Assembly: GCA_030427505.1 (NCBI GenBank)
Contig: JAUICH010000008.1
Location: 1 to 64,000, forward strand
Reading direction: 5' to 3'
DNA: 64,000 nt
DNA from: Verrucomicrobiia bacterium
GTDB taxonomy: Bacteria; Verrucomicrobiota; Verrucomicrobiia; Verrucomicrobiales; DEV007
Position 1 is the stretch's first letter; the number at the start of each line of letters is the position of its first letter. Below, piece after piece: positions 1-64,000 of the stretch. A program made the position numbers and the translations under genes. A model generated the notes under the pieces. The model had not been told where the DNA came from, did not search any database, and worked only from the letters and a program-made list of their open reading frames with translations.

Positions 1-199
1 TGGACAAATTGGAGAACGGACCGGAAATGAGGAAAAGGAAAGAGAACCCAGCGCCGCGAAGCGGCGAATATCTGGAGACGCGGCCCATTTTTCGCCTGGC
101 TTTGTTCCCGCTCGCTCTATTGGGGATAGGCCCAATGCCGTTCGCGGCGCCTTGCCAGACAAAAAATGCTCTCGCGCCGGTCCGCCTCCAATGTGTCCA
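1..199. repeat. Fold-back (MITE-like) element with 23-24 bp terminal inverted repeats
   Basis: Positions 1-24 and the reverse complement of 177-199 match at about 21 of 24 positions; both begin TGGACA, one base, ATTGGAG and both end CGGACCGG. Inside are nested smaller stems: 96-100 with 154-158 (CTGGC/GCCAG) and 119-124 with 131-136 (ATTGGG/CCCAAT). I see no transposase; a 66-codon reading frame inside has no recognisable features. The left arm starts at the window edge, so the element may extend further. It could be a miniature inverted-repeat transposable element, a large REP-like hairpin or a structured RNA. Confidence 0.55.
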
Positions 200-362
200 C
201 ACTGCCTAGGCTACCTGTTCTGGCGGAAGTTGCGGAGCGTCCTCCGGGCTCGGCGGGCAAGAAAATGCCGCAAACGAGTCCTGAACAGCGGTGGCCATTC
301 GTCGTATAATTGAATCAAATATCTGAAACGCGGTTCGTCCGCCTGGAAACCACGCCATCACC
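200..362. other. Non-coding leader region before the YCII/sigma operon
   Basis: Together with the fold-back element this makes a gene-free stretch of about 360 bases. Nothing coding is convincing here. It carries the promoter-like pair at 282-310 and a short leader up to the first start codon. Confidence 0.5.
282..310 (+). promoter_or_regulatory. Sigma-70-type promoter for the YCII/sigma-factor operon
   Basis: A perfect TATAAT (305-310) lies 17 bases after TGAACA (282-287), which matches four of six -35 positions. The predicted start near 317 would leave a leader of about 46 bases before the ATG at 363. Seen by eye only. Confidence 0.45.
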
Positions 363-779
363 ATGAACTCACCGTACACGGAAGATAATAAACCTGAATA
401 CCTGCTGCTGTTCCGGGGCAACGACTGGGATCAAGGCCTGTCGCCCGAACAGATCCAGCAGATCATGAGTCAGTGGATGGCGTGGTTTGAACGCCTGGGA
501 AAAGAAGGCACCCTCAGGGCCGGTCAGCCCCTGATGGATGAGGGGATGGTCATAGAAGGGAAAGGCGGGCAAGTCGTGTCGGATGGTCCATTCCCCGAAT
601 CCAAGGAGACCATCGGCGGGTATTTCCTGCTGCGGGTGGATACCTACGAGGAAGCGCTGGCCGCCGCCCGGCAGTGCCCAGCGCTGGAACATGGCTTGCG
701 GATCGAGATCCGGCCCGTGGCGGCCATGTGTGGCGTCGAACGCCGCCGCCGTGACCTTGTGGCCGGGGCGACGGCGTAA
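363..779 (+). CDS. YCII-related (DGPF) domain protein
   Basis: This 138-residue protein has the YCII/DGPF fold: an opening beta strand (EYLLLFRGNDW), a long helix around residues 22-42, and the name-giving DGPF motif followed by ESKE near residues 74-82, then a second strand-helix unit (GGYFLLRVDTYEEALAAA). The family is small and ferredoxin-like; its biochemical role is not established. It sits 16 bases ahead of an ECF sigma factor of the type usually encoded beside DGPF proteins, so the two are almost certainly co-transcribed and functionally linked, perhaps with the DGPF protein as modulator or target. No clear Shine-Dalgarno precedes the ATG. Confidence 0.85.
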   Translation: MNSPYTEDNKPEYLLLFRGNDWDQGLSPEQIQQIMSQWMAWFERLGKEGTLRAGQPLMDEGMVIEGKGGQVVSDGPFPESKETIGGYFLLRVDTYEEALAAARQCPALEHGLRIEIRPVAAMCGVERRRRDLVAGATA

Positions 780-795
780 ACTCTTTGGAGAAAGC

Positions 796-2115
796 GTGAG
801 CCAGGTCCAGGACAGGCCCGAAGTCGCCCCAGCCGGAGACGTGTCCCGGCTGGCGGACCGCCTTTTCCGGCACGAGGCTGGAAAGCTGGTGTCCGTCCTG
901 ACCGGGATCTTCGGGATCGACCGCCTGCAGATGGCGGAAGACGTGGTGCAGGAGGCGCTGATTCGCGCGCTCAAGACCTGGCCCTTCTACGGCATACCGG
1001 AGAATCCCGCGGCGTGGCTGACCCAGACGGCCAAGCACCTCGCGCTAGACATCGTGCGGCGGGAGAAGAACTTCCGGGAGAAGGAATCGCAGATCGCCGT
1101 GTCCATGGAGCGATGGACCGGCGATTCCCAGAAAGGGGAAGATCCCCGTTTCGAAACCGAGATCGGCGATCAGGCCTTGCGCCTTATGTTCGCCTGCTGT
1201 CACCCGGTCATTCCCCAGGAGTCGCAGACGGCCCTGGCTCTCAAGACCCTCTGCGGATTCGGCACTTTGGAAATCGCGAAAGCTTTCCTGACCAGCGAAG
1301 CCGCCATTGCCAAGCGTTTGACCCGCGCCCGCCAGAAAATCCGGGAGCACCAGGTACCGTTTGAGATCCCATCCGGAGACGAACTGCCGCCCCGGCTGAC
1401 CAGCGTGCTGCAGACCATCTACCTGCTGTTTAATGAAGGCTACAAAGCCTCTTCGGGTGATGGGGTGGTGAAGGAAGATCTTTGTCAGGAAGCCATCCGG
1501 TTGGGTTCAGCACTGGCGGAACATCCCGTGGGCAACCGGCCCCGGACGCATGCGCTGGTGGCGCTCATGCAGTTAAACGCCGCCCGGCTGCCGGCGCGGA
1601 TGGACGCCAGCGGGGGCATCCTGCGCTTGCGGGATCAGGACCGCACGCTGTGGGACCGGTCCCTGATTGCGCGCGGCTTGATGCACCTGGCTCATTCCGC
1701 GGAGGGAGAGACCGTCAGCGAATATCATCTCCAGGCCGGGATCGCGGCCTGCCACTGCACGGCCCCTGACTACGAATCCACGGATTGGTCCCGGATTCTT
1801 TCCCTGTATGATCAACTCGCGCTTGTCGATCCGTCCCCCGTCGTGGCGCTTAATCGCGCCGTGGCCCTGGCCAACGTGGAAGGCCCTCAAGCCGGGATGG
1901 AAGCCGTGGAGGCCGTGGTGGAAGGCGGCCAGTTGGACGCCTACTACCTGCTCCATGCCGTGCTGGGAGAGTTCGAAGCCCAGCTCAGTCACTTTCAGTC
2001 CGCCGCCCACCACATCCGCAAAGCGCTCCAACTCGCGGAGGTCACCTCCGAACGGACCCTGCTTTCGGAGCGGCTCCAGGAGTGTGAAAGGCAGTTGGCT
2101 TTGGCCAGCTCTTAG
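796..2115 (+). CDS. RNA polymerase sigma factor, ECF42-like with long C-terminal extension
   Basis: Start chosen at GTG 796 because GGAG lies five bases upstream, just after the stop of the YCII gene; an open frame continues further upstream but overlaps that gene. The 439-residue protein has sigma region 2 (about residues 20-92, with AEDVVQEALIRA and the helix around DIVRRE) and region 4 (about 140-185, with a helix-turn-helix near GTLEIAKAFLTSEAAIAKRL). A C-terminal extension of about 250 residues resembles the helical, TPR-like tail of ECF42 sigma factors (often annotated DUF6596). There is no anti-sigma factor gene nearby, which fits this group; the tail is thought to control activity. 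The regulon is unknown. Confidence 0.85.
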   Translation: MSQVQDRPEVAPAGDVSRLADRLFRHEAGKLVSVLTGIFGIDRLQMAEDVVQEALIRALKTWPFYGIPENPAAWLTQTAKHLALDIVRREKNFREKESQIAVSMERWTGDSQKGEDPRFETEIGDQALRLMFACCHPVIPQESQTALALKTLCGFGTLEIAKAFLTSEAAIAKRLTRARQKIREHQVPFEIPSGDELPPRLTSVLQTIYLLFNEGYKASSGDGVVKEDLCQEAIRLGSALAEHPVGNRPRTHALVALMQLNAARLPARMDASGGILRLRDQDRTLWDRSLIARGLMHLAHSAEGETVSEYHLQAGIAACHCTAPDYESTDWSRILSLYDQLALVDPSPVVALNRAVALANVEGPQAGMEAVEAVVEGGQLDAYYLLHAVLGEFEAQLSHFQSAAHHIRKALQLAEVTSERTLLSERLQECERQLALASS

Positions 2116-2135
2116 GAAAGTCGCGGGTCCTATTT

Positions 2136-3311
2136 GTGGAGGTTGTTGACTCTAGCCTTGCGTCCGTCTGGTGGCACGGGTCACTTGGCTTTGTGTCCGA
2201 CTCACTTCGCCACTTTCTCCGGCAATTGTTTCAAGAAGCGCCGGGGCAGCGCATTCCCTTCGAGCGCTTCATGCGGGAGGCTCTCTATCATCCGGATCAC
2301 GGCTACTACACCCGGCACATTCGCGGGGTGGGGCACCGGGGAGATTTCTCCACGTCAGCGACCCTGTCTCCGGTATTGGGAAAGGCGGTTGCGCGGTGGA
2401 TCGAGCAGGAGACTCAATACTGGTCTGCTCAAGATTTGGGGGGCGAAGAAAAAGGGAAGGGTAGAAAAGCGGCATGGCCCTTGATCGAAATCGGCGCGGG
2501 CACGGGGGCTCTGGCGTTCAGCGTGCTGAAGGCGCTTCCCTTTTGGCGGCGCTGGCGCACGGCTTACCACATTGTGGAAGCCTCGCCGGTTCTGCGCGAA
2601 CAGCAGCAGGCCCTGTTGAAACGCTTCGGGAATCGCGTGCGGTGGCACGAACGCGTGGAAGATGCGTTGGAAGAATGTCAGGGCCGGGCGCTGATCTTTT
2701 CCAATGAACTGGTGGATGCCTTCCCGATCCTGGCGGTTTCCTGGAATGAAGAGGCAAAGCGCTGGGACGAAATCTTTGTCCGCTGGGAAGAGTCCGGCGG
2801 CGTGTGGGAGGAGTTGGTGCCCCTGGCTGAGTCCAGACCTGAAGTAGCGAAAACGGATTCCACGCTCTTTCCCCTGGGGCCGGAATTCCAGGCGGGGCAA
2901 CGCGGCGAAGTCCACCTCAGCTACCGCGGCTGGTGGTCGCGGTGGTCGTCTCAAGTGAAGGCGGGCAGCCTGCTCACCATCGATTACGGCGGTTCGCCCG
3001 TTGAACTCTACGAACGCCGGCCTAAGGGCACGTTGCGCGCCTACCATCATCACGAGCGGGAACCGGCGTCCCGCCTCTACCGGCGTTTTGGACGGCAGGA
3101 TCTCACGGCGGATGTAAACTTTGAGGACTTGGAAAACTGGGGCCGTGAACTGGGTTGGATCGCGGCTCGCTATTGCAGTCAGAAAGACTTCATCGAAACG
3201 TACTTGCCGGATGCGGGTAAGCAGCCCACCGACCGGCAGGCGGCCTTCTTGTTGCATGAAGATGGGGCGGGAAACGCCTTCCGGGTGCTGCATCAAAGGA
3301 AAGCGGAATAG
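2136..3311 (+). CDS. MidA/NDUFAF7-family class I SAM-dependent methyltransferase
   Basis: This up to 391-residue protein has the SAM-binding strand and glycine loop IEIGAGTGAL (about 117-126), the family motif GDFSTSATLSPVLG (about 69-82) and SNELVDAFPI (about 189-198), plus the late motif LLTIDYGG. These define the DUF185/MidA group, whose mitochondrial member NDUFAF7 dimethylates an arginine of complex I; the bacterial substrate is not established. The start is uncertain: GTG 2136 gives the longest product, GTG 2193 is equally possible, and none has a well-placed ribosome binding site. The gene follows the sigma factor by 20 bases, so read-through is possible. Confidence 0.8.
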   Translation: MEVVDSSLASVWWHGSLGFVSDSLRHFLRQLFQEAPGQRIPFERFMREALYHPDHGYYTRHIRGVGHRGDFSTSATLSPVLGKAVARWIEQETQYWSAQDLGGEEKGKGRKAAWPLIEIGAGTGALAFSVLKALPFWRRWRTAYHIVEASPVLREQQQALLKRFGNRVRWHERVEDALEECQGRALIFSNELVDAFPILAVSWNEEAKRWDEIFVRWEESGGVWEELVPLAESRPEVAKTDSTLFPLGPEFQAGQRGEVHLSYRGWWSRWSSQVKAGSLLTIDYGGSPVELYERRPKGTLRAYHHHEREPASRLYRRFGRQDLTADVNFEDLENWGRELGWIAARYCSQKDFIETYLPDAGKQPTDRQAAFLLHEDGAGNAFRVLHQRKAE

Positions 3312-3387
3312 AAATGCGCTTGCCCAGGCCCGGTGCTTCTGTTGTCTATCCTTTTGACCCGACCTGTATTCTCTGCCCCAGCCGCAA

Positions 3388-4056
3388 ATGGCCCTGATCA
3401 AGATCCCCGAACGCCGGGAGGCGAAAACAAAGAAGCGCACCTCGCGGCACGCGGCCGCCAGCCTGACCTTTGGGATGGTGGCGCTGCCGACCATCTTGCT
3501 CCTGGTGGGGTTCGCGCCCGCCGTGGCGGCAGTGGTCTGCGGGCACCTGGGGCTCAGCCGCATCCGGGAAAACGAGAAAACCGCCGGTGGAAAATCGCTC
3601 GCCTTCATTGGCCTGGCCATGGGCTACTTTTCGCTGGCCATTCTTCCCTTCTACCTGGTCGGGCTTTCGGTGGCGTGGCAGCAGTTTTATCCCCGGTTCG
3701 AGAACGTGCTGCACCATCCGGATCACGCCAAGAGCATCGCTTCAGCTCAGACGCTCTATGAAGCCTGCGAGCGCTATGCCACCGATCACAAGGGGCGATA
3801 TCCCGCCACATGGGAAGACCTGGAGAAAGGCTCTTACCTGAAGATTTCCGAGCTCGAGCAACTGCTGACCAGTCCCCACGCGCCGGAAAGCCAGACGCCC
3901 GCGTTCAAGCTCATCCGGCACGACCGGCCGGTGCTGGCGGCGGTGGCTTCGGAAGTGGTCGTCATATCAGAAGTAGCGCCCGCTTTTGTCGATAAGATTG
4001 TGGTCGTGAATGCCGACGGCAGTTGGGAGCTTAAGGCGAATCCGAACCAGCCCTGA
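3388..4056 (+). CDS. DUF4190-type membrane protein with soluble C-terminal domain
   Basis: The 222-residue product has a basic N-terminus (lysine and arginine rich, 1-20) and two hydrophobic segments at about 26-50 and 70-95, separated by the GHLGLSRIRENEKTAGG loop that is the hallmark of DUF4190. The remaining 120 residues are soluble; DHAKSIASAQTLYEACERYATDHKGRYP (split by a helix break) resembles the part of pseudopilin proteins that follows the membrane helix. Function unknown. It lies 76 bases after the methyltransferase and about 80 bases before the broken lysA. Confidence 0.65.
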   Translation: MALIKIPERREAKTKKRTSRHAAASLTFGMVALPTILLLVGFAPAVAAVVCGHLGLSRIRENEKTAGGKSLAFIGLAMGYFSLAILPFYLVGLSVAWQQFYPRFENVLHHPDHAKSIASAQTLYEACERYATDHKGRYPATWEDLEKGSYLKISELEQLLTSPHAPESQTPAFKLIRHDRPVLAAVASEVVVISEVAPAFVDKIVVVNADGSWELKANPNQP

Positions 4057-4079
4057 GCGCGGGGCTGGTGGGCGGGATC

Positions 4080-4107
4080 TTGATCCGGGAAAGGGGAGAC
4101 GTATCTT
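4080..4107 (+). promoter_or_regulatory. Weak promoter-like pair before lysA remnant
   Basis: TTGATC (4080-4085) and TATCTT (4102-4107) are 16 bases apart. Each differs from the sigma-70 consensus at two positions. The predicted start would be just upstream of the lysA remnant. Weak evidence. Confidence 0.2.
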
Positions 4108-4137
4108 CACCGCCACTACCAAAAAGCGACCGATACC

Positions 4138-5432
4138 ACGCATTCCTTTCACTACCAGAACGGGGCTCTTTGCTGCGAAGGCGTGGCCCTTAAGGACTTG
4201 GCCGATGCGCATGGCACGCCGCTGTATGTTTACAGCAAGGCCACCATTCTGGATCACTACCGCCGTCTGAACGCGGCGCTTGGCGGTTGGGTCATCTCAT
4301 TTGTTATGCCGTCAAGGCCAACTCCAACCTCGCCATCCTGAACCTCCTGGGTACCGGAGGCTCGGGCTTCGACATTGTTTCGGGGGGTGAACTGTTCCGC
4401 GTGCTGAAGGCCGGGGGAGACGCGTCCAAGTGCACCTTCGCCGGAGTCGGCAAGACGCGTCAGGAGATCGAGTACGCGCTTCAGCAGGGCATCCTGTGTT
4501 TCAATGCCGAGTCCGAAGCCGAAGTGCGTTTCCTGGACAAAGTAGCGGGCGAACTGGGCGTGAAAGCTCCGGTGGCCTTCCGCGTGAATCCGGACGTGGA
4601 TGCGAAGACCCACGCCTACATCTCCACGGGCAAGAGCGAGAACAAATTCGGCGTGGCTTTCGAGACGATTCGCGATGCGTACGCCCGCGCGGCGGAGCTG
4701 CCCAATATTCAACTGCGCGGCCTCCAGATGCACATCGGATCTCAGCTCACCTCCGTGAAACCCTTCCGCGAAGCCGTGGAAAAAGTGGGCACCCTGGCCA
4801 CGGAATTGAAAGAGACCCACGGCATCGAATTCTTCAGTATCGGCGGCGGCATCGGCATCGTCTACGAAGGCTCTCTGGCCAGCGGCGGCCCGGATTGGTG
4901 GCAGAGTCAGGCGGAGGATGAAAAGCCACTGACCATTGAGGAGTATGCCGCCAACCTGGAGCCGCTCCTTAAGCCGCTGGGCCTGAAGATTCTGTTCGAA
5001 CCCGGCCGTTTCCTGGTGGGCAACGCGGGCGCGATGATCACCCGCGTGCTCTATGAAAAGCGCGGCGCGGCGAAAGTCTTCAAGATTGTGGATGCGGGGA
5101 TGAATGACCTGATCCGTCCCGCGCTTTACCAGGGACACCACGACATTGTGCCCCTGAAGGAACCCGCCGGTGATTCCCTGGAAAAGATGGACGTGGTGGG
5201 GCCCGTGTGCGAAAGCAGCGACTTTTTCGCCAAGGACCGGGAACTGTAGCCGGTGGACGCAGGAGACTGTATCGCGATTCTCAGTTCAGGGGCCTACGGT
5301 TTCGTCATGGCCAGCAACTACAATTCCCGCCCTTTCCCGGCGGAAATCCTGGTGGATGGCGGCCAGGCCCACGTCATCCGCGAGCGGCAATCCTACGACG
5401 GCCTGGTCGCTGGGGAGAAAGTCCTGGCGTGA
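4138..5432 (+). pseudogene. lysA: Diaminopimelate decarboxylase, interrupted by a frameshift and an in-frame amber codon
   Basis: The product of an intact gene would make L-lysine from meso-diaminopimelate using pyridoxal phosphate. The N-terminal part (HYQNGALCCEGVALKDLA, then GTPLYVYSK) is read in one frame to about 4287. The rest, including the cofactor-lysine motif CYAVKANSN, continues in another frame, which implies one lost base in the TTGGG run at 4287-4291. At 5247-5249 an in-frame TAG interrupts the gene; beyond it the same frame reads the correct C-terminus (SSGAYGFVMASNYNSRP, ending at TGA 5430-5432). ACG stands at 4138 where relatives would have ATG; GTG 4183 is the nearest usable start. 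Everything else looks conserved, so decay is recent or the lesions are sequence errors. Confidence 0.8.
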
Positions 5433-5507
5433 TGCGGGTTGAGGGAAGCCCTTGAGACCTCCGGCGTCTCGCTTTATGATGAAGGGCACCCCTTTTCCCG
5501 AAGACAC

Positions 5508-6245
5508 ATGACTTCTCCGCCCCGTTTCGTGCTGTTCCTCCTCGCTACCCTGGGGGGATTTTTGGCATTCAGTCCGCCGCCGGTCCAGGCGCTGGATCTC
5601 CGGAACGAATACATTATCATCAGCGGGGGGCCTTCTCTCCGGTATTGGGAAAACTACCGCCGCGAACCGGAACGGCACGATCAGTGGTGGGGAAACTTCA
5701 TCCGCTCCGCCCGGGTCCGGATCGAGGACCTACAGAAAAAGGTCTCGCCGGACTTGAATATCACCTGGCTGGTTTACAAGCCCGGTTACATGCGGCGTCA
5801 ACAGGAAGACAGCCAGCCGCTGATCGAGAACATCGAAAGCGTGCGGGATAAGTACGGCATTCGCCTGGTCTGGTTTTACAAGGGAGACGACGTCATTCAT
5901 TACATCAACCAAGGCCAGAACCGGAACCGGGTGAAAGTCACGGGCCTGGAGTACTTTGGGCACTCCAACAAGTTTTGTTTCGTGTTCGACTACAGCAATG
6001 AAGTATTGGGAGCCTCCAAGTCTTACCTGCACGAGCGGGACTTATCGAAACTCGAAAAACGGGCTTTTGCCCCGGAAACTTATGCCAAGAGCTGGGGATG
6101 CCATACGGGGGAAAGCTTTTCCTCCGCCTTTCGCCGGGCCACGGGTATTCCGATGGTGGGCGCCATCGGGAAGACAAACTATTCCGAGATCTGGAAAGGG
6201 AATCTGCCCTTTCTCTCCAGCCCCGGCGGGTCCTGGTCTCAGTGA
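5508..6245 (+). CDS. Secreted protein of unknown function with conserved-looking His and Cys motifs
   Basis: ATG 5508 is chosen because it gives a normal signal peptide (hydrophobic residues 7-22, cleavage probably after PVQA, residue 28); the open frame starts further upstream. The mature part is about 217 residues. I do not recognise the family. Two motifs stand out: LEYFGHSNK (His152) and SWGCHTGES (Cys198). Their order and setting resemble the His-Cys dyad of caspase-fold (clan CD) peptidases, but the usual flanking motifs are not clear, so this is only a suggestion. The ORF stands alone between the lysA remnant and bioB. Confidence 0.6.
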   Translation: MTSPPRFVLFLLATLGGFLAFSPPPVQALDLRNEYIIISGGPSLRYWENYRREPERHDQWWGNFIRSARVRIEDLQKKVSPDLNITWLVYKPGYMRRQQEDSQPLIENIESVRDKYGIRLVWFYKGDDVIHYINQGQNRNRVKVTGLEYFGHSNKFCFVFDYSNEVLGASKSYLHERDLSKLEKRAFAPETYAKSWGCHTGESFSSAFRRATGIPMVGAIGKTNYSEIWKGNLPFLSSPGGSWSQ

Positions 6246-6399
6246 GGCCCCGCTTTTTTCAGCGCGGAAATGGGCTGGCTTTTCCGCCGGGCCTGTTTGA
6301 TATTCGCCCCTTGCCCTTTGAATATGGCTTGAGAGGAACGGTTTACGCTTCTTCCACAACGCCAGTCTTCTATTTATCTACCTACAGACAGCCGGTGTC

Positions 6400-7395
6400 A
6401 TGCGTTTCGACGAACTGAAGAGAGTTTACGAGCAGCCCTTTTTCGAACTCCTCAAGCAGGCCCGTGCCGTGCACGAAGCCCACTGGCCGGAGAATGAAGT
6501 GCAGCTTTGCACCCTGCTCAGCATCAAGACCGGTGGTTGTTCGGAGGACTGTTCCTACTGCGCCCAATCCGCCCGTTACAGCACCGGGGTGGACCGGGAG
6601 CAGCTCATGGAGACCTGCGACATTTTGAAACGCGCCGAGGCCGCCCGGTCCAATGGCTCCACGCGTTTCTGCATGGGCGCCGCCTGGAAAGGCGTAAGGG
6701 ACGGGACCAAGCGTTTCGATCAGGTGCTGGAGATTGTCCGCTCCGTCAGCGAATTGGGCATGGAAGTCTGCGTCACCCTGGGCGAGTTGGGCGCGGAAGA
6801 AGCCCGGAAGCTGCGCGAGGCGGGGGTCACGGCCTACAACCACAACATCGACACCTCTCCGGAGCACTATCCGAAAATCGTCTCCACCCACACGTTTCAG
6901 GACCGCCTGAACACCATCCGCCACGTTCAGGACGCCGGTATGTCGGTCTGCTGCGGCGGCATTGTCGGCATGGGCGAAACCGCGGATGACCGCCTGCGGA
7001 TGCTGGAAGTCCTCAGCGAGTTCAATCCCCAGCCGGAAAGCGTTCCGATCAATTCCCTCATGCCCATGCCGGGCACGCCGCTGGAAGGCGCCGAACCGGT
7101 TACGACTTTTGACCTTATCCGCATGATCGCCACCACCCGTATCGCGGTGCCGGGTGCCAAGGTGCGTCTCTCCGCGGGCCGGACGAACATGAGCGAAGAG
7201 ACCCAGACGCTGTGCTTCTTCGCGGGGGCGAACTCCATTTTCTACGGGGACAAGCTTCTCACCGCTTCCAATCCCCAGGCCCAGCAGGACCTGGCGCTCC
7301 TGGAAAAACTGAACCTGTCTCCCCAGACGCCGAACCCCGCCCTGACCGCGCCGGCGGTGGAAGCCTGCCGTCCGCTGGAACCGGCGATGAGCTGA
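6400..7395 (+). CDS. bioB: Biotin synthase
   Basis: This radical-SAM enzyme inserts sulfur into dethiobiotin to make biotin. The 331-residue protein has the cluster-binding motif CSEDCSYC with Cys47, Cys51 and Cys54. Other BioB hallmarks are the YNHNIDTSPE motif, the GGIVGMGE motif and the late NSIFYGDKLLT segment. Length is normal for the family. No other bio genes are adjacent, so it is transcribed alone; the 154-base upstream gap holds no recognisable BirA box. No clear Shine-Dalgarno precedes the ATG. Confidence 0.97.
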   Translation: MRFDELKRVYEQPFFELLKQARAVHEAHWPENEVQLCTLLSIKTGGCSEDCSYCAQSARYSTGVDREQLMETCDILKRAEAARSNGSTRFCMGAAWKGVRDGTKRFDQVLEIVRSVSELGMEVCVTLGELGAEEARKLREAGVTAYNHNIDTSPEHYPKIVSTHTFQDRLNTIRHVQDAGMSVCCGGIVGMGETADDRLRMLEVLSEFNPQPESVPINSLMPMPGTPLEGAEPVTTFDLIRMIATTRIAVPGAKVRLSAGRTNMSEETQTLCFFAGANSIFYGDKLLTASNPQAQQDLALLEKLNLSPQTPNPALTAPAVEACRPLEPAMS

Positions 7396-7400
7396 GAGTT

Positions 7401-7415
7401 CCTCCGCGCCGGAGG
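7401..7415. other. Small GC hairpin after bioB
   Basis: CCTCCG and CGGAGG (7401-7406 and 7410-7415) form a six-base stem with a three-base loop six bases after the bioB stop codon. It lacks a T-run, so it is at best a weak terminator or 3'-end stabiliser. Confidence 0.3.
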
Positions 7416-7536
7416 GGGGGGCGCGTCGGGAAAGTAGCCGCCGAGCCGCCGCTTCTTCGTTTCCGCCATGATTGCGTAGGGGCACGGACCGCCTTTCCGC
7501 TTGCCGGAGACTGGTGTTTCCGGCATGGGAAGTTTC

Positions 7537-9369
7537 ATGAAATCCCCCATCTCCCGTTCGCGGGCCGTCCGTGGTTGCGTGGCGGCTGGCTCAGCCGTGT
7601 TTCTTCTGTGGTCAGTCTTCGGTAGCGTTCCGGCTTCTGCCCAGGTGCCACCCCGGCTGCAGGCCGAAAAGGTGGAGGAGTCTTATCCCGCGCCGCCGGA
7701 AGCAGAGATCAAGGAAGGCGTGCCGCAGGGGACGGTCACGGAGTACACCTTCGACCAGTCCACGATCTTTCCCGGCACCACGCGCAGCTATTTCATTTAT
7801 GTGCCCGCCCAGTACACGGGCGAAAAACCGGCCTGTCTGATGGTCTTCCAGGATGGGGGCGGCTTCGCCAACCGCAAAGGGCAGTCCAAGGCCCCGACGG
7901 TCTTTGATAACCTGATTCATGAAGGCGCCATGCCGGTGACCATCGGGCTGTTCGTGAATCCTGGCGTCGTGCCCGCTCCGAACGATCAGGCGGAAGCCCG
8001 CTACAACCGCAGCTACGAGTACGACGGCATGGGCGATCTCTGGGCCCGTTTCCTGATCGAGGAACTCATTCCCGAGGTGAAGGCTAAGCTGGGCCTGAAC
8101 ATCAGCGACGATCCGAACGACCGGGGACTCTGCGGTTCCAGTTCCGGCGGCGTGGCGGCCTTTACCGCCGCGTGGTCCCGGCCCGACTCCTTCCGCCGCG
8201 TTTACACCATCGTGGGCACTTATGTGGGCATCCGCGGGGCGGATGCCTATCCGGTTCTCATCCGCCGCACCGAGCCGAAGCCGTTGCGAGTCTTCCTCGC
8301 GGATGGTGAGAACGACAACAATCTCTATTGCGGCGACTGGTGGATGGCCAACCAGACCATGCTGCGCTCCTTCGAGTGGGCGGGTTACGAGGTGAATCAC
8401 GTTTGGGGCAAGGGCGGGCACAACCAGAAGATGGGCGCGGCACTCTTTCCCCAGGCCATGCGCTGGCTCTGGCAGGACTATCCGAAGCCCGTGACCACCC
8501 ATTGGGAAGGCGCGCAGACGGAGGCGAACCGCTTCCTGATCGACGGACAGGACTGGGAACTCGTCTCGGAAGGTCACGGCTTTACCGAAGGCCCAGCGGT
8601 GAACGAAGCGGGAGAACTGTTCTTCACCGATCTGGAGAAGAGCCTGATACACAAGGTGTCAGCGGACGGCGCGGTGTCCGTGTTTGCCAAGGACACGGGT
8701 GGGACTAATGGCCTGGCCTTTGGGCCGGACGGCACGCTTTACGGCTGCCGCCGGGAGCCGGGACAACTGGTGGCCTACCAACCGGACGGTATGATGAGCG
8801 CGCTGGCAGAGGGCATTCGGCCCAATGATGTGGTCTGCGCCCACGACGGCACGCTTTACTTTACCGAACCCGGCAAGAAGACCTTGTGGATGCTGGGACC
8901 GGACCGGAAGGGCGCGCCCGTGGCGGTGGATTCGGACATTCCCGGCTGCAATGGCGTCATTCTCAGTGCCGATCAGAGCCAGGTTTTCGTGGCGGACTAC
9001 ACGGGCCGCTACGTGTTTGCCTACAGCCGGAAGGAAGACGGAACGCTGGCGAACAAGCAGCCCTACTTCTTCCTGGAAATTCCGCCGCGCGAAACCCGTT
9101 CCCAGGCGGACGGCATGTGCATGGACCAGGAAGGCTGGCTGGTGGTGGCCACGGCCATGGGGGTGCAGATTTGCGATCAGCCAGGCCGGGTTCACCTCAT
9201 CGCACCGGCGCCGGCGGGCGCCCGCTACCCGTCCAATGTCACCTTTGGAGGTCCGGACGGAAAGACCTTGTATGCAACCTGTGGAGACAAAGTCTTTAAG
9301 CGCGAGACTCGCATGACCGGTGCCTTGCCCTGGAAAGCGCCCGTCAAACCGCCAAAACCGCGGCTCTAA
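7537..9369 (+). CDS. Secreted two-domain protein: alpha/beta-hydrolase esterase fused to SMP-30/gluconolactonase beta-propeller
   Basis: ATG 7537 is preceded by GGGAAG five bases upstream and opens a signal peptide (cleavage likely after ASA, about residue 35), giving 610 residues. The first domain (about 60-325) is an esterase-D/Fes-like hydrolase: FIYVPAQY, then the nucleophile elbow CGSSSGG with Ser202, and a late histidine in GKGGHNQKMG. The second (about 335-590) is an SMP-30/gluconolactonase-like propeller (GFTEGPAVNEAGELFFTD, NGLAFGPDGTLYGC, RPNDVVCAHDGTLYFTEP). This architecture occurs in Planctomycetota and Verrucomicrobiota and probably attacks sugar esters or lactones in the periplasm; the substrate is not known. 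Confidence 0.85.
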   Translation: MKSPISRSRAVRGCVAAGSAVFLLWSVFGSVPASAQVPPRLQAEKVEESYPAPPEAEIKEGVPQGTVTEYTFDQSTIFPGTTRSYFIYVPAQYTGEKPACLMVFQDGGGFANRKGQSKAPTVFDNLIHEGAMPVTIGLFVNPGVVPAPNDQAEARYNRSYEYDGMGDLWARFLIEELIPEVKAKLGLNISDDPNDRGLCGSSSGGVAAFTAAWSRPDSFRRVYTIVGTYVGIRGADAYPVLIRRTEPKPLRVFLADGENDNNLYCGDWWMANQTMLRSFEWAGYEVNHVWGKGGHNQKMGAALFPQAMRWLWQDYPKPVTTHWEGAQTEANRFLIDGQDWELVSEGHGFTEGPAVNEAGELFFTDLEKSLIHKVSADGAVSVFAKDTGGTNGLAFGPDGTLYGCRREPGQLVAYQPDGMMSALAEGIRPNDVVCAHDGTLYFTEPGKKTLWMLGPDRKGAPVAVDSDIPGCNGVILSADQSQVFVADYTGRYVFAYSRKEDGTLANKQPYFFLEIPPRETRSQADGMCMDQEGWLVVATAMGVQICDQPGRVHLIAPAPAGARYPSNVTFGGPDGKTLYATCGDKVFKRETRMTGALPWKAPVKPPKPRL

Positions 9370-9417
9370 GCCCACCACCGGCTCTAAGAAAGCGCTTTCG
9401 TCTCCGTTTAAGGGGAT

Positions 9418-9753
9418 ATGAAAGCGCGATTTTCTAAAGCGGTCCTTCTGCCGGTGTTCTTCGCCGTGGGGGCAGGCGCGGCGATGGTGTTTTTGGGGGT
9501 ATTGGTTGCTTCGGTTCGCGGTGAAGAAGCGGATTCGCTGGAACCGCGTTCGGAACAGGAACTACGGAAACGGATCGCTTCGCTGGAAAAACGCGTCGCG
9601 GAACTGGAGCGGAAGCTGGCAACGCAGCCCGCCGCTCCCGAAGCTTACGGAGTTCCTCTCCCGGAAAACGCCAAACCATTCGAATTCAACGGCGGAACCT
9701 ATTATACGATTCCCCTCTATTCGGAGCCCTCTCTTTCCCCGGCACGGGAGTAG
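9418..9753 (+). CDS. Small membrane-anchored coiled-coil protein
   Basis: The 111-residue protein has one N-terminal hydrophobic segment (about 8-32) followed by a short coiled coil (about 44-68, EQELRKRIASLEKRVAELERKL) and a 40-residue tail ending in FNGGTYYTIPLYSEP. AAGGGG two bases before the ATG serves as ribosome binding site, though spacing is tight. It follows the esterase fusion by 48 bases and may share its transcript. No family recognised; an anchor or periplasmic scaffold is plausible but unproven. Confidence 0.6.
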   Translation: MKARFSKAVLLPVFFAVGAGAAMVFLGVLVASVRGEEADSLEPRSEQELRKRIASLEKRVAELERKLATQPAAPEAYGVPLPENAKPFEFNGGTYYTIPLYSEPSLSPARE

Positions 9754-9881
9754 AAAGCCCGTCCCTTTGTTCCGAAGGGGAGGGGGGCGCTATTTCAAAA
9801 TGGAATTTAAGATTGAGTGAATCAATGTACAGATGGGTTTAATCGATTTACGGAATATTCCAGGCCGCGCTAGCCTCAGAA

Positions 9882-10691
9882 ATGAATTTTGGACTATCCT
9901 TTAGCGTGTCTTCTTCCTCACTCCAGCCGTCTTCCGCTTCCAAAACAGACTCAAGAAAGGACGTCTCCCGAGAGCCGCGGGATCCCGGCCGGACGCACGC
10001 CAAGATCTGGTGGACGGTTCTTCCCGCTCTGGTGCTGCCCCTGGTGGCCTCACTCTTTTACTTTGTTCTTTTCCCGGGGACGGTGTTCGGAAATTCCTTT
10101 TACGGTGGGATCAAAGTGCTGCTGCTGGTTTGGCCGGTGGTGGTGTCGCTTTTCGTATTGAAACGGCCGCTGCTGCGGGACGCCCTGGGCCGGAAGCGGC
10201 CGCGGGCATCGCTGATTCAAGGCGCTCTGTTCGGCATCGCGGTCGTAGCGGTCATGTTCGGCCTGCTACAGACGCCGCTGGGCGACTTCGTAACCGGTTC
10301 GTCGGATCGTATTCGCCAGAGGGTCAGCGACATCGGAATGCTGGAGCACTTCGTGCTCTGGGCCTTCGTCATTTCCCTGGTCCACTCCTTCATGGAGGAG
10401 TTTTACTGGCGCTGGTTCGTTTTCGGGCACCTGCGGGAGGTGATATCGTTGCCCAAGGCTCATGCGCTGGCCGCGGTGGCCTTTGCTTCTCACCACATCG
10501 TGATCACCAGCCAGTTCTTCAATCTTGGCTTCGGTATCTTTCTCGGGGTTTGCGTGGGGATCGGAGGCGCCATGTGGAGCTGGCTTTACCAGCGCCATCA
10601 CACCCTTTGGGGGGCCTGGCTCAGCCACGCCATCATCGACTTTGGCATCTTCTGGGTCGGCTATCGTGTGCTGTTCGGCGGGGAAGCTTGA
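9882..10691 (+). CDS. CPBP family intramembrane metalloprotease
   Basis: This 269-residue protein has about seven hydrophobic segments from residue 43 onward, after a 40-residue polar N-terminus. The CPBP (CAAX protease and bacteriocin-processing) signature is present: motif 1 is EEFYWR with Glu172, Glu173 and Arg177, motif 2 is FASHH with His204 and His205, and a late SHAIIDF follows. These residues form the glutamate/histidine active site in the membrane. Substrates of bacterial members are mostly unknown. It stands alone 128 bases after the small coiled-coil gene. Confidence 0.85.
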   Translation: MNFGLSFSVSSSSLQPSSASKTDSRKDVSREPRDPGRTHAKIWWTVLPALVLPLVASLFYFVLFPGTVFGNSFYGGIKVLLLVWPVVVSLFVLKRPLLRDALGRKRPRASLIQGALFGIAVVAVMFGLLQTPLGDFVTGSSDRIRQRVSDIGMLEHFVLWAFVISLVHSFMEEFYWRWFVFGHLREVISLPKAHALAAVAFASHHIVITSQFFNLGFGIFLGVCVGIGGAMWSWLYQRHHTLWGAWLSHAIIDFGIFWVGYRVLFGGEA

Positions 10692-10770
10692 GCCGGGGGA
10701 AAGGGGCAAGCCGAAGCCGGGTGGTGAGGCATGGGACCTGTTGGCCCAGAAAGTACTACCCGCGCTGAGC

Positions 10771-10818
10771 GTCTAAATACCAATGGATTCTCTCCCATCC
10801 ATCCGTTAGACTTATTGG
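10771..10818. other. Structured leader candidate upstream of glnD
   Basis: Three short inverted repeats interlock: GTCTAA/TTAGAC (10771-10776, 10806-10811), ATGGAT/ATCCAT (10783-10788, 10797-10802) and CCAAT/ATTGG (10780-10784, 10814-10818). The last would cross the first, a pseudoknot-like order. The arms are short and could be chance. Confidence 0.2.
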
Positions 10819-10879
10819 ATAGCCTTGTCTCCCCGGACGGGCTCCCCCTCCTTCTTTGCGTTTTCCCTGTTGTATTGGT

Positions 10880-13663
10880 ATGCCCCAGACCGGCCACATT
10901 GAAAAAATCATCGCTCATGCCGACGAGAAGCTGAAACCCGCGCGTGAAGGCGTGGGTTCGCGGTCGGAACTGATCGCGCTCTACAAGCGGTTCCTGAAGA
11001 TTGAGTACCACCGGATCAAGCTGTTGCACAACGCGGGCGGCGGTGGCGTGGAGATTGCACGGAAACGCTCCAACCTGCTGGATGTGGTTCTGCACGAACT
11101 GTTCGACCAGGCCCTTTGCCTGACGGGTTCGGACACGACTTCCTGCGGGACGAACGTGGGCGGATGCCCCGTGAGCCTCATCGCCACCGGTGGTTACGGA
11201 CGGGGTCAGCTGAATCCTGGTAGCGACATCGACCTGCTCTTTATCCATTCCGACAAGCGCTCCCTGAACGCGGCGGCCAAGGAAGTTATCGAGCAGGTCC
11301 TGCTCATGCTCTGGGACGTGGGTTTCAAGGTGGGGCACGCGGTGCGCTCCATAAAGGAAACGCTGCGCTTCGCGAACAGCGATCACCAGACCAAGACGGC
11401 GTTGCTGGACGTTCGCTTGATTACGGGCTCTCAGGAGCTTTACGACGACTTCCGGGAACGCTTCCAGAAAGACTGCATCGAAGGCAAAGACGAAAAATAC
11501 CTTCAGGAGCGGGCCGAAGACATCCGGGAGCGGCACAAGAAATTTTCGAAAACGGTTTATCTCCAGGAACCGAACATTAAAGGCGGCTGTGGCGGTCTGC
11601 GGGACTACCACAACATCTGCTGGGTGCTCCAGGTGAAAACCGGCAGCCGGGACCTGAAGGAACTGGTGCAGGAAAGGCGGCTTACGAAGTCCGGCTACAA
11701 CCAGTTGCGCGGCGCCTACGAATTCCTGATGCGGGTGCGCAATGACATGCACTACAGCCAGAAACGGCCCGGAGACATCCTGACCCTGCGGCTGCAGGGC
11801 ATTGTGGCGACGAATCTGGGGTACCCGCAAAAGAGCATCCTGCGCCGGGTAGAGGCCTTCATGAAGGACTACTACCATCACACGCGGAATCTCTACCAGA
11901 TTACGACGTCTCTGATGCAGGCCTTCGAGCTGGAACTGGAGGAAGAACGCAAACAGTCTCCCGTGATCAGTTTCCTGGCCCGGCGGGGGGAGGAAAAGGA
12001 GCACTTTGACGGCTTTTACTCCAAAGGGGGCCTGATCTACCCGGAAAGCCTGGACACTTTCAAGCAGGACCCAAACCGCATGATGCGCTGCTTCCTGCAC
12101 ACCCAGCAGCGCCACCTGATGCTGAGCCCGGCCATCCGCCGGAGCTTCAAGCGGAACTATGCGCTGATCAACCGGCCCTTCCGCTACAGCAAAGACAATC
12201 GCGAGACCTTCGAACAGATCCTCCAGAACCGGGGCGATGTGGGCCGCGTGCTGCGGCAGATGCACCGGGTGGGCTTTCTGGGCCGCTACCTGCCGGAGTT
12301 CGGCGCGCTGACGGACCTGGTGCAGCACGAGTTTTTCCACCGCTACACCGCTGACGAGCACACCCTGCGGTGCATCGACCAGCTCGACTCGGTGGTGGAT
12401 TCCGACGACCCGGAAGTCGCCTTCTTTCAGAGAATCTTCCGGGAACTGGAAGATCCCTTCATCCTTTATCTGGCGCTCATCCTTCACGACACGGGCCGCT
12501 CGGAAAACTACCGGCACCACGTGGACGCCAGCGCTCTGCTGGCCAGCAAGGTGTGCAACCGCCTCCACATCCGGGGCGACCGGCGGTCCCGCCTCATCTT
12601 CCTGGTGGATCATCATCTGACCTTTTGGCGCACCTCCACCACCATGAACCTGGAGGACCCGAACACTATTGCCACCTTTGCCCGGGCGATGCGGAACCAG
12701 TCCTACATGGAAACGCTGATGCTCTTCACCTATGTGGATTCGAAGGGCACCAGCACGGAGTCCTGGAACGGCTGGAAGCAGTCGCTCATGCAACAGCTTT
12801 ACCGTTCCACCTCGGAATATTTCAAAGACCAGCAGGCGTTCGTGGCCACGGCGCAGCGTTCCAAGGACGAACTGAAGCAGAAGGTGCGGGCCAAACTTCC
12901 GCCCCATTTCGCGGACGAAGTGGAAGCTCATTTCGATTCCATGCCGGAGCGTTATTTCCGCTTCCGCAGTTCCACCAGCGTGGTGCGCCATGTGCGGCTC
13001 TTTCACAAATTCTTCAAGGACCTGCGTAAGGAGGGGGACGAGACCCTGTTTCCCCTGCTGAATTGGGAAGCCCGTCCCGAAGAGGGCTACAGCCTGGTGG
13101 AAGCCTGCTGCTGGAACCGGCAGCGGCTGCTGGCCAAAGTGGTGGGCGCCTTGACCACGCGGAACCTGAACATTATCAGCGCGGACATTTTCACCCGTTC
13201 CGATGACCTCGTACTGGACATCTTCCGGGTCTGCACAACGGACTTCGGGCCGGTCACGAATCAGCGGGACATTAAGGCGGTGGAAAAACTCCTGAAAGAG
13301 GAGTTCGACCTGAGCGACAACGCCGCCGATTTCCGCGAACTCATTGCCAAGGCGCAGCAGCCTTCGCGCTACCGGGAAACGGCGGAGGTCTTCTCGTTTC
13401 CGCAGCGGGTCTATCTGTCCAATCACCTCAGCCCGGAATACACCGTGCTGGAGATCCAGGCCGTGGACCGCATTGGGCTGCTCTACGACATTCTGATGGC
13501 GGTGGCGGGCTTGGAGGTGGAGATCGTTCACTCCCGGATCAGCACGCAGAAAGGCGCCGCGATCGACAGCTTCTACCTGACCGACGAAAAAGGGGGGAAG
13601 CTGACGGATACGGGCCTGCGCAACCGCCTTCAAAAGGCGGTGGAAAACGCCGTGGGGATTTAG
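10880..13663 (+). CDS. glnD: Bifunctional [protein-PII] uridylyltransferase/uridylyl-removing enzyme
   Basis: GlnD senses glutamine and adds or removes UMP on PII proteins, controlling nitrogen assimilation. ATG 10880 (MPQTGHIEK) is preferred to an upstream in-frame alternative codon, giving 927 residues, the usual size. Domains in order: nucleotidyltransferase with GGYGRGQLNPGSDIDLL (104-120), the PII-uridylyltransferase helical region with GGCGGLRDYHNICW, an HD phosphohydrolase domain (HDTGRS near 536), and two C-terminal ACT domains starting near 740 and 855. No glnB or amt gene is in the window. The gene appears monocistronic. Confidence 0.96.
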   Translation: MPQTGHIEKIIAHADEKLKPAREGVGSRSELIALYKRFLKIEYHRIKLLHNAGGGGVEIARKRSNLLDVVLHELFDQALCLTGSDTTSCGTNVGGCPVSLIATGGYGRGQLNPGSDIDLLFIHSDKRSLNAAAKEVIEQVLLMLWDVGFKVGHAVRSIKETLRFANSDHQTKTALLDVRLITGSQELYDDFRERFQKDCIEGKDEKYLQERAEDIRERHKKFSKTVYLQEPNIKGGCGGLRDYHNICWVLQVKTGSRDLKELVQERRLTKSGYNQLRGAYEFLMRVRNDMHYSQKRPGDILTLRLQGIVATNLGYPQKSILRRVEAFMKDYYHHTRNLYQITTSLMQAFELELEEERKQSPVISFLARRGEEKEHFDGFYSKGGLIYPESLDTFKQDPNRMMRCFLHTQQRHLMLSPAIRRSFKRNYALINRPFRYSKDNRETFEQILQNRGDVGRVLRQMHRVGFLGRYLPEFGALTDLVQHEFFHRYTADEHTLRCIDQLDSVVDSDDPEVAFFQRIFRELEDPFILYLALILHDTGRSENYRHHVDASALLASKVCNRLHIRGDRRSRLIFLVDHHLTFWRTSTTMNLEDPNTIATFARAMRNQSYMETLMLFTYVDSKGTSTESWNGWKQSLMQQLYRSTSEYFKDQQAFVATAQRSKDELKQKVRAKLPPHFADEVEAHFDSMPERYFRFRSSTSVVRHVRLFHKFFKDLRKEGDETLFPLLNWEARPEEGYSLVEACCWNRQRLLAKVVGALTTRNLNIISADIFTRSDDLVLDIFRVCTTDFGPVTNQRDIKAVEKLLKEEFDLSDNAADFRELIAKAQQPSRYRETAEVFSFPQRVYLSNHLSPEYTVLEIQAVDRIGLLYDILMAVAGLEVEIVHSRISTQKGAAIDSFYLTDEKGGKLTDTGLRNRLQKAVENAVGI

Positions 13664-13733
13664 TCTTAAAGTGGGAGTGTCAGGTTTGGTGGGGGAGGCG
13701 TATTTTTGAGGGAGCGCCGTCCGAGCCACGAAC

Positions 13734-13825
13734 CAGACAGTCAGACTATCGGATTTTCAGACAATCAGATTGGGTTTAAGCCCAAGCCTTATTCAAATCT
13801 GATTGTCTGAATGTCTGATCGTCAG
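13734..13825. repeat. Inverted and tandem short repeats between glnD and the FtsX permease
   Basis: TTCAGACAATCAGATT (13756-13771) is a perfect 16-base inverted repeat of 13796-13811, with a 24-base loop. The left arm is also a near direct repeat: TCAGACTATCGGATT (13741-13755) and TCAGACAATCAGATT (13757-13771) differ at two positions. GTCTGA recurs at 13805 and 13813. There is no T-run, so it is not a simple terminator. It could be a protein-binding site, a folded 3'-end or a dispersed repeat. Confidence 0.6.
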
Positions 13826-13857
13826 CCGCGCCGCGTCCCAAGCGTTCCCTGCCCCTC

Positions 13858-16434
13858 ATGACTTCCGCCCTCACCCTCTTCCATACCCTGGTCTTCCGGT
13901 ACCTGAGGCGTCATTGGCTGACCTGCCTGCTGACGATTCTAAGCCTGGCTTTGGGTGTCGCCGTCTATCTGGCGGTGCGGATCGCGAACCACAGCTCGCG
14001 GGAAGCCTTTTCCGCGGGTATCGACTTGGTGGCGGGACGAAGCCACCTGGAGGTTCGGGGTTCCGCGGGGTATTTGGACGACACCGTGTTTCCCATGGTG
14101 GCAGGGCATCCGGACGTGGCGGCGGCGACTCCGGTCTTGGAAGGCTTTGCCACGCTGCCGGATCACCCCGGAGAATACCTCAAGGTGACGGGGATCGATC
14201 CCTTCACCAATGGCCCTTTCCAAACCTTTCAGGTATTCGATCCGGCGACCGGGGAATTTGATCTGGAGACCTGGCTGGGCCAGCCGGGCCAGGTAGCGCT
14301 GTCGCGGCGGCAGGCGGAAGCGTTGGAACTAAGTGAGGGCGATTCGTTCCGATTGGAGACCGGCGGCCGAGTCAGTTCGGTCACCGTTCCCTTCTGGTTT
14401 TCTCCTGAAGATGAGGGAGAAGAGGAAGCAGTCGGAAAGACCGCGTTGATCGACATAGGCTGGGCCCAGGTGCTCCTGGATCAACCCGGAAGGCTCAGTT
14501 CCATCCAGGTGAGGGTGGAGGACCCAACTCAGATCGAGGCCGCCGCCGCCAGAATACGGGAAGCCTTGCCCGAGGGTACCGTGGTCACCACGCCCAGTCA
14601 GCGTAGTCTTCAGATCCAGAAGATGCTCCAGGGCTTTGAGCTGAATATCCTGGCCCTGAGCCTGGTGGCGATCCTGGTAGGAGTGTTCCTGATCTACAAC
14701 GCGGTGTCCGCTTCCGTGGTGCGGAGGAGGCGGGAGATCGGCATCCTGCGGTCCAACGGCGCCAGCCGGGCTCAGGTGTTTGCCTTATTTCTGGGGGAAG
14801 CCGCGGCGACCGGCGTGGCGGGGGTTCTGTTAGGATTGCCGGCAGCCATCTTCCTGGCCAAGTTCATGGTGCGGCAGATTTCGGAAACGATTTCCGTGCA
14901 CTATGTCCTGACTTCCGTGGAATCGATCCAGGTGTCTCCGGGGGCCGTTCTCGTTTCGGCCTGTTACGGAATCGGGGCCGCGCTCGCGGGGGCTTTCTTT
15001 CCAGCATTGGAAGCGGCCCGGCAGGAACCTGTGGACGCCTTGGCCCTGCACCCGGTGGCCGATCCGAAACCGCTCCCCATCCGGCGCTTGGCATTGGCGG
15101 GGATGGTTTCTCTGGGGGTAGCGGCCGCACTTTCGTGGCTGGCTCTCTCCAGTGGGCCCGCGTGGTTCAGTCTGGCGGCCTGCTTTTTCGCGATCATGGC
15201 CTTTGCCCTGGCGGCGCCTGGGTTTTCGAGGGGGGGTGGTTTTCTGGCGGAAGTCTTCGCGCGGGCGTTGCCCGGGCGCTGGCAGGCCCTGGTCCGCCTG
15301 GCCTGCGAGAACCTGATTCGTTCCCTGCGGCGTTCCGCCGTCACCGTGGCCGCGCTGATGTCCGCGGTGGCGATGCTGACCGGCGTCTCGGTCATGATTC
15401 ATTCCTTTCGCAGCACGTTGGACACCTGGGTGGATCAGATCGTGCGAGCGGATCTCTACCTGGGACCCGCCGCGAACGAGGTAGTGGGTTCCCAGGTCTT
15501 CCTTCCGGAAGAGGCGGAAGATTTTCTGCGTTCCCAGCCCGGTGTGAAAGCCGTGGAGACCTACCGGGAAGAGCGGCTCCTCCTGCCAGACGGCTCCGAA
15601 CAGAAGCTGGCGGTGGTGAACGCGGGCCGGATGAAAGCCTTTCCCTACCAATCCGGAAACCCGGAAGAAGTGAGCCGCGCGGTCATTCAGGAAGATCAAG
15701 TGGTGGCCACGGAAAGCTTTGCCCGGCGTCTGGGGGCCGCGCTGGGTGACCGGGTACCCCTTCCCACGGCGGGTAGGGTGCGGGAGTTTCAGATCGCCGG
15801 CATCTTCTATGACTACTCCGACGACCGGGGCACCCTTTACCTGAGCCGGGAAACCTTTGCCAAGTTTTGGAAAGACCGCCGCTACCACTCGGCGGCGGTG
15901 TTTCTGGAGTCCGGCGTCGAGGCGGAAAAGATCGCGGAGGCTTTTCGGGATCGCTTTGGCGGACAAGGTACGTTTTACGCCTATTCGAACCGGTCCTTGC
16001 GGGGACGGATCTTTGACGTATTCGATCAAACCTTTGCCGTCACCCAGGCCCTGCGGGCTATTGCGATTGCGGTGGCGGTGTTGGGCGTGACGCTTTCGCT
16101 TTCGACCCTGGTGCTGGAGCGCACCTACGAGATTGGGGTGCTGCGCGCCATCGGGGCCAGCCGGGCGCAGGTGTTCCTCAGCTACCTGGGGGAAGCGGGC
16201 CTGACCGGTCTGCTCAGCAGCGTGCTGGGGCTGATCTGTGGGCTCTGCTTGGCGGTCATCCTGACCTGGGTGGTAAATCTCGCCTTCTTTGGCTGGACCA
16301 TTCAGTTCCACATCCCCTGGCGCGAGTTGCTTCTGACACCAGGTTGGACCGTGGGCGTTGCCATTTTGGCGGGCATTCTTCCCGCCTTCCATGCCACCCG
16401 TATTCCCGTGGCAGAGGCCGTGCGAACGGCGTAA
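13858..16434 (+). CDS. FtsX/MacB-type ABC transporter permease
   Basis: The 858-residue protein has an N-terminal membrane helix (about 22-40) and two FtsX domains of three or four helices each, one near 260-390 and one near 720-855, with a large periplasmic loop between residues 40 and 255 and a second before the last domain. Two copies of the coupling segment are visible (RRREIGILRSNGASRAQVF and YEIGVLRAIGASRAQVFLS). Such permeases need a separate ATPase, which is not encoded next to it here. The next gene is a CrtC/AttH-like lipocalin, a partner often found with these lipoprotein-export-type permeases, so export or release of a lipophilic substrate is likely. Confidence 0.85.
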   Translation: MTSALTLFHTLVFRYLRRHWLTCLLTILSLALGVAVYLAVRIANHSSREAFSAGIDLVAGRSHLEVRGSAGYLDDTVFPMVAGHPDVAAATPVLEGFATLPDHPGEYLKVTGIDPFTNGPFQTFQVFDPATGEFDLETWLGQPGQVALSRRQAEALELSEGDSFRLETGGRVSSVTVPFWFSPEDEGEEEAVGKTALIDIGWAQVLLDQPGRLSSIQVRVEDPTQIEAAAARIREALPEGTVVTTPSQRSLQIQKMLQGFELNILALSLVAILVGVFLIYNAVSASVVRRRREIGILRSNGASRAQVFALFLGEAAATGVAGVLLGLPAAIFLAKFMVRQISETISVHYVLTSVESIQVSPGAVLVSACYGIGAALAGAFFPALEAARQEPVDALALHPVADPKPLPIRRLALAGMVSLGVAAALSWLALSSGPAWFSLAACFFAIMAFALAAPGFSRGGGFLAEVFARALPGRWQALVRLACENLIRSLRRSAVTVAALMSAVAMLTGVSVMIHSFRSTLDTWVDQIVRADLYLGPAANEVVGSQVFLPEEAEDFLRSQPGVKAVETYREERLLLPDGSEQKLAVVNAGRMKAFPYQSGNPEEVSRAVIQEDQVVATESFARRLGAALGDRVPLPTAGRVREFQIAGIFYDYSDDRGTLYLSRETFAKFWKDRRYHSAAVFLESGVEAEKIAEAFRDRFGGQGTFYAYSNRSLRGRIFDVFDQTFAVTQALRAIAIAVAVLGVTLSLSTLVLERTYEIGVLRAIGASRAQVFLSYLGEAGLTGLLSSVLGLICGLCLAVILTWVVNLAFFGWTIQFHIPWRELLLTPGWTVGVAILAGILPAFHATRIPVAEAVRTA

Positions 16435-16477
16435 CTCCCTTAGAATCGTTCATCGTGTTTCGCACCCAACCCGCCTT

Positions 16478-17644
16478 ATGAAAACGCTTACTTCCAGCCT
16501 GGCCTTGCTGATTGGACTGGCAGGGTGGTGGAGTGTTGTCCTTCCGGTCCCCTTACAGGCCAAAGACCGTGGAGCGGGAGGTTCGCCGCCGGACTGGAGA
16601 CGAGCCGAGCCGGGTTGGGACTACGCGTTTCCGCGCGATCACCACGCGCATCCTCAGTTCAAAACCGAGTGGTGGTACTTCACGGGGAACCTGAAGGAAA
16701 AAGGCACCGGCCGTCCGTTTGGATTTCAATGGACGGTTTTCCGGCAGGGGCTGATGCCGCCCGGCATGGAGGTTCCGGATTCCGCCTGGCTGTCGCGGAG
16801 TTTTTACTTTGGCCATTTTACGGTGACGGATCTGGAAACCGGAGCGTTTCACTTCGACCAGATTCTGTCGCGCGGAGCGTTCGATGAGACAGCCGCCGGC
16901 GCGCCGGGGGAGAGGCTTTTGGTGCGGATCAAGGACTGGTCTCTGGAAGGCGCGGAAGTGGCGCCGGACTTCACGGAGTTCTTCCTGAAAGCCACGGCCA
17001 CCACGGGAGACTACGCGGTGGACTTTAGCCTGAGACCCGGAAAGGCCCCGGTTATCAATGGAGTGGATGGGGTGAGCAAGAAATCCGCGGGCGAGGGGAA
17101 TGCCTCCCATTACTACTCCGTGCCGCGGCTCGAAACGAGTGGAGAGCTGAGGCTGGGCGAGGAGACGTTCGAAGTAGCGGGCCAGAGTTGGCTGGACCGG
17201 GAATGGAGTACCAGCGTGCTGGCGGAGAACCAAGTGGGATGGGACTGGCTGTCGCTACACCTGAGCGACGGAACCGATCTCATGCTCTACCGCCTGCGGC
17301 GGGACGACGGCACGCCTGACCCTTTTTCCAGCGGGACACTCAGTTTTCCGGATGGGAGCAAAGTTCACCTCGAAAACAGGGACTTCACTCTGGCGCCGGG
17401 GCGGACTTGGAAGAGTCCGGCAACAGGCGCGGTTTACCCCATGGAATGGGAAGTCAAGATCCCGGCAAAGAAGGTTATCTTACGGGTTGCCGCGGCCCAA
17501 AACAATCAAGAGCTGGCAATTCCCGGCTTGGCCTATTGGGAAGGCGCGGTTTCGGTTTCCGGCGAAAGGGACGGCACACCCGTGGATGGCGAAGGCTACC
17601 TGGAAATGACCGGATACGCGCAGGCCATTCGCGGGCTGCGGTAA
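16478..17644 (+). CDS. Secreted CrtC/AttH-like lipocalin-domain protein
   Basis: ATG 16478 opens a signal peptide (hydrophobic 7-26, cleavage likely after LQA), giving 388 residues. The mature protein has the hallmark TEWWYFTGNL near residue 60 and FGFQWTVFRQGL, and repeats the pattern in GQSWLDREWSTS and GWDWLSLHLSDGTDLMLYRLR, which matches the duplicated lipocalin-like fold of carotenoid 1,2-hydratase/AttH (PF07143). Most members outside carotenoid clusters accompany FtsX-type ABC permeases, as here (43 bases downstream). No carotenoid genes are nearby, so a hydratase role is unlikely; binding a lipophilic cargo of the transporter is the better guess. Confidence 0.85.
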   Translation: MKTLTSSLALLIGLAGWWSVVLPVPLQAKDRGAGGSPPDWRRAEPGWDYAFPRDHHAHPQFKTEWWYFTGNLKEKGTGRPFGFQWTVFRQGLMPPGMEVPDSAWLSRSFYFGHFTVTDLETGAFHFDQILSRGAFDETAAGAPGERLLVRIKDWSLEGAEVAPDFTEFFLKATATTGDYAVDFSLRPGKAPVINGVDGVSKKSAGEGNASHYYSVPRLETSGELRLGEETFEVAGQSWLDREWSTSVLAENQVGWDWLSLHLSDGTDLMLYRLRRDDGTPDPFSSGTLSFPDGSKVHLENRDFTLAPGRTWKSPATGAVYPMEWEVKIPAKKVILRVAAAQNNQELAIPGLAYWEGAVSVSGERDGTPVDGEGYLEMTGYAQAIRGLR

Positions 17645-17659
17645 GGCCGTTCGCTTCCT

Positions 17660-18253
17660 TCAGGACTTGCGGCGCATCCGAACCATGAGTTCGCGGCCTT
17701 CCCGGCCTGGGTAGGCTCTTTCGGGCACCCACTGTTCCAGCAATTCAAACTCATGCAGGAAGAAGTCTTCCAACTCCTCTTTCTCGACCCCGAACGGCGG
17801 GCCTTCTCCTGGTTGGTGCTCGTCGTCGTAGGGGTTGAGGTAAAACACCCCGATTAGACTGCCCTGACTCTTGAGGGCGGCGGTCACGGCTTCCACATAG
17901 GCGGAGCGCTGCGTGGGATGGATGGCGCAGAAACAGGTGTGCTCCCAGATCGCGTCAAAAGCACCGTTCCATGACGCCGGCAGATCGAAAAGGTCTCCGC
18001 AGACGTATCGTTCATTGCCGGTGCGTGAAAAGGACTCAGCCAGTTGGATTGCGGCAGGGGCCACATCCAGTCCTACCACGGCCTCGGCGCCAGAGGCGGC
18101 CAGCGCCCTGACGTCATGACCGGCCCCGCAGCCGGGAACCAGGATTTCTCCCTCAATAACGTTGTTTTTCAGGTAATCAACCAAACAAGGCGCCGGTTCG
18201 CCTTTCTCCCACGGCGTATTTTGGTCATTATATAGTTGGTCCCAATCGGTCAT
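17660..18253 (-). CDS. Thiopurine S-methyltransferase-family SAM-dependent methyltransferase
   Basis: The 197-residue product (ATG at 18253; a TTG start seven codons upstream is possible) has the TPMT-family opening WDQLYNDQNTPWEKGEPAP, the SAM-binding motif VPGCGAGHDVRAL near residue 40 and the motif FDAIWEHTCFCAI near 105. Bacterial members methylate thiols, halides or metalloids, and the true substrate is open. It is divergent from the thermonuclease gene (75 bases between starts) and converges on the lipocalin gene with only 15 bases between stops. Confidence 0.85.
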   Translation of the reverse strand: MTDWDQLYNDQNTPWEKGEPAPCLVDYLKNNVIEGEILVPGCGAGHDVRALAASGAEAVVGLDVAPAAIQLAESFSRTGNERYVCGDLFDLPASWNGAFDAIWEHTCFCAIHPTQRSAYVEAVTAALKSQGSLIGVFYLNPYDDEHQPGEGPPFGVEKEELEDFFLHEFELLEQWVPERAYPGREGRELMVRMRRKS

Positions 18254-18292
18254 ATGCTGCTGCTTTTTGTCCAAACCGGAAAAGATGTGAAG

Positions 18293-18320
18293 TTGTCACC
18301 TTCCAGAATCTCTGTCTAAT
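18293..18320 (+). promoter_or_regulatory. Promoter-like pair for thermonuclease gene
   Basis: TTGTCA (18293-18298) and TCTAAT (18315-18320) are 16 bases apart; each differs from consensus at one position. Transcription would start about two bases before the ATG at 18329, giving an almost leaderless message. Confidence 0.35.
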
Positions 18321-18328
18321 AGAACTAG

Positions 18329-19063
18329 ATGCTGCGCTTTCTGATTGAGTTTCTAGGCAATACTCCTGCCGAAAGGGCGAAGCGCGCCCTGCTCTTGGTA
18401 GTGCTGCTGGCGGTCTTGGGCGCAATGAGATTTGCGCCGGAGAGCGGCGGCCCGGTTCCTGACGGCGTGATGCCGGGCGGTCCGCCGGAAGACACGCCAG
18501 GAATGGCCAAGGAAAGGGAGTTCAGTTCCGAGCTGAAACAACTGAACGGGGTTTTCTACGTAAACGATCGCGGCAATGACGGAGACAGCTTTTTCGTGCG
18601 TCACGGAGGGGAGACCTTCAACTTGAGGCTCTATTTTGTGGACTGTCCGGAAAGCTACCTGAGCGACCGCTACCAAAGCCAGCGGGAACGGGTGGCCGAT
18701 CAAGCCCGGGAAATGGGCGGTTTGAGCCTGGATCAGGCCGTTGCCCTCGGCGAACGCGCCAAAGCGTTTACCACCAATGCTCTGAAAGGCCGGCCGTTTT
18801 CTGTCTATACCCATTGGGAGCAGGTCTATGGTGGAGACCGTTACTACGGGTTTGTTTACCTGCCGGACCGTCAACAGTTTCTCTGCGAGTTGCTCGTGGA
18901 ATCCGGATTGGCGCGCATTCACACCAAGGGTGTGGACACACCAGAAGGGAAGTCTCTGGCGGCCTTCACGGCGCACCTTGAGGAATTGGAGGCCCAAGCC
19001 CGGAAACAGAAGAAAGGAGCTTGGGGACTGCCGAAAATGAGCAGCCAATCATCCAGCCAGTAG
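18329..19063 (+). CDS. Membrane-anchored thermonuclease (SNase-like) protein
   Basis: The 244-residue protein has an N-terminal membrane or signal segment (about 19-35), a linker rich in glycine and proline, then a staphylococcal-nuclease fold (about 70-235). Recognisable pieces are GDSFFVRH, RLYFVDCPES carrying the first active-site arginine and aspartate, GERAKAF, and GDRYYGFVYL with the second arginine, followed by the hydrophobic helix ELLVESGLARIHTKG. It should hydrolyse DNA or RNA outside the cytoplasm. It is transcribed alone and converges on the metallophosphoesterase gene. Confidence 0.85.
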   Translation: MLRFLIEFLGNTPAERAKRALLLVVLLAVLGAMRFAPESGGPVPDGVMPGGPPEDTPGMAKEREFSSELKQLNGVFYVNDRGNDGDSFFVRHGGETFNLRLYFVDCPESYLSDRYQSQRERVADQAREMGGLSLDQAVALGERAKAFTTNALKGRPFSVYTHWEQVYGGDRYYGFVYLPDRQQFLCELLVESGLARIHTKGVDTPEGKSLAAFTAHLEELEAQARKQKKGAWGLPKMSSQSSSQ

Positions 19064-19077
19064 GTTGGGGCGGAAGC

Positions 19078-19929
19078 CTACGCTGGAGCGGGTTGCAGCG
19101 TGTCGCTGTCTAAGCTCCAGGTACTCACCCGGTCACCCAGGCGGTGCGTCCGGTTCTTGGAGCCAGTTACTTCGAAGAGATGTAGCGATCCTTCTGAGAT
19201 CTCCACCAGACGCGCGGGAGCCCGGGAAAGGAATCCTCCGGTATTGATGAGAACACGGCCGTTCCGTTCCCAGTGACCGGGCCGGTGGGTATGTCCGAAA
19301 AGCAGGAAGCGTGAGTCTTCCAGGTACCGCCGGGCAAAGCGGTCGGCATCTTCCTGAGCGGTCAGCCAGACTTTCAGGATGTTCCAGGGCCGGTGGGGCG
19401 GCCAGGCAAAAGAGATCAAGGTCCGGAGTGGGCCCAGGGGACCGGACTGAAATTCGTTTTCGTAGCCAGGGGTCACTTCGCGGCAGCGCCTGGCGTATTC
19501 CAGGCGGCCGCCCAGTTGATCCAGTTCTTCGTTGGAGAAGTCCGTGTGGATGAGGTCCATGGCGATCTTCATGGTCTTCAGTTTCCGGCTCCAAGGCGAC
19601 AGGTAGCGGAAAAAAGCGTCGCCGTGGAGGATGGAGACGGCACCGTCCCGGAGCGTCATGTGGTCCACGTCCGAGATGGTAGGATCGTGATTTCCCGTCA
19701 GATATGTCACTTGAATTCCCCGTTGCAGGGCGAGGTCTTTCAAGTCCGCCAAGAGAGCGCGGCCTTGGGGAATCAGCTTGGAGTGTTTCAGTTCCGCCGT
19801 GTCTCCGTTCAGCACCACGGTGGCGGCGCCCTCCAGGAGCGGTTCCAACTGAGAAATGTGTGTAATGCGGCTGCCTGGGTGGCCCAGATGCAGGTCGGAA
19901 AACACGCGGATGGGTTCGGTCAGTGCCAT
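19078..19929 (-). CDS. Metallophosphoesterase (calcineurin-like)
   Basis: The 283-residue protein carries the full dinuclear-metal motif set: SDLHLGH (Asp12, His14), NGDTAE (Asp43), TGNHD (79-82), a histidine in LHGDAF (His102) and FGHTHRPGHW later. The set and length resemble UDP-2,3-diacylglucosamine pyrophosphatase (LpxH)-like enzymes, and the organism makes KDO lipopolysaccharide, but the sequence does not allow a firm lpxH call. A 123-residue secreted protein gene lies 18 bases upstream on the same strand and is probably co-transcribed. Confidence 0.8.
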   Translation of the reverse strand: MALTEPIRVFSDLHLGHPGSRITHISQLEPLLEGAATVVLNGDTAELKHSKLIPQGRALLADLKDLALQRGIQVTYLTGNHDPTISDVDHMTLRDGAVSILHGDAFFRYLSPWSRKLKTMKIAMDLIHTDFSNEELDQLGGRLEYARRCREVTPGYENEFQSGPLGPLRTLISFAWPPHRPWNILKVWLTAQEDADRFARRYLEDSRFLLFGHTHRPGHWERNGRVLINTGGFLSRAPARLVEISEGSLHLFEVTGSKNRTHRLGDRVSTWSLDSDTLQPAPA

Positions 19930-19947
19930 GCGGGCGGGTGGCGAGCC

Positions 19948-20319
19948 CTAAAATCCAAAGGACACCACGACGCGGGACCGGGTGACTCCGAACTCGCGGG
20001 CGCGGTAGGGAACATAAAAGCAAGAGCGATGGAACCCGGGGGAGAAAGGCAGATAGATGGTCGCGTAGTCGCAGGGCTCAAAAGGCCGGGAACGGGGATT
20101 GGCCGTGCGGGAGCGGAACCGGCGGTCGCCGCTGGGTCCGGTGGTGGGAATGTACCTAGAATCGCCGGACTGATAGACATACACCTCCACCGGCTGACCG
20201 TTTTCTCCGCGATAGAGCGGGCGCTTGATGATGTCGCCAGCGTTCGCGGTTCCTGGCGGCGCACCGAACAGGAACGGCGTCAGTAGCGCCGCGGCCAATT
20301 TGGCGGACCAGGCTTTCAT
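19948..20319 (-). CDS. Small secreted protein of unknown function
   Basis: ATG at 20319 gives 123 residues with a signal peptide (hydrophobic about 8-20, cleavage likely after ANA, residue 27). The mature protein is basic, rich in arginine, tyrosine and proline, and ends in an aromatic residue (RSRVVVSFGF), a feature sometimes seen in outer-membrane-associated proteins. Two cysteines (in PCDYATIY and SCFYVPYR) could pair. No family recognised. It sits between the metallophosphoesterase and rhodanese genes on the same strand. Confidence 0.6.
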   Translation of the reverse strand: MKAWSAKLAAALLTPFLFGAPPGTANAGDIIKRPLYRGENGQPVEVYVYQSGDSRYIPTTGPSGDRRFRSRTANPRSRPFEPCDYATIYLPFSPGFHRSCFYVPYRAREFGVTRSRVVVSFGF

Positions 20320-20375
20320 ACCGATACCATAAGCCGCGAGACGGGAAAAATCATCCCGTTTCGAGCAGGCTCCGG

Positions 20376-20840
20376 TTACGGCTCCTCCCGGGGCAGATCT
20401 TCCCACTGCCACGAGAGATAGCCACGATGCAGGTGATAGAGCCGCGTAAAGCCCGCGGCCTTCATTTTTTCAAACGCTTTCCGGCTCCGGTATCCTCCGG
20501 CGCAGTAGATCAAGTAAGGTTGATCCCGGGACATTTCCGAAAGCCGGGCTTCAAAGGCTTCTTCCTCGGCCAGGGGCAGGTGTACCCCGCCAGGCAGGAA
20601 CCCTCCCTCATATTCGGCCCGGGACCGGACATCCAGGACAGTGACCTCTGGGTGGGCCTTCAAAAATTCCGCCGCTTCCCGGGCCGAAAAATTACAGAAA
20701 GTCGTCCCGGTATCTTCTGAGCTGTTGAAGAGCTGGTTGTCCCAACGCCCTTCGAATGCGTGCCAGCCCAGAGCCGCCAGCCCGAACAAAACCGCAAAAA
20801 CAGCGGTCCCAACAAGAAATCCACGCAACAAACGCCTCAT
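20376..20840 (-). CDS. Membrane-anchored single-domain rhodanese
   Basis: This 154-residue protein has an N-terminal membrane segment (about 9-27) and one rhodanese domain (about 55-150). The active loop is CAGGYRS, whose cysteine would carry the persulfide; LDVRSRAEYEGGFLPGGVHLPL is the other family hallmark. It should handle sulfane sulfur outside the cytoplasm. GGAG lies just before the ATG on the minus strand. It is transcribed away from an ArsR-family regulator, 121 bases apart, with a palindromic operator in between, so regulation by that protein is likely. Confidence 0.88.
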   Translation of the reverse strand: MRRLLRGFLVGTAVFAVLFGLAALGWHAFEGRWDNQLFNSSEDTGTTFCNFSAREAAEFLKAHPEVTVLDVRSRAEYEGGFLPGGVHLPLAEEEAFEARLSEMSRDQPYLIYCAGGYRSRKAFEKMKAAGFTRLYHLHRGYLSWQWEDLPREEP

Positions 20841-20944
20841 GACTCCGTATCTAAAGGTAAAGGAACGAATGGATTACCGGAAAGCAAGATTGCGTCAGTC
20901 CAAAATAAGAGGTAAAAAATGACGCTTGCATTCCTCTCCAGTCG

Positions 20945-20962
20945 TATAACTATGTAGTTATA
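20945..20962. promoter_or_regulatory. Palindromic operator for the ArsR-family regulator
   Basis: TATAACTA-TG-TAGTTATA is a perfect inverted repeat with eight-base arms. Its last base is the first base of the regulator's ATG (20962), and TATAAC within it could be the -10 box. Size, AT-richness and position fit autorepression by an ArsR-type dimer, and the site also faces the divergent rhodanese gene. Confidence 0.7.
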
Positions 20963-21312
20963 TGCCAGCTACCGCAAAGACAAAGAAGAAAAACATGGAC
21001 CGGGTGGCTCTGGAACGGGTTGCTGAGGTTTTTCGTGCTTTTTCCGAACCGACCCGCCTGGCGATCTTACAAGAGCTGAAAGAAGGCCCTCGGAACGTGA
21101 ATACGCTGGTCACCGCGCTGGGCACCACGCAGGCCAATATTTCCAAGCAGTTGCGGGTTCTGTACGATGCCGGCATTCTGAATCGGGAAAAAAGCGGCAA
21201 CCAGGTGTTCTACTCTATCGACGACGATATCGTTTTTCCCTTGTGCGAACTGGTTTGCAACAAGCTGAACCGGGAGCAAACCCTGGGTTCCAGGTACGAC
21301 TTCAGTATTTGA
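20962..21312 (+). CDS. ArsR-family winged-helix regulator, possible sulfur or redox sensor
   Basis: The 116-residue protein has a lysine-rich N-terminus and an ArsR winged helix: FRAFSEPTRLAILQEL (about 23-40), recognition helix TTQANISKQLRVLYDAGIL (about 54-72) and wing REKSGNQVFYSID. The metal-site CxC motif of ArsR/SmtB is absent. The only two cysteines lie in the last helix (PLCELVCNKL), a spacing that could form a disulfide or polysulfide, as in persulfide-sensing ArsR relatives. A palindrome at its start codon and a divergent rhodanese gene support a sulfur-responsive role; that is inference. Confidence 0.85.
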   Translation: MPATAKTKKKNMDRVALERVAEVFRAFSEPTRLAILQELKEGPRNVNTLVTALGTTQANISKQLRVLYDAGILNREKSGNQVFYSIDDDIVFPLCELVCNKLNREQTLGSRYDFSI

Positions 21313-21319
21313 GTCGCCT

Positions 21320-21769
21320 TCAGACGCCCATCACGCTGACGGCGATTTGCCGGGTGTGAGACGCTTTGCGGTGTTCGAAGAGAAAGATTCCCTGCCAGGT
21401 GCCCAGAGTGAGGGACCCGTCGATGACCGGGATGTTCTTGTCCACGTCCGTCAGGCACATCCGGATGTGGGAGGGCATGTCGTCCGGCCCCTCGTAGGTG
21501 TGGACGAAGTAGGGAGTGTCTTCGGGCACCAGCTTTTCGAAGAACGCATGCAGGTCCGTCCGGGCGGACGGATCGGCGTTTTCCATGATGACCAGGCTGC
21601 AACTGGTGTGCCGCACAAAAATCGTGGCCAGACCCCGGCGAATACCGCTGTCATCCACGATGCGCTGCACCTCACCCGTGATTTCATAGGTTCCCTTTCC
21701 CCGGGTCAGAAGCTGAACCTGATCGCAGTAAACCTTGGTTTGGCTGGGTGCTGGTGTCGTGGGTGGCAT
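21320..21769 (-). CDS. YjbQ/UPF0047 family protein
   Basis: This 149-residue protein matches the YjbQ family: FVRHTSCSLVIMENAD, then DLHAFFEKLVPED, YEGPDDMPSHIRMCL, and the C-terminal GTWQGIFLFEHR. Family members have weak thiamine-phosphate synthase activity and the true role is unsettled. Histidines in HTSCS, MPSH and FEH form the expected putative active site. It converges on the ArsR regulator with seven bases between stops and lies 37 bases downstream of the serine hydrolase gene on the same strand. Confidence 0.9.
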   Translation of the reverse strand: MPPTTPAPSQTKVYCDQVQLLTRGKGTYEITGEVQRIVDDSGIRRGLATIFVRHTSCSLVIMENADPSARTDLHAFFEKLVPEDTPYFVHTYEGPDDMPSHIRMCLTDVDKNIPVIDGSLTLGTWQGIFLFEHRKASHTRQIAVSVMGV

Positions 21770-21806
21770 TTCGGGCTGGCACTATAAGAAAGGAACAGCC
21801 GTCTGG

Positions 21807-23006
21807 CTACCCCCTCATTTGCGTGTCTTCGCAAAAAAGAGCTCGAACCATGCCGAGTGCTTTCTCGCTGGGAAAAACGCCCAGTTCCATCTGGTTCATG
21901 ACATAGGCAAAGGAGAAACCCGTTTCCGGATCGGCAAAGCCGTGGCTGCCGCCGGCGCCGGGGTGGCCGAAGGCCTCTTTGCCGGGTCCGAAGAGGTGGC
22001 GTAGCTTCGCGCCAGACTCATCCAGAGGGTCTTTCTTGAATCCCGCGGCAAAGGCGGTCTGCATTCTAAGGACCTTGTCCGGGCCGGTGATTTGGGGCTC
22101 TTTCATCCACTCCAGAACGGCTTCGGGAAAGTGGCGTTCTCCATTCCAGATCCCGCCACTGGCGAGGACCGCGTAGAATTTGCCCAGACTCCGGGCCGAC
22201 CCCACGCCTCCGAGGGCCGGCAAGCCCAAGCGCCAGGCGGAAGGATGATTCAAGTCTCCCACCGCGTTCAGGCCGGAAGGCGAGGCGAAAGCCGCCCGGG
22301 TCAGAGAGCCGGGGTTTCCGAAAGCCTGGTAGAAGTCGCGCTGTTCATCCGGGGCCGAAGCCGGCATCCGCCCTGGAAGCAGACGGGCCACCCGGCTGTC
22401 TTCGGAGGGAGGCAGCCCGATCCAGAAATCCAGGCCCAGCGGTCCGGCGATCCGTTCCCTCCAGTATTCGCCAAGGCTGGTGGAACCGCTGAGCCTTCTG
22501 ACCAGTTCCTCCACCAGAAACCCGAAGGTGCGGGGATGGTAGCCATGACCTTCTCCCGGCCGCCAGCCGGGCGCCTGCTGTTCCAGGGCGGTAATGACGG
22601 CGGCGTAGTCTTCCACGGAAATTTCCCCGCGCCGGTCGAGCACGGCCAGGCCGCCCTGGTGGGAAAGCAGCGCTCCCATGCTGAGTTCTGGCTGCTCGCG
22701 CCCCGCGCGGAGTTCCGGCCAGATTTCCGCTATGGGGTCGTCTATATGCCGCCCCGCCTCGTGAAGGGCCAGGAGGACAGAGGCGGCGGCTGGGCCTTTG
22801 GTGGCGGACCACACCGGGACTATTGTGTCCGCCGTCCAGGTTTGGCCTTTCCCCGGACGGTCGGTCTCTCCGGCATGCAAGCTGAGAACCTCCCGGCCGT
22901 TCCGCCAAATGGAAACCGAGGCGCCTACTTCGCCCCGGCTCAGGAAGTTTTCCTCAAAATGCCGCTCGATGGCGCGGGCCTTCGGCCCGTCACTTGCCCA
23001 ATTCAT
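21807..23006 (-). CDS. Beta-lactamase-fold serine hydrolase (class C / EstB-like)
   Basis: This 399-residue enzyme has the SxxK motif in SATKGP (Ser67, Lys70), a tyrosine motif in GYHPRTFG (about 175) and a late HPGAGGSHGFADPE segment in place of the KTG box. The fold is shared by class C beta-lactamases, penicillin-binding proteins and esterases such as EstB; the wording of the motifs favours an esterase. No clear signal peptide, so probably cytoplasmic. The start codon lies inside the last codons of the upstream TPR gene (17-base overlap), so the two are translationally coupled. Confidence 0.85.
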   Translation of the reverse strand: MNWASDGPKARAIERHFEENFLSRGEVGASVSIWRNGREVLSLHAGETDRPGKGQTWTADTIVPVWSATKGPAAASVLLALHEAGRHIDDPIAEIWPELRAGREQPELSMGALLSHQGGLAVLDRRGEISVEDYAAVITALEQQAPGWRPGEGHGYHPRTFGFLVEELVRRLSGSTSLGEYWRERIAGPLGLDFWIGLPPSEDSRVARLLPGRMPASAPDEQRDFYQAFGNPGSLTRAAFASPSGLNAVGDLNHPSAWRLGLPALGGVGSARSLGKFYAVLASGGIWNGERHFPEAVLEWMKEPQITGPDKVLRMQTAFAAGFKKDPLDESGAKLRHLFGPGKEAFGHPGAGGSHGFADPETGFSFAYVMNQMELGVFPSEKALGMVRALFCEDTQMRG

Positions 23007-23481
23007 TCCAAAATTCTTTCAGATCCGGATCGTTCCGGGCGATCTTCAGGAGGGTTTCGTCCATCTCCAGGGACCGCATGAGCGCTTTCCGCGCGTCCTT
23101 GATGGCGCCCAGTCGCGCCTGGTAACAGCTCAAGTTGTAGTAATACACAGGTTCCTCCTGCAAGGACGGCGGGCCGTTCTCCAGAATTTCCATGGCTTTT
23201 TCCGTCTCCCCGATTTCGTGAAGACAGTAGGCGGCGTGGATGTAGCCAGAGGAACTTTCGGGATACCGCTCGATCAGCTCACGGCTGACGTCCAGCGCCT
23301 GGTTCCAGGCTTCTTCCCTCAGGAGAACCAGGGTCTTGGCCTTTAGCACGACGGGCGTGATGCGGATCGACTCCGGTAAGGTTTCGATCTCTTCCCAGGC
23401 AGCCTGTAACATGCCCAACTCGCAATACCCTTCTACCGCGGTGAGGACCTGCTTCAGGTATTGATCCGGCTGCTTGCCCAT
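22990..23481 (-). CDS. TPR-repeat protein
   Basis: ATG at 23481 (MGKQPDQYL) gives 163 residues, almost entirely helical with about four tetratricopeptide repeats (for example QALDVSRELIERYPESSSGYIHAAYCLHEIGE, split at the turn). There is no signal peptide. Such proteins are protein-binding adaptors and the partner is unknown. The gene lies between the parvulin gene, 150 bases upstream on the same strand, and the serine hydrolase, whose start it overlaps. Confidence 0.7.
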   Translation of the reverse strand: MGKQPDQYLKQVLTAVEGYCELGMLQAAWEEIETLPESIRITPVVLKAKTLVLLREEAWNQALDVSRELIERYPESSSGYIHAAYCLHEIGETEKAMEILENGPPSLQEEPVYYYNLSCYQARLGAIKDARKALMRSLEMDETLLKIARNDPDLKEFWNELGK

Positions 23482-23631
23482 GGGGATCTCGTAGTTAATA
23501 GAGTGAAGGGCTGCAAGTGCCGTGCCTTTTGTGCCGGAGGAATGGCTGGAATTTGCCACGAAGAAGGCGTCCACGCACCTGGCGCGTGAAAGAGGTCTCA
23601 TGAAAGGTGAGACGCCGGAACTGGCGGTAAC

Positions 23632-24519
23632 TTACCCTTCTACTTCTTCGTGTTCCGGCTCGACCTCTTCGATGGTGGCGGCGTCTTTGAGTCCCCCGAT
23701 AAACTGGTCCAGCAGCTTGTCTCGGCGCTCGCTCAGGTAAACCTCGGCCAGTTGGTCTTTGACTTCCTCGAAAGGAATGGGTTCCGGAGGTTTCCGGTCG
23801 GTCACCTTGATCAGGTGAATGCCGAAATGCGTGGCGATGACCGGGCTGATCTCGCCCAGGCGCATGGAGAAAGTGATGACTTCGATCTCGTGCATCATTT
23901 CGCCGCGCTTGTAGAAGCCGAGATCGATTTCGTCCTCTTCCTTGTCGCTGATTTGGCGGGCCATTTCCTCGAAGTCCGCGCCATCCAGCAGTTTCTCCCG
24001 CGCCGCCCGGAGTTCCTTGAAGCACTGCTCGGCTTGCTCGTGGGTCTTCGGCTCTTTGAAAATGTGTGAGGCCCGGACTTCCTCCGGGGTCATGTAGCGA
24101 TCCTGGTTCTCTTCGTAGAATTTCTTGAGATCTGCCTCCGTGGGTTCAGGGTCGTCGCCGATCTCTTCTTCAAGCAGGCGGTTGACCGCCACGGTGGCCG
24201 CGACTTTGCGGCGCAGCATGGCCTCGTCCCGTTTCTTAAAGCCGGTATTCTCGAAGAATTTGTCTTCCCCGCCGTGCTCTTCCATGAGTTTGGCCAGGGA
24301 GGCGTCGATCTCTTCCTCCGGCACCTCGCCGAAGCGCTTGACGGATTCCTGCTCCAGCAGGGTGCGGTTGATGATGTTGTCGTGGGCATAAACGCGGAAC
24401 TCGTCGTCCCGGTCGCAGCACACCACCTCGCCCAGATTCTGGTAGTGCGTCTTGATGGCGTCGAACTCTTCTTCGATCACGTCGTCGCCGACACGGGTGC
24501 CGTTAATGATCAGGGACAT
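23632..24519 (-). CDS. Parvulin-type peptidyl-prolyl isomerase (SurA/PrsA-like)
   Basis: The 295-residue protein has a helical N-terminal part (1-130, SurA_N-like) and a rotamase domain (about 135-235) with VRASHIF, AREKLLDGADFEEMARQISD, LGFYKRGEMMHEIE, FSMRLGEISPVIATHFGIHLIKV. The C-terminal tail is rich in glutamate. No signal peptide or membrane helix is visible, unlike SurA or PrsA, so it probably acts in the cytoplasm as a folding helper, comparable to trigger-like parvulins. It is divergent from the nucleotidyltransferase gene (119 bases between). Confidence 0.88.
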   Translation of the reverse strand: MSLIINGTRVGDDVIEEEFDAIKTHYQNLGEVVCCDRDDEFRVYAHDNIINRTLLEQESVKRFGEVPEEEIDASLAKLMEEHGGEDKFFENTGFKKRDEAMLRRKVAATVAVNRLLEEEIGDDPEPTEADLKKFYEENQDRYMTPEEVRASHIFKEPKTHEQAEQCFKELRAAREKLLDGADFEEMARQISDKEEDEIDLGFYKRGEMMHEIEVITFSMRLGEISPVIATHFGIHLIKVTDRKPPEPIPFEEVKDQLAEVYLSERRDKLLDQFIGGLKDAATIEEVEPEHEEVEG

Positions 24520-24638
24520 AATACCTTAAGGTGGGGGCAACCAGGCGAGGTTGTCAAAGTAAAGCGCGGGCTGCCCGGTCCTTACCGCGTGGCGGACTTG
24601 CTCCTTGCCAAGCGGGTCACGCCTCCTACTGTCTCCCG

Positions 24639-25586
24639 GTGACGAAGGCATTTGTGCTGGGCGCGGGCTTGGGAACCCGCCTGAAAAAGCTGACGGAGCA
24701 TCTTCCCAAGCCGTTGATCCCGGTGCAGCAGAAACCGCTGCTGACCTATGCCTTCGACCACTTGCTGGATGCGGGCTTCTCCAGTTTCGTCGTAAACACT
24801 CATCATCGGCCGGAGGCCTACGACGCCGCGTTTCCGGACCGGGTCTATCGGGACGCGCCTTTGGCGTTCCGGGAAGAGACCGTGCTGCTGGAAACCGCCG
24901 GCGGCATTGCCAACGTGCGGGATCTTCTGGGGGAGGATGAACCCTTTGCCGTTTACAATGGCGACATCCTGACGGACCTGCCGCTGAAGCCGCTGTTGGA
25001 GGCGCACGCGGCGAGTGGAAACCTGGTGACCCTGGTGCTGCGTTCCGAAGGAACCGCGCTACAGGTAGCGTTCGACCGTGGCGGCGGCCAGGTCACCGAC
25101 CTCCGGAACTACCTGGAAACCAACAGCCCGGACCTGTTCCAGTTTACGGGTATCTACATGGTGAACCCGGAATTCTTCCATTACCTGACACCGGGAGAGA
25201 AGAAATCGGTCATTCCCGTTTTCCTGGACATCATCCGGGAGCGGCAGGGGATCGGCGGCGTAGTCATCGACGAAGGCCGCTGGTGGGACCTCGGCACGCG
25301 GGGCACCTACCTGCACGCCAGCGCCACGCTTTCCCGCCAGGCCTTCCCCGCGCATGGGAAGCAACCGGAGCAAGTCCGCATCCATCCCACGGCCCAGATC
25401 GGAGCCCATGCCCACATCTGCCCACAGAGCAGCCTGTCCGAAGGCTGCGTGGTGGGAGAGGGCGCCCATGTCGATAATTCCATCCTCTGGCCCGGCGCCG
25501 TCGTGGCCCCCCATGCCTCGCTGCGAAACACCATCGTCCGAACCGGACAACGGGCCGAGGGAATTTTGGTGGATGAGGATGTGTGA
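24639..25586 (+). CDS. Sugar-1-phosphate nucleotidyltransferase, MurU-like, with left-handed beta-helix tail
   Basis: GTG 24639 begins the protein exactly at the family motif VTKAFVLGAGLGTRL, so the longer upstream frame is rejected. The 315-residue enzyme has the nucleotide-binding signature GAGLGTRLKKL then PKPLIPV, the metal-binding NGDIL, and WWDLGT near the end of the catalytic domain. Hexapeptide repeats (about 245-310, IHPTAQIGAHAHICPQSSL) form a short LbetaH tail that MurU itself lacks. With the AmgK-like kinase gene 69 bases downstream, the best guess is MurNAc- or GlcNAc-1-phosphate uridylyltransferase of cell-wall recycling; a mannose-1-phosphate guanylyltransferase is the main alternative. 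Confidence 0.8.
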   Translation: MTKAFVLGAGLGTRLKKLTEHLPKPLIPVQQKPLLTYAFDHLLDAGFSSFVVNTHHRPEAYDAAFPDRVYRDAPLAFREETVLLETAGGIANVRDLLGEDEPFAVYNGDILTDLPLKPLLEAHAASGNLVTLVLRSEGTALQVAFDRGGGQVTDLRNYLETNSPDLFQFTGIYMVNPEFFHYLTPGEKKSVIPVFLDIIRERQGIGGVVIDEGRWWDLGTRGTYLHASATLSRQAFPAHGKQPEQVRIHPTAQIGAHAHICPQSSLSEGCVVGEGAHVDNSILWPGAVVAPHASLRNTIVRTGQRAEGILVDEDV

Positions 25587-25655
25587 AGGAGAGTTGGCAC
25601 CCCGATTGCGCAATTCGCTCCCGCTTTCACTACGTTGCAGACATCCTCCACAATT

Positions 25656-26708
25656 ATGGCAATATTGGCGCTCCCAGACGACTCGATGGTTCAAGTGAGT
25701 AGCGAAGCGATGATTTTGGAGGAGAGCTGCCGCCGGTTTCCCTGGTTGGCGGAGGCGGATGAAGTACGGCTGGCCGTCCTGAAGGAAGGTGGCTCCGGCA
25801 GGCGGTATTTTCGTTTGGAACCAGACAAAGGCCGCCCGGTGGTGGTCATGCACTACGACCTGGAGCGGAAGGAGAATGGCGACTTCGTGGCGGTTACGGC
25901 CTACCTGCACCAGATTGGGGTTTCAGGACCCGAACTTTTGGGAACGGACGAGGCCCTGCAACTGGTCTGGCTGGAGGATCTGGGGGGGCAGGACTTGTGG
26001 TCCCTCCGCGACGAGCCCTGGGAAGGGCCGCGCCGGGAACTGTATTTCGGCGCGCTGGACGAGGTGTTCAAGATTCACGGCATTGATGAGGCGGGACACT
26101 TCCATTCCAATGGACTGCCACCTTTGCAGCATGCCTTTGACGCCGCGCTCTACCACTGGGAACAGGATTACTTTTTCGAAAATTTCGTGGCGCGTTTTTC
26201 CACTTGCCCGGAGGAGGAAGCGGAAAAAGTGCGGCAATCGCCAGTGTTGGCCAGCATCGCGGAGGAACTTAGCCGGCTCCCGCGGCGGTTGATCCACCGG
26301 GATTTTCAGTCGCAGAACGTGATGATTTTTGACGGCCAGCCGCACCTGATCGACTACCAGGGCCTGCGGTTTGGCAGGCCGGAATACGACGTGGCGGCCC
26401 TGGTGTACGATCCTTACGTGGATCTCACACCGGGTCAGCGGAACGACTTGATCGCCCACTATCGCTTGCTGCTGGAAGCCCAGGGAGGCGACGCGGCGGG
26501 ATTCCCCGAACGGCTCCGGAAGTGCGCTCTACAGCGGCTGATGCAGGCTCTGGGCGCCTACGGTTTCCTGGGCCTGGTGAAAGGAAAGCGGGAATTCCTG
26601 GGCCACATTCCGGCGGCGGTGGAGCGGCTGAAGATTCTGGTGGACGAAAACGAGACTTTTTCGTTTCTGTCTCCCGTCTTGAGTCTGAAGGATATCAACT
26701 TAGGGTGA
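25656..26708 (+). CDS. AmgK-like sugar kinase (aminoglycoside-phosphotransferase fold)
   Basis: The up to 350-residue kinase (start uncertain; 25656 is the first reasonable ATG, without clear ribosome site) has the phosphotransferase catalytic loop LIHRDFQSQNVMI with the catalytic aspartate and LIDYQGLRFG as metal-binding loop, followed by EYDVAALVYDPYVDL. This pattern matches AmgK, the anomeric MurNAc/GlcNAc kinase of the Pseudomonas recycling shunt, better than maltokinase (which has a different loop), although glgE follows 9 bases downstream. With the MurU-like gene upstream the pair would convert MurNAc to UDP-MurNAc. Confidence 0.75.
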   Translation: MAILALPDDSMVQVSSEAMILEESCRRFPWLAEADEVRLAVLKEGGSGRRYFRLEPDKGRPVVVMHYDLERKENGDFVAVTAYLHQIGVSGPELLGTDEALQLVWLEDLGGQDLWSLRDEPWEGPRRELYFGALDEVFKIHGIDEAGHFHSNGLPPLQHAFDAALYHWEQDYFFENFVARFSTCPEEEAEKVRQSPVLASIAEELSRLPRRLIHRDFQSQNVMIFDGQPHLIDYQGLRFGRPEYDVAALVYDPYVDLTPGQRNDLIAHYRLLLEAQGGDAAGFPERLRKCALQRLMQALGAYGFLGLVKGKREFLGHIPAAVERLKILVDENETFSFLSPVLSLKDINLG

Positions 26709-26717
26709 GCCCCGATT

Positions 26718-28697
26718 ATGCCTGAAAAATCGCCGAAACTTCTCAGCCGGCGCCCGGACACAGTGTTCATCACGGGTTTGTCCCCGCTGGTGGACGGCGG
26801 CCGCTACCCCACAAAACGCGTCGTGGGCGAGCCGCTGGAGGTTCAGGCGGACATTTTCAAAGACGGCCATGACGTGTTGGCGGCCGTGTTGAAGCGCCGC
26901 AAAAAGGGCGCGCGGCTCTGGGAGGAAACCCGGATGTTCCCGACTCACAACGACCGCTGGGCCGCCACCTGCGCCTTTCCGGACATCGGGCACTACAATG
27001 TGACCATTGAAGCGTGGAGCGATCCCTACCTGAGCTGGTTGCACGACTTCAGCCGCCGCCTGGAAGGGGGGCAGGAAAACCTGCATACCGAAACGCAGGA
27101 GGGAGCGAAGATCATCCAGGCCGCCGCGGAAAGCGCCGCCGAAGGCCGGGCCGAAAAGGACGCGGAAACTTTGGAACAGTTGGCCGCGGCAGTGGAACGG
27201 GCCGACCCCGCGGAAGTGATGCGCCAAGCGGAAACTCCAGCGGCGCTCGAACTGATGTTCCAGTGGGCGGACCGGAGTAAGTCGACAGTCATGGACCCGC
27301 CGCTACCGGTTTTCATCGAGCGGCCCAAGGCGCAATTTTCCGCCTGGTATGAGTTTTTCCCCCGCTCCGCGAAGGGCAGCGGCGACAGTCACAGCACTTT
27401 CCGCGACTGCCTGGAACGGGTGAAGGATGCCCGCGACATGGGCTTCGACATCGTGTATTTGCCGCCGATCCACCCCATCGGCATCGCCCACCGGAAGGGC
27501 AAGAACAACTCGCTGAACGCCGAACCCGGAGACGTGGGTTCGCCCTGGGCCATTGGCGGTCCGGCGGGTGGTCACTTCGCTATTGAGCCCCAGCTTGGCA
27601 CGGTGAAAGACTTTGAGTGGCTGGTTCAGGAGTCCCGCAAACTGGGCGTGGAAGTCGGGCTGGACTTCGCCATCAATTGCTCTCCCGATCACCCCTACGT
27701 GAAAGAGCATCCGGAGTGGTTTTTCCACCGGCCGGATGGCACGATCAAGTACGCCGAAAACCCACCCAAAAAGTACCAGGACATCTACCCGCTGAATTTT
27801 TACTGCGACGACTGGCGCAACCTGTGGCGGGAGATGGTGGACATCGTCCTCTACTGGGTGGAGCACGGGGTAAGGGTATTCCGGGTGGACAATCCCCATA
27901 CCAAACCCGTTTCTTTTTGGGAGTATCTGATCGCCGAAGTGCAGCGCGTCGCGCCGGAGACGATTTTCCTCTCCGAAGCCTTTACCCGGCCGAAGATGAT
28001 GCAGGCGCTGGCCAAGTCAGGTTTCACTCAGAGCTACACCTATTTCACTTGGCGAGTCTCCAAACAGGAACTGACCGACTACGTCACCGAACTGACGAAA
28101 GGGGAGATGCGGGAATACTTCCGGCCAAATTTCTGGCCGAACACGCCTGACATTCTGCCCTACCACTTGCAGCATGCGCCCCCGGCGGCCTTCAAACTGC
28201 GGGCCGCGCTGGCGGCGACCTTGAGTACCAGTTGGGGCATATACAGCGGTTACGAATTTTGCGAAAACGATCCCTTCGGCGGTAAGGAGGAGTATAACCA
28301 CTCCGAGAAGTACCAGCTGACGGAACGGGACTGGGACGCGCCCGGAAATATCAAACGCTTCATCGCCCGGCTAAACCAGATCCGGGTGGAAAACCCAGCC
28401 TTGCAGGAGTTTGCGAATGTAGAGTTCCTCCCGGTCGATAACGACCGCATGCTGGGCTTTTACAAACGCTCTGGGGATGGGAAGAACATCATCCTCGTGG
28501 TGGCTAACCTGGACTTCCACCAGGAGCAGCACACCAACCTGCACCTGCCCCTGGAAAAACTCGGGCTTGAACGGGACGCGGCTTTCAGGGTCGAAGACCT
28601 CATGTTTGACGAGATCTATGACTGGCAGGGCAGCACGAACTACGTGCACCTGGATCCCCGTTCTAAGCCGCTACACATCTTGAAACTTTTGCCGTAG
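26718..28697 (+). CDS. glgE: Alpha-1,4-glucan:maltose-1-phosphate maltosyltransferase
   Basis: GlgE extends alpha-1,4-glucans using maltose-1-phosphate. The 659-residue protein has the N-terminal DUF3416 domain (about 1-200), a helical insert, and the GH13_3 barrel: DIVYLPPIHPIG, FRVDNPHTKP with the nucleophile Asp391, and FLSEAFTRP with the acid/base Glu420, matching the positions known for the Streptomyces enzyme within a few residues. A beta-sandwich ends the chain. No treS, mak or glgB is in the window, so the rest of the pathway must lie elsewhere. It follows the AmgK-like gene by nine bases and probably shares its message. Confidence 0.96.
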   Translation: MPEKSPKLLSRRPDTVFITGLSPLVDGGRYPTKRVVGEPLEVQADIFKDGHDVLAAVLKRRKKGARLWEETRMFPTHNDRWAATCAFPDIGHYNVTIEAWSDPYLSWLHDFSRRLEGGQENLHTETQEGAKIIQAAAESAAEGRAEKDAETLEQLAAAVERADPAEVMRQAETPAALELMFQWADRSKSTVMDPPLPVFIERPKAQFSAWYEFFPRSAKGSGDSHSTFRDCLERVKDARDMGFDIVYLPPIHPIGIAHRKGKNNSLNAEPGDVGSPWAIGGPAGGHFAIEPQLGTVKDFEWLVQESRKLGVEVGLDFAINCSPDHPYVKEHPEWFFHRPDGTIKYAENPPKKYQDIYPLNFYCDDWRNLWREMVDIVLYWVEHGVRVFRVDNPHTKPVSFWEYLIAEVQRVAPETIFLSEAFTRPKMMQALAKSGFTQSYTYFTWRVSKQELTDYVTELTKGEMREYFRPNFWPNTPDILPYHLQHAPPAAFKLRAALAATLSTSWGIYSGYEFCENDPFGGKEEYNHSEKYQLTERDWDAPGNIKRFIARLNQIRVENPALQEFANVEFLPVDNDRMLGFYKRSGDGKNIILVVANLDFHQEQHTNLHLPLEKLGLERDAAFRVEDLMFDEIYDWQGSTNYVHLDPRSKPLHILKLLP

Positions 28698-28755
28698 AGG
28701 CTATCATCAGCCCCTTCGTCCCCCCCGGGAACCCCGGAACGACCCCTGACGTGCC

Positions 28756-30405
28756 ATGCTGTTTCGTCTGATAATCTTCTTGCTACTTGCCGCGGGTATC
28801 CTGTGGCTATTCGAAACCGAAGCCGGCCGGCAGCGCGTGGAATTCGCGCCGTCCGTGAACCAGGTTTGGTTGAAATTCTGCGTTGGAAACGCGCGGGAAA
28901 AGATCTCCGAACCAGCCGTGACACTGGCCCGGATTACCGAGAATCATGAGCCCCTGTTGCCGGATACCACGGAGCTGACCCAGTTGGACTTTGCCACCTT
29001 GTTGGGCGCGCTGAGCCGCTTTGAGCCCACCAGCGTGTCCGTGGCGCCGGTCCTGGCCTGGGAAGGGCAGGATGTTTTTGGACAGCCGGGACTGAAACTG
29101 AATTCCCTGACATTGCCAAAACTGACACTGGGCGCCGAGGTCAAAAATGACAAAGACGCGGACCCGGCTGGGTTGAAAGGAAAGTTTCCCGTCATCGAAA
29201 ATGTTTCGGGGGATGTGTCCAAGCTGTCTCCGGTATCTGCCGTTACCGCGTTTCCGGACGCCGAAGTGCTGACCAATGGCACGGCTGGATTTACCCACAT
29301 TCAGGGGTTGGAGGGTACGGTTTCGGAAGGAAAAAAAGGAAACACGGCACCCAAAGTTGCGCTCCTGGCGCGGGCGGGGGAGGAAGTCATCCCGTCGTTC
29401 CTCTTGTTGTCCATCCTGAGCTATGAAGGTTTGGATGTGGGAGCGGTGAGGGTGGAGCTGCCTCCCGCGGCCAAGACGGCCTCAGTCCGGATTGACGAGC
29501 GGATCGTGATTCCCATCGATAAAGAGGGCAGGCTGAAAGTCTATCTGAACGCGGGCATCAGTGGGGCTTCGGTGCAGAGGCTGGAATCGCAAAAGCTTCA
29601 CTTGGCGGCGGAGATTGGGGATCAGTTCGCCGACTTTATTTCGGAAGATAAAGCCGCGATCGAGTCGCTGGGGAAGAACCTGGTGATGATTGGCTACGAC
29701 CGGGCGGCTGACCGTCAGTTGTCTCTGGGCGAGTGGGGCACCATTTCACGGGCGGAATTGCTGGCCCGTTGCGCGGCCACGATCCAGAGCGGGCGTTATA
29801 TCGAAATGTGGCCCCTCTGGTTACGAGCTTCCTCCTACGGCATCATCTTCTTGGGGGCTCTCTTGATTTTCCGCCTGGAACGCCGCCGCGTGCCGTTTTG
29901 GGGGGTGGTGTTCGCTTTCCTGTTTTTCGGTAGCAGCCTGATTATTTTCAAAGGGAAGCTGCTCTGGACGTCCCCACTTCCCGGCTTGGGCTTGATCGTT
30001 CTGATGATTTTGACCGGTCTGATTTTGCCTCCGTCGCGTTCCAGAGAGAAATCGGATAAGGCGAACAAAGTTCCGAAAAAGGGAGCCACTCCCTATAAGA
30101 CCGCGAAGACTTCCAGAGCGGAGAAAAAAGCCGCCAAGAAGGTCGAAAAAGAACGGGCCAAGGCGATGAAAAAAGCTGGGGAGGAAAAGTCCAAATCTGA
30201 AAAGAAAGCTGATTCCGGAGAGTCCGAAAAAGCCGAAGAAAAGCCGGCCGAAAAAGCGCCCGCCGAAGAAGTAGCCGCTGGGGAAAGTAAGGAGCCCGAA
30301 ACGCCGGAGGACTCCAAGGAGGCCGATGCGGCCGCCAAGGACGAAAGCGCCGGGGCGGAGGACGCGGCAGAAAAGGAAAAAGAAAAGGACTCGAAGACGG
30401 ACTAA
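28756..30405 (+). CDS. CHASE2-like membrane protein with lysine/glutamate/alanine-rich tail
   Basis: The 549-residue protein has one N-terminal helix (about 3-19), a 330-residue extracytoplasmic region and three membrane helices (about 355-425). The extracytoplasmic part ends like a CHASE2 sensor (FLLLSILSYEGLDVG; IVIPIDKEGRLKVYLNAG; GKNLVMIGYDRAADRQ), which normally precedes three helices and a kinase or cyclase. Here the output domain is missing and replaced by about 110 residues made mostly of lysine, glutamate and alanine (about 432-549), likely disordered or coiled coil. Function unknown; a sensor remnant or structural membrane protein is possible. It follows glgE by 58 bases. Confidence 0.6.
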   Translation: MLFRLIIFLLLAAGILWLFETEAGRQRVEFAPSVNQVWLKFCVGNAREKISEPAVTLARITENHEPLLPDTTELTQLDFATLLGALSRFEPTSVSVAPVLAWEGQDVFGQPGLKLNSLTLPKLTLGAEVKNDKDADPAGLKGKFPVIENVSGDVSKLSPVSAVTAFPDAEVLTNGTAGFTHIQGLEGTVSEGKKGNTAPKVALLARAGEEVIPSFLLLSILSYEGLDVGAVRVELPPAAKTASVRIDERIVIPIDKEGRLKVYLNAGISGASVQRLESQKLHLAAEIGDQFADFISEDKAAIESLGKNLVMIGYDRAADRQLSLGEWGTISRAELLARCAATIQSGRYIEMWPLWLRASSYGIIFLGALLIFRLERRRVPFWGVVFAFLFFGSSLIIFKGKLLWTSPLPGLGLIVLMILTGLILPPSRSREKSDKANKVPKKGATPYKTAKTSRAEKKAAKKVEKERAKAMKKAGEEKSKSEKKADSGESEKAEEKPAEKAPAEEVAAGESKEPETPEDSKEADAAAKDESAGAEDAAEKEKEKDSKTD

Positions 30406-30429
30406 GCGGCAAGTGATGCCTGGCGCGGC

Positions 30430-31431
30430 TTAATCTTCCGCGCCGGCTCTGCCCCGTCCCTTTTTCTCGTAAACCGGCTTTTCCAGGCGGAATTTGTCGT
30501 AAGCATTGATGATGGCCTGCACCACGGGGTGCCGGACGACGTCCCGCTGATCGAAGGTGCAGAAGCTGATGCCGGGCGTTTGCCGGAGGACGTCCATGGC
30601 CTCGAGCAATCCGGAGCGGTGGCGGGGCCGGAGGTCGATCTGAGAAGGATCTCCCGTGACCACGCATTGGGATTTGTCCCCCAACCGGGTCAGGAACATG
30701 AACATCTGCTCGCAGGTGGTGTTCTGGGCTTCGTCGAGGATCACGCAGGCATTATTCAAAGTGCGGCCGCGCATGTAGGCCAACGGCGCGATCTCGATGG
30801 CGTTCCGTTCGATGAGGCGCTGGGCGTCATCGTGTTCCAGCATGTCGTAAATGGCGTCGTAGAGAGGCCGCAAATATGGGAAAATCTTCTCCTGAAGGTC
30901 GCCGGGTAGAAAGCCGAGGGCTTCGCCCGCTTCCACGGCGGGCCGGGTCAGGATAATGCGGTCCACCTTCCGGTCCCGCAGCATCTGGAGGGCGTGAGCC
31001 ATGGCCAGGTAAGTCTTGCCGGTGCCGGCGGGACCGATGCCAAAGATCACGTCATTGTCGCGAAGACAGTTCAGGTAGTGCATCTGCCCGCTGGTCCGGG
31101 GCATGACGGGCGGTTTGGTGGCCGAGCCGAGGAGGCGGCGGTCCGAAAAAGACTCGATGCTGTCCTTCCATCCTTCCACCACGCTGTCCACCGTGTAGCG
31201 GAAGGTTTGCGCGCTGATGTCGCCGCCCTTCCGGCGGGCGGACTCCAGCCGCTCGAAGACTTGGGTGGCGCGTTCGATGTCCGGCTTGGAACCGTCAATT
31301 TTCAACCAGCCATCCCGAGTCGTGGCTTTGACGTGAAAGGCGGTTTCGAGCACTTTCAAAAGCGACTGATCGTTCGCGAACAGGGATTGCAGAAAATGCG
31401 GGCTGTCGAACTGCAAGGTTTCGCTGGCCAT
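30430..31431 (-). CDS. PhoH family ATPase
   Basis: This 333-residue protein is a standard PhoH-like ATPase: Walker A GPAGTGKT (133-140), Walker B ILDEAQN (about 231-237), and the PhoH motifs LTRPAVEAGEALGFLPGDLQ (split by turn) and VTGDPSQIDL. The N-terminal 110 residues carry the KH-like extension of the PhoL type. PhoH proteins are linked to RNA metabolism and phosphate response; ybeY, its usual neighbour, is not adjacent. Two unknown genes lie just upstream on the same strand (53-base gap), forming a likely three-gene operon. Confidence 0.92.
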   Translation of the reverse strand: MASETLQFDSPHFLQSLFANDQSLLKVLETAFHVKATTRDGWLKIDGSKPDIERATQVFERLESARRKGGDISAQTFRYTVDSVVEGWKDSIESFSDRRLLGSATKPPVMPRTSGQMHYLNCLRDNDVIFGIGPAGTGKTYLAMAHALQMLRDRKVDRIILTRPAVEAGEALGFLPGDLQEKIFPYLRPLYDAIYDMLEHDDAQRLIERNAIEIAPLAYMRGRTLNNACVILDEAQNTTCEQMFMFLTRLGDKSQCVVTGDPSQIDLRPRHRSGLLEAMDVLRQTPGISFCTFDQRDVVRHPVVQAIINAYDKFRLEKPVYEKKGRGRAGAED

Positions 31432-31484
31432 GATCTGGAACCGTTTGCGGGGGTGTTTTCTTTTCCGTTAGGGTGGGACCGTTT

Positions 31485-31967
31485 CTATCGAAACCCGTAC
31501 ACCAGCGACCAGTCTACTTCGCCGTAAGCTTCCTGAGATTTGACTTCGACGAAGATTAAATAAGTACCTGTTTTGGACGGCAGGACCCGGGCGCCGGCGT
31601 ACATCGCGCTCTGGAACGTTTCCAGAGACACCGGCATGCCGTCCATGTCAAAAATTTCCAAATTCAGTTCGCAGCCGGCATAGCTGGTGCCCAGCCAGAA
31701 CCAGTATTCGTTTCCGCGGAACAATTGATGCCGCACCCAGCGGGTGTCTCCCGGTTTCATGGTTCCTCCCCAACCGTCTTCTCGAATCAGGAAGCCTTTT
31801 TCGACGTAGGGAGTGGCGGCCTCCAGGGCCAGAGACTTGGCCTCGTCAAGGACCGCGCGAACGCCCTCCAGGGACAGCCCGAACAGAACCACCACCAAAG
31901 CGGGAATGAAGATGGCGGCGCCCCCTTTCTGCTTCCTCCGGCCGGTTTGCATCGCAGACTGGCGCAT
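31485..31967 (-). CDS. Membrane-anchored protein of unknown function
   Basis: The 160-residue protein has a basic N-terminus, one membrane helix (about 17-36) and a soluble domain of about 110 residues ending VDWSLVYGF. The last 80 residues (ELNLEIFDMDGMPV, TGTYLIFVEVKSQ) look like a beta-sandwich of the pre-peptidase C-terminal kind, but that is only a resemblance. Its ATG starts one base after the stop of the preceding gene, so the two are translationally coupled. Confidence 0.6.
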   Translation of the reverse strand: MRQSAMQTGRRKQKGGAAIFIPALVVVLFGLSLEGVRAVLDEAKSLALEAATPYVEKGFLIREDGWGGTMKPGDTRWVRHQLFRGNEYWFWLGTSYAGCELNLEIFDMDGMPVSLETFQSAMYAGARVLPSKTGTYLIFVEVKSQEAYGEVDWSLVYGFR

Positions 31968-31968
31968 C

Positions 31969-32898
31969 CTAGTTGTTCGAGGCCGTCGCGAGGCGGGCGT
32001 CGTAGAAACGGGAGAGAAGATCCGCGCAGACCGCGCGGATCTTGTTGACTTCGACCACGGCGATGGATCCCGAGTCCGCCGTCATGGCCGCGTGTATGTA
32101 GGCCAGCCCCTTACGGATGGCGGCCACGTCGGGGTGAGTCATGGCATCTTCGCTCATTTCCGAGATGGTCTCTTCGAAATAGCTGACGAGGTCCGGCTGG
32201 TTGAGAAGCTCCGCGTTGTCCTCGCTGTAGGTCTCAGAAATGAGGGAAGTCACGGCCTGGGTGCCGCGCAGCCAGCCTCCCAGGCTCACGCAAATAGCCA
32301 ACTCGTCGTCTTGCAGTTTCTCCATGGTGTCACGGACGGTCTGTTCGGTGCGGTCCAGCTCGCGGCGGATGGCTTTCCAGTCGTTGGTTTTGGCGGATTC
32401 GAGAATGCTGTAGCAATGGGGGGTGACGGCAGACTCGATCCCGAGCGCGGCGGCCAGACGGAGGATTTTCTTTCCGGTGGCTTCGATGGCGTCCGGCCGT
32501 TCCGCCTGTACGGCGACAAAGCCTTCGGCGACCGTGGCGCCAAAAGACAGAGCCAGGCGAATGCGGTCCGGGTCCAGCTGTAGTTCCGGGTCGCGGATTT
32601 CTCCGCTCCAGTTGGGGTCCCCCAGCTTGTCGAGAACCATGAACACTTCCCCTGGGACCGGGATCACGACTTTGTCCACGAGGCCGGCGGGAAACTCACT
32701 CAACACCGCGGGGGGAGAGAGCCGGGAAACTGGTTCGCTCTGCTGAGCCTTCGCCGGACCGGTCCACGCGAAGAAGCCGAGCCCGGCCAAAAGGACGAGC
32801 TTGCAGAACGCGGGATAAGCTGAAAAATGACGCCTCGGAAAATTCACGTGACCACGAAAATGGTAAGTCCTGAGAGACAAAACGGCAATCGCGACCAT
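31969..32898 (-). CDS. Secreted, mostly helical protein of unknown function
   Basis: The first ATG (32898) gives 309 residues; GTG at 32847 would give a more normal signal peptide (basic n-region, LVLLAGLGFFAW core, cleavage after AKA) and 292 residues, and I consider it as likely. The mature part is helical and acidic, with no motif I can name. It is the first gene of a probable operon with the 160-residue membrane protein (start and stop one base apart) and phoH. It is divergent from kdsB. Confidence 0.6.
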   Translation of the reverse strand: MVAIAVLSLRTYHFRGHVNFPRRHFSAYPAFCKLVLLAGLGFFAWTGPAKAQQSEPVSRLSPPAVLSEFPAGLVDKVVIPVPGEVFMVLDKLGDPNWSGEIRDPELQLDPDRIRLALSFGATVAEGFVAVQAERPDAIEATGKKILRLAAALGIESAVTPHCYSILESAKTNDWKAIRRELDRTEQTVRDTMEKLQDDELAICVSLGGWLRGTQAVTSLISETYSEDNAELLNQPDLVSYFEETISEMSEDAMTHPDVAAIRKGLAYIHAAMTADSGSIAVVEVNKIRAVCADLLSRFYDARLATASNN

Positions 32899-33001
32899 AC
32901 AGGCCTACCGAAACCCTTTCAATTAGCAAACCCAACCGGCGAATCAAGCTTCGCGTGAGCGAGCTTTCCGGATGGGGAGATAACGCATTTTGGAGGCGAC
33001 C

Positions 33002-33769
33002 ATGGAATCCAGCAACGAAAACAAACCATCGCACCGCGTCCTGGGGGTGATTCCCGCGCGCTGGGCCTCCACGCGGTTTCCCGGGAAACCGCTGCACCAG
33101 ATCGCCGGAAAGCCCCTGGTGCGTCATGTGTGGGAACAGTGCCGGCTTTGCGAAGCGCTGGATGACGTGGTGGTGGCGACGGACGATTCCCGAATCGCGG
33201 ACGCGGTGGCGGCGTTTGGAGGACAAGCCGTGATGACGTCCCCCGATCATCCTACCGGAACGGACCGGATTGCCGAGGTGGTGGAGACATTTCCGGAGCA
33301 TCACCACATTCTGAATATTCAGGGAGACGAGCCGTTGATCGAGCCCGAGACGATCTCCCGGCTGGTGGAGGCCCTGGCGGGACCTGAGCAGCCGGACATG
33401 GTGACGGCGGCCAACGAACTGAAGTTGGAAGATCCTGAAGTGAACGACCCCAACGTGGTCAAGGTGGTCATCGGAACCCGGCATCAGGCGCTTTATTTTT
33501 CGCGAAGCCCTATTCCCTATCCCCGCCAGCCAGGAACAGAGGGGTTCCGCTACCTGCGGCACAAGGGAATCTACGGCTACACCCGGGACTTTCTGCTGCG
33601 ATTCGTTTCCTGGGAACCGACCGTTTTGGAAAGGGTGGAAGGCCTGGAACAGCTGCGCGCACTGGAGAATGGCGCCACGATTGGAGTCATTATTACCACG
33701 GATCTGTCGCCGGGCATTGACACACCGGAACAGGCGGCAATACTTGAGCGGCAGTTGGCCACTGAATGA
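33002..33769 (+). CDS. kdsB: 3-deoxy-manno-octulosonate cytidylyltransferase
   Basis: KdsB activates KDO with CTP to CMP-KDO for lipopolysaccharide inner core. ATG 33002 is preceded by GGAGG five bases upstream, giving 255 residues, the usual length. Motifs: [52 protein letters not shown] and [15 protein letters not shown]. Its presence shows a Gram-negative envelope with KDO. The stop overlaps the start of pyrG by four bases, coupling production of the CTP-using and CTP-making enzymes. Confidence 0.97.
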
Positions 33770-35406
33770 AGTATATTTTTGTCACGGGCGGTGTTGTAAG
33801 TTCTCTTGGAAAAGGACTGGCCGCCGCGTCTCTAGGCACCTTGCTGGAATACCGCGGGCTGCGGGTTATTCTCCAGAAATTCGATCCCTACTTGAACGTG
33901 GATCCGGGGACGATGAGTCCCTTTCAGCATGGTGAGGTTTACGTTCTGGATGATGGGGCCGAGACGGACCTGGACTTGGGGCACTACGAGCGCTTCACGG
34001 ACTGCGTGCTGTCCCGGTTGAACAACCTGACCAGCGGCCAGGTGTACGAAGCGGTCATCAAGAAGGAGCGGAAAGGGGACTACCTGGGAAAGACGGTACA
34101 GGTCATTCCTCACGTAACCGATGAAATCAAGGAGCGCATCCACGCGGTGGCCAAGGCTTCGGACGTGGACGTCATCATCACCGAGATTGGCGGCACCACG
34201 GGTGACATTGAGGGACTGCCCTTCCTGGAAGCGCTGAGGCAGTTCGCTCATGACGTGGGTCACAAAAACGTGGCCTTCATTCACGTCACGCTCATCCCTT
34301 TCATCAAGGCGGCGGGAGAGCTGAAGACCAAGCCGACGCAACAGAGCGTGGCCCGCCTGCGGGAGATCGGGATTCAGCCCCAGATCATCATCTGCCGGTC
34401 CGAACGTCCGGTGGAAGACGACATCCGGGAAAAGATCAGCATGTTCTGTAACGTGGAACGCGATGCGGTGATCGAGTTTCAGGACGTCAAAGACTCCATC
34501 TACGAAGCGCCGCTGAAACTTTACGAGCAGCGCCTGGACCAGATTGTTTGCGAACGCCTGAGCCTGACCACGCCGGAACCTGACCTGACGGAATGGAAGG
34601 CCTTCGTGAACCGGGTTATCTATCCCAGCCAGTCCGTCCGCATTGCGGTGGTGGGCAAGTACATCGAACTTCAGGATGCCTACAAGAGCATCTACGAGTC
34701 CCTCACCCATGCCGGCGCCGCGAATGACTGCCGGGTCTTGTTGCAAAAGATCGACGCGGAATTCATTGAAGAAAACGGCCCTGACTCATCGCTCAGCGGC
34801 ATAGACGGGGTTCTTATCCCCGGCGGGTTCGGAGACCGCGGCACGGAGGGCAAGATTGCCGCCGCCCAGTATGCCCGGGAACATGGAGTTCCCTACCTGG
34901 GGCTTTGCCTGGGAATGCAGATCGCGACCATCGAATTTGCCCGCAATGTTTGTGGGCTGGAACGCGCCAACAGCACGGAGTTCAGCAAAGGAACGCCACA
35001 TCCTGTTATTTGCCTTCTGGAAGAGCAGAAGGGCGTCAAGGATATGGGCGCCACCATGCGGCTGGGCACGTGGGAGACTCACCTGAAGCCTGGCAGCAAA
35101 GCCGCCGAACTATACGGCCAAACGCAAATCAGCGAACGCCACCGGCATCGCTATGAGTTTAACCAAAACTACCGGCAGCAGATGGAGGAAGCCGGGCTTC
35201 TCATTTCAGGTAATTCTCCGGATGGGAATCTGGCGGAAATTATTGAAGTGCCGAACCATCCTTTCTTCGTGGCGGTGCAGTTTCACCCGGAATTTCATTC
35301 CAAGCCGATGAGCCCTCATCCGCTCTTTTCCGGATTCGTGGCGGCGGCGCTGCAATACCGTCACACGCATCAGCCGCATCCGCAGCCCCAGCCGGAACCG
35401 GTCTGA
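33766..35406 (+). CDS. pyrG: CTP synthase (glutamine-hydrolysing)
   Basis: The 546-residue enzyme aminates UTP to CTP. The N-terminal synthetase domain starts [13 protein letters not shown] and has the motif [20 protein letters not shown]; the C-terminal glutamine amidotransferase (from about 290) has PGGFGDRG, the nucleophile loop GLCLGMQ and the [10 protein letters not shown] histidine/glutamate pair. A short proline/glutamine/histidine-rich tail ends the protein. It overlaps kdsB by four bases (ATGA). Confidence 0.98.
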
Positions 35407-35453
35407 AATCAGGATCGGGAGACTTGGAACGCAGGGTGTTGCTGTCCAGAAAC

Positions 35454-35490
35454 GAAAAAGGGCCGTCCGAAGTGACCTCCGGACAGCCCT
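35454..35490 (-). terminator. Rho-independent terminator of the prepilin gene
   Basis: AGGGC-GTCCG type arms at 35459-35469 and 35480-35490 pair with one mismatch around a ten-base loop. On the minus strand the stem is followed by CTTTTTC. It lies between the convergent pyrG and prepilin genes and serves mainly the minus-strand gene; on the plus strand no T-run follows. Confidence 0.75.
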
Positions 35491-35533
35491 GATTGATTGA
35501 GAAAGGTATTTCGAAAGCGACTTTCGCCGCCGT

Positions 35534-36094
35534 CTACCACGTTTTCACGTCGTCGTCAGTGTAGTCGTCTTTGTCCGGGCCTTTGCTCCAGATGATGATG
35601 GATTGCGGAATGTCGGTGCCGCCGCCGGAGGGGTCCGCGACGCGGCTGTTGTAGTCGGTGTCCATGACGACGCCGAAGAATTCGCCCCACGGATCGACCA
35701 GATAGCCAGAGCCGCTGCCCGTGGACACCACCCCGCCGACTTTGGACTTGGTGGCGTTCTTACCCGTGTAGAATGGGATCTTACGCGGGTTGAGCTTTTC
35801 GTCGGCTCCCATCAAAATGCTCATGAGACTTTCGTCTGTATCGAGGATGGATTCGGAGCCTGACTTTCCACCGGCGGCCACGGGGTACCGGCGGTATTCG
35901 GTTTGGTAGGCGGCAATGGCGTTTTTCAACTGCAGGCAGTCATTCATGGCCTGAGTTTTCTTGGCTCTTTCCAGGACGCCCTTGCTTACGGGGAAGACCA
36001 AGCCGGCCAGGATTCCGATGATTACGATGACTACCAGAAGCTCCATGAGCGTGAAGCCACGGGGCCGGGAGGCCCGGGAGGGGAATTCTTTCAT
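35534..36094 (-). CDS. Type II secretion/type IV pilin-like prepilin (GspG-like)
   Basis: ATG at 36094 (MKEFPSRASRPRG) gives 186 residues. The class III signal is clear: RGFTLMELLVVIVIIGILAG, with cleavage after glycine and glutamate at position 5 of the mature protein. The globular part (KGVLERAKKTQAMNDCLQLKNAI, then KLNPRKIPFY) resembles GspG major pseudopilins and the many orphan verrucomicrobial prepilins. No gsp or pil assembly genes are nearby. A terminator follows. It is divergent from the RNase R gene, about 200 bases apart. Confidence 0.88.
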   Translation of the reverse strand: MKEFPSRASRPRGFTLMELLVVIVIIGILAGLVFPVSKGVLERAKKTQAMNDCLQLKNAIAAYQTEYRRYPVAAGGKSGSESILDTDESLMSILMGADEKLNPRKIPFYTGKNATKSKVGGVVSTGSGSGYLVDPWGEFFGVVMDTDYNSRVADPSGGGTDIPQSIIIWSKGPDKDDYTDDDVKTW

Positions 36095-36292
36095 AGCTTT
36101 CAAAAAGTGAGGGTTTACGATGGGGAGGGCTTGCGCCTGATTTTCCTTCAGATTACGGGATAAGCGGGGTCGATGCAATGACATTGTAACCACAAGACCC
36201 CATTCAGGATTGGTTCCCGCTTTTTACCCTGTCTTTCGACCGGTGTCGATGATTCTTGCGTTTCCAGACCAACATTCCACCATTTCCCGCTC

Positions 36293-38551
36293 ATGAAGGG
36301 CGGGCTGAAAGATCGTGTCCTGGAGGCGCTCCAAGGGGCGGGAGGACGGCCTTTGAACAAGTCCGAACTGGCGCGCGTGCTGGAAGTCTCACCCAAGGAA
36401 CGGGGACAGCTGCGGAGCGCCATTGCTCAACTGGAGAGAGAAGGGCGGATCGAACTCGGGCGGAAGGGCCGCTACGGTCCGGCGGGCAAAGCGGCCCAGG
36501 GAACGGATGGCAATTACATCGAGGGCACGATCCATTTCCCTTCGAACTTCCGGAAGCATGGCTTCTTCACCCCGGTAGACCCGGAACAACTTCCGAAGGC
36601 GGCGCGGCGTGACGAGGAAGAGGGCCGCGAACGGCTTTTTGTGCCCGCCATGCGGACGATGACGGCCATGCATGGGGATCGTGTGGCGGTTCGGTTGCAG
36701 AAGTCGAGCCCTCCGAAGTGGCACCGCCACGTGAAGCGGAAGCGGGAGCAGATGAAGCGCTTTGGCGAAGAACGCTACGAAGCGCATGTGGTAAAAATCC
36801 TGGAGCGGCGGAACGCGAACCTGGTGGGCACCTATCACCAGCGGGGCCGGTTCCGCTATATGAAGCCGGACAACCCGAATCTACCGCCGACGGTGGACCT
36901 GACCCATGTGCTGCCCGGCGCGACGGATGGAGACAAGGTAGTGGCCGAACTGGAAGCGTGGGACTCCGTGCACGTCCATCCGCGCGCGCGGATGACGGAG
37001 GTGCTGGGCGCGCCGGACGCGCCAGGCGTGGATGTCTTGACGGTCATCCACCGCTACGGCTTGCCCACGGAATTTCCGGATGCCGTGCTCCGGGAGGCGC
37101 AAGAGATTCCAGACCTCGTGGATGGAGAGGACCTGAGCTACCGGGAAGACTGGCGGGACCGGGACGTGTTCACGATCGACCCGGCGGACGCGCGGGACTT
37201 TGACGACGCCATTTGCGTGACGCCGTTGGAAAACGGCGGGTGGGAACTGGCGGTGCACATTGCCGACGTGTCTCACTACGTGAAGCCAGACAGCGCCCTG
37301 GACCGGGAGGCGCGCAAACGGGGCAACAGTGTTTACCTGCCGGACCGGGTCTTGCCCATGTTGCCCGAGAAGCTGAGCAACGGTATCTGTTCCCTGAAAC
37401 CGGCGGTGGACCGGTTGACGCACGCGGTGGTGATGAGTTTTGACGGGAAAGGAGCGCCGGGTGGAGCGCGCTTTGTTTCGGCGGTCATCCACAGCAAGCG
37501 GCGTTTCTCCTACGAGGAAGCCTATAAGTTCATGAAGGTGCCGCCAGGGAAGGTGGATGAACTGCCGGAGGAAGACCGGTCCATCACCCGGCATCTGCAC
37601 CGGGCCTGGGAGTTGGGCTCGGTGCTGCGGAAACGGCGTTTTGCTCATGGCTCGCTGGACCTGGACTTTGCGGAGGTGCGGGTGGTCCTGGACGAAAACG
37701 GACGGCCCACGGGCATCGAGCACGTGGAGTATGACGAGTCCCACCAGTTGATCGAGGAATTCATGCTGGCGGCGAACGAAGCGGTGGCGCGGCATACCAA
37801 GAATCATCAGCAACCCAGTGTCTACCGGGTGCATGATGACGCGGACCCGGACAAGCTGATGGAATTCGCCGACCAAGCCCGCGGCTACGGTTACCAGGTG
37901 GGCGACCTGACGAACCGGAAGGAGTTGCAGAAGCTGCTCCAGGCCATCAAGGGGAAGACGGAGGAACACGCCTTGAAACTGGGGCTGCTGAAAAGCCTGA
38001 AGCGCGCCGCCTATTCGCCGGACCCGATGGGTCACTACGGCTTGGCGAAAGTGAACTACACCCACTTTACCAGCCCCATCCGCCGCTACGCGGACCTGCT
38101 GGTGCACCGCGTGCTGCGGCGCTCGAACCCGGCGGAGCGGCACCCGGCGAAAGACGTGGCCACGCCCAGCCAGGCGCGGCTGAGCGAGATCGCGGATCAC
38201 ATCTCCAGGACCGAGCGGGTCGCCGCCGACGCGGAGATGGAGGCGAAGGACATGAAGATCATGGAATATCTCATGGGCCTCTGCCGGGAAAAAGCGGACC
38301 GGACCTTTGATGCCGTGATCGTGGACGTCCGGCCCATCGGCGCTTTCGCCGAATTAACCGGCCTGCTCATCAAGGGGCTGATCAAGAAGGATTCTCTGCC
38401 CTGCGATCATGCGTATTTCAATGGCGCGACGCAAACGCTGATCGGCCAGCGGCCGGACCTGAAGCTCTATGCCGGGCAGAAGGTAAAGGTGGGCATCGCC
38501 CGGGTGGATCTGGAGCGGAGGCTGATTGACTTTGAGTTGGTGGAGAGGTGA
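36293..38551 (+). CDS. rnr: Ribonuclease R
   Basis: This 752-residue 3'-to-5' exoribonuclease degrades structured RNA. Domains in order: N-terminal winged helix (about 10-65, NKSELARVLEVSPKERGQL), cold-shock OB domains, the RNB catalytic domain with TIDPADARDFDDAI (about 295-308; the metal-binding aspartates), HYGLAKVNYTHFTSPIRRYADL late in RNB, and a C-terminal S1-like OB fold ending LERRLIDFEL. Length is typical. It lacks a long basic C-terminal tail. Stop lies 82 bases before a small membrane protein gene. Confidence 0.95.
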   Translation: MKGGLKDRVLEALQGAGGRPLNKSELARVLEVSPKERGQLRSAIAQLEREGRIELGRKGRYGPAGKAAQGTDGNYIEGTIHFPSNFRKHGFFTPVDPEQLPKAARRDEEEGRERLFVPAMRTMTAMHGDRVAVRLQKSSPPKWHRHVKRKREQMKRFGEERYEAHVVKILERRNANLVGTYHQRGRFRYMKPDNPNLPPTVDLTHVLPGATDGDKVVAELEAWDSVHVHPRARMTEVLGAPDAPGVDVLTVIHRYGLPTEFPDAVLREAQEIPDLVDGEDLSYREDWRDRDVFTIDPADARDFDDAICVTPLENGGWELAVHIADVSHYVKPDSALDREARKRGNSVYLPDRVLPMLPEKLSNGICSLKPAVDRLTHAVVMSFDGKGAPGGARFVSAVIHSKRRFSYEEAYKFMKVPPGKVDELPEEDRSITRHLHRAWELGSVLRKRRFAHGSLDLDFAEVRVVLDENGRPTGIEHVEYDESHQLIEEFMLAANEAVARHTKNHQQPSVYRVHDDADPDKLMEFADQARGYGYQVGDLTNRKELQKLLQAIKGKTEEHALKLGLLKSLKRAAYSPDPMGHYGLAKVNYTHFTSPIRRYADLLVHRVLRRSNPAERHPAKDVATPSQARLSEIADHISRTERVAADAEMEAKDMKIMEYLMGLCREKADRTFDAVIVDVRPIGAFAELTGLLIKGLIKKDSLPCDHAYFNGATQTLIGQRPDLKLYAGQKVKVGIARVDLERRLIDFELVER

Positions 38552-38633
38552 GCGCCGCCGGTTTCCCGTGATGAGAAAAGCCGCCGGGATCTGTAATGGC
38601 CGAACCGGTGGAGAATCTGTCATTGCTATAGGC

Positions 38634-39095
38634 ATGACAGAAGAACCAGGGCCTGCGCGGCCCAGAAATTTCCGGAGTTCCTTGCTTTGCAGTTTTGGCG
38701 TTTGTTCGCTGTTGAGCTTTCTCGGGGTTCTGGTTTCGGTGAACGCCGAGGGACGAATCTTTCCGGAATGGAGCAACCTCGTTTTTCTGATTGTGGGCGG
38801 AATGGGAGCGCTGGTCTTTTCCGCGCTGCTGACCTTTCTGGGAGCCGGGTTTGGGTTGGTACTGGGAAATGGAGGGAGCCGTTTGGTTTGGATTTCCTTT
38901 TTAGCAGCGTGTCTGGTTCCGGTGGTAGTTGCGGGAGGCTGGTGGTTTTCGATGCGTGGCGAGTGGGGCATAGGGGAACTTGAAGTGGACTTGGTACGAA
39001 GGTGTTTGGCCTTGGCGCTGGGTACGCTGGTCGCTGCTGGAGTAGTATTATTGATTTTGGCAGGAATCGGATGGTGGGGTGAAGATAGGGATTGA
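38634..39095 (+). CDS. Small multi-helix membrane protein, unknown
   Basis: ATG 38634 (MTEEPGPARP) gives 153 residues with about four hydrophobic segments (roughly 20-38, 50-80, 84-108 and 128-148). No family recognised. The base composition is a little lower in G+C than its neighbours. It lies between rnr and the DUF4241 gene, and may belong with the latter as an accessory unit. Confidence 0.55.
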   Translation: MTEEPGPARPRNFRSSLLCSFGVCSLLSFLGVLVSVNAEGRIFPEWSNLVFLIVGGMGALVFSALLTFLGAGFGLVLGNGGSRLVWISFLAACLVPVVVAGGWWFSMRGEWGIGELEVDLVRRCLALALGTLVAAGVVLLILAGIGWWGEDRD

Positions 39096-39134
39096 TCGCG
39101 TCCTGCCCAACGATCTAGGCTTCGCTCTTTCCAC

Positions 39135-40514
39135 ATGACCGATTGCGAAACACCTGAGCTCCGGGTTATGGCATTTGTTCAAGACTGGCATGACCAGTGG
39201 TCTGACCTTGCCGGGAAATTCGGAGCCTTCGATCACGACGCGGCTCTTTCCGTCTTCACCCTGTGGGAACAAAAGGTGAAGGAACTTTCGGAGCGTCATT
39301 TTCTGAAAGGGCAAACAGATCAGGAAAGCGAAGGGACTTTCTGCTTTTCCTCACCCGACCATGACACTGGCCAGGAGGAGGTGAAGCGGACTCAAATAGA
39401 TAAAGACACCGCTACCATCGAAACCGAGTGCCATTCAGGCCTTTCCACCTTTTTTGAGTATGCGCTCCAGCGACAGGACCGGGACTGGCGCATCGTCAAG
39501 ATCCAGCGACTTTTTCACGATGAAGATGAGGAGATTCTCTCGTCAGAAGACCGGTCACGCATCCTGGCAGCGGTACAGGACCTGACGCCCCATCCACCGC
39601 TACCGGACAGCAACGAGCCAAACTGCGACCGGTTGTTTGAGATGGGGAGACAGGTTCGGATTTTCGACGAACCTGCCAGGATCGAAGTGACCGATCTAGG
39701 GAGGATCCAACTGGCTAGCGGCGTGATTGGGGCCTACGATCTTGGATGGCCCCCGGAAAGGTTCCGGCCACTTCGCCAGAGGGTCCCGTCAGGCGACTTT
39801 CCCGTGGAAATAGCCAAGGCTGGAGGGTTTGTTATTGCGGCGAGAATCCGGTTTGATTCCACCCGGGAAGCTGGCCAATGGATTCCCGCGTTTCCACTCG
39901 AACAAGACAGCCACGATGTGGGAGTGGACTACGGCAATGTCTCTTTCTTTGACGCGGGCAACTTCATGAGTCTCCGTCAGCGCGAACTGGAGAGGATCTA
40001 CCACGAAACGGTCGAAGCTTCCGCGAACAATCAAGGCAGTGGGGCACACTGGGTGCGGCTTGTGTCCAAACCACCGGCGTGTCCAGACTGTGTGATGGTG
40101 GACAGCGGAATGGGCGACGGTTCGTATCCCTGCTACTGGGGAATGGCTGAAGACGGAGAGGTCGTATCCTTGGTCGCCGATTTTCTGATGGTGGCGGAGT
40201 TCCTAAGCGAGACGATCACTGTTCCATGGTCGTCATCGGACCTGGGCAAAAAGGTTGTCCATCCGAAGCTTCGCAAGAGTCAGATTCAATTGTCTTTGAA
40301 GTACGATCCCGATGGGGAAAGTGGGTTCGAGGTGATCGGGGAACATTTTGAGCGGGCCCGTCTTCTGAACCGCGAAGGGTTGGTAGTTTGCGATTCCGAG
40401 AGTGGTGGGCAGAGGTGTTCCACGGACGGAAATTTTCATTATACCACGGCGAACTTGAGAGAAATCCGTGATGCGACTTTGGAGATTCGCATTTACCTCG
40501 GATACCGGAATTGA
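39135..40514 (+). CDS. NTF2-like plus DUF4241 protein, possible immunity-type protein
   Basis: The 459-residue cytoplasmic protein appears to have three parts: an NTF2/SnoaL-like N-terminus (about 1-125, with FVQDWHDQWSDL and the closing RDWRIVKIQRLF), a DUF4241 domain (about 180-370; LGRIQLASGVIGAYDLG, PVEIAKAGG, and DGSYPCYWGMAEDGEVVSLVADF), and an extra 90-residue beta-rich C-terminus. Both first domains are common in immunity-type and polymorphic-toxin-associated proteins, but no toxin gene is next to it. Composition and content mark it as accessory compared with rnr and ppdK on either side. Confidence 0.6.
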   Translation: MTDCETPELRVMAFVQDWHDQWSDLAGKFGAFDHDAALSVFTLWEQKVKELSERHFLKGQTDQESEGTFCFSSPDHDTGQEEVKRTQIDKDTATIETECHSGLSTFFEYALQRQDRDWRIVKIQRLFHDEDEEILSSEDRSRILAAVQDLTPHPPLPDSNEPNCDRLFEMGRQVRIFDEPARIEVTDLGRIQLASGVIGAYDLGWPPERFRPLRQRVPSGDFPVEIAKAGGFVIAARIRFDSTREAGQWIPAFPLEQDSHDVGVDYGNVSFFDAGNFMSLRQRELERIYHETVEASANNQGSGAHWVRLVSKPPACPDCVMVDSGMGDGSYPCYWGMAEDGEVVSLVADFLMVAEFLSETITVPWSSSDLGKKVVHPKLRKSQIQLSLKYDPDGESGFEVIGEHFERARLLNREGLVVCDSESGGQRCSTDGNFHYTTANLREIRDATLEIRIYLGYRN

Positions 40515-40554
40515 GGCTGGTAAGACTCCACACAGAGCCTCCGGGTAGCATTGA

Positions 40555-40582
40555 TTGACAGGTGGAGACGGTCTGGTATCGT
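40555..40582 (+). promoter_or_regulatory. Promoter of ppdK
   Basis: A perfect TTGACA (40555-40560), a 16-base spacer and TATCGT (40577-40582) preceded by TGG, an extended -10. Transcription would begin near 40589, leaving a leader of about 115 bases before the ATG at 40704. A second, weaker TTGACG follows at 40595. Confidence 0.55.
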
Positions 40583-40703
40583 TGGCCTCCTTTCTTGACG
40601 GGGAGCCTTTTTAGGGGTGTATCCGTCAACTCGTCTCTTAGCGCTCCTTCTACTCAATCGAGACCGCGCGACGGGGACCCTCTACAACCAAGGATTCACA
40701 CAT

Positions 40704-43481
40704 ATGGCAGCGAAGAAGAAAACCACTTCCCGGAAGGCCGCGTCTAAGAAGACGGCGGCGGCTTCCTCTACGAAATACGTTTACAGCTTTGGCGGCGCCT
40801 CCGCGGATGGAGACGGCAAGCAAAAGCCGCTGCTGGGCGGCAAGGGCGCGAACCTCGCGGAAATGTCCCGGATCGGTCTGCCGGTGCCGGCGGGCTTCAC
40901 CATCAGCACGGAAGTCTGCACGTATTTCTACGCCAATGGCCGGAAGTACCCCACCGTTCTGGAAGCGCAGGTGGATGAGGCGATGGCGAAAGTGGAAGAC
41001 ATCATGGGCAAGAAGTTTGGCGATCTGGAAAACCCGCTGCTGGTTTCCGTTCGCTCCGGCGCCCGCGAGTCCATGCCCGGGATGATGGACACGATTCTGA
41101 ACCTGGGAATCAATGACGAAGTCGTGGTGGCCCTGGCTGAAAAAACGGGCAACCCGCGTTTCGCCTGGGACTCCTATCGCCGCTTCCTTCACATGTATGG
41201 TGACGTGGTGATGGGCGTGCACGCCGGCGACGACGAACACCATGACCCCTTCGAAGTCATCCTGGACATGGCGAAGGACAAGGCTGGGGTGGAACTGGAC
41301 AACCAGCTTTCCGAAGAAGACCTGCAGTGGGTGGTAGAGAAGTTTAAGGACTTGATCCGCGAACGTTCCGGCCAGGATTTCCCGCAGGATCCCAAGACCC
41401 AGCTTTGGGGCGCCGTGGGCGCGGTGTTCAACTCCTGGGAAAACGACCGCGCGAAGGTCTATCGCCGGAAGTACGGCATCCCGGCCGAATGGGGCACGGC
41501 GGTGAACGTGCAGGCCATGGTGTTTGGTAACACGGGCAAGGAGTCCGGCACGGGCGTGGCATTTACCCGCGACCCCGCCACGGGCCAAAACGTTTTCTAC
41601 GGTGAGTACCTGGTGGACGCGCAGGGGGAAGACGTGGTGGCTGGCGTGCGCACGCCGAAACCAGTGGCGGAAATGGCCAAAGATCTGCCGAAGTCCTTCA
41701 AGGAACTGGAGAAAGTGCGCCACACGCTGGAGAAGCACTTCAAGGACGTGCAGGACTTCGAGTTCACGATCGAGCAAGGCACGCTGTACATGCTGCAGAC
41801 CCGGAACGGTAAGCGGACTGGTCTGGCGGCGGTGCACATCGCCATCGACATGGTGAACGAAAAGCTCATCAAGAAAGAAGACGCCATCCGCCGCATTCCG
41901 GCGGAAGACTTGGCGCACCTGCTGGCGCCGATCTTCGACACGAAGGCGGAGAAGAAAGCGACCTCCATGGGTGGCGGTCTGCCGGCGGGGCCGGGCGCGG
42001 CCTGCGGCCGGGTCTACTTCCACGCCAAGGACGCCGTGGCCGCCGCGGACAAGGGCGACAAGGTGGTCCTGGTCCGTGTCGAAACCTCTCCGGAAGACCT
42101 TCGCGGAATGATCGCGGCGGAAGGCATCCTGACCTCCCGCGGTGGGGTGAGTTCTCACGCGGCCCTCGTGGCACGGCAGATGGGTAAGATCTGCGTGTGC
42201 GGCGCCTCCGGTATCGACATTGACTACAAGAAGAAGAGGGTCACCGCGAACGGCGTGAGCGTGAAGGAAGGGGAGTACATCTCCATCAACGGCACGACCG
42301 GGAACGTTTACGCGGGTGAGATCGAGACCGCGCCCTCGGAAGTCATTCAAGCGCTCATCGGTGGCGATAAGAAAGCCATGAAGAGCGAGACCTACCACAA
42401 GTACACGCAGCTGGTGGGCTGGGCGGATGGCATCCGCAAGCTGGGCGTGCGGACGAACTCCGACTCTCCCGAGCAGGTGCGCAACGCGGTGGCGTTCGGC
42501 GCGGAAGGCATTGGCCTGTGCCGCACGGAGCACATGTTCTTCGAAGGCGACCGGATCGACGCGGTGCGGGAGATGATCCTGGCCGACAACGAAACGGACC
42601 GCCGCACGGCGCTGGACAAGCTGCTGCCTTACCAGAAGGAAGACTTCAGTGGCATCTTCAAGGCGCTGGAAGGCCGTCCGGCCACCATCCGCTTGCTGGA
42701 CCCGCCGTTGCACGAGTTCCTGCCTCACACGAAGGATCAGCAGAAAGAGCTGGCCGACAAGCTGGGTATCAAGCCGAAGGCGATTGCCCGCCGGGTGGAA
42801 GAGCTCCACGAGTTCAACCCGATGCTGGGCCATCGTGGTTGCCGCTTGGGCGTGGTGTTCCCCGAGATCACTGAAATGCAGGCTCGCGCCATCCTGGAAG
42901 CCGCGGCGGAGGTGCAGGCCTCTGGCGTGGAAGTCCATCCGGAAATCATGGTGCCGCTGGTCGGTTTCGCGAAGGAACTGGAACTCCAGAAAGCCGTCAT
43001 TGACGGCGTGGCCGCCGAGGTCCGTGAAAAGTACGGCCTGAAGAAGAGCGAACTGAAGTACCTGGTCGGTACGATGATCGAAATTCCGCGCGCCGCCCTC
43101 ACGGCGGACGAAGTGGCGGAGCACGCGCAGTTCTTCAGCTTCGGCACGAACGACCTGACACAGACCTGCCTGGGCATGAGCCGTGACGACTCCTCCGGCT
43201 TCCTGCCGCACTATCAGGAAGAGGAAATCGTGCCGGCGAACCCCTTCGCCTCTCTGGATCAGACCGGCGTCGGTCAGCTTCTGGAAATCGGCGTGGCCAA
43301 GGGCCGTGAAACGAAGAAGACCCTGAAAGTGGGTATCTGCGGCGAGCACGGCGGCGACCCGAGTTCCGTGAAGTTCTGCCATCGCACGGGCCTGAACTAC
43401 GTGAGCTGCAGCCCGTTCCGGATTCCGATCGCCAAGCTGGCGGCGGCTCAGGCCGTGCTGGAAGACAAGGCGAAGAAGTAA
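40704..43481 (+). CDS. ppdK: Pyruvate, phosphate dikinase
   Basis: PPDK interconverts pyruvate and phosphoenolpyruvate using ATP and phosphate. ATG 40704 gives 925 residues. After a lysine/alanine-rich N-terminal extension (about 1-22) comes the ATP-grasp domain ([28 protein letters not shown]), the swivelling phosphohistidine domain with [18 protein letters not shown] (His485), and the PEP-binding barrel ([34 protein letters not shown]). The basic tail is unusual for the family. Strong promoter and terminator flank it, and codon use looks highly adapted, so it is probably strongly expressed. Confidence 0.97.
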
Positions 43482-43528
43482 AGGAGCCTAGCGGTTCCGG
43501 CGCTTACGCCGAATCTGAAACCATTAAG

Positions 43529-43558
43529 AAAAAGGCGGCCTTCGGGCCGCCTTTTTTG
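43529..43558. terminator. Bidirectional rho-independent terminator
   Basis: AAAGGCGGCC (43531-43540), a TTCG loop and GGCCGCCTTT (43545-43554), followed by TTTT and preceded by AAAA. It ends ppdK on the plus strand and the AraC-family gene on the minus strand. Confidence 0.95.
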
Positions 43559-43601
43559 CTTGGAGAGAGAATGAGTCAGGGACGCTCGCGTCTTTACCTT
43601 C

Positions 43602-44477
43602 TCAACTCTTGCGTTGCCCTTTGCGAAAGGCGGCGGGGCCGCAGCCGAGGTGCTTTTTGAAAACGCGGGAGAAGTAGTAGCGGTTTGGGTAGCCAATATC
43701 CTCGGCAATTTGTTCGATGGAAAGATCCGAGAGGGTCAACAGCCGGGTGGCATGCCGCAGGCGAACATTGGTGATGTAGCGCGAAGGGCTCTGGCCGAGG
43801 TGTTTTTTGAAGAGGGCGGAGAGCCGGTCCTGGCTCAGGCCCGCTCTTTGCGCCAGCCGCGCCGTGGAGAGATCCGTGCCGAGTTCTTCCTCGATCCATT
43901 CCAGCAGGGCATAGAGCCGGGCGGGATAGCGCTGATAGGCGGAGGTATCTAGTCCCGCGAAGGCCAGGTGCAGTACCGCTTTGGAAAGGTGTAGGAGGCG
44001 GCGGGCGCCTTCCGTCCCCGGGGTGTCGTCATAGAGTTCGCGGAGAAGCTTTAGCGGTCCGGTAAGGGTTGCGGTGGCGTCCACCCTTACCGGTTCGCCG
44101 ACGGAGAGGACGAAAGATTGCAAAGGGGTGAAGTGGATCCAGAGGTGCGGCACGGCCAAACGGCCGATGGTATCGAAGCTGAGGTCTTCCGGAATTAGGA
44201 GCAGAGAGTCCGGCTCCAGCGGAAACTCGCGGGGCCGCCGCCGTCCTTCGGCGACGCGAATGGCGTTGCCGGGTTCGTAGTTGTAGTGGACCCGCCAGTA
44301 GGGGCTGCGGATGCCGCGATGGTTCCAGTTCTCATAGCGGCGCAGTCCGCACTCGTGAAGGAGGAAAGAGCTGGAAGTCGAGGCTGAAAAAGGCGCGAAG
44401 TCCAGGCCAAGTTCCGTGTGAGGATCCCGGTAGTCGCGCAGGTGGAGAAAGGTGTGCTTTTCCTGGGGAGGAGTCAT
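43602..44477 (-). CDS. AraC-family transcriptional regulator
   Basis: ATG at 44477 (MTPPQEKH) gives 291 residues. The N-terminal 180 residues form a cupin-like sensing domain (WRVHYNYEPGNAIRV, LEPDSLLLIPEDLSF). The C-terminal part has two helix-turn-helix units: LSTARLAQRAGLSQDRLSAL and LSIEQIAEDIGYPNRYYFSR, followed by the canonical FKKHLGCGPAAFRKG. It is divergent from the sugar-isomerase/cytochrome operon (179 bases), so it very likely controls that locus in response to a sugar. Three AGAC-containing direct repeats lie in the intergenic region. Confidence 0.9.
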   Translation of the reverse strand: MTPPQEKHTFLHLRDYRDPHTELGLDFAPFSASTSSSFLLHECGLRRYENWNHRGIRSPYWRVHYNYEPGNAIRVAEGRRRPREFPLEPDSLLLIPEDLSFDTIGRLAVPHLWIHFTPLQSFVLSVGEPVRVDATATLTGPLKLLRELYDDTPGTEGARRLLHLSKAVLHLAFAGLDTSAYQRYPARLYALLEWIEEELGTDLSTARLAQRAGLSQDRLSALFKKHLGQSPSRYITNVRLRHATRLLTLSDLSIEQIAEDIGYPNRYYFSRVFKKHLGCGPAAFRKGQRKS

Positions 44478-44493
44478 GCCGTGCGGAGGAAAA

Positions 44494-44600
44494 AGACAAA
44501 CTGGGGTATTGGCTCCCACGCAGCCATACGCCGGAAAAGACACAAAACAATCGCGAAATGAAATCGCCACCCTGGCGTGATGGAGCTAAATAGACAAAAA
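44494..44600. promoter_or_regulatory. AGACA-type direct repeats, possible AraC-regulator sites
   Basis: AAAAGACAAA (44491-44500), AAAAGACACAAAA (44535-44547) and AGACAAAAA (44592-44600) share one core and orientation in the divergent AraC/operon gap. Direct repeats suit AraC-family binding, but the spacings (about 44 and 57 bases) are irregular in part, so this is tentative. Confidence 0.3.
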
Positions 44601-44656
44601 TCCCCAACTGTCTCAGGCTTCGCCTCAAGACTCCATTCATTCCCCAATATCCCCTG

Positions 44657-45598
44657 ATGAAGCGCCGTTCTTTCTTTCGGACCTCTCTCCGCGCGACCGT
44701 TGCCGCCGCGATCGTTTCCAACCGCTTTCAGTCTGAGGCAATGGCCGCGGACACGGGAGCCTTTCAACTTCGCTACATGGTGGCGTCTTCCATGTATGGT
44801 GAGCTGCCCCTGAGCGAGATCCTTCCCGGCGTGAAGAAGACCGGCGCGGATTACATCGACCTCTGGCCGCGCAAGCACGGCAACCAGCGCGAGCAGGTGG
44901 AAGAGATGGGGCACGAGGCCTTTGCCGCCATGCTGAAGGAGCATGGGGTAAAGCTGGGCTGCTCCACCCGCTACGACCTGGGGCCCTTCGGTCTCCAGGA
45001 AGAGATGAAATTCATGTCTGAGTTGGGCGGCGACGTGCTGGTCTCCGGCGGTAAGGGGCCGAAGGACCTGAAGGGGGAAGAACTCAAAGTAGCGGTGAAA
45101 GATTTTGCCGAACAGTTGAAGCCCCACCTGGCAACCGCGGAGGAAACCGGGACGCGGCTGGCGATCGAGAACCATGGGAATAATCTGATCGATTCGCCGG
45201 ACTCGCTGAAGTGGTTGGCGGAGTTTGCGCCTTCGCCCCGGCTGGGGATTGCGCTGGCTCCGTATCACTTGGAGAACCTGGGGCTCGATGCCGCCATGCT
45301 CGCGGACTTGATCGAAGCCCTTGGGGAGCGCACTTTCGTCTTCTATGCGTGGCAGCACGGAATGGGCTGCATGGATAAACTCCCCAAGGAACAGGAAATG
45401 TTGCAAATGCCCGGCCGGGGCGACCTGGATTTCGCCCCCATCCTGGCGTCCCTGAAGAAAATCGGCTACAAAGACTACACGGAAATCTTCATGCACCCCG
45501 TGCCGCGTGGCATTCCTATTTTGCCCACCGCTCCAGAAGTGACGGCAGCCATGAACGAGTCCCGCCACTACTTGGATACTTTGATCGCTCAACTCTAA
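44657..45598 (+). CDS. Tat-exported sugar phosphate isomerase/epimerase-type TIM barrel
   Basis: The 313-residue protein opens with a twin-arginine signal (MKRRSFFRTSLRATVAAAI), so it should be exported folded. The rest is an AP-endonuclease-family-2 TIM barrel: ILPGVKKTGADYIDLWP, LAIENHGNNLIDS with the metal-binding glutamate and histidine, and DLDFAPILASLKKIGYKDYTEIF. Relatives are xylose-isomerase-like and act on inositol or keto sugars. It is the first gene of a four-gene operon with a PfpI-family protein, a pentahaem cytochrome and a beta-propeller dehydrogenase. Confidence 0.85.
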   Translation: MKRRSFFRTSLRATVAAAIVSNRFQSEAMAADTGAFQLRYMVASSMYGELPLSEILPGVKKTGADYIDLWPRKHGNQREQVEEMGHEAFAAMLKEHGVKLGCSTRYDLGPFGLQEEMKFMSELGGDVLVSGGKGPKDLKGEELKVAVKDFAEQLKPHLATAEETGTRLAIENHGNNLIDSPDSLKWLAEFAPSPRLGIALAPYHLENLGLDAAMLADLIEALGERTFVFYAWQHGMGCMDKLPKEQEMLQMPGRGDLDFAPILASLKKIGYKDYTEIFMHPVPRGIPILPTAPEVTAAMNESRHYLDTLIAQL

Positions 45599-45626
45599 CA
45601 AGACCACCCAAACCCTAGATCATCCC

Positions 45627-46208
45627 ATGAAGGAAAAAGTTCTCATCATCGTTGGCGACGCCACGGAAACTGTCGATACGCTGTATCCCTACTACCGTTT
45701 GATTGAAGGCGGCTACGAGCCCGTGGTGGCGGCGCCAGAACAGCGGCGTTATCAGATGGTCATGCACGAGGTGAAGCCTGGCTGGACCATCACCAAGGAA
45801 TGGGAAGGCTACACGATTGAAGCCGTGATCGCCTTTAAGGACGTGAAGCCGGAAGAGTACCTGGGCATTTTCTTCAGCGGCGGGCGCGCGCCGGAGTACA
45901 TCCGCGAGGACCCGGCTCTGATCAGCATGACGCAGTATTTCTTCGATACCGGCGCGCCGATTGCCAGCGTGTGTCACGGGGTGGAAATTCCCGCCCGCGC
46001 GGATCGCGTGAAGGGCCGCCGCATGGCCACGGTGCCGAAGTGCCAGTTCGACCTGGAAATCTGTGGCGGCACCTTCGTGAACGAACCCTGCGTGGTGGAC
46101 GGTAATCTCGTCAGCGGCCGCACCTTCCATGACCACGGCCACTACATGGGAGCCTGGATGAAGCTGCTGGATGAAGCCCGCGACGCGAAGAAAGCCGCCG
46201 CGGCCTGA
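45627..46208 (+). CDS. DJ-1/PfpI family protein
   Basis: This 193-residue protein has the DJ-1/PfpI fold: VLIIVGDATETVDTLYP, FKDVKPEEYLGIFFSGGRAPEY with the acid residue, and the nucleophile elbow ASVCHGVEI with the reactive cysteine. Family members are proteases, deglycases, chaperones or hydratases of glyoxal-type compounds. No signal peptide. It lies 28 bases after the isomerase and 53 before the cytochrome, so it is part of the same operon; handling a reactive carbonyl produced by sugar oxidation is a possible role. Confidence 0.88.
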   Translation: MKEKVLIIVGDATETVDTLYPYYRLIEGGYEPVVAAPEQRRYQMVMHEVKPGWTITKEWEGYTIEAVIAFKDVKPEEYLGIFFSGGRAPEYIREDPALISMTQYFFDTGAPIASVCHGVEIPARADRVKGRRMATVPKCQFDLEICGGTFVNEPCVVDGNLVSGRTFHDHGHYMGAWMKLLDEARDAKKAAAA

Positions 46209-46261
46209 ACGGCTATCGGCTGCCGAGACACCTGAAAATCCTGGCGACGCGCCCCGCCATT

Positions 46262-48526
46262 ATGAATAACTCCCGCTTACTTTGCGCCGGTTTGGTGGTT
46301 TTGTCAGGGTTTCTGCCGATGGGCGGGACCCAGGCGCACCCCGCCCACGCCCAACCGGTGGACTATCCCTTCGTGGTGGGATTCGAGAGATTTTACGCCA
46401 GCGATGACAACGAGGAGTACCTGACTCAGGGCGGGCTCCTCTTGCTCAATGAGCTGAATTGCGTGGCTTGCCATACACCGCCGGAGCCGTTGAAAGACAG
46501 GCTTCAGGGGAGGCCGGGTACCAACCTGCAAGGGGTTGGTACCCGGCTCAAGCCCGTGGATATCGAGATGATGATCCGCAACGCCCGCTTCGTAAAGCGT
46601 GGCACCATCATGCCCAGCTTTTTTGCCGGACCGGACCGGGACGTGGAGGAAATCCTGGCGCTGAAACACTACCTGGCTTCCCTGACGGACAAGCCGGAGC
46701 CCATGCCCGAGGGAGACGTGAAGAACGGCCAACGCCTGTTTCACCGAATAGGTTGCGTGGCTTGTCACGAGCCGGAAACCGGATTCGTACCGGACCACTT
46801 GCCGCCGGACACGGAACTGGAACTCGTGGGCCTGCCCTCGGTACCGCTGAACCTGGCGGACCGTTACGACTACCATGCTCTCGGACGCTTTCTGTTGAAC
46901 CCTGCTGAGCTTCGCCCTTCCGGCCGGATGCCGGACATGAAGCTCAGCGAGGCGGAGGCCGCCGATCTGGCCGCGTATTTGAAGTCCGCGCCGAAGCTGG
47001 AGATCCCGGATGAACTGAAAGACCAACTTGCGCCGGAAGGAGACAGCTTTCACTTGGACCCCGCGTTGGTGGACAAGGGCCGCGAGCTCTTTGCGAAGAA
47101 GAATTGCGTGGCCTGTCACAGCCAGCCGGAAGGTCAGGCGGCCGCGCCTCAGCCAGCCCAGCCGCTGGCCAAACTGGCATGGCAGGAACGGAAAGGCTGC
47201 CTGTCCGAAAGCGCGCCCGGTGGCCCGGTACCGTACTTTTACCTGGATGAAGTGCAGAAGAAAGCGATTCAACTGGCTCTGAAACATCTGCGCGAGGAAA
47301 AGCCGCTGACCGCGGAGCATCGCATCGACCTGACGATGACGTCTTTCAACTGCTATGCCTGCCACACCCGTGAGGGCCGGGGAGGTCCGGAACTGGCGCG
47401 GGAACCATACTTCGCGAGCAACAGTGAGGGTGCGGAGTCTCTGGGACAACTCGGCAACCTGCCGCCGGATCTTAGGAATGTGGGTAGAAAACTGACGCCG
47501 ATGTGGCTGGAGAAGATTCTCTTTGGCGAAGGCGGAGAAGTCCGGCCCTACATTGCCGCCCGCATGCCGCGTTTCCAGCGGGAGGACATCGGGCATCTCC
47601 TGAAGGACCTGCCCGCCGTGGACAAGACCGAAAAACCGGTGGAGATCGACGTTACCGGTTTGCCGAGGTATCAGCGCGGTCACTACGGGCGGGACCTGAT
47701 GGGGGTCAGCGGACTGAGCTGCGTGACCTGCCACGGCCTGAAGGGTGAAAAATCGCTCGGCCCACCGGTGGTCGATCTGACTCACACGGTGGATCGCCTG
47801 CAGCCGGAGTATTTCAAAGAGCTTCTTCTCTATCCCCAAGAGGTCCAGCCCGGCACGTTGATGCCGCCGCTGTTCACGGGCCGGAAGAAGGCGAATGAAG
47901 AGATCGAGCAGATCTGGACCTACCTGAAAGAGCTGGACCAGCGCCGCCTGCCGGATGGCTTGCTGAAGAGCGAAGCCTTTGAGCTGATGCCGGAGAAGGA
48001 AGGGAAACCTATCGTGTTCCGTACCTTCCTGGAAGGCGTGGGAACTCAATCGGTGTCGGTAGGGTTCCCGGAGAAGCTGAATGCTTCTTTTGACTCATAC
48101 GAAATCCGCTGGGGGCTGGCTTGGCGGGGCCGTTTTCTGGATGCCATGAGCACTTGGGACGACCGCTACTGCACGCCGGCCAAGCCTCTGGGTGAGGGCA
48201 TCAGATCTTTCCCCGCCGCCATGCCGTTGGCGATCCTGAAGAGTGGTTCCGAGCCCTGGCCGGACAGCTACGGACCGGAGGCGGGCTATGAGTTTCATGG
48301 CTTCAGGCTCGATGAGAAAGGGGTGCCGGCCTTCCTCTATGAATGGAAGGGGTTGAAGGTCGAAGACCGCGTCGCGCCCGCTGGCGAGGCCAAGCTCCGG
48401 CGGACCGTCACCCTGACTGGCAAAGCCGAGAACGTTTACTTCAAAGGCCTGGCCGAAGACGCCAAACCACAACCGGTCGATCTCAGCAAAGGCCAAGCCG
48501 TTATCCAGGAGGAAATCACATGGTAA
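46262..48526 (+). CDS. Secreted pentahaem c-type cytochrome
   Basis: The 754-residue protein has a signal peptide (about 1-25) and five CxxCH haem sites: CVACH at 67-71, 165-169 and 282-286, CYACH at 364-368 and CVTCH at 487-491. Methionine ligand candidates follow each domain (IMPSF, GRMPDM, ARMPRF, LMPPLF). The remaining 240 residues after the last haem form a beta-rich domain (VFRTFLEGVGTQSVSVGFPEKL; EIRWGLAWRGRFLD) seen in planctomycetal and verrucomicrobial cytochromes. It should carry electrons in the periplasm. The next gene, a dehydrogenase-like propeller, starts inside its last codons, so it is the likely electron donor. Confidence 0.9.
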   Translation: MNNSRLLCAGLVVLSGFLPMGGTQAHPAHAQPVDYPFVVGFERFYASDDNEEYLTQGGLLLLNELNCVACHTPPEPLKDRLQGRPGTNLQGVGTRLKPVDIEMMIRNARFVKRGTIMPSFFAGPDRDVEEILALKHYLASLTDKPEPMPEGDVKNGQRLFHRIGCVACHEPETGFVPDHLPPDTELELVGLPSVPLNLADRYDYHALGRFLLNPAELRPSGRMPDMKLSEAEAADLAAYLKSAPKLEIPDELKDQLAPEGDSFHLDPALVDKGRELFAKKNCVACHSQPEGQAAAPQPAQPLAKLAWQERKGCLSESAPGGPVPYFYLDEVQKKAIQLALKHLREEKPLTAEHRIDLTMTSFNCYACHTREGRGGPELAREPYFASNSEGAESLGQLGNLPPDLRNVGRKLTPMWLEKILFGEGGEVRPYIAARMPRFQREDIGHLLKDLPAVDKTEKPVEIDVTGLPRYQRGHYGRDLMGVSGLSCVTCHGLKGEKSLGPPVVDLTHTVDRLQPEYFKELLLYPQEVQPGTLMPPLFTGRKKANEEIEQIWTYLKELDQRRLPDGLLKSEAFELMPEKEGKPIVFRTFLEGVGTQSVSVGFPEKLNASFDSYEIRWGLAWRGRFLDAMSTWDDRYCTPAKPLGEGIRSFPAAMPLAILKSGSEPWPDSYGPEAGYEFHGFRLDEKGVPAFLYEWKGLKVEDRVAPAGEAKLRRTVTLTGKAENVYFKGLAEDAKPQPVDLSKGQAVIQEEITW

Positions 48527-50058
48527 CCCACCGCCGTTCCCCCCATCTTCGTCTTTCCGTTGCCACTATTTTGGTGGTTTTGTCAGGCCTGGCCGCCCTT
48601 CCGGCGGTGTTCGCCGAACCCACGGAGGAAGACTATTACCGCATCATTACCTATCCGGTACCGGAGGATCTCAAGCTGGAAGCCACCGGTTTGGCCACGC
48701 TTCCGGATGGCCGGTTGGCGGTGTCCATCCGAAAGGGAGAGGTGTGGATTCTGGAGAACCCGCTGACCGAAGAAGCTTCCGCGGATGCCTACACTTGGAA
48801 GCGTTTCGCTTCCGGCCTGCACGAACCGCTGGGACTGACGTGGCACGATGGCGCGCTCTACAGCACGCAACGCACCGAGGTCACCCGTATGGAGGACAAC
48901 GACGGCGACGACGTGGCCGATGCCTATTTGACCGCCGCGAAAGGCTGGGGCGTGTCGGGGAACTACCACGAGTATGCCTATGGCCCCATTTTCGACAAAG
49001 AGGGGAACATGTGGATCACCCTGAATATCAACATAGGCAAAGGCCAGGAGATGCCGGGGTTCCGCGGCGCGGAGGACGTGCGCTGGCGGGGTTGGGCCAT
49101 GATGAAGCCGCCAGGCGGAAAGCTTCAACCCATGGCCGCCGGCCTGCGCTCGCCCTTGGGCCTGGGGATGAACCTGGAAGGCGACGTGTTCGCCACCGAT
49201 CAGCAGGGCAATTACTGGGCCGCCGGGCCGCTGCTTCATCTGCGGAAAGGGGTATTCTTCGGTCACGCGGATTCCTTGCGCGACGTGGACCGGCCGGAGT
49301 CGCCGGTGAAAGATCCGGGCGAACTGCCCAAGGGAGCCACGGACGCAGAAATTATTGACTCGCTGCCCGGCTATCAGCCGCCGGCGGTGTGGTTTCCCTA
49401 TGACAAGATCGGGATGAGCACGACTTCCATTTTGTGCGATTCCACGGACGGGAAGTTCGGGCCCTTTGCGGGTCAGATGTTCATTGGGGAGTTTACCCAG
49501 TCTTTTGTGACTCGTGTGTTCCTGGAAAAGGTAGAGGGCGAATACCAGGGGGCCTGCTTCCACTTCCGCAAAGGGATGCAGTGCGCCGTGATCAGTCAGC
49601 ATTGGCTGCCGGATGGAACCATGGTATTGGGCGAATCGAATCGGGGGTGGAACTCGCTCGGCACCCGCAGCTACGGCATGCAGCGGCTGGTGTGGACGGG
49701 GAAAACGCCCTTTGAAATTCAGAAGATGGAGGCCCGGCCCAATGGCTTTCGCCTGACCTTTACCCTGCCGGTGGAGGCAAAGACGGCGGGGAATCCGGCG
49801 AGTTACGATCTTTCCAGTTACACCTATGAGTATGCCTCCCGCTACGGGGGCGACCCGGTGAATACTCAAACGGTGAAGATCGCTTCCGCGAAGGTGAGCG
49901 AGGATGGAATGAGTGTTCTGTTAGAGTGCGAAGGCTTGCGCAAGGGGCATGTGCATGAACTGCACGCGGCCGGTGTGCGGTCGGATGAGAAGAACGGTGG
50001 ATTGCCGCTGTTGCACGCGGAAGCGTTTTACAACCTGACGCGGATACCGAAGGAGTAG
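48520..50058 (+). CDS. Secreted sorbosone/glucose dehydrogenase-like beta-propeller protein
   Basis: ATG 48520 follows AGGAGG by seven bases and overlaps the cytochrome's last codons, giving 512 residues with a signal peptide (cleavage likely after VFA). The propeller (about 45-400) resembles PQQ-dependent L-sorbosone dehydrogenases and the membrane-bound dehydrogenase domain of Planctomycetota: LEATGLATLPDGRLAVSIRKGEV, EDNDGDDVADAYLTAAKGWGV, GLRSPLGLGMN and FATDQQGNYWA. A 110-residue beta-sandwich ends the chain. It may oxidise a sugar or sugar alcohol, passing electrons to the cytochrome encoded before it. PQQ binding is not proven, and no PQQ synthesis genes are in the window. Confidence 0.85.
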   Translation: MVTHRRSPHLRLSVATILVVLSGLAALPAVFAEPTEEDYYRIITYPVPEDLKLEATGLATLPDGRLAVSIRKGEVWILENPLTEEASADAYTWKRFASGLHEPLGLTWHDGALYSTQRTEVTRMEDNDGDDVADAYLTAAKGWGVSGNYHEYAYGPIFDKEGNMWITLNINIGKGQEMPGFRGAEDVRWRGWAMMKPPGGKLQPMAAGLRSPLGLGMNLEGDVFATDQQGNYWAAGPLLHLRKGVFFGHADSLRDVDRPESPVKDPGELPKGATDAEIIDSLPGYQPPAVWFPYDKIGMSTTSILCDSTDGKFGPFAGQMFIGEFTQSFVTRVFLEKVEGEYQGACFHFRKGMQCAVISQHWLPDGTMVLGESNRGWNSLGTRSYGMQRLVWTGKTPFEIQKMEARPNGFRLTFTLPVEAKTAGNPASYDLSSYTYEYASRYGGDPVNTQTVKIASAKVSEDGMSVLLECEGLRKGHVHELHAAGVRSDEKNGGLPLLHAEAFYNLTRIPKE

Positions 50059-50344
50059 GGGACGCCCGGCCTGAAAGGCTGGCCGCACAAAGCGAAGGCC
50101 TTCGGGCCTGGTTAGGCAATTGAGTGTGATATTGCGGGCTGAAGGCCCGCTCGCGGTTTTCTTGAAACACGAGCGGCATTATCGGTGAGGGGACGTCCCA
50201 GACATTTGCGATCCTTTGCGAGCGGCCCTCCAGGCCGCCAATTCCCTTGGTCGAGTTTCCAGGTCTGAAGCCTTCGCTCTGTGCGGCCGGTCCTCCAGCC
50301 CGGTATCGGAGATGGCAGACGTTGTGGTGAAATAAATGGGTATC
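50059..50344. repeat. Intergenic region packed with GC-rich hairpins
   Basis: This 286-base gap shows no coding signal. Hairpins include GGCC-TTCG-GGCC (50097-50108), GCGGGC-TGAAG-GCCCGC (50134-50150) and GCGGCC-CTCCA-GGCCGC (50222-50238). The TGAAG-loop type recurs at 61882-61898 with compensating stem changes. The first hairpin may act as transcript end for the operon upstream; it lacks a T-run. Confidence 0.5.
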
Positions 50345-50842
50345 TTAGCTGTTCGCGAGCCGCTCGATTTTCTCCCGGGTCAGGCGGACGATGCGCCAGT
50401 CGGGCATGATGTCGGCGCCCATGGATTCGTAGAACGAAATGGCGTTCTGGTTCCAGTCCAGCACGGACCATTCATAGCGGCCGCAGCCGCGGTCTTTGGC
50501 CAGTTGGTTGCCCGCCAGGAGGAGGGCTTTGCCCACGCCTTTGCCGCGTAGCGCCGGCTTTACGTAGAGGTCTTCCAGCCACAGGCCGGGTTTGCCGATG
50601 AAGGTGGAAAACGTGGTGAAGAAAATCGCATAGCCCACGGGGTTCCCCTCCCATTCCGCGAGGAGCGCTTCGGCGGCGGGCTGGTCTCCGAAGAGGTGTT
50701 TCCGGAAATCCTCCGGCGTGGCGATGACTTGGTGGCTCAATTTCTCGAATTCCGCCAACTCACGGATCATTTCGAGAATGGTTTCGCAGTCCTCGGGACG
50801 GGCATTGCGAATATTGAGGCCCTGGCGATGGGGTTCGGTCAT
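50345..50842 (-). CDS. GNAT-family N-acetyltransferase
   Basis: ATG at 50842 gives 165 residues. The GNAT core is clear: IRNARPEDCETILEMIREL at the N-terminus, WLEDLYVKPALRGKGVGKAL as the acetyl-CoA-binding motif A, and NQNAISFYESMGA. The wording is closest to diamine acetyltransferase (SAT)-like proteins, but the substrate cannot be assigned. Its start overlaps the end of the MarR gene by four bases (ATGA), so it is co-translated with that regulator. Confidence 0.88.
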   Translation of the reverse strand: MTEPHRQGLNIRNARPEDCETILEMIRELAEFEKLSHQVIATPEDFRKHLFGDQPAAEALLAEWEGNPVGYAIFFTTFSTFIGKPGLWLEDLYVKPALRGKGVGKALLLAGNQLAKDRGCGRYEWSVLDWNQNAISFYESMGADIMPDWRIVRLTREKIERLANS

Positions 50843-51306
50843 TTGGCTGTTGATTCCATTTCCGCAGTGACGTGCTTGCCGAGTTTTTTGAGTAGCTCCG
50901 CCAGCGTTTCCTTTTCCGGTTCGCTCAGTTCTTCCATGACGCGTTCCAGGTTTTCGCTGTGTTTGCGAAAGGCGGTCTCGATCAGTTCCTGACCCGCTCC
51001 GGTCAGGCAAACCAGGCACACCCGCCGGTCTTCCGGGCTGGCGTCACGCCGCACGAGGCCTTTTTTCTCCAACCGGTCCACGGCGGTGGTGATGGACCCG
51101 CTGGTCAGCAGGACTTTCCGGCCGATGGTGTTCACTGGCGTGGGACCTTTGTGCAGGATGATTTCCAGCACCGCGAAGTCGGAGGGCCCCAAACCGGTGT
51201 CGGCAATGCTCTTCCGGTCGAAATCCTCCAGGGCACGATTGGCCCGGGAGAGAATCAACCGGAGCCGCGTGGCCTGGAGGGGTGTTGAGGGCGCTTTCCC
51301 GTCCAT
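50839..51306 (-). CDS. MarR-family transcriptional regulator
   Basis: The 155-residue protein has the MarR winged helix: DFAVLEIILHKGPTPVNTIGRKV, recognition helix LLTSGSITTAVDRLEKKGLV (about 70-90) and wing RRDASPEDRRVCLVCLTGAG. Long flanking helices serve dimerisation. It forms a two-gene operon with the GNAT acetyltransferase, which it may autoregulate together with itself. It is divergent from the radical-SAM gene, 177 bases away; the LexA-like palindrome in that gap lies next to the radical-SAM gene, not this one. Confidence 0.9.
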   Translation of the reverse strand: MDGKAPSTPLQATRLRLILSRANRALEDFDRKSIADTGLGPSDFAVLEIILHKGPTPVNTIGRKVLLTSGSITTAVDRLEKKGLVRRDASPEDRRVCLVCLTGAGQELIETAFRKHSENLERVMEELSEPEKETLAELLKKLGKHVTAEMESTAK

Positions 51307-51458
51307 CCTTTAAATGTTTTGCTCCAAACGCTTAGTATCAAGATGAATTACGCCCTGAAGGGGATTTATCCTGAGAACGGTTCCATCGTCACCGATGAGT
51401 TTGCGAGAAAGTTGTGAGGGACCATGTATCGGGACTTGCGCTCTTTCGTCAAGCGTGA

Positions 51459-51478
51459 AACTGTTCTTTTGAACAGTT
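51459..51478 (+). promoter_or_regulatory. Probable LexA (SOS) box
   Basis: AACTGTTCTTTTGAACAGTT has perfect eight-base arms around TTTT and contains TGTTC-N4-GAACA, the motif reported for Verrucomicrobia LexA. It ends five bases before the ATG of the radical-SAM gene (51484), where bound repressor would block initiation. It also fits the CTGT-N8-ACAG form of the enterobacterial box. Confidence 0.8.
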
Positions 51479-51483
51479 AAACC

Positions 51484-52563
51484 ATGAGCGCTTTCGTCAA
51501 CGCCAAAGGGCGCGGAACCACGGACAATCCCGGAAACCGCTTCGAACGGCTGCATGTGGAAATAGATGACGGCAGCCTGGAAGAGATCGCGAGGGTGGAT
51601 GAGGATTTCGAGGAGGAAGTGCCCAAGACCGAGTTCTTTAGGGACGACGCTCAGTCCATCATCACCACGAACAAGAGTCCGGACCTTGGGTTTGACGCCA
51701 GTCTCAATCCCTACCGGGGCTGCGAGCATGGCTGCGCCTACTGCTATGCGCGGCCCTATCATGAGTACCTGGGGTTTCGCGCGGGGCTCGACTTCGAAAC
51801 CAAGATCATGGTGAAGGAAAATGCGCCTGAACTACTGGAACGGGAACTGGCCGCGCGCCGGTGGACACCGCAGAACCTGGCCTGCAGCGGAGTGACGGAC
51901 CCCTACCAGCCCGTGGAGCGCCGTCTGAGAATCACCCGGGGATGCCTGGAGGTGCTGGCGAAGTTCCGGAACCCCGTAGGCATTGTGACGAAGAGCGGCC
52001 TGGTGGAACGGGATGTGGATTTCCTTCAACAGTTGGCGGCATACGATGCAGCCGGGGTGATGTTGTCGGTGACTACGCTGAACACGGAGCTGGCCATGAA
52101 GATGGAGCCCCGGGCTTCCACCCCCGCGGCCCGGCTTCGGGCGTTGAAAACGCTTTCAAGCGCGGGCATTCCCTGTGGGGTCTCCGTGGCGCCGATCATT
52201 CCGGGGCTGAACGATCACGAGATTCCCGCCATCCTGGAAGCCGCCGCCGATCACGGCGCACAGTTCGCGGTTTATACGATGCTCCGGCTGCCCTATGCGG
52301 TGAAAGACGTTTTCACGGGCTGGCTGGACCGTCACTACGCCGGGCACAGGGGCAAGGTCTTGGGCCGGGTCGGGAAAGCGCGGGGAGGAAAGCTGAACGA
52401 AAGCGGATTTGGCAGCCGGATGAAAGGAGAGGGGCCTGTCGCGGAAGAGATCGAGAGGCTATTCGACGTCAGCGTTCGGAAGCACCGGCTGAACCGGAGC
52501 CGCATGGTTTTTTCCACGGCGGCGTTCCGCCGGTCTCAGCCGGGGCAGTTGGAGCTATTCTGA
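51484..52563 (+). CDS. Radical-SAM protein of the PA0069/spore-photoproduct-lyase-like family
   Basis: The 359-residue protein begins with the family opening KGRGTTDNPGNRFE, then the radical-SAM cluster motif CEHGCAYC inside NPYRGCEHGCAYCYARPYHE, followed by the barrel strands ACSGVTDPYQPVERRLRITRG, TKSGLVERDVDFL and VSVAPIIPGLND. The family (Rv2578c/PA0069) is related to SplB, which repairs the spore photoproduct in DNA; activity of this branch is not established. A LexA-type operator just upstream suggests SOS control and therefore a DNA-repair role. No strong Shine-Dalgarno is visible. Confidence 0.9.
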   Translation: MSAFVNAKGRGTTDNPGNRFERLHVEIDDGSLEEIARVDEDFEEEVPKTEFFRDDAQSIITTNKSPDLGFDASLNPYRGCEHGCAYCYARPYHEYLGFRAGLDFETKIMVKENAPELLERELAARRWTPQNLACSGVTDPYQPVERRLRITRGCLEVLAKFRNPVGIVTKSGLVERDVDFLQQLAAYDAAGVMLSVTTLNTELAMKMEPRASTPAARLRALKTLSSAGIPCGVSVAPIIPGLNDHEIPAILEAAADHGAQFAVYTMLRLPYAVKDVFTGWLDRHYAGHRGKVLGRVGKARGGKLNESGFGSRMKGEGPVAEEIERLFDVSVRKHRLNRSRMVFSTAAFRRSQPGQLELF

Positions 52564-52574
52564 AGGCGACGGAT

Positions 52575-53906
52575 TTACGCAGCCTGTTCCATTTTTCCCA
52601 TTTCCAGGAGGTTGTTCAGCACCTGGCCGCGGTCGAATTGGAGGGCGTACTCGCGCGCTTTGCGGTTGAGGGTGGCCTTCTCTTCCGTGCTCATTTTGGC
52701 GAGCTGGTTCAGGCAGCGGGTGAGGTCCTCCGCGTCGCCCGCTTCATGTTCCAGGCAGTAGCCGCCTGTCGCTTCCGGAATGCCACCCGTGCGGGTGGTC
52801 ACCACGGGGCCGAGGCCGCCGGCCAGCATTTTTTCCGCGACGGCGATGCCGAAGGTTTCGACGAACTCCGAGCGGGCCTTGCTGGGCAGCAGGTAGGAAT
52901 AGGCCGCGTGCATCAGGGGACCCTTTTCCTCGTCGCAGACGTCGGTCAGGAACCGGATATTGGCGTCTCCGCCCGCCAAGGCGCGCATGTCTTCCAAGGC
53001 CGGGCCGTTTCCGCAGATGAGGAGTTCCTTTTTCCCGTAGAGGTCACTCTTGCGGTAGGCGTTGATGAGATCGTCCACGCCTTTGGCCGCCGCCACGCGA
53101 GAGAGGAACATCAGGTAGCCGCCTTTGTCCAACTGTCTTTCACGAAGCACCTCCGCCACACGTCCGGTCTCTTGATCGAGCGATACATACCCGGAGGTAT
53201 CAATGGCTGGGTAGCTGATGCGCACCCGCGTTTCGATGCGGCCGGTAAAGTTGGTGTCGAGCGCCTGGTCCACCTTGCGGGCGGAGTCCAGGATCATGTC
53301 TTTGGTGAATTGGCTGACGGCCACCGGCAGTTCGTGATCCAGGTAGGTGGAAAGAACCATCTGGGCGGCGCCGTAGCGGCCTTCGTTCACGGCGTTGTTC
53401 ACCACGTTCGTGATATCCGAGCCGACGGCTTCGGCCACGGTCAGGATGTCCGGCTGGGTGCCGGTGCCGTCGAAGCTGCGCACGGCGTTCATGACCATCT
53501 GGCCGTGGGGCACCAGATACAGGTCCATCACCAAGGTGCGTCCGGGTTGATTGTAGAGTAGGTCAATGATGTGACCCCCAATCCCGAGACCGAGACGGCC
53601 ATCCAGGACCTTGTAATTGCCCACCGGTTCCGGGCGGGCAACGGTGATGCCCTCTGAATAGGGATCGATGGTCTCGATTGGCTTCAGCGGCAGGCCGCTG
53701 CTCTTGAGCGTGTCGAGCGGATAGGTGACGATGTGAACGTTTTCGATGCCGCGCTCCAGGGCGGCTTCGGCGAGGTTCCGGGCTTCGGTGCTATGGCCGC
53801 AAATAATGGGATCGGCCCGGACCACAATGATCATGTTCCGGAAGCGGCCGTCCGCGGGCATCAGGGCTTCGCCCGGCTGATAAGTCGGGAAGAGGAGTTC
53901 TCTCAT
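52575..53906 (-). CDS. Glycosyltransferase family 4-like protein
   Basis: This 443-residue protein has two Rossmann-like halves. The C-terminal half is typical of GT-B family 4 enzymes: GGYLMFLSRVAAAKGVDDLI, ELLICGNGPALEDM, PSKARSEFVETFGIAVAEK with the nucleotide-sugar-binding glutamates, and TRTGGIPEATGG. The N-terminal half opens RNMIIVVRADPIICGHSTEARNL. Donor and acceptor sugars are unknown. It stands alone, stop to stop with the radical-SAM gene (11 bases). Confidence 0.85.
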   Translation of the reverse strand: MRELLFPTYQPGEALMPADGRFRNMIIVVRADPIICGHSTEARNLAEAALERGIENVHIVTYPLDTLKSSGLPLKPIETIDPYSEGITVARPEPVGNYKVLDGRLGLGIGGHIIDLLYNQPGRTLVMDLYLVPHGQMVMNAVRSFDGTGTQPDILTVAEAVGSDITNVVNNAVNEGRYGAAQMVLSTYLDHELPVAVSQFTKDMILDSARKVDQALDTNFTGRIETRVRISYPAIDTSGYVSLDQETGRVAEVLRERQLDKGGYLMFLSRVAAAKGVDDLINAYRKSDLYGKKELLICGNGPALEDMRALAGGDANIRFLTDVCDEEKGPLMHAAYSYLLPSKARSEFVETFGIAVAEKMLAGGLGPVVTTRTGGIPEATGGYCLEHEAGDAEDLTRCLNQLAKMSTEEKATLNRKAREYALQFDRGQVLNNLLEMGKMEQAA

Positions 53907-54342
53907 GACGTGGCGCGTGTAGAAGGTGTTGAGAGGTGTGGGTGGCTTGCATCGGGTACCGCAGGATCGCGGTGGATATGGTTGGTATAACGGTTAAAAA
54001 GCTATATGAGTGCCAATCGAGGCGCGAAAGTGCCGGGGAGTTTGTGAAAACACCGTTGAATTTCTCGGAATTCGTTCGGATACCGATGCTTTTCGGAGAA
54101 CCGGAAGTGCTGGAAAGCCTGAAAAAAGGGAAATCTTGGAGTATTCCTCGGCTGAAAACCGTTCGCGGTAGACGGGTGAGACACCAGTCTTTGGCGAAAT
54201 GGCAGAGAGATTTGCTCCAGATTTCGTCATTCGTTTGTCGGCCTCCTCGTCCGGATTCCGGCTTTCGGGAGAAGCCGTGTCCGTGGGTCAGCAGGTCGCG
54301 TGCCGGGAAAAACGAATGAAACCCGGCGGGGTCCGGTTTGGA
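53907..54342. other. Gene-poor interval upstream of the glycosyltransferase gene
   Basis: This 436-base stretch is less GC-rich than its surroundings. Two overlapping open frames (127 codons on plus, 78 on minus) look random: no signal, motif, ribosome site or balanced codon use. It probably carries the promoter of the glycosyltransferase gene. I see no repeat or RNA gene in it. Confidence 0.45.
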
Positions 54343-54891
54343 CTACCTCAGGATACGGGGGACCCGCTTGGGGCTGTAGACCTCGTCCGGCTGAAAGAGA
54401 AACCCGGGACGGGGGTTGATGAGTTCGTAGCTTTTCAAGACGAACTCCGGCAACACGAGATTGGAATTGGGGTCGTAAACTTCATCCCCGGAGAAGTAAC
54501 CCCAGAGCCGGTATTCGTAGTTGTGGTCGTAGCCGTGTCGGGGGCCGCTTTCAGGCGCCTCAGGCAGACGGTCGGGGGTGAGCTTGTAGCTCTCGTTGAT
54601 GATTGTGAGCTTCGACTGGTCCCACGGTTGGCGGGGCCTGCGCAAGTAGCCCCAGAAGCGGGTCCGGTCGATAAAGTAGCGGCGCCCGATCCAGTAGTCC
54701 CCCGGCGGTTCCATGGCGATCTGTGCGGCGCGTTGCTCCACGCGTGGGTCCACCCCGGCGCATTGGGTCAGGAGGGCGCAGGCGCAAGCCAAGAGGAACA
54801 CTGCCCCCAATCGGCGCAAGGAGCCGCTGATGAAGAGGCGGTTGAAGCTGAAGGGGGAAAATAGACCGTGGAAAGAGCGGGTGAGGGGCAT
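54343..54891 (-). CDS. Lipoprotein of unknown function
   Basis: ATG at 54891 gives 182 residues. A long basic N-terminus precedes a hydrophobic core and the lipobox LLTQC, so the mature protein begins at that cysteine (about residue 44) and is lipid-anchored. The rest is rich in tyrosine, arginine and proline (YWIGRRYFIDRTRFWGYLR) with no recognised domain. A later start nearer the lipobox is possible. The gene lies 77 bases downstream of a DUF1501 gene on the same strand but looks unrelated. Confidence 0.65.
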   Translation of the reverse strand: MPLTRSFHGLFSPFSFNRLFISGSLRRLGAVFLLACACALLTQCAGVDPRVEQRAAQIAMEPPGDYWIGRRYFIDRTRFWGYLRRPRQPWDQSKLTIINESYKLTPDRLPEAPESGPRHGYDHNYEYRLWGYFSGDEVYDPNSNLVLPEFVLKSYELINPRPGFLFQPDEVYSPKRVPRILR

Positions 54892-54968
54892 GGCGAACGG
54901 CAAACTATGGCACAAAAGCCGCCCAGTGTCTCCGGTCGGGACAAATCTCTCTTTTCTCGGCCCGAACT

Positions 54969-56402
54969 TTACACCAGGACGTCCCTGACTACGGAACCGT
55001 GCACATCCGTCAGCCGGAAGTCCCGGCCCGCGTAGCGGTAGGTCAGGCGTTCGTGGTTCAGGCCCAACTGGTGGAGAATGGTGGCGTGCAGGTCGTGCAT
55101 GTGGACTTTGTCCTTCACGGCCCGCTGGCCGATTTCGTCTGTCTCGCCATAGGCCAGGCCGGGCCGGAAGCCGCCGCCAGCCACCCACACGGTGAAGCCC
55201 AGGGGGTTGTGGTCGCGCCCGTCTTTGCCTTGGGAGTAAGGGGTCCGGCCAAATTCGCCGCCCCACCAGACGATGGTGTCTTCCAGCAGGCCGCGAGCTT
55301 TCAGGTCCGTCAGCAGGCCGGAAATGGGCTGGTCCACCGCCGCGGCGTGGGTTTCGTGTTCCTTCAGGCGGCTGTGCTGGTCCCACATGGGAGTGGCCTT
55401 GTTGTCGGAGTAGTTGACCTGGATGTAGCGCACTCCAGACTCCGCCAGCCGGCGGGCCAGCAGGCACTGGCGCCCGAAACTGTCCGTGGGTGTTTGGCCG
55501 ATGCCATACATTTTCTGGGTGGCGGCGGATTCCCGCGAGATGTCCGTCACCTCCGGAGCCTCGGCCTGCATGCGGAAGGCCAGTTCGAAGGAGTTGATTA
55601 CCGATTCCAGGTCGCTGTCTTCACGGGCGGCCCGGGCGTCGATTTGCTGGCGGTTAAGCCCCTGCAGCAGGGAGAATTGTTTTTCTTGTTGTCCGGGGCT
55701 GAGATGGGCATTGGTGAGGTGCTCGAAATTCGCTTCCTCGGCCGGGACGCCCACGCGGCCGATGGCGGTTCCCTGGAAATCGGCGGGGAGGAAGGCGTTG
55801 CCGTAGTTTCGTGGGCCGCCCTTGGTGGCCGGGGGATTGATGGTGACAAAGCCGGGCAGGCTCTGGTTTTCCGTGCCCAGCCCATAGAGCACCCACGCCC
55901 CCATGGAGGGACGGATGAGATTGGTGGCGCCGGTGTGGAGAAACAGCGTGCTGGGTCCGTGGGCGACGCCTTCGGTGTGCATGCCGTGGAGGAAACAGAG
56001 ATCGTCGACATGCCGGGCCATGTGGGGGAAGAGGCTGCTGACCGGCTGACCGCATTCGCCATACTGGCGGAACTCCCAGGGCGAGGCGTAGAGTTTTACC
56101 TTGTCCACCTGGCCGGTGCGGGCGACGAACAGGTCCACCTCCTTGTCGTGGTCGCGAGTCAGGCGTTCCTTCGGCGTAAAAGTATCCACTTGGCTGGGGC
56201 CGCCCTGCATCCAGAGAAAGATGACGCGCTTGGCCCGGGCGGGATGGTGTGGCTGGCGGGGCGCCAGGGGGTTGGCGGCGTGGGCGGTTTCGCCCAACAG
56301 ACCCGCCAAAGCCAGGGAACCAAAGCCGCAGGCGGAAGTCTTCAGGAGCCGGCGCCGGCTGACGTTTCCGGAGCGGTTGGGATGAAGTCCGTGGAAGATC
56401 AT
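54969..56402 (-). CDS. Tat-exported DUF1501 protein
   Basis: ATG at 56402 gives 477 residues with a twin-arginine signal (NVSRRRLLKTSACGFGSLAL). DUF1501 belongs to the alkaline phosphatase/sulfatase-like superfamily: VIFLWMQGGPSQVDTF, EYLMH-like [33 protein letters not shown] and RDHNPLGFTVWVAGGG, then [12 protein letters not shown]. Role unknown; such proteins are always paired with DUF1553/PSD1 genes. Here the DUF1553 gene ends 34 bases upstream. The start region carries the 16-base leader also found before the second DUF1501 gene. Confidence 0.92.
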   Translation of the reverse strand: MIFHGLHPNRSGNVSRRRLLKTSACGFGSLALAGLLGETAHAANPLAPRQPHHPARAKRVIFLWMQGGPSQVDTFTPKERLTRDHDKEVDLFVARTGQVDKVKLYASPWEFRQYGECGQPVSSLFPHMARHVDDLCFLHGMHTEGVAHGPSTLFLHTGATNLIRPSMGAWVLYGLGTENQSLPGFVTINPPATKGGPRNYGNAFLPADFQGTAIGRVGVPAEEANFEHLTNAHLSPGQQEKQFSLLQGLNRQQIDARAAREDSDLESVINSFELAFRMQAEAPEVTDISRESAATQKMYGIGQTPTDSFGRQCLLARRLAESGVRYIQVNYSDNKATPMWDQHSRLKEHETHAAAVDQPISGLLTDLKARGLLEDTIVWWGGEFGRTPYSQGKDGRDHNPLGFTVWVAGGGFRPGLAYGETDEIGQRAVKDKVHMHDLHATILHQLGLNHERLTYRYAGRDFRLTDVHGSVVRDVLV

Positions 56403-56415
56403 AACATTCGGGGTA
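56400..56415 (-). promoter_or_regulatory. Conserved leader at DUF1501 start (copy 1)
   Basis: On the minus strand TACCCCGAATGTTATG precedes and includes the start codon. The same 16 bases occur at 63433-63448 before the other DUF1501 gene. There is no Shine-Dalgarno in either. It may be a translation-initiation or pairing element. Confidence 0.5.
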
Positions 56416-56436
56416 GCGGCAAATTGGCGGACTGGG

Positions 56437-58866
56437 TTAGTCGAGGTAGCGGAAGTCGATGGAGCCGAATAGGGCCTGCTGAAGCGCGGTCCAGGCGTCC
56501 GGTTCGGAGGCTTCACTGCTTTCTGGGAAGTCTTGAATAAAGCTATAAGCCAGGCGAGCTTCGCCGGGTAGTGGCGGGCGGCCCAGGGTGCGCTCGAACA
56601 TCTGGCGAATGCGGGCCTCGTCGTCGGGATTGGATTCCACGGAGGGCTCCGTTTGCGCGGCGGCCCGCTGGGCCTGCTCGAACACGAAGTCACTGTTCAT
56701 GAGGTAGAGCGCCTGGGTGGGAATGGTGGAAACCGGGCGTTGTCCGGCCACAATGTTGGGGTTGGCGAAGTCGAACACCTCGAACAGATCGTCTAGGTTG
56801 TTGCGGAACACGGGCAGGTAAACGCTCCGGCCCCGGAAAGAGAAATCGTAGTCGAACTCCGAACCCAGCTCCTTAGGAAGGGTGGGGCCGCCCTTGATGG
56901 GTTTGAGGGAGTCCGCCAGCAGGAGCATGGAATCGCGCAGGGCTTCCGCTTCCAGGCGGCGGCGGTTTTGGTGGGAGAGCAGGAAGTTTTCGGGATCGGT
57001 CTCCACGGCGTCTTCAGCAGGCTGGCTTTGCCGCTGGTAGGTCTCCGAAAGCATGATGGTCCGAACCAGGGACTTCACCGACCAACCGCCCTCGACGAAA
57101 TGGGTGGCCAGCCAGTCCAGCAACTCGGGGTGGGTGGGGGTGTCGCCCATGGCGCCGAAGTTGTCCACGGAGCGCACCAGTCCATGTCCAAAGAGATGAG
57201 CCCAAATACGGTTCGCGACGACGCGAGAGGTCAGCGGGTTTTCCGCCGAGGCGATCCAGTTGGCCAGTTCCAGGCGGCCGCTCTGGTTTTCCGGCATGTC
57301 CGGCAGGGGGGTGCCGGGAGGAAGAGTCACGCGCAGGACGCTGCGCGGCACGGCTTCGCCCAGGTTGTGAACGTCTCCCCGGACCGCGATGTGGTAGCCA
57401 GTGGCCGGACCGGGCCGTTCTTCCACGCCCATGGCGCTTTCGTAGACTGGGGAACCTTTTTGCACGGCCAGGGAAATGATTTTTCCGCCGACAGACTTGC
57501 GGTCCTGGTCGTTGGTCTTCGTGGAAAACTCTTCCCTCAACTGAGCGATCTTCGACTCAAATTCGGCTTGGGCGGTTTTCTCTTCGGGCGTTAACTCCCG
57601 GCTGTCTTCCAGGGGGAGAGAGACGTGAATCCAGGAGGAGACGTTCCCATACTCCAGGACGCGGACGTTTCGCAGGATGGCGGCCAGACCGTAGTAGTCT
57701 TCCGAGGCAATGGGGTCGAAGGGGTGGTCGTGGCAGCGCGCGCAGCCTATGGTCATGCCCATGAAGGCCCGGCCCAGGGTGTCGAGCTGTTCGTCCACGA
57801 CCTCCATGCGCAGCATCTCTTTGTCTTGGAGTTCGTAGTTCGTGGGGCCCAGAGACAGGAAACCCGTGGCGATCAGGTTCTCCCGGCGGTCCGTGGGATC
57901 TTTCGCGGGGATCAGGTCGCCGGCGAGGTGTTCGCGGATTAGTTCGTCGAAAGGCTTGTCGTTCGCGAAGGCTTCGATCACGTAGTCGCGGAAGCGCCAG
58001 GCTTCGGGCATGATGAGGGCGCGGCCGCCGCCGGAGCTTTCCGCGAAACGCACCACGTCCAGCCAGTGACGGCCCCAGCGTTCGCCAAAGGCGCGGGTCC
58101 GCAGGAGTTCGTCGACTACCTTTTCGAAGGCCTTGGGTGAGGGGTCGGCCAGAAAGCGGCGAATGTCTTCCGGCCGGGGCGGCAGGCCCGTCAGGTCAAA
58201 GTAGGCGCGGCGGAGCAGGGTGCGCTTGTCTGTCAGCGGCGCCGGTTCCAGGCTGTTTTCCTGCAATGTAAGCCCAATCAGGTGATCAATGGCGGCGCTG
58301 CCGTTTTTTACCGATGAGGGCAGAGCCGGAGACGCTTTTGGCTGGAAGCTCCAGAACTGTCGCCCGGCCTCATAGTTCACGGAACGCTGGCGTTGAGGCG
58401 CATTGGAGGTCAAAGAGGAGTCCGCTTCGCGGGGATCGGGCGCGCCCATGGCGATCCATTTCCGGAAATCCTCCACGACGTGGGCCGGAAGCCTTTCTTT
58501 GGGCGGCATTTCCAAGTCCGGATTTTCGTAGGCGATGGCTTTCAGCAAGAGGCTTTTTTCCGGGTGGCCGCTTTCCAAGGCCGGGCCGCTGTCCCCTCCG
58601 GACTGCACGGCTTCCCGGTTGTCCAGGAGCAGGCCGCCTTTGCTCTTGCCCGCTTCGGCGGAATGGCATTCGTAGCATTTCTCCGCCAGCACGGGCCGGA
58701 TCTTCGTTTCGAAAAACGCGATGCCGGCTTCGTCTTTTTCCGTTGCGTTCAAGACCCCGCCACCGCTCTCAATCTCCAAGAGCAGAGAAACGGCGCTAGT
58801 GGTCAGAACGAATCGGAAGAGCTGAGAAGCAGCGGATTTCGGGGATATTCCAGCGGCAGAACCCAT
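56437..58866 (-). CDS. PSD1/DUF1549/DUF1553 protein with planctomycete-type cytochrome c motif
   Basis: The 809-residue protein has an N-terminal signal/membrane segment (about 18-31), a PSCyt1 cytochrome-like region with one CYECH haem site (64-68) in IRPVLAEKCYECHSAEAG, then DUF1549 (about 170-380; LRRAYFDLTGLPP, WGRHWLDVVRFAES) and DUF1553 (about 500-780; TSRVVANRIWAHLFGHGLVR, RSVYLPVFRNNL, QALYLMNSDFV). Found throughout Planctomycetota and Verrucomicrobiota, often in sulfated-polysaccharide loci; the function is unproven. It forms a two-gene operon with the DUF1501 gene. Confidence 0.92.
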   Translation of the reverse strand: MGSAAGISPKSAASQLFRFVLTTSAVSLLLEIESGGGVLNATEKDEAGIAFFETKIRPVLAEKCYECHSAEAGKSKGGLLLDNREAVQSGGDSGPALESGHPEKSLLLKAIAYENPDLEMPPKERLPAHVVEDFRKWIAMGAPDPREADSSLTSNAPQRQRSVNYEAGRQFWSFQPKASPALPSSVKNGSAAIDHLIGLTLQENSLEPAPLTDKRTLLRRAYFDLTGLPPRPEDIRRFLADPSPKAFEKVVDELLRTRAFGERWGRHWLDVVRFAESSGGGRALIMPEAWRFRDYVIEAFANDKPFDELIREHLAGDLIPAKDPTDRRENLIATGFLSLGPTNYELQDKEMLRMEVVDEQLDTLGRAFMGMTIGCARCHDHPFDPIASEDYYGLAAILRNVRVLEYGNVSSWIHVSLPLEDSRELTPEEKTAQAEFESKIAQLREEFSTKTNDQDRKSVGGKIISLAVQKGSPVYESAMGVEERPGPATGYHIAVRGDVHNLGEAVPRSVLRVTLPPGTPLPDMPENQSGRLELANWIASAENPLTSRVVANRIWAHLFGHGLVRSVDNFGAMGDTPTHPELLDWLATHFVEGGWSVKSLVRTIMLSETYQRQSQPAEDAVETDPENFLLSHQNRRRLEAEALRDSMLLLADSLKPIKGGPTLPKELGSEFDYDFSFRGRSVYLPVFRNNLDDLFEVFDFANPNIVAGQRPVSTIPTQALYLMNSDFVFEQAQRAAAQTEPSVESNPDDEARIRQMFERTLGRPPLPGEARLAYSFIQDFPESSEASEPDAWTALQQALFGSIDFRYLD

Positions 58867-58945
58867 ATGGCGGTTCGGTAAACAGCAACTTTTACCAGAT
58901 TTGGGCCTCCCGAGGCCAGCCTAAGGACGCCCAATCTAGAAAAGG

Positions 58946-60093
58946 TTAGTCCGCCGCCAATACCGCCTGTTCATTTTCCATTTTCTCATCCGGGAAAAGG
59001 GCCGGAGAGGCGAGGACGGGTTCTTCTGCGGAATCCGAATCAGCCGAAGCCGAATTTGGTGAGGGCTGTTTATTCGCGAGGGCTTTCCAGTAGAATTCGA
59101 TCATTTCCTGGTAAAGTTCGTCGTTACCCTTCGCCAATACGTTGAAGTGCGTGCCGCCCAGCACGGGGCGCCAGACTTTTTCCGGGCCGGGAAGGGCGTC
59201 GAAGATCTCGCGGCCATGATGGGGCCGGATAAAAGTGTCGTCCTCTCCGTGCACCACCATTACGGGCGTGTGAATATTCGCGGCGTCCTGAGCGGGCGCG
59301 ATGGACCAGGGGTCGAAGCCCGCCCGCCAGCCGGAGTACCACAGTACCGGGGTCCGGAGCAGGGGAGTGTAGGCTGGGAGGCGGTTCTGGCCGTTTTCAT
59401 CGATCAGGCCCGCGAGACTGGCAAAGGGGGAAGTGACCACAGCCGCGCGAAGGCGGGTTTCTTTGGTTAGCGCCTGCAAGGCGACTGCCGATCCCAAGGA
59501 GTTTCCGAAGAGCGTAAATTCGCCCAGCTCATTCCGGCCAAAGAGACGCTCCGCCTCGTCAATAATACGGGTCAGGTCGTCCGTTTCCTTTGCGCCGTAA
59601 GTTGAGAATTTACCGCCGCTCGTTCCGTGTGCCCTGGCGTCGTAAGTGATGCAGTAGAACCCGCCCGCCACGAAGCGTTCCGCGATGGGCAGGGCGTGTT
59701 CCTTGATGCCGTCTTTCCCGTGCAGCATGACGACCGTTCCCGGCGCGCCACCCGCCGCACCGGTAGGGGTGGGCAGCGGCACGATACCGGTCTTCAACAA
59801 ACGTTCCCGCATCCGCCGCGTCTTGGTGGCCGTGCCCGGTTGCGTGGAGGGGCGGAAAAGGGTTCGATGTCCAGGCCGTAGGTTTCAGGATGCGCCAGCG
59901 CTTCGAGATTCCAGTCCTCCAAAGGCGAGCGTTTCGGCACTAGCAGCTTGTTTGAAGCCACATGGATGAGAACCGCCAAGCTTACCACGGCCAGAAGAAA
60001 AAGGACGGACACGGAAACCAACAAAGCGCGGAACACGCGCCAGACAAGCGGGGGCTTTCGCCGGGTGTTGCGAGGGCCGGATTTCTTTCCCAT
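58946..60093 (-). pseudogene. Membrane-anchored alpha/beta hydrolase split by a frameshift
   Basis: One gene seems split into two overlapping frames. The first (from ATG 60093) encodes a membrane helix (about 20-42) and an extension ending NLEALAHPETYGLDIEPFSAP; the second continues PSTQPGTATKTRRMRERLL and holds the hydrolase: VVMLHGKDGIKEHALPIAERF, the nucleophile GNSLGS, HGEDDTF and GGTHFNV. Adding one base to the run of four C (minus strand; 59849-59852 on plus) restores a protein of about 380 residues. Either a true frameshift or a homopolymer base-call error; if the second frame is expressed alone from ATG 59812 it would be a soluble enzyme. Confidence 0.7.
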
Positions 60094-60243
60094 GCGGTCC
60101 ACTACGGGTGGCCGACAAGGAATCTTTCAAACCCCGGAATCCAGGCTGAAGACACCTTGCGTTTCTTTTTGAGAGACGGAGTTCAATTGGCTGGCGCCGG
60201 TCCCAGGGATTGCGGTAGATACTGCGGCAAGCTTTTGCTGACC

Positions 60244-61485
60244 ATGAAGCTCCCCCGCCGAAAGTTCCTTACTTCGACTGCGTCTGTTTCAGCCGGCCTC
60301 GCCGCTGGGGGGACTTGGGGAATCTTGGGGCCCGGCGGGGAGAAAATTTCGGCGGCTGAAGGAGGTACGGCGACGCGTCCCTTCCTGACGGCAGCAGGTG
60401 ACTTTGAGGATGTGTCGCGGGGGAATCCGAAGCCTTTCACGCTGAAAGGCCAGGCGCTGGTGGAGGCGGGCCTGACGCCGGAGACGTGGCGGCTGGAGAT
60501 CCGCGCCGATGAGAAAAAGCAGCCACATGTCAGCGCCACGGCGGAAATAGAGCGCCCGGTGACGCTGGACTTGAAGGGCTTGATGGAACTGGGGAAGGAG
60601 CACGGCGTGAAATTCATCAAGGCGATGCAGTGCCTGAACATTCCCACGCCGTTGGGACAGGGCCTTTGGGAAGGCGTGCCGCTGAGTGAAGTGCTGCGCC
60701 TGTGCGGCACGATGAAGAACGTGCGGCGGGTCTATTTCTGGGGGTTTCACAATGACAACCCGGCTCAGATGTTTCGCTCGTCGCTGAGCTATTCCCAGGT
60801 GATGGAGACGCCGCCGGGCGAGTTGCCGGTTTTTGTGGCTTACCGGCTGAATGGCGAGCCGCTGACGCTGGAGCGGGGCGGACCGGTGCGGATGGTGGTG
60901 CCGTGGGCGCATGGGTTTAAGTCCATCAAATGGCTGCAACACGTCGTGCTGACCAACGACTATCACGCGAACGACACTTACGCGGAGAAGAACAACGACC
61001 CCGAGTCTCGCCTGAAGACAGCGGCGTATCTGGACGATCTGTCGAGGCAGTTGCCCGCGGGCCGGCCGGTCTATGTCAGCGGGCAAGCCATCAGTGGCTG
61101 GTCCGGTCTGAAGCGGGTGGAGTACTGGGTGCGGCAGGTGACGAAGGACGTGGTCCCGCTGGACGACGACGATCCGGCCTGGCAGAGTGCCCAATGGATC
61201 GAAGCTGCCCTGGCGGACCCGCCGATGGATTGGAAGGGTATTTTACCGGCGGGCGTTTCCTCCCGGGAAGTGCTGGGATTTGATTCCCGGACAGGTAAGC
61301 CAAGAATTTGGCCATTGCGCTACAGCATGGTTTCTTGGGGCGCGACGCTCAAGGGACTTAACCCCGGTCACTATGAACTCCGGGCGCGGGCGGTGGACTT
61401 AAATGGGTATGCTCAGCCCGAGCCCCGGCCCATTCAAAAGGCAGGGAAGAACGCGGTGGAAGTGACTCGGTTTGAAGTGGTGTAG
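60244..61485 (+). CDS. Tat-exported molybdopterin-dependent oxidoreductase (sulfite-oxidase family)
   Basis: ATG 60244 opens a twin-arginine signal (LPRRKFLTSTASVSAGL), giving 413 residues. The Oxidored_molyb domain (about 60-280) shows the strand with the expected molybdenum-ligand cysteine in IKAMQCLNIPTPLGQGLWEGVPL and the late RMVVPWAHGFKSIKWLQHVVL. A Mo-co dimerisation-like domain (about 290-410) follows (PVYVSGQAISGWSGLKRVEYWV). No haem subunit such as MsrQ is adjacent. It may oxidise or reduce a sulfur compound in the periplasm; it lies alone on the plus strand between two DUF1553/DUF1501 operons. Confidence 0.85.
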   Translation: MKLPRRKFLTSTASVSAGLAAGGTWGILGPGGEKISAAEGGTATRPFLTAAGDFEDVSRGNPKPFTLKGQALVEAGLTPETWRLEIRADEKKQPHVSATAEIERPVTLDLKGLMELGKEHGVKFIKAMQCLNIPTPLGQGLWEGVPLSEVLRLCGTMKNVRRVYFWGFHNDNPAQMFRSSLSYSQVMETPPGELPVFVAYRLNGEPLTLERGGPVRMVVPWAHGFKSIKWLQHVVLTNDYHANDTYAEKNNDPESRLKTAAYLDDLSRQLPAGRPVYVSGQAISGWSGLKRVEYWVRQVTKDVVPLDDDDPAWQSAQWIEAALADPPMDWKGILPAGVSSREVLGFDSRTGKPRIWPLRYSMVSWGATLKGLNPGHYELRARAVDLNGYAQPEPRPIQKAGKNAVEVTRFEVV

Positions 61486-61935
61486 ATGCCGGGTTGGAGG
61501 TTTGTGAGGGGAAGTCTTGGAATGGACTTCCCGGTGGATGGCAAAAGGCGCAATGGTGGGCCGGGTAGATCGATGGCCTTTGATCCCCGGTAAATTCTCG
61601 ATGCCGCCCCGCCTATTTATTGAACCAGTCCTAGGTCTTTGGGAGGGGCCGGTTTGGTGAGTCGCAGGCTTCACTCCCCACCGCGCCTCCGGCTGCCTTC
61701 CCCAGAGCGGCGAAAGAAAATTCGCCGCATTCAAGAGAAGCTCCGCTTCCTTTGGCCGCCTTGGAAACAGAGGTGAAGCGGGCGTTCTTGCAGGTACGCA
61801 CAGTCTGGTTGATGCGAACTGAAAGCTCGCCGGCACATAGCCCAGGGCGTCAGCCCTGGGTAACGGTTATAGTAAGCTATTGCGAGCTGAAGGCTCGCGG
61901 GCGGGCGTCCGTGGCTCCTCTCGCTTTCGTGCTTC
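61486..61935. other. Non-coding interval between the Mo enzyme and the second DUF1501 gene
   Basis: This 450-base convergent interval has no convincing gene. It contains three hairpin repeats near 61814-61898 and otherwise nothing I can name. A 145-codon minus-strand frame across it shows no features. Confidence 0.45.
61814..61898. repeat. Three hairpin repeats
   Basis: GCGAAC-TGAAA-GCTCGC (61814-61830, one mismatch), CCCAGGGC-GTCA-GCCCTGGG (61841-61860, perfect eight-base stem) and GCGAGC-TGAAG-GCTCGC (61882-61898, perfect). The first and third share the pattern of 50134-50150, where the stem is GCGGGC/GCCCGC: the stem changes are compensated and the loop kept. Confidence 0.65.
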
Positions 61936-63435
61936 TCACACCAGGATATCTTTCACTACGTAGGCTTTTTCCACGCCGGTGAGGCGCTGGCTGAGGCCGC
62001 GGAACTTGAAGCTGAAGCGTTCGTGATCGATGCCTAGCTGGTGGAGAATGGTGGCGTTCAGGTCGCGGATGTGGACGCCGCCTTCGGCCACGTTGTAGGC
62101 CCAGTCGTCGGTCTGACCCCACTCGAATCCGGGCTTGATGCCGCCGCCGGCCATCCAGAGGGAGAAGCAGCGGCCGTGGTGATCCCGGCCCGCGCTGGGC
62201 GTACCCAGAGTGCCCTGGCTATAGGAGGTGCGGCCGAATTCGCCGCCCCAAACCACGAGCGTTTCGTCCAGAAGACCGCGCTGACGCAGGTCCGTCACCA
62301 GGGCGGCGGACGCCTGGTCCACGTCCCGGCACTGGGCAGGGAGGGCGGCGGCGATGTTCTTGTGCTGGTCCCAGCCCCGGTGGAAAAGCTGCACGAAGCG
62401 CACCCCGCGTTCGGCCATGCGGCGGGCGAGCAGACAGTTCGCCGCGAAGCTCCCCGGCTTGCGGGATTCCGGGCCGTAGAGTTCGAAGGTGCGGTCCGGC
62501 TCGTCGCTCAAGTCCGTCAGGTCAGGCACGGAGGTCTGCATGCGGTAGGCCATTTCGTAAGCCTCGACACGGGCCAGGACTTCCGGATCGCCGGATTCTT
62601 CGGCGTGCAGGTGGTTCAGGTTGGCCAAGCGGTCTAGGAGCTTGCGCCGGGCGCTGGTGGAGGTGCCCTCCGGGTTTCGCAGGTAAAGAACGGGGTTCGC
62701 GCCGGGCCGCATCAGCACGCCCTGGTGACTGGAAGGCAGGTAGCCGCTGCCCCACAGGCGGGAGAAAAGCGGCTGGCCGGGATTCTTCCCGGTGCCTTGG
62801 GAAAGCAGGACCATGTAGGCGGGCAGGTTCTGGTTTTCGCTGCCCAGGCCGTAGCTGAGCCAGGCGCCCATGCTGGCATGCCCCATTTGTTGGGAACCGG
62901 TATTGATGTAGGTGACCGCCGGATCGTGGTTGATGGCTTCCGTGTGAACGGCGCGGAGAATGGTGATGTCATCCGCGATCTTTTGAGTGTGGGGGAGCAG
63001 TTCGCTGATCCAGGTGCCGTGGTGGCCGCAGCGTTGCATGTCCCAGAGCGGCGCGGTGAAAGCAAAACTCTTCTGGCCGGAGGTCATGCCCGTGACCCGC
63101 TGCGTGCCGCGCACGGAGTCCGGCAGTTCCTTCCCATGCAGGTCGCGCATCAGGGGTTTGTAGTCGAAGAGATCGACATGCGAGGGACCGCCGGATTGGA
63201 AGAGGTAAATGACCCGCTTTGCCTTGGGCGCGAAGTGCGGCAGATAGGGCAATCCTCCGTCCGTACGTGGCACGGCGGGAGAAAGGGGAACAGTGCCGGG
63301 GCTTTCGGGATTGTTGCCTTCCAGCAAGTCCGGAAACAGGAGGGAACCCAGGGCGATGCCGCCGAGGCCACGGGCCGCGTTGCCGAAGAGGGCGCGCCGG
63401 GTCTGGTTGCGGTGAAAGTCGATGAACGGATTCAT
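61936..63435 (-). CDS. DUF1501 protein with twin-arginine-type N-terminus
   Basis: The 499-residue protein starts [20 protein letters not shown], a twin-arginine-type signal, and has the DUF1501 motifs [31 protein letters not shown] and [16 protein letters not shown]. It is a diverged paralogue of the DUF1501 protein at 54969-56402 (for example GRTSYSQG against GRTPYSQG). The preceding DUF1553 gene ends 25 bases upstream on the same strand. Its start lies in the shared 16-base leader. Confidence 0.93.
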
Positions 63436-63448
63436 AACATTCGGGGTA
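63433..63448 (-). promoter_or_regulatory. Conserved leader at DUF1501 start (copy 2)
   Basis: Identical over 16 bases to 56400-56415: TACCCCGAATGTTATG read on the minus strand, with the last three bases being the start codon. Confidence 0.5.
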
Positions 63449-63460
63449 AGTGGGAAAGGT

Positions 63461-64000
63461 TCAGCGCTTGGTGATGGTCTCGCTGAGGTTCAGGACCAAC
63501 TGGGCGATGGCGGTCCAGGCCGCGGTTTCGTGATTCGTTTCGGCGTACTGCTCTTCATAAGCCGCGGACAGTTCCCGCAGTTCGGCCTCTTCCGGGGGGC
63601 GGCCCACGGCGGCTTCGAAGGCATAGGCGGCGCGTTCCGCCGTGCTGGCGTCCGGTGTTTCTTTGAGCACCCGGTCGGCAAAGGCTTGGCTGGCTTCCAC
63701 GAACTGGGGATCGTTCAGTAGCACCAGCGCTTGGAGAGGCGTGTTCGTGACCGAACGGCGCATGACGCAGAGTTCGCGGTTCGGCGCGTCAAAGGCGGAC
63801 ATGTTTGGCGGCGGAACGGTGCGTTTCCAATACGTGTACATGCTGCGCCGGTGCCGTTCCAAACCCCGGTCCGCCACGTAAACCTGAGAGGTGGCGGGCG
63901 TGCTGCCGTAGTGGCTGACTTCCTTCCAGAGATTGTCCGGCTGGCCGGGGTTCACGCTGGAACCGCCCACCCAGGGCACCAGCAGGCCGCTCACCTCCAG
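63461..64000 (-). CDS. DUF1553 (PSD1) protein, C-terminal part, cut by window end
   Basis: Only the last 177 or more residues are visible; the gene continues beyond position 64000. The segment [25 protein letters not shown], interrupted by turns, and [25 protein letters not shown] are the closing DUF1553 motifs. It is the upstream partner of the DUF1501 gene at 61936-63435, matching the order of the first pair. Confidence 0.92.

Follow-up and report, generated by a model that had tools for sequence, protein, structure and literature searches.

In the window, that is, the whole 64,000-nucleotide stretch of Verrucomicrobiia DNA analysed here, a gene for a PA0069-family radical-SAM protein is preceded by a palindrome that is very probably the LexA operator of the source organism, as predicted from its letters and their recurrence. 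We are strongly confident in the predicted control of the radical-SAM gene by LexA. The complete explanation, in which a LexA operator governs an SOS-induced enzyme similar to spore photoproduct lyase (SPL) that processes a DNA base lesion, is considered highly probable; a DNA lesion as the substrate of the enzyme, taken by itself, is moderately favoured. What this study shows by computation is the operator, which lexA and imuA share, and its conservation, together with the family and the predicted fold of the protein. The proposed mechanism is as follows. In the undamaged cell, a LexA dimer on the palindrome would block transcription of the radical-SAM gene. DNA damage would activate RecA and lead to the self-cleavage of LexA, and expression of the radical-SAM gene would begin alongside that of lexA, imuA-imuB-dnaE2, and probably of recA. 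The enzyme would then most likely use 5'-deoxyadenosyl-radical chemistry to reverse or process a DNA base lesion. The predicted steps of this scheme are the binding of LexA, the induction of the gene by damage, and the action on DNA as substrate. A DNA-repair role of the enzyme is plausible, and membership in the SOS response is compatible with such a role, short of demonstrating one.

The proposed LexA dimer site is a 20-bp palindrome, without strand assignment, at 51459..51478, adjoining the start codon of the radical-SAM gene. Read directly from the window, the sequence here is ...GTGAAACTGTTCTTTTGAACAGTTAAACCATGAGC... The arms AACTGTTC (51459-51466) and GAACAGTT (51471-51478) flank a central TTTT that has no self-complementarity. 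The palindrome ends 5 bases, AAACC (51479-51483), before the ATG at 51484. An earlier sequence-only reading had described a palindrome with TGTTC-N4-GAACA five bases from the ATG, and reading 51459-51478 confirmed this. The 14-bp core TGTTC-N4-GAACA (51462..51475, likewise unstranded) reads TGTTCTTTTGAACA, lies 8 bases from the ATG, and is identical to the core of the box before the organism's own lexA. The pattern has one exact match in the 64 kb window against 0.02 expected, and 2 of 100 shuffles of the window contained one. The whole genome (6.41 Mb) contains eight exact matches. TGTTC-N4-GAACA is reportedly the LexA motif of Verrucomicrobia, known from a different organism.

The genome has a single LexA gene. 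Its start codon is 8 bp from the exact box TGTTCGATAGAACA, the same spacing as at the radical-SAM gene, and an additional half-site, CTGTTC, comes after this box. An ImuA-like ORF, after which ImuB- and DnaE2-like ORFs follow, has its start overlapped by another exact box. The names imuA-imuB-dnaE2 are based on ORF order and sequence appearance, and the ImuA-like ORF gave no family match in Pfam/NCBIfam-type searches. Only a degenerate site, TGGACAAATGAACA, with two mismatches, was found at recA. Among relatives, 27 of 30 lexA promoters carried the box exactly or with a single mismatch. The earlier claim that the box is the LexA motif of the lineage is upheld by its presence before the organism's own lexA and imuA-imuB-dnaE2 and by its retention before lexA and PA0069 orthologues across the order.

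Of 57 genomes from the family and the order, 35 contained PA0069 homologues. For 30 orthologues within the order, the box was scored as the best match in the 70 positions upstream of the gene. There were no mismatches in 12, one in nine, two in three, and more in six, so that these last six orthologues have no box with two or fewer mismatches. At most one mismatch was thus found in 21/30 orthologues against 1/1577 control windows from the same loci (one with a single mismatch, none with zero); the orthologue counts come from phylogenetically related sequences, and no formal P value is claimed for them. Conservation of the box upstream of orthologues had been named as a check, and the box was indeed kept. 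When the 24 orthologue sites with two or fewer mismatches were aligned across the order, TGTTC-N4-GAACA was kept and the flanks varied symmetrically, with variants such as ACTGTTC..GAACAGT, GTGTTC..GAACAC, and GGTGTTC..AAACACC in different species. Such symmetric changes fit a site bound by a dimer. At other PA0069 loci of Verrucomicrobiota, outside the order, the box was absent in most.

Two genera among the relatives showed patterns of their own. In genus g18, the LexA genes (loci L049, L053, and L056) encode the recognition helix FGFLSQTAAV, where FGFASQTAAV is otherwise found. The box at lexA reads TGTTCNNNNGAATA, and exact boxes are few in these genomes (0, 4, and 0). At the PA0069 loci of this genus (L032, L038, and L039) the box is missing or altered. 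It is possible that the operator drifted jointly with LexA in this genus. Six genomes of genus g19 in family f2 (G036, G043, G047, G049, G052, and G055), near-complete and 2.4-3.2 Mb in size, gave no match to LexA and none to PA0069. The joint absence is possibly one event.

The proposed SOS gene itself (51484..52563, plus strand) encodes a protein of 359 aa in the ORF map. The NCBIfam model NF033668 (rSAM_PA0069) matched it with 456.9 bits against a cut-off of 360, over positions 1-348 of a 348-position profile; the PA0069-type identity assigned to this ORF from its sequence was thereby borne out. The next-closest NCBIfam model was the Rv2578c family radical SAM protein (NF038135), a separate family, whose 210 bits fall below its cut-off of 430. 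Pfam PF04055 (Radical_SAM) gave 68 bits. The CxxxCxxC motif for the [4Fe-4S] cluster and SAM, C80-EHG-C84-AY-C87, is encoded at 51721..51744 on the plus strand. C80, C84, C87, and Y86 were invariant in 53 homologues, and Y88 was present in 45 of them. The protein has the cluster motif and, in its predicted model, the radical-SAM fold of this superfamily. The N-terminus is shared with orthologues, which begin at the same position and have a conserved [KR]-G-R-G-T shortly after it; this makes both the start codon and the spacing derived from it credible. Because a MarR-family gene diverges upstream and a convergent gene lies downstream, the radical-SAM gene is probably transcribed alone. A scan for viral relatives found none, and membership in a defence system was rejected, as PADLOC gave no match for the protein.

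The protein had also been called SPL-like, and this description held for the fold and failed for the sequence. The AlphaFold model (pLDDT 88, pTM 0.85) matched radical-SAM enzymes in the PDB. Ranks 1-6 of the fold search were all SPL entries, with E about 1e-8 and TM about 0.55, and the next enzyme was SkfB at 7e-7. SPL (PDB 4FHC and related) is thus the nearest solved fold, at ~15% identity in the structural alignment. The NCBIfam SPL model TIGR04070 reached 14 bits, with its cut-off at 400, sequence searches of the PDB found no strong relative, and the sequence match to SPL was no better than that to other radical-SAM enzymes. The candidate assignment of the protein as SPL by sequence was therefore rejected. 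SPL belongs to a sporulation context, and the protein here has none. In SPL, C91-C95-C98 bind the cluster, Y97 and Y99 take part in radical transfer, and C141, an essential fourth cysteine, is the hydrogen donor (PMC3742179). Y86 and Y88 of the present protein match Y97 and Y99 by motif position, although aromatic residues within the cluster motif are common in radical-SAM enzymes. The position expected for Cys141, with spacing and strand order as the sole guides, is C134, which is a cysteine in 3/53 homologues; C154 is a cysteine in 48/53. It is possible that the protein works like SPL.

LexA recognizes the direct repeat GTTC-N7-GTTC in Alphaproteobacteria and CTGT-N8-ACAG in Gammaproteobacteria. 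In groups with a known LexA motif, that motif often precedes the family gene. Exact GTTC-N7-GTTC sites were found before the family gene in Azospirillum brasilense, Methylobacterium aquaticum, and Geminicoccus harenae, as well as in the regions upstream of the family genes of Sinorhizobium meliloti, Paracoccus ferrooxidans, and Sphingomonas parapaucimobilis. This repeat was not found before the family gene in M. bullatum or in two alphaproteobacterial MAGs. Aeromonas caviae carries CTGTATATATAAACAG, of the CTGT-N8-ACAG type, before its family gene. Both the alphaproteobacterial and the Aeromonas motifs are unrelated to TGTTC-N4-GAACA. PA0069 itself is presumably a member of the LexA regulon of P. 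aeruginosa. When the regions upstream of 80 distant homologues were scanned with known LexA motifs, matches were mostly absent, and clear ones were confined to Alphaproteobacteria, Aeromonas, and a few others. Perhaps the LexA motifs of the MAG lineages lie outside the known set that was tried. The Rv2578c-type gene of the actinobacterium Tsukamurella had no standard box upstream. At 5/80 distant loci, lexA or a DnaE-family gene is found no more than 3 kb from the PA0069-family gene: lexA in one Bacteroidetes MAG and one Planctomycetota MAG, and the DnaE-family gene in MAGs of Verrucomicrobia, Gemmatimonadetes, and Planctomycetota. At the two lexA loci (L092 and L105), the PA0069-family gene directly adjoins lexA, and no operator was identified there.

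The link between LexA and a radical-SAM gene is already published for other bacteria; it is sound and not new. LexA control of splB (COG1533) in Alpha- and Betaproteobacteria was reported in 2012 (PMC3323433), and that of SplB (COG1533) in Bacteroidetes in 2021 (PMC8565304). The latter cites a 2016 Verrucomicrobia LexA study (Erill et al., Front Mol Biosci 3:33) among the sources for SOS regulation of SplB. These cases likewise place an SplB-type radical-SAM gene under a LexA operator, but the operator sequence and the phylum differ, and the published genes are putative counterparts of PA0069. The alphaproteobacterial examples that we inspected, some of them annotated as PA0069 family, carry the alphaproteobacterial LexA motif. 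The window provides one more well-supported instance of a LexA-linked gene of the PA0069/splB type. Its sequence confirms this radical-SAM family in the DNA-damage response here, as elsewhere under different operator sequences. That one gene stands behind independent operators is good evidence for a benefit of the enzyme when DNA is damaged.

LexA control may be real and the enzyme may nevertheless do something other than reverse DNA lesions, for example modify a tRNA, a protein, or a metabolite during the damage response. We regard this as a realistic, if less probable, alternative. The low sequence similarity to SPL, the profile search in which SkfB and NifB score above SPL, and the apparent lack of a conserved cysteine where Cys141 of SPL is expected all speak for it. 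On the other hand, SPL is the nearest solved fold, with an E-value roughly a hundredfold lower than that of the next enzyme, co-regulation with repair genes recurs in several groups (PMC3323433; PMC8565304), and genes of the lexA or DnaE type are neighbours of the family gene in other phyla. If the preferred DNA-lesion reading is extended to the whole family, PA0069 proteins would form a widespread class of SOS-induced radical-SAM enzymes that repair DNA in vegetative cells. Their lesion would differ from the spore photoproduct, their hydrogen donor would not correspond to Cys141 of SPL (C154 perhaps takes its place), and LexA control would have been gained independently in several phyla. This extension is speculative, and we consider it rather unlikely.

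The palindrome might instead be the operator of the divergent MarR-family gene (50839-51306, minus strand), without any connection to SOS. Palindromes between divergent genes are frequent targets of MarR proteins, autoregulators of this family are commonly so arranged, and the two genes here diverge over a gap of 177 bp. However, tblastn found no MarR homologue at any of 109 other PA0069 loci, box-bearing ones included, and the identical box stands at lexA and imuA of the same genome. In addition, the box is close to the start of the radical-SAM gene and lies over 150 bp from that of the MarR gene. Since MarR is missing from the 109 loci and lexA and imuA have the same box, this reading is very improbable and was rejected. 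A 10-base pattern standing near a gene start by accident is the least probable reading of all and was rejected in practice by the conservation at orthologues (21/30 against 1/1577), for although a few matches are expected in a 6.4-Mb genome and some of the eight have no clear target gene, the reversed control pattern had no match across all 6.41 Mb.

Further exact boxes of the genome lie away from the genes discussed above. Two are found at C6:767186 (L006 4987) and C22:60155 (L007 4956). One of them lies between a Fur-family gene and an ORF resembling a cyclic-nucleotide-binding protein, and the other in a gap without an obvious gene. Contig C52 carries two exact boxes (L010 5015 and L011 5028) about 19 kb apart. 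Nearly identical sequence, CCTAGGATGG-TGGCATGACGGTTATTTTTTC..., follows both, which would fit the duplication of an element carrying a promoter; neither box has a clear target gene. On contig C37, a box identical to TGTTCTTTTGAACA (84092-84105; L009 4993-7444) is found 123 bp before a vsr endonuclease gene, and the genes that come next encode a C5 cytosine methylase and a restriction enzyme of the NgoMIV type. This restriction-modification operon is possibly regulated by DNA damage.
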